DNA of 11,380 nucleotides from assembly GCA_019247865.1 (NCBI GenBank), contig JAFBAJ010000245.1:1-11380 (forward strand), in the 5' to 3' direction. Position numbers and translations under genes: made by a program. Of the stretch, positions 1 through 11,380 are shown piece by piece. Within the stretch, counting starts at the first letter, position 1, and every line of letters starts with the position of its first letter. Origin of the DNA: Acidobacteriota bacterium (GTDB lineage: Bacteria > Acidobacteriota > Blastocatellia > Pyrinomonadales > Pyrinomonadaceae). The notes under the pieces were generated by a model that saw only the letters and a program-made list of their open reading frames with translations, had not been told where the DNA came from and ran no database searches.

Positions 1-467
1 ACCTGACCCGTCCCGTCGCCAGTGCCCGTCGAATTGGCAGGGCCTGTTCCCGGCCCGCCGAAAGTTCCCGGATCGCTGTTCGCGTTGCCGAGCGCGACGG
101 GCACGCCGCGCGGAATCGGCGGCACGTTTGAACCCGTGTTCGAAACTTTGTCCGGCACTCGGGTCGGGTCGTCCGCGCGGTCGATCAGCTCAGTTCTCTG
201 GGCGACAGCGTTTCTGTCATTCGCATTATTGGCTGCGCGCGGGGCTGCGTTGCGCGTTTCGGGAGCGGGCTGTTCGGCCTGCGTCGGCGCGAGCAGCACG
301 ATAAAGTCAAGGTCTCGATTTTCCAGGTGCGCGTCGTAGGCGTAGATGCTGACGACGCCGAGGCACATGACGACCAGTGTATAACCGGCGAGCGTGGCGA
401 GCAGGAACCGTCCCCGTCGCTTGAGCTCTTTCTGATGTGAAGCGGACTCGACTAGATTCGCAAACAT
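1..467 (-). CDS. TonB-like energy transducer, N-terminal part (partial)
   Basis: This minus-strand frame starts at ATG 467-465 behind a very strong purine-rich Shine-Dalgarno stretch (complement of about 470-482). It stays open for 155 codons and runs off the left edge, so the C-terminus is missing. The protein opens MFANLVESASHQKELKRRG, a short basic cytoplasmic segment. One hydrophobic membrane segment follows at about residues 21-43, ending VSIYAYD. Beyond residue 65 it is a long Pro/Ala/Asn/Gly-rich linker. A basic N-terminus, single anchor and disordered periplasmic linker is the layout of TonB-type proteins, and this N-terminus resembles those I recall annotated as energy transducer TonB in Acidobacteriota. 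The diagnostic C-terminal TonB domain lies outside the window, so another single-pass periplasmic protein cannot be excluded. The divergent 182-bp gap to the next gene probably holds promoters for both directions; I saw no convincing pair of boxes. Confidence 0.6.
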   Translation of the reverse strand, partial: MFANLVESASHQKELKRRGRFLLATLAGYTLVVMCLGVVSIYAYDAHLENRDLDFIVLLAPTQAEQPAPETRNAAPRAANNANDRNAVAQRTELIDRADDPTRVPDKVSNTGSNVPPIPRGVPVALGNANSDPGTFGGPGTGPANSTGTGDGTGQ

Positions 468-649
468 TCTCCTCTTCCTCCCAATCATCAAAGCCGGTGC
501 CAAACGGGTCGCTGGGAGCGTCCTCTGCACACTTAGACCCCGCCCCGCAGGAGCTTGTTCCCGAAATCGCAAAAGGTCTGTACACCGCGCCCCATTTCTT
601 TTAGGATGGACGGCGTTCAATCAATCCGGATTCAGAGGAAGAAAAGAGT

Positions 650-958
650 ATGGCGACGAGTGCAGAATGGCATGAGAGTTATGCGGACATGAGCGAGCTG
701 GCGCGCAACTTTTCGCGCGCGGTGAAATCCGTGCAGGAGGAGCTGGAAGCCGTCGACTGGTACAACCAGCGCGCGCAGGCGACGACGGACGAACAGCTCC
801 GCCGCATCCTCGAACACAACCGCGACGAAGAGATCGAGCACGCCATGATGGCGCTCGAATACCTGCGCCGCATCAATCCAGTCTTTGACAAACATATGCG
901 TACTTATCTCTTCACGCAGGGCGACATTCTGGAGATAGAGGAAAAGGCCGAGGATTAA
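650..958 (+). CDS. Encapsulated-ferritin-like protein (EncFtn family), lacking a visible encapsulin-targeting tail
   Basis: This 102-residue, mostly helical protein closely resembles the Rhodospirillum rubrum EncFtn family, whose members form annular decamers of two-helix subunits with a di-iron ferroxidase centre at the subunit interface. Diagnostic stretches are EELEAVDWYNQR (residues 30-41), HNRDEEIEH (56-64) and the C-terminal RTYLFTQGDI (84-93). By alignment from memory, the iron ligands E32/E62/H65 of R. rubrum correspond to E31, E61 and H64 here. W37 and Y38 and the acidic entry residues E30 and E33 are also present. A purine-rich SD (about 635-647) precedes ATG 650. Classical EncFtn proteins end in a short targeting peptide and sit next to an encapsulin shell gene. 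Here the protein stops at EIEEKAED with no such peptide, and the next gene is a dehydrogenase. Expected role: Fe(II) oxidation or storage; whether it is compartmentalised is unknown. Confidence 0.85.
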   Translation: MATSAEWHESYADMSELARNFSRAVKSVQEELEAVDWYNQRAQATTDEQLRRILEHNRDEEIEHAMMALEYLRRINPVFDKHMRTYLFTQGDILEIEEKAED

Positions 959-1042
959 AAGCCCGACACGTCCCGGCCGCTCTGTTTCGTTGCGTGAAGC
1001 CTTCATCAAGCTATCATCTAACCTCGATTAAAGGAGAAACGC

Positions 1043-2323
1043 ATGCCCCCACAAGCAGAGACCGCGAGGTCTTCGTCTGAAGAACTGAACCCGTTCGAGA
1101 TCGCCAAGCAGCAGTTCGACCGCGCGGCCGAATATCTGGAGCTGGAAGAGTCCATGCGCAATGTGCTGCGCCACGCCAAGCGACAGCTCATCGTCTCGAT
1201 CCCGGTCAAGATGGACAGCGGCCGCGTAGAGGTCTTTGAAGGCTATCGCGTCCAGCACAACATCGCGCGCGGCCCCGCCAAAGGCGGCATCCGCTATCAC
1301 CCGCAGGTCACGCTCGACGAGGTCAAAGCACTGGCCTCGTGGATGACCTGGAAGTGCGCGACCGTCGGCATCCCGTACGGCGGCGGCAAGGGCGGAGTGG
1401 TCTGCGATCCCAAGAGCATGTCGCGCGATGAGCTGGAACGCCTGACGCGCCGTTATGCCTTCGAGATCGCGCCCATCATCGGCCCCGGCCGAGACATTCC
1501 AGCGCCGGACGTGTACACGGACGAGCAGACGATGGCCTGGATCATGGACACCATCTCGATGGTCAAGGGGCACACGGAGCTGGCGGTCGTGACGGGCAAG
1601 CCGCTCTCGCTCGGCGGCTCGGCCGGACGCGCCGAGGCGACTGCGCGCGGCGGTCTTTACGTCCTGCGCGAAGCTTGCCGCGTCAAAGGGATTGACCTCA
1701 AAGGCGCGCGCGTCGTCGTGCACGGCTTCGGCAACGCGGGCGCGAACTTTGCCCGGCTGGTGGCGGGCGACGGAGCGCGTGTCATCGCCGCCTGCGATTC
1801 GAGTTGCGGCGTCTACGCCGAGAACGGCATCAACGTCGAAGCGGCCCTGCGCCACAAGGCCGAGACGGGCTCCCTGCAGGGTCTGGATAACACGCAGGAG
1901 ATCGGCTGCGAGGAGATTCTGGAGCTGGACTGCGACATCCTCGTCCCTTCCGCGCTGGAGAACAGCATCACGCTCGCCAACGTCGAACGCGTCAAAACAC
2001 GCATCATCATCGAGCTGGCGAACGGCCCGACCACTCCCGGCTCAGACCGCATCCTGGCGGACGCGGGCGTCTTTCTCGTCCCGGACATTCTGGCGAACGC
2101 GGGCGGCGTCACCGTCAGCTACTACGAATGGGTGCAGGATCAGTACTCTTTCTTCTGGTCCGAGAATCAGGTCAACGACACGCTGGAACAGACGATGCGC
2201 ACGGCCTTCCGCTCCGTGCACGAGACGGCCAACCTGCACCAGACGGACATGCGCACGGGCGCTTACATTCTCGCCGTTGACCGCGTCGCCAAAGCGACCA
2301 GCGTCCGCGGCATCTTTCCCTGA
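1043..2323 (+). CDS. gdhA: Glu/Leu/Phe/Val dehydrogenase, probably glutamate dehydrogenase
   Basis: The 426-residue protein matches the hexameric glutamate dehydrogenase family, which reversibly converts L-glutamate, water and NAD(P)+ to 2-oxoglutarate, ammonium and NAD(P)H in the cytosol. The N-terminal dimerisation/substrate domain carries GPAKGGIRYHP (K80), MTWKCA (K104) and the signature VGIPYGGGKGG with catalytic K116. The expected acidic catalytic residue is D156 in PAPDV. The Rossmann domain begins near residue 200 with GFGNAG at 228-233 and D252 after the second strand. The substrate-contacting Ser is S360 in VSYYEW. Length and motif order are normal, with no truncation. The start is fixed by AAGGAG at 1031-1036, seven bases before ATG. 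The 84-bp gap after the ferritin-like gene allows either co-transcription or its own promoter. Branched-chain or phenylalanine dehydrogenases share this fold, and cofactor preference cannot be read reliably here. Confidence 0.9.
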   Translation: MPPQAETARSSSEELNPFEIAKQQFDRAAEYLELEESMRNVLRHAKRQLIVSIPVKMDSGRVEVFEGYRVQHNIARGPAKGGIRYHPQVTLDEVKALASWMTWKCATVGIPYGGGKGGVVCDPKSMSRDELERLTRRYAFEIAPIIGPGRDIPAPDVYTDEQTMAWIMDTISMVKGHTELAVVTGKPLSLGGSAGRAEATARGGLYVLREACRVKGIDLKGARVVVHGFGNAGANFARLVAGDGARVIAACDSSCGVYAENGINVEAALRHKAETGSLQGLDNTQEIGCEEILELDCDILVPSALENSITLANVERVKTRIIIELANGPTTPGSDRILADAGVFLVPDILANAGGVTVSYYEWVQDQYSFFWSENQVNDTLEQTMRTAFRSVHETANLHQTDMRTGAYILAVDRVAKATSVRGIFP

Positions 2324-2349
2324 GAGCTGTTTGAAAGCCGCCGGTCAAA

Positions 2350-2487
2350 GCTCCGTCGGGAGCGAGCTGTTTTCGCAGCCCTTCAGGAGCGAGCCGTTTT
2401 CGCCGCTCCGTGAGGAGCAAGATGTTTTCGAAGCTCCGTAGGAGCGAGATGTTCTCTCAGCTCCGTAGGAGCTGGATGTTTATAGCC
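2350..2487 (+). repeat. Tandem hairpin repeats, family A (five units, 27-28 bp period)
   Basis: Five adjacent units start at about 2350, 2378, 2405, 2433 and 2460. The typical unit is GCTCCGTAGGAGC followed by GAGATGTTTTC or GATGTTTATAGC. Each unit contains a short palindrome (GCTCC/GGAGC around a 3-4-base loop), best formed in units 1 and 3-5 and decayed in unit 2. The array begins directly after gdhA and could act as structured 3' UTR or a barrier to read-through. No open frame of note crosses it. Confidence 0.85.
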
Positions 2488-2506
2488 CCTCCAGTCTCCC
2501 ACAGAT

Positions 2507-2549
2507 GAGCTCCGTCAGGAGCGGAATATGTCGCTCCTACCGGAGCTTC
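2507..2549. repeat. Head-to-head pair of family-A units forming a large inverted repeat
   Basis: Positions 2508-2523 and 2532-2547 are reverse complements at 14 of 16 positions around the 8-base loop GAATATGT. Each arm also contains its own small palindrome (GCTCC...GGAGC), so either one long hairpin or two small ones can form. This is the point where the repeat array switches orientation. Confidence 0.85.
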
Positions 2550-2570
2550 AAATCGGGTGGCGGCTGACGG

Positions 2571-2830
2571 GCTATAAACATGTCGCCGCTCCGCGGCTAT
2601 AAACATGACGCCGCTCTGCGGTTATTAATCATGACCGCTCCGCGGCTCTTCATGACGCCGCCTTGCGGCTCTAAACATTCCGCCGCTCTGCGGCTTTACG
2701 CTATTTGACGCTCTGCGGCTATTAAATTATGCCGCCGCTCTGCGGCTATTAAATTATGCCGCCGCTCTGCGGCTATTAAATTATGCTGACGCTCTGCGGC
2801 TTTTAATCATGCCGCCGTTCTGCGGCTTAA
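2571..2830 (-). repeat. Tandem hairpin repeats, family B (ten units), inverted relative to family A
   Basis: Ten short palindromes of the form CCGC-TCT-GCGG are centred at about 2591, 2616, 2640, 2663, 2688, 2713, 2740, 2767, 2794 and 2820, spaced 23-27 bp. Each is followed by an AT-rich spacer, CTATAAACATGACG in the first units drifting to CTATTAAATTATG in the later ones. Units at 2731-2757 and 2758-2784 are identical over 27 bp, a recent duplication. The spacer GGCTATAAACATG is the reverse complement of the family-A tail ATGTTTATAGCC, which is why this block is assigned to the opposite strand. The array ends about 25 bp before the next start codon. Confidence 0.85.
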
Positions 2831-2853
2831 AAACTTTCTTAGAGAGAAAAAAG

Positions 2854-3216
2854 ATGGATGACAAGATCAACGTCTACGAGAAGCCGACTTGAACCAAATG
2901 CCGAGAGGCCGCCCGCCTGCTCCGTGAGAGCGGCATTCCGTTCGAGAAGATCAACTATTACATCGAGCCGCTCAGCGCAGAGAAGCTGCGCGAGCTGCTC
3001 GGCAAAATGCAGCTCAAACCGCGCGACCTGCTCCGCACGAGCGAGCCCATCTACCGCGAACTGCATCTAAAAGAGAGCACGCACACAGACGATGAATTGA
3101 TCGCCCTGATGGTCGAACACCCGGACCTCATCCAGCGTCCCATCGTCGAACGCGGCACGCGCGCCGTCCTCGGGCGGCCCACGGAAAATATCAAGGAATT
3201 GTTGGAACGGTCTTAG
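2854..3216 (+). CDS. Putative selenoprotein: ArsC/Spx-family reductase with Sec (in-frame UGA) in a UxxC motif
   Basis: From ATG 2854 the frame reads MDDKINVYEKPT, then TGA at 2890-2892, then TKCREAARLL and on to TAG at 3214-3216. That is 120 residues if the UGA is read as selenocysteine (U13). The remainder is a full ArsC/Spx thioredoxin-fold protein. Spacing matches E. coli ArsC exactly from memory: catalytic C12 corresponds to U13, and the arsenate-binding R60, R94 and R107 to R61 (DLLRTSEP), R95 (LIQRPIV) and R108 (LGRPTE). C16 gives a U-T-K-C redox pair like the CxxC of Spx-type members. No ATG, GTG or TTG occurs in frame between the UGA and ATG 3007, so a conventional call would keep only residues 52-120 and lose the active site. 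A SECIS-like hairpin lies downstream of the UGA. Only a weak purine-rich SD (about 2841-2853) is visible. The stop lies 2 bp before radA, implying co-transcription. Substrate is unknown: arsenate, or a protein or small-molecule disulfide. The alternative is a nonsense mutation of a Cys codon. Confidence 0.8.
2915..2934 (+). promoter_or_regulatory. Candidate bacterial SECIS element (Sec insertion hairpin)
   Basis: Directly downstream of the in-frame UGA (2890-2892) the RNA can pair 2915-2917 (GCC) with 2932-2934 (GGC), bulge a single U at 2918, and pair 2919-2922 (GCUC) with 2928-2931 (GAGC). The apical loop 2923-2927 is CGUGA. A bulged U in the upper stem and a GU in the apical loop are the features I recall as recognised by SelB in E. 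coli fdhF. The loop G lies 31 nt after the UGA, within the range I recall for bacterial SECIS elements. Not folded computationally. Confidence 0.6.
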
Positions 3217-3218
3217 GG

Positions 3219-4592
<1,374 letters not shown>

Positions 4593-4600
4593 ATTGTAAT

Positions 4601-4680
4601 TGTAGGGGCAGGGCTGGTCCCTGCCCGTGTGTTCAGTAAATCGAGCGGGCAGGGACCAGCCCTGCCCCTACATTTTTTTT
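4601..4680. repeat. REPIN-like inverted hairpin doublet with T-run, possible terminator
   Basis: Positions 4601-4627 and 4646-4672 are perfect 27-bp inverted repeats around an 18-bp loop, followed by eight T (4673-4680). Each arm is itself a hairpin: GGGCAGGG (4606-4613) pairs with CCCTGCCC (4619-4626), and 4647-4654 pairs with 4660-4667. Two inverted hairpins back to back is the layout of REP doublets (REPINs) or small MITE-like elements. The strong stem plus T-run would also work as an intrinsic terminator for radA, though the T-run abuts the next start codon. Confidence 0.85.
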
Positions 4681-4683
4681 GCG

Positions 4684-5445
4684 ATGCCTGCACAAAACCT
4701 CAGAGGCTTTACAGAGCGCGTTGCTTTGGTGACGAACGGGTCGCGCGGGATCGGCCGCGCGGTCGCGTTGCAGCTTGCGTTGCAGGGCGCGTACGTCATC
4801 GTCAACTATCGCGATGCGGAGGACGAGAGCGTGGTCAACGAGCTGCGCGAGCTGGGCACGCTGGCGCATGCTGTGCGTGGAGATGTCTCGCGCAGCGCGG
4901 ATGTGCGGCTGATGTTTCTGGCAATCGAAGAGACTTTCGGGCGGCTCGACCTGCTGGTCAATAACGCTTACGCCAATCATGAAGCGACGCTCGATGAGTT
5001 GACTGAAGAGACGTGGGACAGGGTTCTGGGACTCACGCTCAAGGGCGCTTTCCTCTGCTCGCAGGCGGCGGCGCGCTTGATGCGGAAGCGTCCCGCTCCG
5101 GCCATCGTCAATATCTTTTCCGAAACAGCTCTGAGCGGAAGCGCGGGCAGCGCCGCCCTCGTCGCGGCGCAGGCCGGTCTCGCCGGTCTGACAAAAGCTC
5201 TGGCGCGCGAACTCTCGCCGCCCATACGCGTCAATGGCGTGGCCGTCGGGGGCGCACAAAACGCTCTGACCATCAATTATTACGACTGGACTCAGTCCCT
5301 CAAGCGCCCGCACGTCAAGCGAGACAAGCCGTCCGGCTCGGCCCGGCTGGCGCCGGATGACATCGCACGCGCCTGCCTCTACCTGCTCTCATCCGACGCG
5401 GCCGCCATCAACGGGCAAACGCTCGTCGTCGGCAGCGACAAGTAG
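4684..5445 (+). CDS. SDR-fold protein with degenerate catalytic site
   Basis: The 253-residue protein clearly has the short-chain dehydrogenase/reductase fold. It has a nucleotide-binding glycine motif TNGSRGIG (17-24), NYRD after the second strand, the GDVS region (67-70), and NNAYANH (93-99) where the family has NNAG. The C-terminus is typical (DDIARACLYLLSSDAAAINGQ). The catalytic tetrad Asn-Ser-Tyr-Lys is mostly gone. By alignment to FabG, only S146 (NIFS) remains; the usual Asn is T118 (LTLKGAF), Tyr is L159 and Lys is Q163 (ALVAAQAG). It probably binds a dinucleotide or a partner without classic SDR chemistry. ATG 4684 is preferred; a GTG at 4627 in frame would translate the repeat doublet. 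No SD is visible because the repeat's T-run lies immediately upstream, so poor translation or leaderless initiation is possible. FabG-like or pteridine-reductase-like SDRs are the nearest relatives; the substrate is unknown. Confidence 0.85.
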   Translation: MPAQNLRGFTERVALVTNGSRGIGRAVALQLALQGAYVIVNYRDAEDESVVNELRELGTLAHAVRGDVSRSADVRLMFLAIEETFGRLDLLVNNAYANHEATLDELTEETWDRVLGLTLKGAFLCSQAAARLMRKRPAPAIVNIFSETALSGSAGSAALVAAQAGLAGLTKALARELSPPIRVNGVAVGGAQNALTINYYDWTQSLKRPHVKRDKPSGSARLAPDDIARACLYLLSSDAAAINGQTLVVGSDK

Positions 5446-5480
5446 CCTTTTTTAATCCGCGCCGCCCGCCAAAGCTTTTC

Positions 5481-5510
5481 GTGACGCAAGGGTTACAGGC
5501 GTGTTAAGAT
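5481..5510 (+). promoter_or_regulatory. Candidate sigma70-type promoter with extended -10
   Basis: GTGACG (5481-5486, 4/6 to the -35 consensus) lies 18 bp before TAAGAT (5505-5510, 4/6 to the -10 consensus), with TG one base upstream of the -10 as in extended -10 promoters. Predicted transcription would start around 5517-5519, at or next to ATG 5519, which also lacks an SD. Match strength is modest and this could be chance. Confidence 0.3.
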
Positions 5511-5518
5511 GCCACATT

Positions 5519-6640
5519 ATGCGCACGGACGTTATTCTCATCAGAGTAATCTTCACCGCGATTCTGGTCGCAGCCGGATACGTTCTGCATCCTGTTCCGG
5601 GCGAGCCCTGGGTTTCCGCCGCCGTTGCCGCCGCCGTCGCCATCGCCATCATTTTTTTCGAGATGCGGATTCGTCGCGCCAGCCTCAAGACGCTGATCGG
5701 CGCGGCCGTCGGCTCGATCCTGGGCATCATCGGGGCGTTTCTGATCGGCCTGCTCATTATCTATCAGCAGTCGGTCGCGGTCTCTCCCGGCACGCGCGCT
5801 TTTCTGACGCTCGCACTGATCCTCTTTATGGCTTATGTCGGCCTGATGGTCGGCGCGGCCAAAGGCGAGTATCTGGACCTGGCTGCCCTGGGCGGCATCT
5901 TCAGCGACAAGACCGCGCGGCGCGACCTCAAGATTCTGGACACCTCGGTCATCATCGACGGGCGCATCGCGGATGTCGCGGAGACAGGATTTTTGACGGG
6001 CTCGCTGATCATCCCGCAGTTCATCCTGCGCGAGTTGCAGCAGGTCGCGGATTCGCCCGACTCCTCCAAGCGCCAGCGCGGCCGTCGCGGCCTCGACATG
6101 CTCAATCGCCTGCAGAACAACAGCACGCTCGACATCCAGATCGTCGAAACGGATTTCCCGGCCGTGCGCGAAGTGGACCTGAAGCTCATCGAGCTCGGCA
6201 AGCAGCTCGATGCAGTGATCGTGACCAACGATTTCAACCTCAACAAGGTCTCGCAACTGCGCGGCGTGAGCGTGCTCAATATCAACGAGCTGGCGAACGC
6301 TTTGAAGCCTGTCGTCCTGCCGGGCGAAGCGATGCGCGTCTTCATCCTGAAAGAGGGCAAAGAGTACAATCAGGGCGTCGCCTATCTGGATGACGGGACG
6401 ATGGTCGTGGTGGACAACGCGCGCCGCCTGATCGGTAAGAACGCGGACATCGCCGTCACCAGCGTCCTCCAGACGACGGCCGGCAAGATGATCTTCGGCC
6501 GCCTGTGGGAAGAGTCCGACAGCGGCAACGGCGGCTACAACGATTCGCGCGCCAACGGCACGCGCCGCCCGGCGCGCGACCTGCGCGCCACCAGCATCGC
6601 CCCCAATCGCGCAGACCATAGCGAGCCTGTAACTGAATGA
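5519..6640 (+). CDS. YacL-like membrane PIN-TRAM domain protein
   Basis: The 373-residue protein begins with four hydrophobic segments at about residues 6-26, 31-47, 57-82 and 92-113. A PIN ribonuclease domain follows (about 137-262), and a TRAM RNA-binding domain (about 266-328) ends TTAGKMIFGR. PIN acidic residues are visible: D141 and D147 in ILDTSVIIDGR, E172 in FILRELQ, and D238 in VTNDFNLNK. The last ~45 residues are a low-complexity, Arg/Asn/Ser-rich tail. This is the architecture of B. subtilis YacL, an inner-membrane protein with a cytosolic PIN nuclease and a nucleic-acid-binding TRAM domain; its RNA target is not known to me. It sits immediately upstream of ispD-ispF, as in Bacillus. 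ATG 5519 is chosen over an in-frame GTG at 5501 because the hydrophobic segment follows closely. No clear SD is seen. Confidence 0.9.
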   Translation: MRTDVILIRVIFTAILVAAGYVLHPVPGEPWVSAAVAAAVAIAIIFFEMRIRRASLKTLIGAAVGSILGIIGAFLIGLLIIYQQSVAVSPGTRAFLTLALILFMAYVGLMVGAAKGEYLDLAALGGIFSDKTARRDLKILDTSVIIDGRIADVAETGFLTGSLIIPQFILRELQQVADSPDSSKRQRGRRGLDMLNRLQNNSTLDIQIVETDFPAVREVDLKLIELGKQLDAVIVTNDFNLNKVSQLRGVSVLNINELANALKPVVLPGEAMRVFILKEGKEYNQGVAYLDDGTMVVVDNARRLIGKNADIAVTSVLQTTAGKMIFGRLWEESDSGNGGYNDSRANGTRRPARDLRATSIAPNRADHSEPVTE

Positions 6641-6643
6641 CTA

Positions 6644-6662
6644 AGGGATATCCAGCATCCCT
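6644..6662 (+). promoter_or_regulatory. Small hairpin over the ispD ribosome binding site
   Basis: AGGGAT (6644-6649) and ATCCCT (6657-6662) are perfect 6-bp inverted repeats around a 7-base loop, ending directly before ATG 6663. The only SD-like sequence for ispD (AAGGGA, 6643-6648) lies in the left arm, so pairing would hide it. It may modulate ispD translation or may be fortuitous. Confidence 0.35.
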
Positions 6663-7370
6663 ATGAACATTGCGATCATCGCCGCAGCCGGGCAGGGCAC
6701 GCGGATGGGTCAGCGTCGAGCCAAGCAGTTTCTGGAGCTGGCCGGGACTCCGATTATCATTCACACGCTTCAGCGATTCGAGCAGTGCCCCCACATACAG
6801 GAGACGGTCGTGGTCCTGCCTGCGCAGGACGTGGCTGGATTTCTCGCCATCGCGGGAAAGCATGGACTCCGTAAGCTGGCGCGCGTGATCCCCGGCGGCG
6901 CAAGCCGCATGGAGTCGGTCTGGCGCGGCTTGCAGGCTATCCGGCCGCAGACGGCTGAAGTCATCGCGGTGCATGACGGCGTGCGCCCCTTCGTCACGCC
7001 CGAAGAGATCGAGCGCACAGTGGCGGCGGCCGAAGAGCATGGAGCAGCAGTGCTGTGCGCGCCCGCGAGCGATACCATCAAAGAGATTCAGGACGGCCGC
7101 GTCGTACGCACGCTCGAACGCGCGCGCCTCGGCCATGCTTTGACGCCGCAGTGCTTTCGTTACGCGCTCCTGCGCAGAGCTTACGAAGCGGCCTTAGCGC
7201 GCGGCCTCGAAGCCACGGATTGCAGCTCCCTCGTCGAAGCTTTGGGCGAGACGGTCATCGTCGTCGAAGGCTCCGCGCGCAACATCAAGATCACGCGGCC
7301 GGAAGACATCGCGTTCGGAGAAATACTCTTGAGACAGGAGGCAGAAGCCAGAAGTCAGAAGCCAGAATAA
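6663..7370 (+). CDS. ispD: 2-C-methyl-D-erythritol 4-phosphate cytidylyltransferase
   Basis: IspD transfers CMP from CTP to 2-C-methyl-D-erythritol 4-phosphate, the third step of the MEP isoprenoid pathway, in the cytosol. The 235-residue protein carries the CTP-binding loop AAAGQGTRMG (7-16) with K21 (KQF), VHDGVRPF (103-110) for the family's HDxxRP motif, SDTIK (136-140), TLERARL for the nucleotide/MEP-binding Arg region, LTPQCF (160-165), TD (185-186) and NIKITRPED (207-215). The last dozen residues (RQEAEARSQKPE) lie beyond the conserved domain and are encoded largely by the left arm of a heptamer inverted repeat, suggesting the natural stop was displaced by repeat insertion. It starts 22 bp after the yacL-like stop and is followed by ispF. 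Confidence 0.95.
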   Translation: MNIAIIAAAGQGTRMGQRRAKQFLELAGTPIIIHTLQRFEQCPHIQETVVVLPAQDVAGFLAIAGKHGLRKLARVIPGGASRMESVWRGLQAIRPQTAEVIAVHDGVRPFVTPEEIERTVAAAEEHGAAVLCAPASDTIKEIQDGRVVRTLERARLGHALTPQCFRYALLRRAYEAALARGLEATDCSSLVEALGETVIVVEGSARNIKITRPEDIAFGEILLRQEAEARSQKPE

Positions 7371-7420
7371 AAACAGCACGCCTTTCATTCAGGCTTCCGG
7401 CTTCTGACTTCTGGCTCCTG
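7342..7420. repeat. Inverted pair of heptamer-repeat arms between ispD and ispF
   Basis: Positions 7342-7367 and 7395-7420 are inverted repeats matching at 24 of 26 positions, separated by 27 bp. Each arm is a run of 7-base units: GCCAGAA, GTCAGAA, GCCAGAA on the left and CTTCTGA, CTTCTGG on the right. The ispD stop codon (7368-7370) directly follows the left arm; ispF starts 13 bp after the right arm. No U-tract follows, so a role as intrinsic terminator is doubtful. Confidence 0.85.
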
Positions 7421-7432
7421 AATTCTGCTTTT

Positions 7433-7909
7433 ATGTTCAGAGTCGGCATCGGCAGTGACACGCATCGTTTGACGAGAGGGCGGCAGCTCGTCCTGGGCGG
7501 CGTGCGTGTGGAGTCGGAGCTGGGCGCGGAAGGCCATTCGGATGCGGACGCGCTGGCGCACGCCATCACGGACGCTATCTTAGGCGCGCTGTGCGAGGGC
7601 GATCTGGGCGTGCATTTCCCTGACCGCGATCCGCGCTGGAAGGATGCAGACAGCTTGCAACTCTTAGCGCGCGTCGTGTGGCTGGCCGGAGAGCGCGGCT
7701 TTCATGTCGTCAACGTGGACGCGACGGTGATGCTCGAACAGCCTAAGCTGCGCCCGTACATCACGGAGATGCGGGAAAAACTGTCGCAGACGCTCGGCGC
7801 GGACGTGAAGTGCGTCAGCGTCAAGGCCAAGACCGGCGAGGGGCTCGACGCCATCGGCGAAGGGCTCGCGATTTCCGCTCAGGCAGTCGTGCTTCTGGAG
7901 AGCGCGTAA
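7433..7909 (+). CDS. ispF: 2-C-methyl-D-erythritol 2,4-cyclodiphosphate synthase
   Basis: IspF cyclises CDP-methylerythritol 2-phosphate to ME-2,4-cyclodiphosphate with release of CMP, as a trimer with a divalent metal at each interface. The 158-residue length is standard. Metal ligands D9 and H11 (GIGSDTHRL) and H43 (LAHAITDA) match E. coli D8, H10 and H42. The substrate loop EGHSDADA (33-40), the GDLGVHFPDRDP stretch (56-67), and K131 with E136 (VSVKAKTGEGLD) are also present. ATG 7433 gives the normal N-terminus; the same frame is open further upstream but overlaps ispD without homology. There is no clear SD, as the upstream sequence belongs to the heptamer repeat. Together with ispD this supplies two non-consecutive MEP-pathway steps; ispE is not in the window. 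Confidence 0.96.
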   Translation: MFRVGIGSDTHRLTRGRQLVLGGVRVESELGAEGHSDADALAHAITDAILGALCEGDLGVHFPDRDPRWKDADSLQLLARVVWLAGERGFHVVNVDATVMLEQPKLRPYITEMREKLSQTLGADVKCVSVKAKTGEGLDAIGEGLAISAQAVVLLESA

Positions 7910-7920
7910 ACACTTTTCAA

Positions 7921-9243
7921 ATGAGACCACAAGACCTGATTCAGAAAAAGCGTGACGGCGGCGAGCTGACGCCGGAGGAGGTCGCGCTCTTCGTGCGCGG
8001 CGTGACCGACGGCGCGTTCGCGGATTATCAGTCCTCCGCGCTGTTGATGGCGATATTTTTTCAGGGGATGAACGAGCGCGAGCAGAGTGCGCTGACGCAG
8101 GAGATGCTGCACTCGGGCGAGATCCTCGATTTCTCCGAGGTCGAAAAGCCTAAGGCCGACAAGCATTCGACGGGCGGCGTCGGCGACAAGACTTCGCTCA
8201 TCATCGCGCCGCTCGCGGCCGCCTGCGGACTCTGCGTGCCGATGATCTCCGGGCGCGGTCTGGGTCACACGGGCGGAACGCTCGATAAGCTCGAAGCGAT
8301 TCCGGGCTATCGCGTGCATCTCTCGCTGACAGAGTTTCGCGCCATCCTGAAACGCGTCGGCTTTGCGATGATGGGGCAGACCGCCGACATCGCGCCCGCT
8401 GATAAGAGGCTCTACGCCCTGCGCGACGCGACGGCGACGGTCGAAGCGATCCCGCTTATCGTGGCTTCGATCATGTCGAAGAAGATGGCCGCAGGGCTCG
8501 ACGCGCTGGTGCTCGACGTGAAGACGGGCAGCGGCGCTTTCATGCGCGAAGAGGAGCGAGCGAGGGAGCTGGCACGCGCGCTCGTCGCGACCGGCAACTC
8601 GTGCGGCGTACGCACCGAAGCCCTCATCACGGATATGAACCAGCCGCTCGGTCGTGCCGTCGGCAACGCGCTCGAAGTTCACGAATGCCTCGCGCTCATG
8701 CGCGGCGAAGCGGACGAGGGCGCGCGACCTGTGCTCGACCTCTCGCTGGAATTGACGGCGCGGATGCTCACGTCCGCCGGGCTCGAAGATGATCTGGAGG
8801 CGGCGCGTGCGCGCGTGCGTCGCGCTCTCGATTCGGGCGCGGCGCTCGAATGCTTCCAGCGTAATGTCGCGGAGCAGGGCGGCGACGCACAGCTCTGCGA
8901 TGAGCCAGCGCACCTGCTCGAAGCAAATCTGCTGGAGGAGAGAGTAGTCGCGCCGCGCGCCGGATTTGTGATAAAAGTTGAGGCAGCAGAAATCGGAAAT
9001 GCTGTCGCCGCGATTGGCGGCGGGCGCGCGCGCATCACAGACCAGATTGACCCGGCGGTCGGCTTCCTCTGTGAAGCCAGGCCCGGCGATGAGGTCGAAG
9101 CCGGAGATGTGCTCGGCCTGCTCTATTGCCGCGACGAGGCGCAGGCGGCCGAGGCCGGCGCGCGGATTCGCGCCGCATACACCATCGCCGACGAGCCGCC
9201 GCCGGACGCTTATCAATTGATTAAGGAAGTAATCACGTTATGA
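7921..9243 (+). CDS. pdp: Pyrimidine-nucleoside (thymidine) phosphorylase
   Basis: This 440-residue member of nucleoside phosphorylase family II splits uridine or thymidine with phosphate into the free base and (deoxy)ribose 1-phosphate. It contains the phosphate loop KHSTGGVGDKTS (81-92), the family signature SGRGLGHTGGTLDKLEAIPG (110-129), and YALRDAT with R168. S183 and K187 lie in VASIMSKK; R168, S183 and K187 have the same numbering I recall for the Geobacillus enzyme. The C-terminal alpha/beta domain (about 340-440) is complete. Broad-specificity Pdp and thymidine-specific DeoA are hard to separate by eye. ATG 7921 lies 11 bp after the ispF stop and begins MRPQDLIQKKRDG, the usual N-terminus; in-frame upstream sequence is non-homologous overlap with ispF. 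The stop overlaps the next start (ATGA), so it is translationally coupled to the nucleoside-binding lipoprotein. Confidence 0.95.
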   Translation: MRPQDLIQKKRDGGELTPEEVALFVRGVTDGAFADYQSSALLMAIFFQGMNEREQSALTQEMLHSGEILDFSEVEKPKADKHSTGGVGDKTSLIIAPLAAACGLCVPMISGRGLGHTGGTLDKLEAIPGYRVHLSLTEFRAILKRVGFAMMGQTADIAPADKRLYALRDATATVEAIPLIVASIMSKKMAAGLDALVLDVKTGSGAFMREEERARELARALVATGNSCGVRTEALITDMNQPLGRAVGNALEVHECLALMRGEADEGARPVLDLSLELTARMLTSAGLEDDLEAARARVRRALDSGAALECFQRNVAEQGGDAQLCDEPAHLLEANLLEERVVAPRAGFVIKVEAAEIGNAVAAIGGGRARITDQIDPAVGFLCEARPGDEVEAGDVLGLLYCRDEAQAAEAGARIRAAYTIADEPPPDAYQLIKEVITL

Positions 9244-10301
9244 AGAGAAGTATCTGGACATCGCTCGCCGTCTTTCTGGCCCTGAGCCTGCTGGCGCTCT
9301 CTTTCTCGTCCTGCCGCATGCAGAGCCGCGCCGCAGACGATAAGACGAAGCTTCACGTCGGCATCGTCTTCGACATCGGCGGCAAGGACGACCGCTCGTT
9401 CAACGCCGCCGCGTGGGAGGGCGCGCGCCGCGCGCGTGATAACTTCCCACTCGTCCTGCGCGATGTCGAGCCGGGCGACCCGACCTCTGTCGAGCCAGCC
9501 CTGCGCGCCTTCGCAGAGCGCGGCTACGACCTCATTATCGGCGTCGGTTTCGCGCAGGCTCCGATCATGCAGCGCGTCGCGGAGGACTACCCGAACCTCA
9601 ACTTTGCGATCATCGACGGCGTGATTCAGAAGCGCGACGCACAGGGCAAACCGATTGAGGGACAGTTCCTGGAGAACACCGCCTCGCTCGTTTTCAAAGA
9701 GCACGAAGGCTCTTATCTGGTCGGCATGATCGCCGCCAAGAAATCGCAGACCGGCACCATCGGATTCATCGGCGGCATGGACATCGGCCTCATCCACCGG
9801 TTCGCGACCGGATACGAAGAGGGCGCGCGCGCGGTCAATCCTAAGATCAAGGTCCTCGTGCAATATGTCGGCGTCACGGATTCGGCCTGGAACAATCCTG
9901 GCAAGGGCAAAGAGTTGGCCGAAGCGCAGATCGGCAGCGGCGCGGATGTCATCTTCACAGCCGCCGGCAACTCCGGCCTCGGAGCGTTCGACGCCGCCGA
10001 GCAGAACAAGAAGTTCGTCATCGGCGTCGACTCCAACCAGAACTGGGTCAAGCCCGGCTACGTCCTGACCAGCATGGTCAAGCGCGTCGACAACGCCGTC
10101 TATCAAATCATACAGGACAAGGTCAACGGCAAGTTTCAGGGCGGCCTCCATGTCTACGGTCTGGACAACGAGGGCGTCGGCTACGCCATGGATCAGTACA
10201 ACGAAAAGCTCGTCCCGCCCGATGTCATTCAGACCGTCGAAGCAGCCAAGCAGAAGATCATCAAGGGCGAGATCAAAGTCACGGACGCGATGTTCAAATA
10301 A
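9240..10301 (+). CDS. BMP family (PnrA-type) nucleoside-binding lipoprotein of an ABC importer
   Basis: The 353-residue protein begins with a lipoprotein signal: basic MKRS, hydrophobic core 5-22, then SFSSC with C25 as probable lipidated residue (the lipobox is slightly non-canonical, with Phe at -3). The mature part is a BMP/PnrA/Med-family type-I periplasmic binding fold, with VFDIGGKDDRSFNAAAWEG (43-61) the hallmark ligand-cleft stretch. Other features are AIIDG with D126, GFIGGMDIG (175-183), and GVDSNQNW with D264. By analogy with Treponema PnrA, D45, N55, D126 and D264 are likely to contact a nucleoside. Co-location and 4-bp overlap with pyrimidine-nucleoside phosphorylase, and a matching ABC ATPase downstream, point to a nucleoside rather than another ligand. 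Purine versus pyrimidine preference cannot be told. Confidence 0.92.
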   Translation: MKRSIWTSLAVFLALSLLALSFSSCRMQSRAADDKTKLHVGIVFDIGGKDDRSFNAAAWEGARRARDNFPLVLRDVEPGDPTSVEPALRAFAERGYDLIIGVGFAQAPIMQRVAEDYPNLNFAIIDGVIQKRDAQGKPIEGQFLENTASLVFKEHEGSYLVGMIAAKKSQTGTIGFIGGMDIGLIHRFATGYEEGARAVNPKIKVLVQYVGVTDSAWNNPGKGKELAEAQIGSGADVIFTAAGNSGLGAFDAAEQNKKFVIGVDSNQNWVKPGYVLTSMVKRVDNAVYQIIQDKVNGKFQGGLHVYGLDNEGVGYAMDQYNEKLVPPDVIQTVEAAKQKIIKGEIKVTDAMFK

Positions 10302-10307
10302 CAGTTT

Positions 10308-10339
10308 TTGTTCTTGGTTCTTAGTCCTTTGTACTTTGC
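10308..10339 (+). repeat. Left heptamer inverted-repeat arm of the S23 cassette
   Basis: Seven-base units based on TTCTTGG, TTCTTAG, TCCTTTG, TACTTTG begin 7 bp after the lipoprotein stop. The arm is the reverse complement of 10747-10778 except at five positions. Confidence 0.85.
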
Positions 10340-10374
10340 TTCTCTTTATCCGAGAGAGTAGGAGATTGGGGGCT

Positions 10375-10794
10375 GTGAGGACAAATTTCGAGAATTTGCA
10401 GGTTTATCGCTTAGCAGAAAACCTTGCGGATGAAGTGTGGTGTATAGTTGGCACATGGGAATCATTCGCACGCGATACAGTCGGCAAACAATTAGTGAGA
10501 GCTGTGGATAGTGTCGGAGCTAATATTGCAGAGGGCTCAGGGCGCGGCGCTCAGAAAGATAATCAGCGTTTCATCCGAATAGCTCGCGGTTCGTTGAATG
10601 AAACTCAACATTGGCTACGTCGAGCTTTTAAAAGAAAACTATTGAGCGCCGAGCAGATTAACACTCTAAAGGCTATTCTGGATGAGCTGGCCCCGCGGCT
10701 TAATGCGTATCTACGATCTATTCCCCATACAAGCATCGAGCCGTTAGCAAAGAACAAAGCACAAAGAACAAAGTACAAAACACAAGATGCTTGA
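10375..10794 (+). CDS. Four-helix-bundle protein, S23 / 23S rRNA intervening-sequence (IVP) family
   Basis: The 139-residue, helix-rich protein matches the S23/IVP family first described as encoded in 23S rRNA intervening sequences, whose relatives include Avd of diversity-generating retroelements. Family landmarks: [13 protein letters not shown] (5-17), the strongly conserved ANIAEGSGR (49-57), [13 protein letters not shown] (65-77), then a last helix to about residue 115. The family forms pentameric nucleic-acid-binding bundles; a cellular role for free-standing copies is not established. GTG 10375 is chosen because AGGAG (10360-10364) lies 10 bases upstream; a TTG at 10366 is too close to it. 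The final ~15 residues ([14 protein letters not shown]) are encoded by the right inverted-repeat arm and are not family sequence. The stop overlaps the ATPase start by 8 bp. GC and codon use are visibly lower (more A/T-ending codons) than in all neighbours, suggesting transfer. Confidence 0.88.
10747..10778 (+). repeat. Right heptamer inverted-repeat arm of the S23 cassette
   Basis: Tandem 7-base units CAAAGAA, CAAAGCA, CAAAGAA, CAAAGTA continue with decay to about 10785. The arm lies inside the 3' end of the S23-type gene and ends just before the ABC ATPase start codon. Confidence 0.85.
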
Positions 10795-11380
10795 ACTCCG
10801 AAACATTACCAAGCGCTTCGGCGACGTGCTGGCGAACGATCACATCAATCTCAAGGTCGAGCCGGGCACGATTCATGCAATCGTGGGCGAGAACGGCGCG
10901 GGCAAGTCGACCGTGATGCGTATCGCTTACGGTTTCTACACGGCGGACGAGGGCGAGATTCTGCTCGACGGCGAGGTGCGGCGGATACAGACGCCGCATG
11001 ACGCCATCGCGCTCGGCGTCGGGATGGTGCACCAGCACTTCATGCTGGTCGAGCCGATGACGGTCGCCGAAAATATCGTGCTCGGCGCGGAGCCGGGCTC
11101 GGCCGCCGCGCTCGACCTGCACGGAGCCGAGAAGAAGATTCGCGCGCTCTCGGAAGAGTTCAAGCTGGCGATTGATCCGAACGCGACCATCGAGAGCCTG
11201 TCGGTCGGGCAGGAGCAGCGCGTCGAGTTGTTGAAAGCACTTTATAGAGACGCGCGGCTGCTCATCTTGGACGAGCCGACGGCCGTGCTGACGCCGCAGG
11301 AGGTCGAAGAGTTCTTCCAGATTCTGCGGCGCATGCGCGAGCAGGGCAAGACGGTCGTCATCATCACGCAGAAGCTCTCG
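10787..11380 (+). CDS. Nucleoside-type ABC importer ATP-binding protein (partial, C-terminus outside window)
   Basis: The 198 visible residues form almost the whole first ABC domain: Walker [10 protein letters not shown] (34-42), Q-loop Q83 in [11 protein letters not shown], signature LSVGQ (138-142) and Walker B LLILDE with E163. The HQHFMLV stretch and [17 protein letters not shown] region resemble the tandem-ABC ATPases (YufO/NupO, RbsA type) that serve BMP-family nucleoside importers, so a second ABC domain and two permease genes are expected beyond the edge. The H-switch histidine, normally in ITHKL, is Gln here (IITQKLS, Q195). ATG 10787 is the natural start ([12 protein letters not shown]); it overlaps the S23-type stop by 8 bp and the repeat arm occupies the SD position, so no SD is seen (AAG before ATG only). 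Confidence 0.92.

Follow-up and report, generated by a model that had tools for sequence, protein, structure and literature searches.

Within the window, the 11,380-nucleotide stretch of DNA analysed here, a gene of the ArsC family occupies positions 2854-3216 of the forward strand, on which the parts of this gene and its two neighboring genes described below also lie. When TGA is translated as selenocysteine (Sec, U), the frame is open from its ATG to a TAG stop at 3214-3216 and encodes 120 residues. Its sole UGA (2890-2892) specifies residue 13, the presumed nucleophile, so that a single open frame lies on either side of one TGA, just as the original prediction had described. The motif at the active site is U13-T-K-C16, in which Cys16 (2899-2901), the second residue of UxxC, is the presumed resolving thiol. 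The first in-frame ATG, GTG or TTG past the UGA is the codon of Met52 (3007-3009), again as predicted, and ordinary gene calling from this start yields a fragment of 69 residues. Upstream of arsC lies a gene for a Glu/Leu/Phe/Val dehydrogenase (GDH; 1043-2323; Pfam ELFV_dehydrog, 252.6 bits). The downstream neighbor (3219-4592), which was named radA by eye and has Pfam matches to AAA_25, a KaiC-type ATPase and a zinc ribbon, nearly touches arsC (3216/3219). Between the dehydrogenase gene and arsC, palindromic tandem repeats of 27 nt form two arrays (2349-2481 and 2570-2827) that take up much of the intergenic space. The repeat core, GCTCCGTAGGAGC, occurs in 54 often clustered copies in the metagenome-assembled genome (MAG) compared to none for a reversed control, and one cluster lies on contig C174, which also carries selB. 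A small EncFtn-like protein is encoded at 650-958 (122.5 bits, Pfam); at three other loci (L033, L034 and L042) an EncFtn-like protein is the upstream match nearest arsC and no dehydrogenase match was seen.

Related proteins were detected (E 0.001) in 104 of the 119 genomes of the window's GTDB family. We read 103 family loci, comprising 96 orthologues and seven paralogues that all have TGC and were kept out of the 96; weak paralogue matches and the second fragments of split matches (for example in G059, G069 and G081) were not counted among the family loci. Codon 13 of the orthologues is TGA at 59 loci and TGC or TGT at 37, with no other codon at any of the 96. An alignment of homologues at residue 13 thus displays the alternation between Cys and TGA for which the original prediction had called. 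In the protein alignment, which has 93 rows because L009, L095 and L104 (<100 residues) were omitted, residues Y8 to T12 directly before the UGA are nearly invariant. The original prediction had also named random stops and frameshifts in close relatives as evidence that would count against it, and such lesions would suit a decaying pseudogene in which the codon for the catalytic Cys became a stop and the remainder is a remnant. Two were found in draft MAGs: the same-genus gene L009 has an additional in-frame TAG and L095 is frameshifted. However, apart from codon 13, 57 of the 59 TGA genes have an uninterrupted frame of at least 110 residues. Furthermore, dN is well below dS downstream of the UGA in four of five close Sec pairs (dN/dS 0.036-0.081), while the fifth pair, L033/L042, has a ratio of 0.62 based on few changes. 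Together with a hairpin conserved beyond coding demands and the presence of selA, selB and tRNA-Sec, both described below, these data make a pseudogene very improbable.

A predicted SECIS hairpin (2917-2933) lies 30 nt past the UGA. Positions 2917-2922 pair with 2928-2933 to form a six-pair stem around the loop CGUGA (2923-2927), and the positions flanking this stem, 2916 and 2934, are a C-C mismatch. The stem length, loop and distance fit the bacterial SECIS model in the part of PMC13188914 that describes it. Sec genes of the family have a seven-pair stem and a five-nucleotide loop, beginning 26 nt from the U of the UGA. All seven pairs are present at 43 of 59 Sec loci compared to 4 of 37 Cys loci, and the loop reads CGTGA or CGGGA (CGKGA) at 55 of 59 and 8 of 37, respectively. 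As a control, we replaced codons synonymously in 1000 shuffles. The mean uninterrupted run of pairs in Sec genes was 6.42 of 7 compared to 2.48 after shuffling, and none of the 1000 shuffles reached the observed value. In Cys genes the mean run was 2.38 compared to 1.69, a value reached 15 times in 1000. The total number of pairs in Cys genes was also higher than in shuffles (5.41 compared to 4.71; 0/1000 as high), and this excess may reflect a relic structure or codon habit. Three stem pairs vary on both sides among the Sec genes. The loop codon for Arg24 is CGT at 45 and CGG at 13 of the 59 Sec loci, while Arg elsewhere in these genes is encoded by CGC in 231 of 476 cases. Stem pairing above the shuffles and this choice of codon reveal selection on the RNA. 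The residue itself is fixed in Sec proteins (57/57) and free in Cys proteins (only 15/36), indicating that the RNA constrains the protein.

Energy calculations on the window alone were less distinctive. The 19-mer containing the hairpin folds at -7.4 kcal/mol, marginally short of -7.5, and a 51-mer at -15.5 kcal/mol, with a branched lowest-energy fold that keeps the inner four pairs only. The window sequence folded singly was unremarkable (z -1.32 for 51 nt and -2.05 for 61 nt). Across the family, the 45 nt past the UGA reach -7.5 at 57 of 59 Sec loci. Neither the window nor the selB locus gave an Rfam match at gathering scores, a result that we take as uninformative for bacterial SECIS elements. 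The tip of the SECIS resembles the hairpin of the tandem repeats, probably by coincidence, since the SECIS is common to genomes across the family.

The tie between codon and hairpin bears on two further explanations. A sequencing or assembly error that hides a true TGC or TGT could be imagined, as the window comes from a fragmented MAG (3.98 Mb, 855 contigs, 74% complete) and its relatives include Cys counterparts. An error is nevertheless exceedingly improbable, because the same codon recurs at 59 loci in correlation with the hairpin loop. We consider it equally far-fetched that the UGA is read as Trp, as Cys or by general suppression. We found nothing in favor of such a reading, and three observations argue against it: all 37 orthologues without TGA have Cys in its place, many of these genes terminate with TGA, and suppression would have no need of a conserved hairpin.

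The original prediction had proposed a search of the genome for selA, selB, selC and selD, and most of this machinery is present in the MAG. We found selA (538 bits), selB (361.5 bits over two stretches), whose product has EF-Tu domains and two SelB winged-helix domains in Pfam, and a tRNA-Sec (68.6 bits) on a contig other than that of selB; ARAGORN reported no tRNA beside selB. The exception was selD, for which the search of this 74% complete MAG returned only a 20.5-bit match. The gene is nonetheless widespread in the family, with matches at E 1e-20 in 101 of 119 genomes (99 over the cut-off), including G026 of the same genus. Most selD genes of the family themselves contain one internal TGA (Sec), as in L258, L260 and L261. 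At E 1e-60, selB was detected in 54 of 59 Sec genomes compared to 24 of 36 genomes with only Cys versions (p 0.005, uncorrected for kinship). Counting two weak non-selD matches as missing, selB and selD were both absent from one of 59 Sec genomes and from 8 of 36 Cys-only genomes (p 0.002, likewise uncorrected for kinship). Five of the 59 Sec genomes had no selB at this threshold, two of which are 93 and 95% complete. As selD was found in four of these five, the missing selB suggests gaps in draft assemblies; in the fifth, G016 (95% complete), neither gene was found. Collectively, the alternation of Cys and UGA, the conserved SECIS and the presence of selA, selB and tRNA-Sec bear out the core of the original prediction, that Sec replaces the nucleophilic Cys in a protein of the ArsC/Spx family. 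Recoding of UGA13 to Sec is strongly supported by this comparison of relatives, and 2854-3216 is almost certainly a genuine, conserved selenoprotein gene.

Termination at the UGA, with the 69-residue piece from Met52 or nothing at all as the functional product, would agree with what gene callers record. The Met52 fragment is present in the protein collection as P0122, and 101 of the best 120 listed relatives of this piece, the window's own among them, lack the PTC motif and start later, usually at Met. Because this search admits only entries of 38-120 residues, which favors short ones, and does not tell Sec genes apart, 101 of 120 reflects an annotation habit and not a rate. The piece itself begins too late to include strands 1 and 2, helix 1 or the nucleophile. 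Moreover, the near-invariance of Y8 to T12 ahead of the UGA and the interchange of Sec and Cys forms both argue against termination, which we regard as highly improbable. A full-length counterpart of 120 residues, P0123, has Cys at position 13 and is identical at 107 of the 119 other residues. Many stored entries of this group are truncated at the N terminus and lack the catalytic residue, and the group is easily missed.

The 120-residue protein matched the ArsC superfamily PF03960 with 72.7 bits, above the gathering cut-off of 24. It scored 99.8 bits on TIGR00014 (arsenate reductase, glutaredoxin), below the cut-off of 106.05 and with the Arg triad kept, and 74.8 bits on TIGR01617 (Spx/MgsR regulator), just under the cut-off of 75.05. 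An ungapped alignment places residues 4-118 on residues 3-117 of the E. coli ArsC chain (1jzw/1i9d). In this alignment U13 falls on residue 12, and Arg61 (3034-3036), Arg95 (3136-3138) and Arg108 (3175-3177) fall on R60, R94 and R107. The claims that the TGA occupies the site of C12 and that the three Arg residues keep exact ArsC spacing are therefore both correct. We take R60, R94 and R107 to be the arsenate-site triad that acts with C12 in E. coli ArsC. All three Arg residues are invariant in the 93 aligned rows, as are Cys16 and the occupation of position 13 by U or C, a pattern that favors ArsC-like chemistry in which the resolving thiol is internal. According to PDB titles, C12 and R60 were among the residues chosen for mutants of E. 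coli ArsC. The AlphaFold model has a pLDDT of 88, and its best Foldseek match was 3rdw (E 2.1e-11); a VIA-align list served only for ranking folds.

These scores also bear on whether the selenoprotein is an Spx-like redox regulator instead of an enzyme. The score on TIGR00014 is higher, and Spx of B. subtilis (1z3e, 3gfk) falls below ArsC in both sequence and structure comparisons. In addition, the ArsC-type R108 is invariant among the orthologues and missing from the seven paralogues, all of which read AGF or AGY there. A regulator is therefore unlikely, although it is the most plausible of the alternatives that we weighed.

In the mechanism that we propose for the enzyme, the ribosome would reach UGA13, where a complex of SelB and Sec-tRNA, recruited by the hairpin 30 nt downstream, would insert Sec, and translation would continue to give a 120-residue protein with the ArsC fold. 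The U13 selenolate, which immediately precedes helix 1 and by homology clusters with R61, R95 and R108, would attack an oxyanion, arsenate by analogy, or an oxidized substrate. C16 would then resolve the adduct to form a selenenylsulfide, and this bond would in turn be reduced by thioredoxin or a glutaredoxin-like partner. Cys orthologues presumably perform the same chemistry through a disulfide. E. coli ArsC relies on glutathione and glutaredoxin.

To characterize the gene neighborhood, we collected ORFs of at least 80 residues that recur in at least four loci within the fetched flanks and named some of the representatives with Pfam. The original prediction had described the reductase as coupled to radA, and this was not sustained across the family: radA lies downstream at 31 of 36 loci of the 'KC' clade and at none of 60 loci of the other clade, so its position looks like lineage synteny. 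At three of the five 'KC' loci without radA, <540 nt of downstream sequence were available. GDH follows the same pattern, lying upstream at 32 of 36 and 0 of 60 loci, respectively, with some loci cut short. Recurrent neighbors in the other clade (n=60) were DUF2237 (43), ScpA (43) and DinB (32) by Pfam and trpS (29) and ScpB (12) by eye. Among the recurrent neighbors in the fetched flanks, whether Pfam-named representatives or genes named by eye, we recognized no arsenic gene. The arsenite exporter Acr3, the sole exporter searched for, was found in 38 of the 119 family genomes and in 34 of the 95 orthologue carriers; the search of the window's 74% complete MAG did not find it. The lack of a neighboring arsenic gene and the presence of Acr3 in 34 of 95 carriers leave arsenate unproven as the substrate, and the arsenate or disulfide reductase of the original prediction is a candidate assignment. 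By analogy with ArsC, arsenate may be the physiological substrate, an assignment that we make tentatively and with some doubt; otherwise the protein may be a general oxidoreductase of thiols and selenols or may reduce a different oxyanion.

What we consider the most interesting part of these data is the repeated exchange of Sec and Cys, with separate SECIS hairpins. A scan of named genome contigs, from which 80 of 130 loci were kept, yielded TGA at the active site in 24 of the 80, a share biased toward Cys by one of two scan patterns that demands the Cys form. Titles of records with the TGA form were mostly Pyrinomonadaceae, Blastocatellia or Acidobacteria, and Cys orthologues also appeared under the labels Melainabacteria/Obscuribacterales, Ignavibacteria, Gemmatimonadetes and others. 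We built a protein tree from 132 rows (58 Sec and 74 Cys), omitting contig-scan rows that repeat a family locus; it requires a minimum of 18 Sec/Cys changes compared to a mean of 43 with shuffled labels. At least six exchanges are forced by supported (starred) branches; the exact count is soft because this is a quick tree of 119 columns with 63 open forks. Three Cys genes (L008, L040 and L087) retain the CGTGA loop and at least six pairs. One of them, L040 in genome G034, is the tree sister of the Sec gene L041 in G035, and its hairpin appears to be a relic that points to a recent change from Sec to Cys. Loss of the Sec machinery as the origin of this relic was rejected: G034 has no detected selB, yet a TGA-containing selD was found there. 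The G098 MAG contains two versions of arsC, one with Cys and one with Sec, on separate contigs (L012 and L105). Both contigs share the order GDH-arsC-radA, which makes two strains in one bin likelier than paralogy, and these strains perhaps differ in their use of Sec. Close Sec and Cys versions together with SECIS relics allow one to ask what Sec buys and how genes switch states.

Sec at this position extends beyond the window's family. In a phylum sample of 396 genomes, 70 had matches at E 1e-15, of which 44 lie outside the family, and 20 of the 45 loci from these 44 genomes have TGA at the active site; for one locus (L162), whose active-site codon the alignment had not placed, the script shifted that codon to a nearby in-frame TGA. 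Hairpins at these loci are predictions chosen by a simple score without a control. The type ELICxxTU(S/G)xCRKA comprises 12 loci, nine with the loop GGTC at 17 nt from the UGA. Three loci have the type YHKPTUTSCRKAK, with a predicted hairpin at 21 nt for two and a different hairpin picked by the script for the third. EKPTUSTCREV (two loci) and LKPTUSKCREA (one locus) have predicted hairpins at 22 and 29 nt, respectively. Two single UxxS types were also present; in L140, one of the two, the hairpin is weak, with no more than four pairs. The wider tree of 184 rows requires 24 Sec/Cys changes, seven of them forced, and given its long branches each type may or may not have gained Sec on its own. 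Outside the phylum, L252 on the Gemmatimonadota chromosome CP070823.1 encodes a Sec-ArsC with UxxS and no second Cys. Its hairpin, GCTGCTC-CGGGA-GAGCGGC at 30 nt past the UGA, is the one found in the acidobacterial genes, and horizontal transfer is possible.

It is conceivable, although we propose it with reservation, that Acidobacteriota gain and lose Sec with particular frequency on the ArsC fold. Four or more sub-lineages would have Sec at the same residue, with SECIS elements that differ in sequence and distance (apical loop at 17, 21-22, 29 or 30 nt), as expected from independent acquisition. In the window's lineage Sec and Cys would have replaced each other repeatedly, so that recently arisen Cys forms still bear SECIS relics, and the shared role would be that of a housekeeping selenol oxidoreductase and not arsenic detoxification.

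Sec-ArsC selenoproteins as a kind are already known, and the statement in the original prediction that they had been predicted in metagenomic surveys is right. A passage of the GOS survey describes two Sec arsenate reductases, ArsC 1 (UxxS, pfam03960) and Arsenate reductase 2 (UxxC, cd03032) (PMC2398784). 'ArsC-like' selenoproteins of Desulfotalea and Desulfuromonas appear in a passage of PMC1794560, whose table credits Acidobacteria with three families and four selenoproteins, unnamed in that passage. The passages of these two papers do not tie ArsC to Acidobacteriota. UxxS and UxxC types are also given in parts of PMC9312934 and of the 2026 review PMC13188914, and the latter lists NF041106 (ArsC_rel_Se_1, 'ArsC family (seleno)protein', UxxC). 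In PMC12013277 and PMC5029168 the main text mentions neither arsenate nor ArsC, and in the open-licence literature we found no paper joining Pyrinomonadaceae with selenocysteine.

Compared to these systems, the window protein differs from E. coli ArsC (1i9d/1jzw), which has Cys12 and a Ser at +3, in having Sec followed by Cys at +3. Like the Sec-ArsC proteins described in the passages of the GOS survey and PMC1794560, it belongs to the ArsC family and has Sec in place of the catalytic Cys. NF041106 is likewise an ArsC-related UxxC selenoprotein, but the window protein, at 17.2 bits, is far below its cut-off of 85 and is not a member. UxxC is also common to Arsenate reductase 2; compared by description in that passage only, Arsenate reductase 2 is assigned to cd03032, which we take to be the Spx-type domain, whereas the window protein has its highest score on TIGR00014 and retains the third Arg. 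These genes add a large acidobacterial lineage to Sec-ArsC proteins that, in the passages cited, are otherwise described from marine metagenomes and a few deltaproteobacteria.
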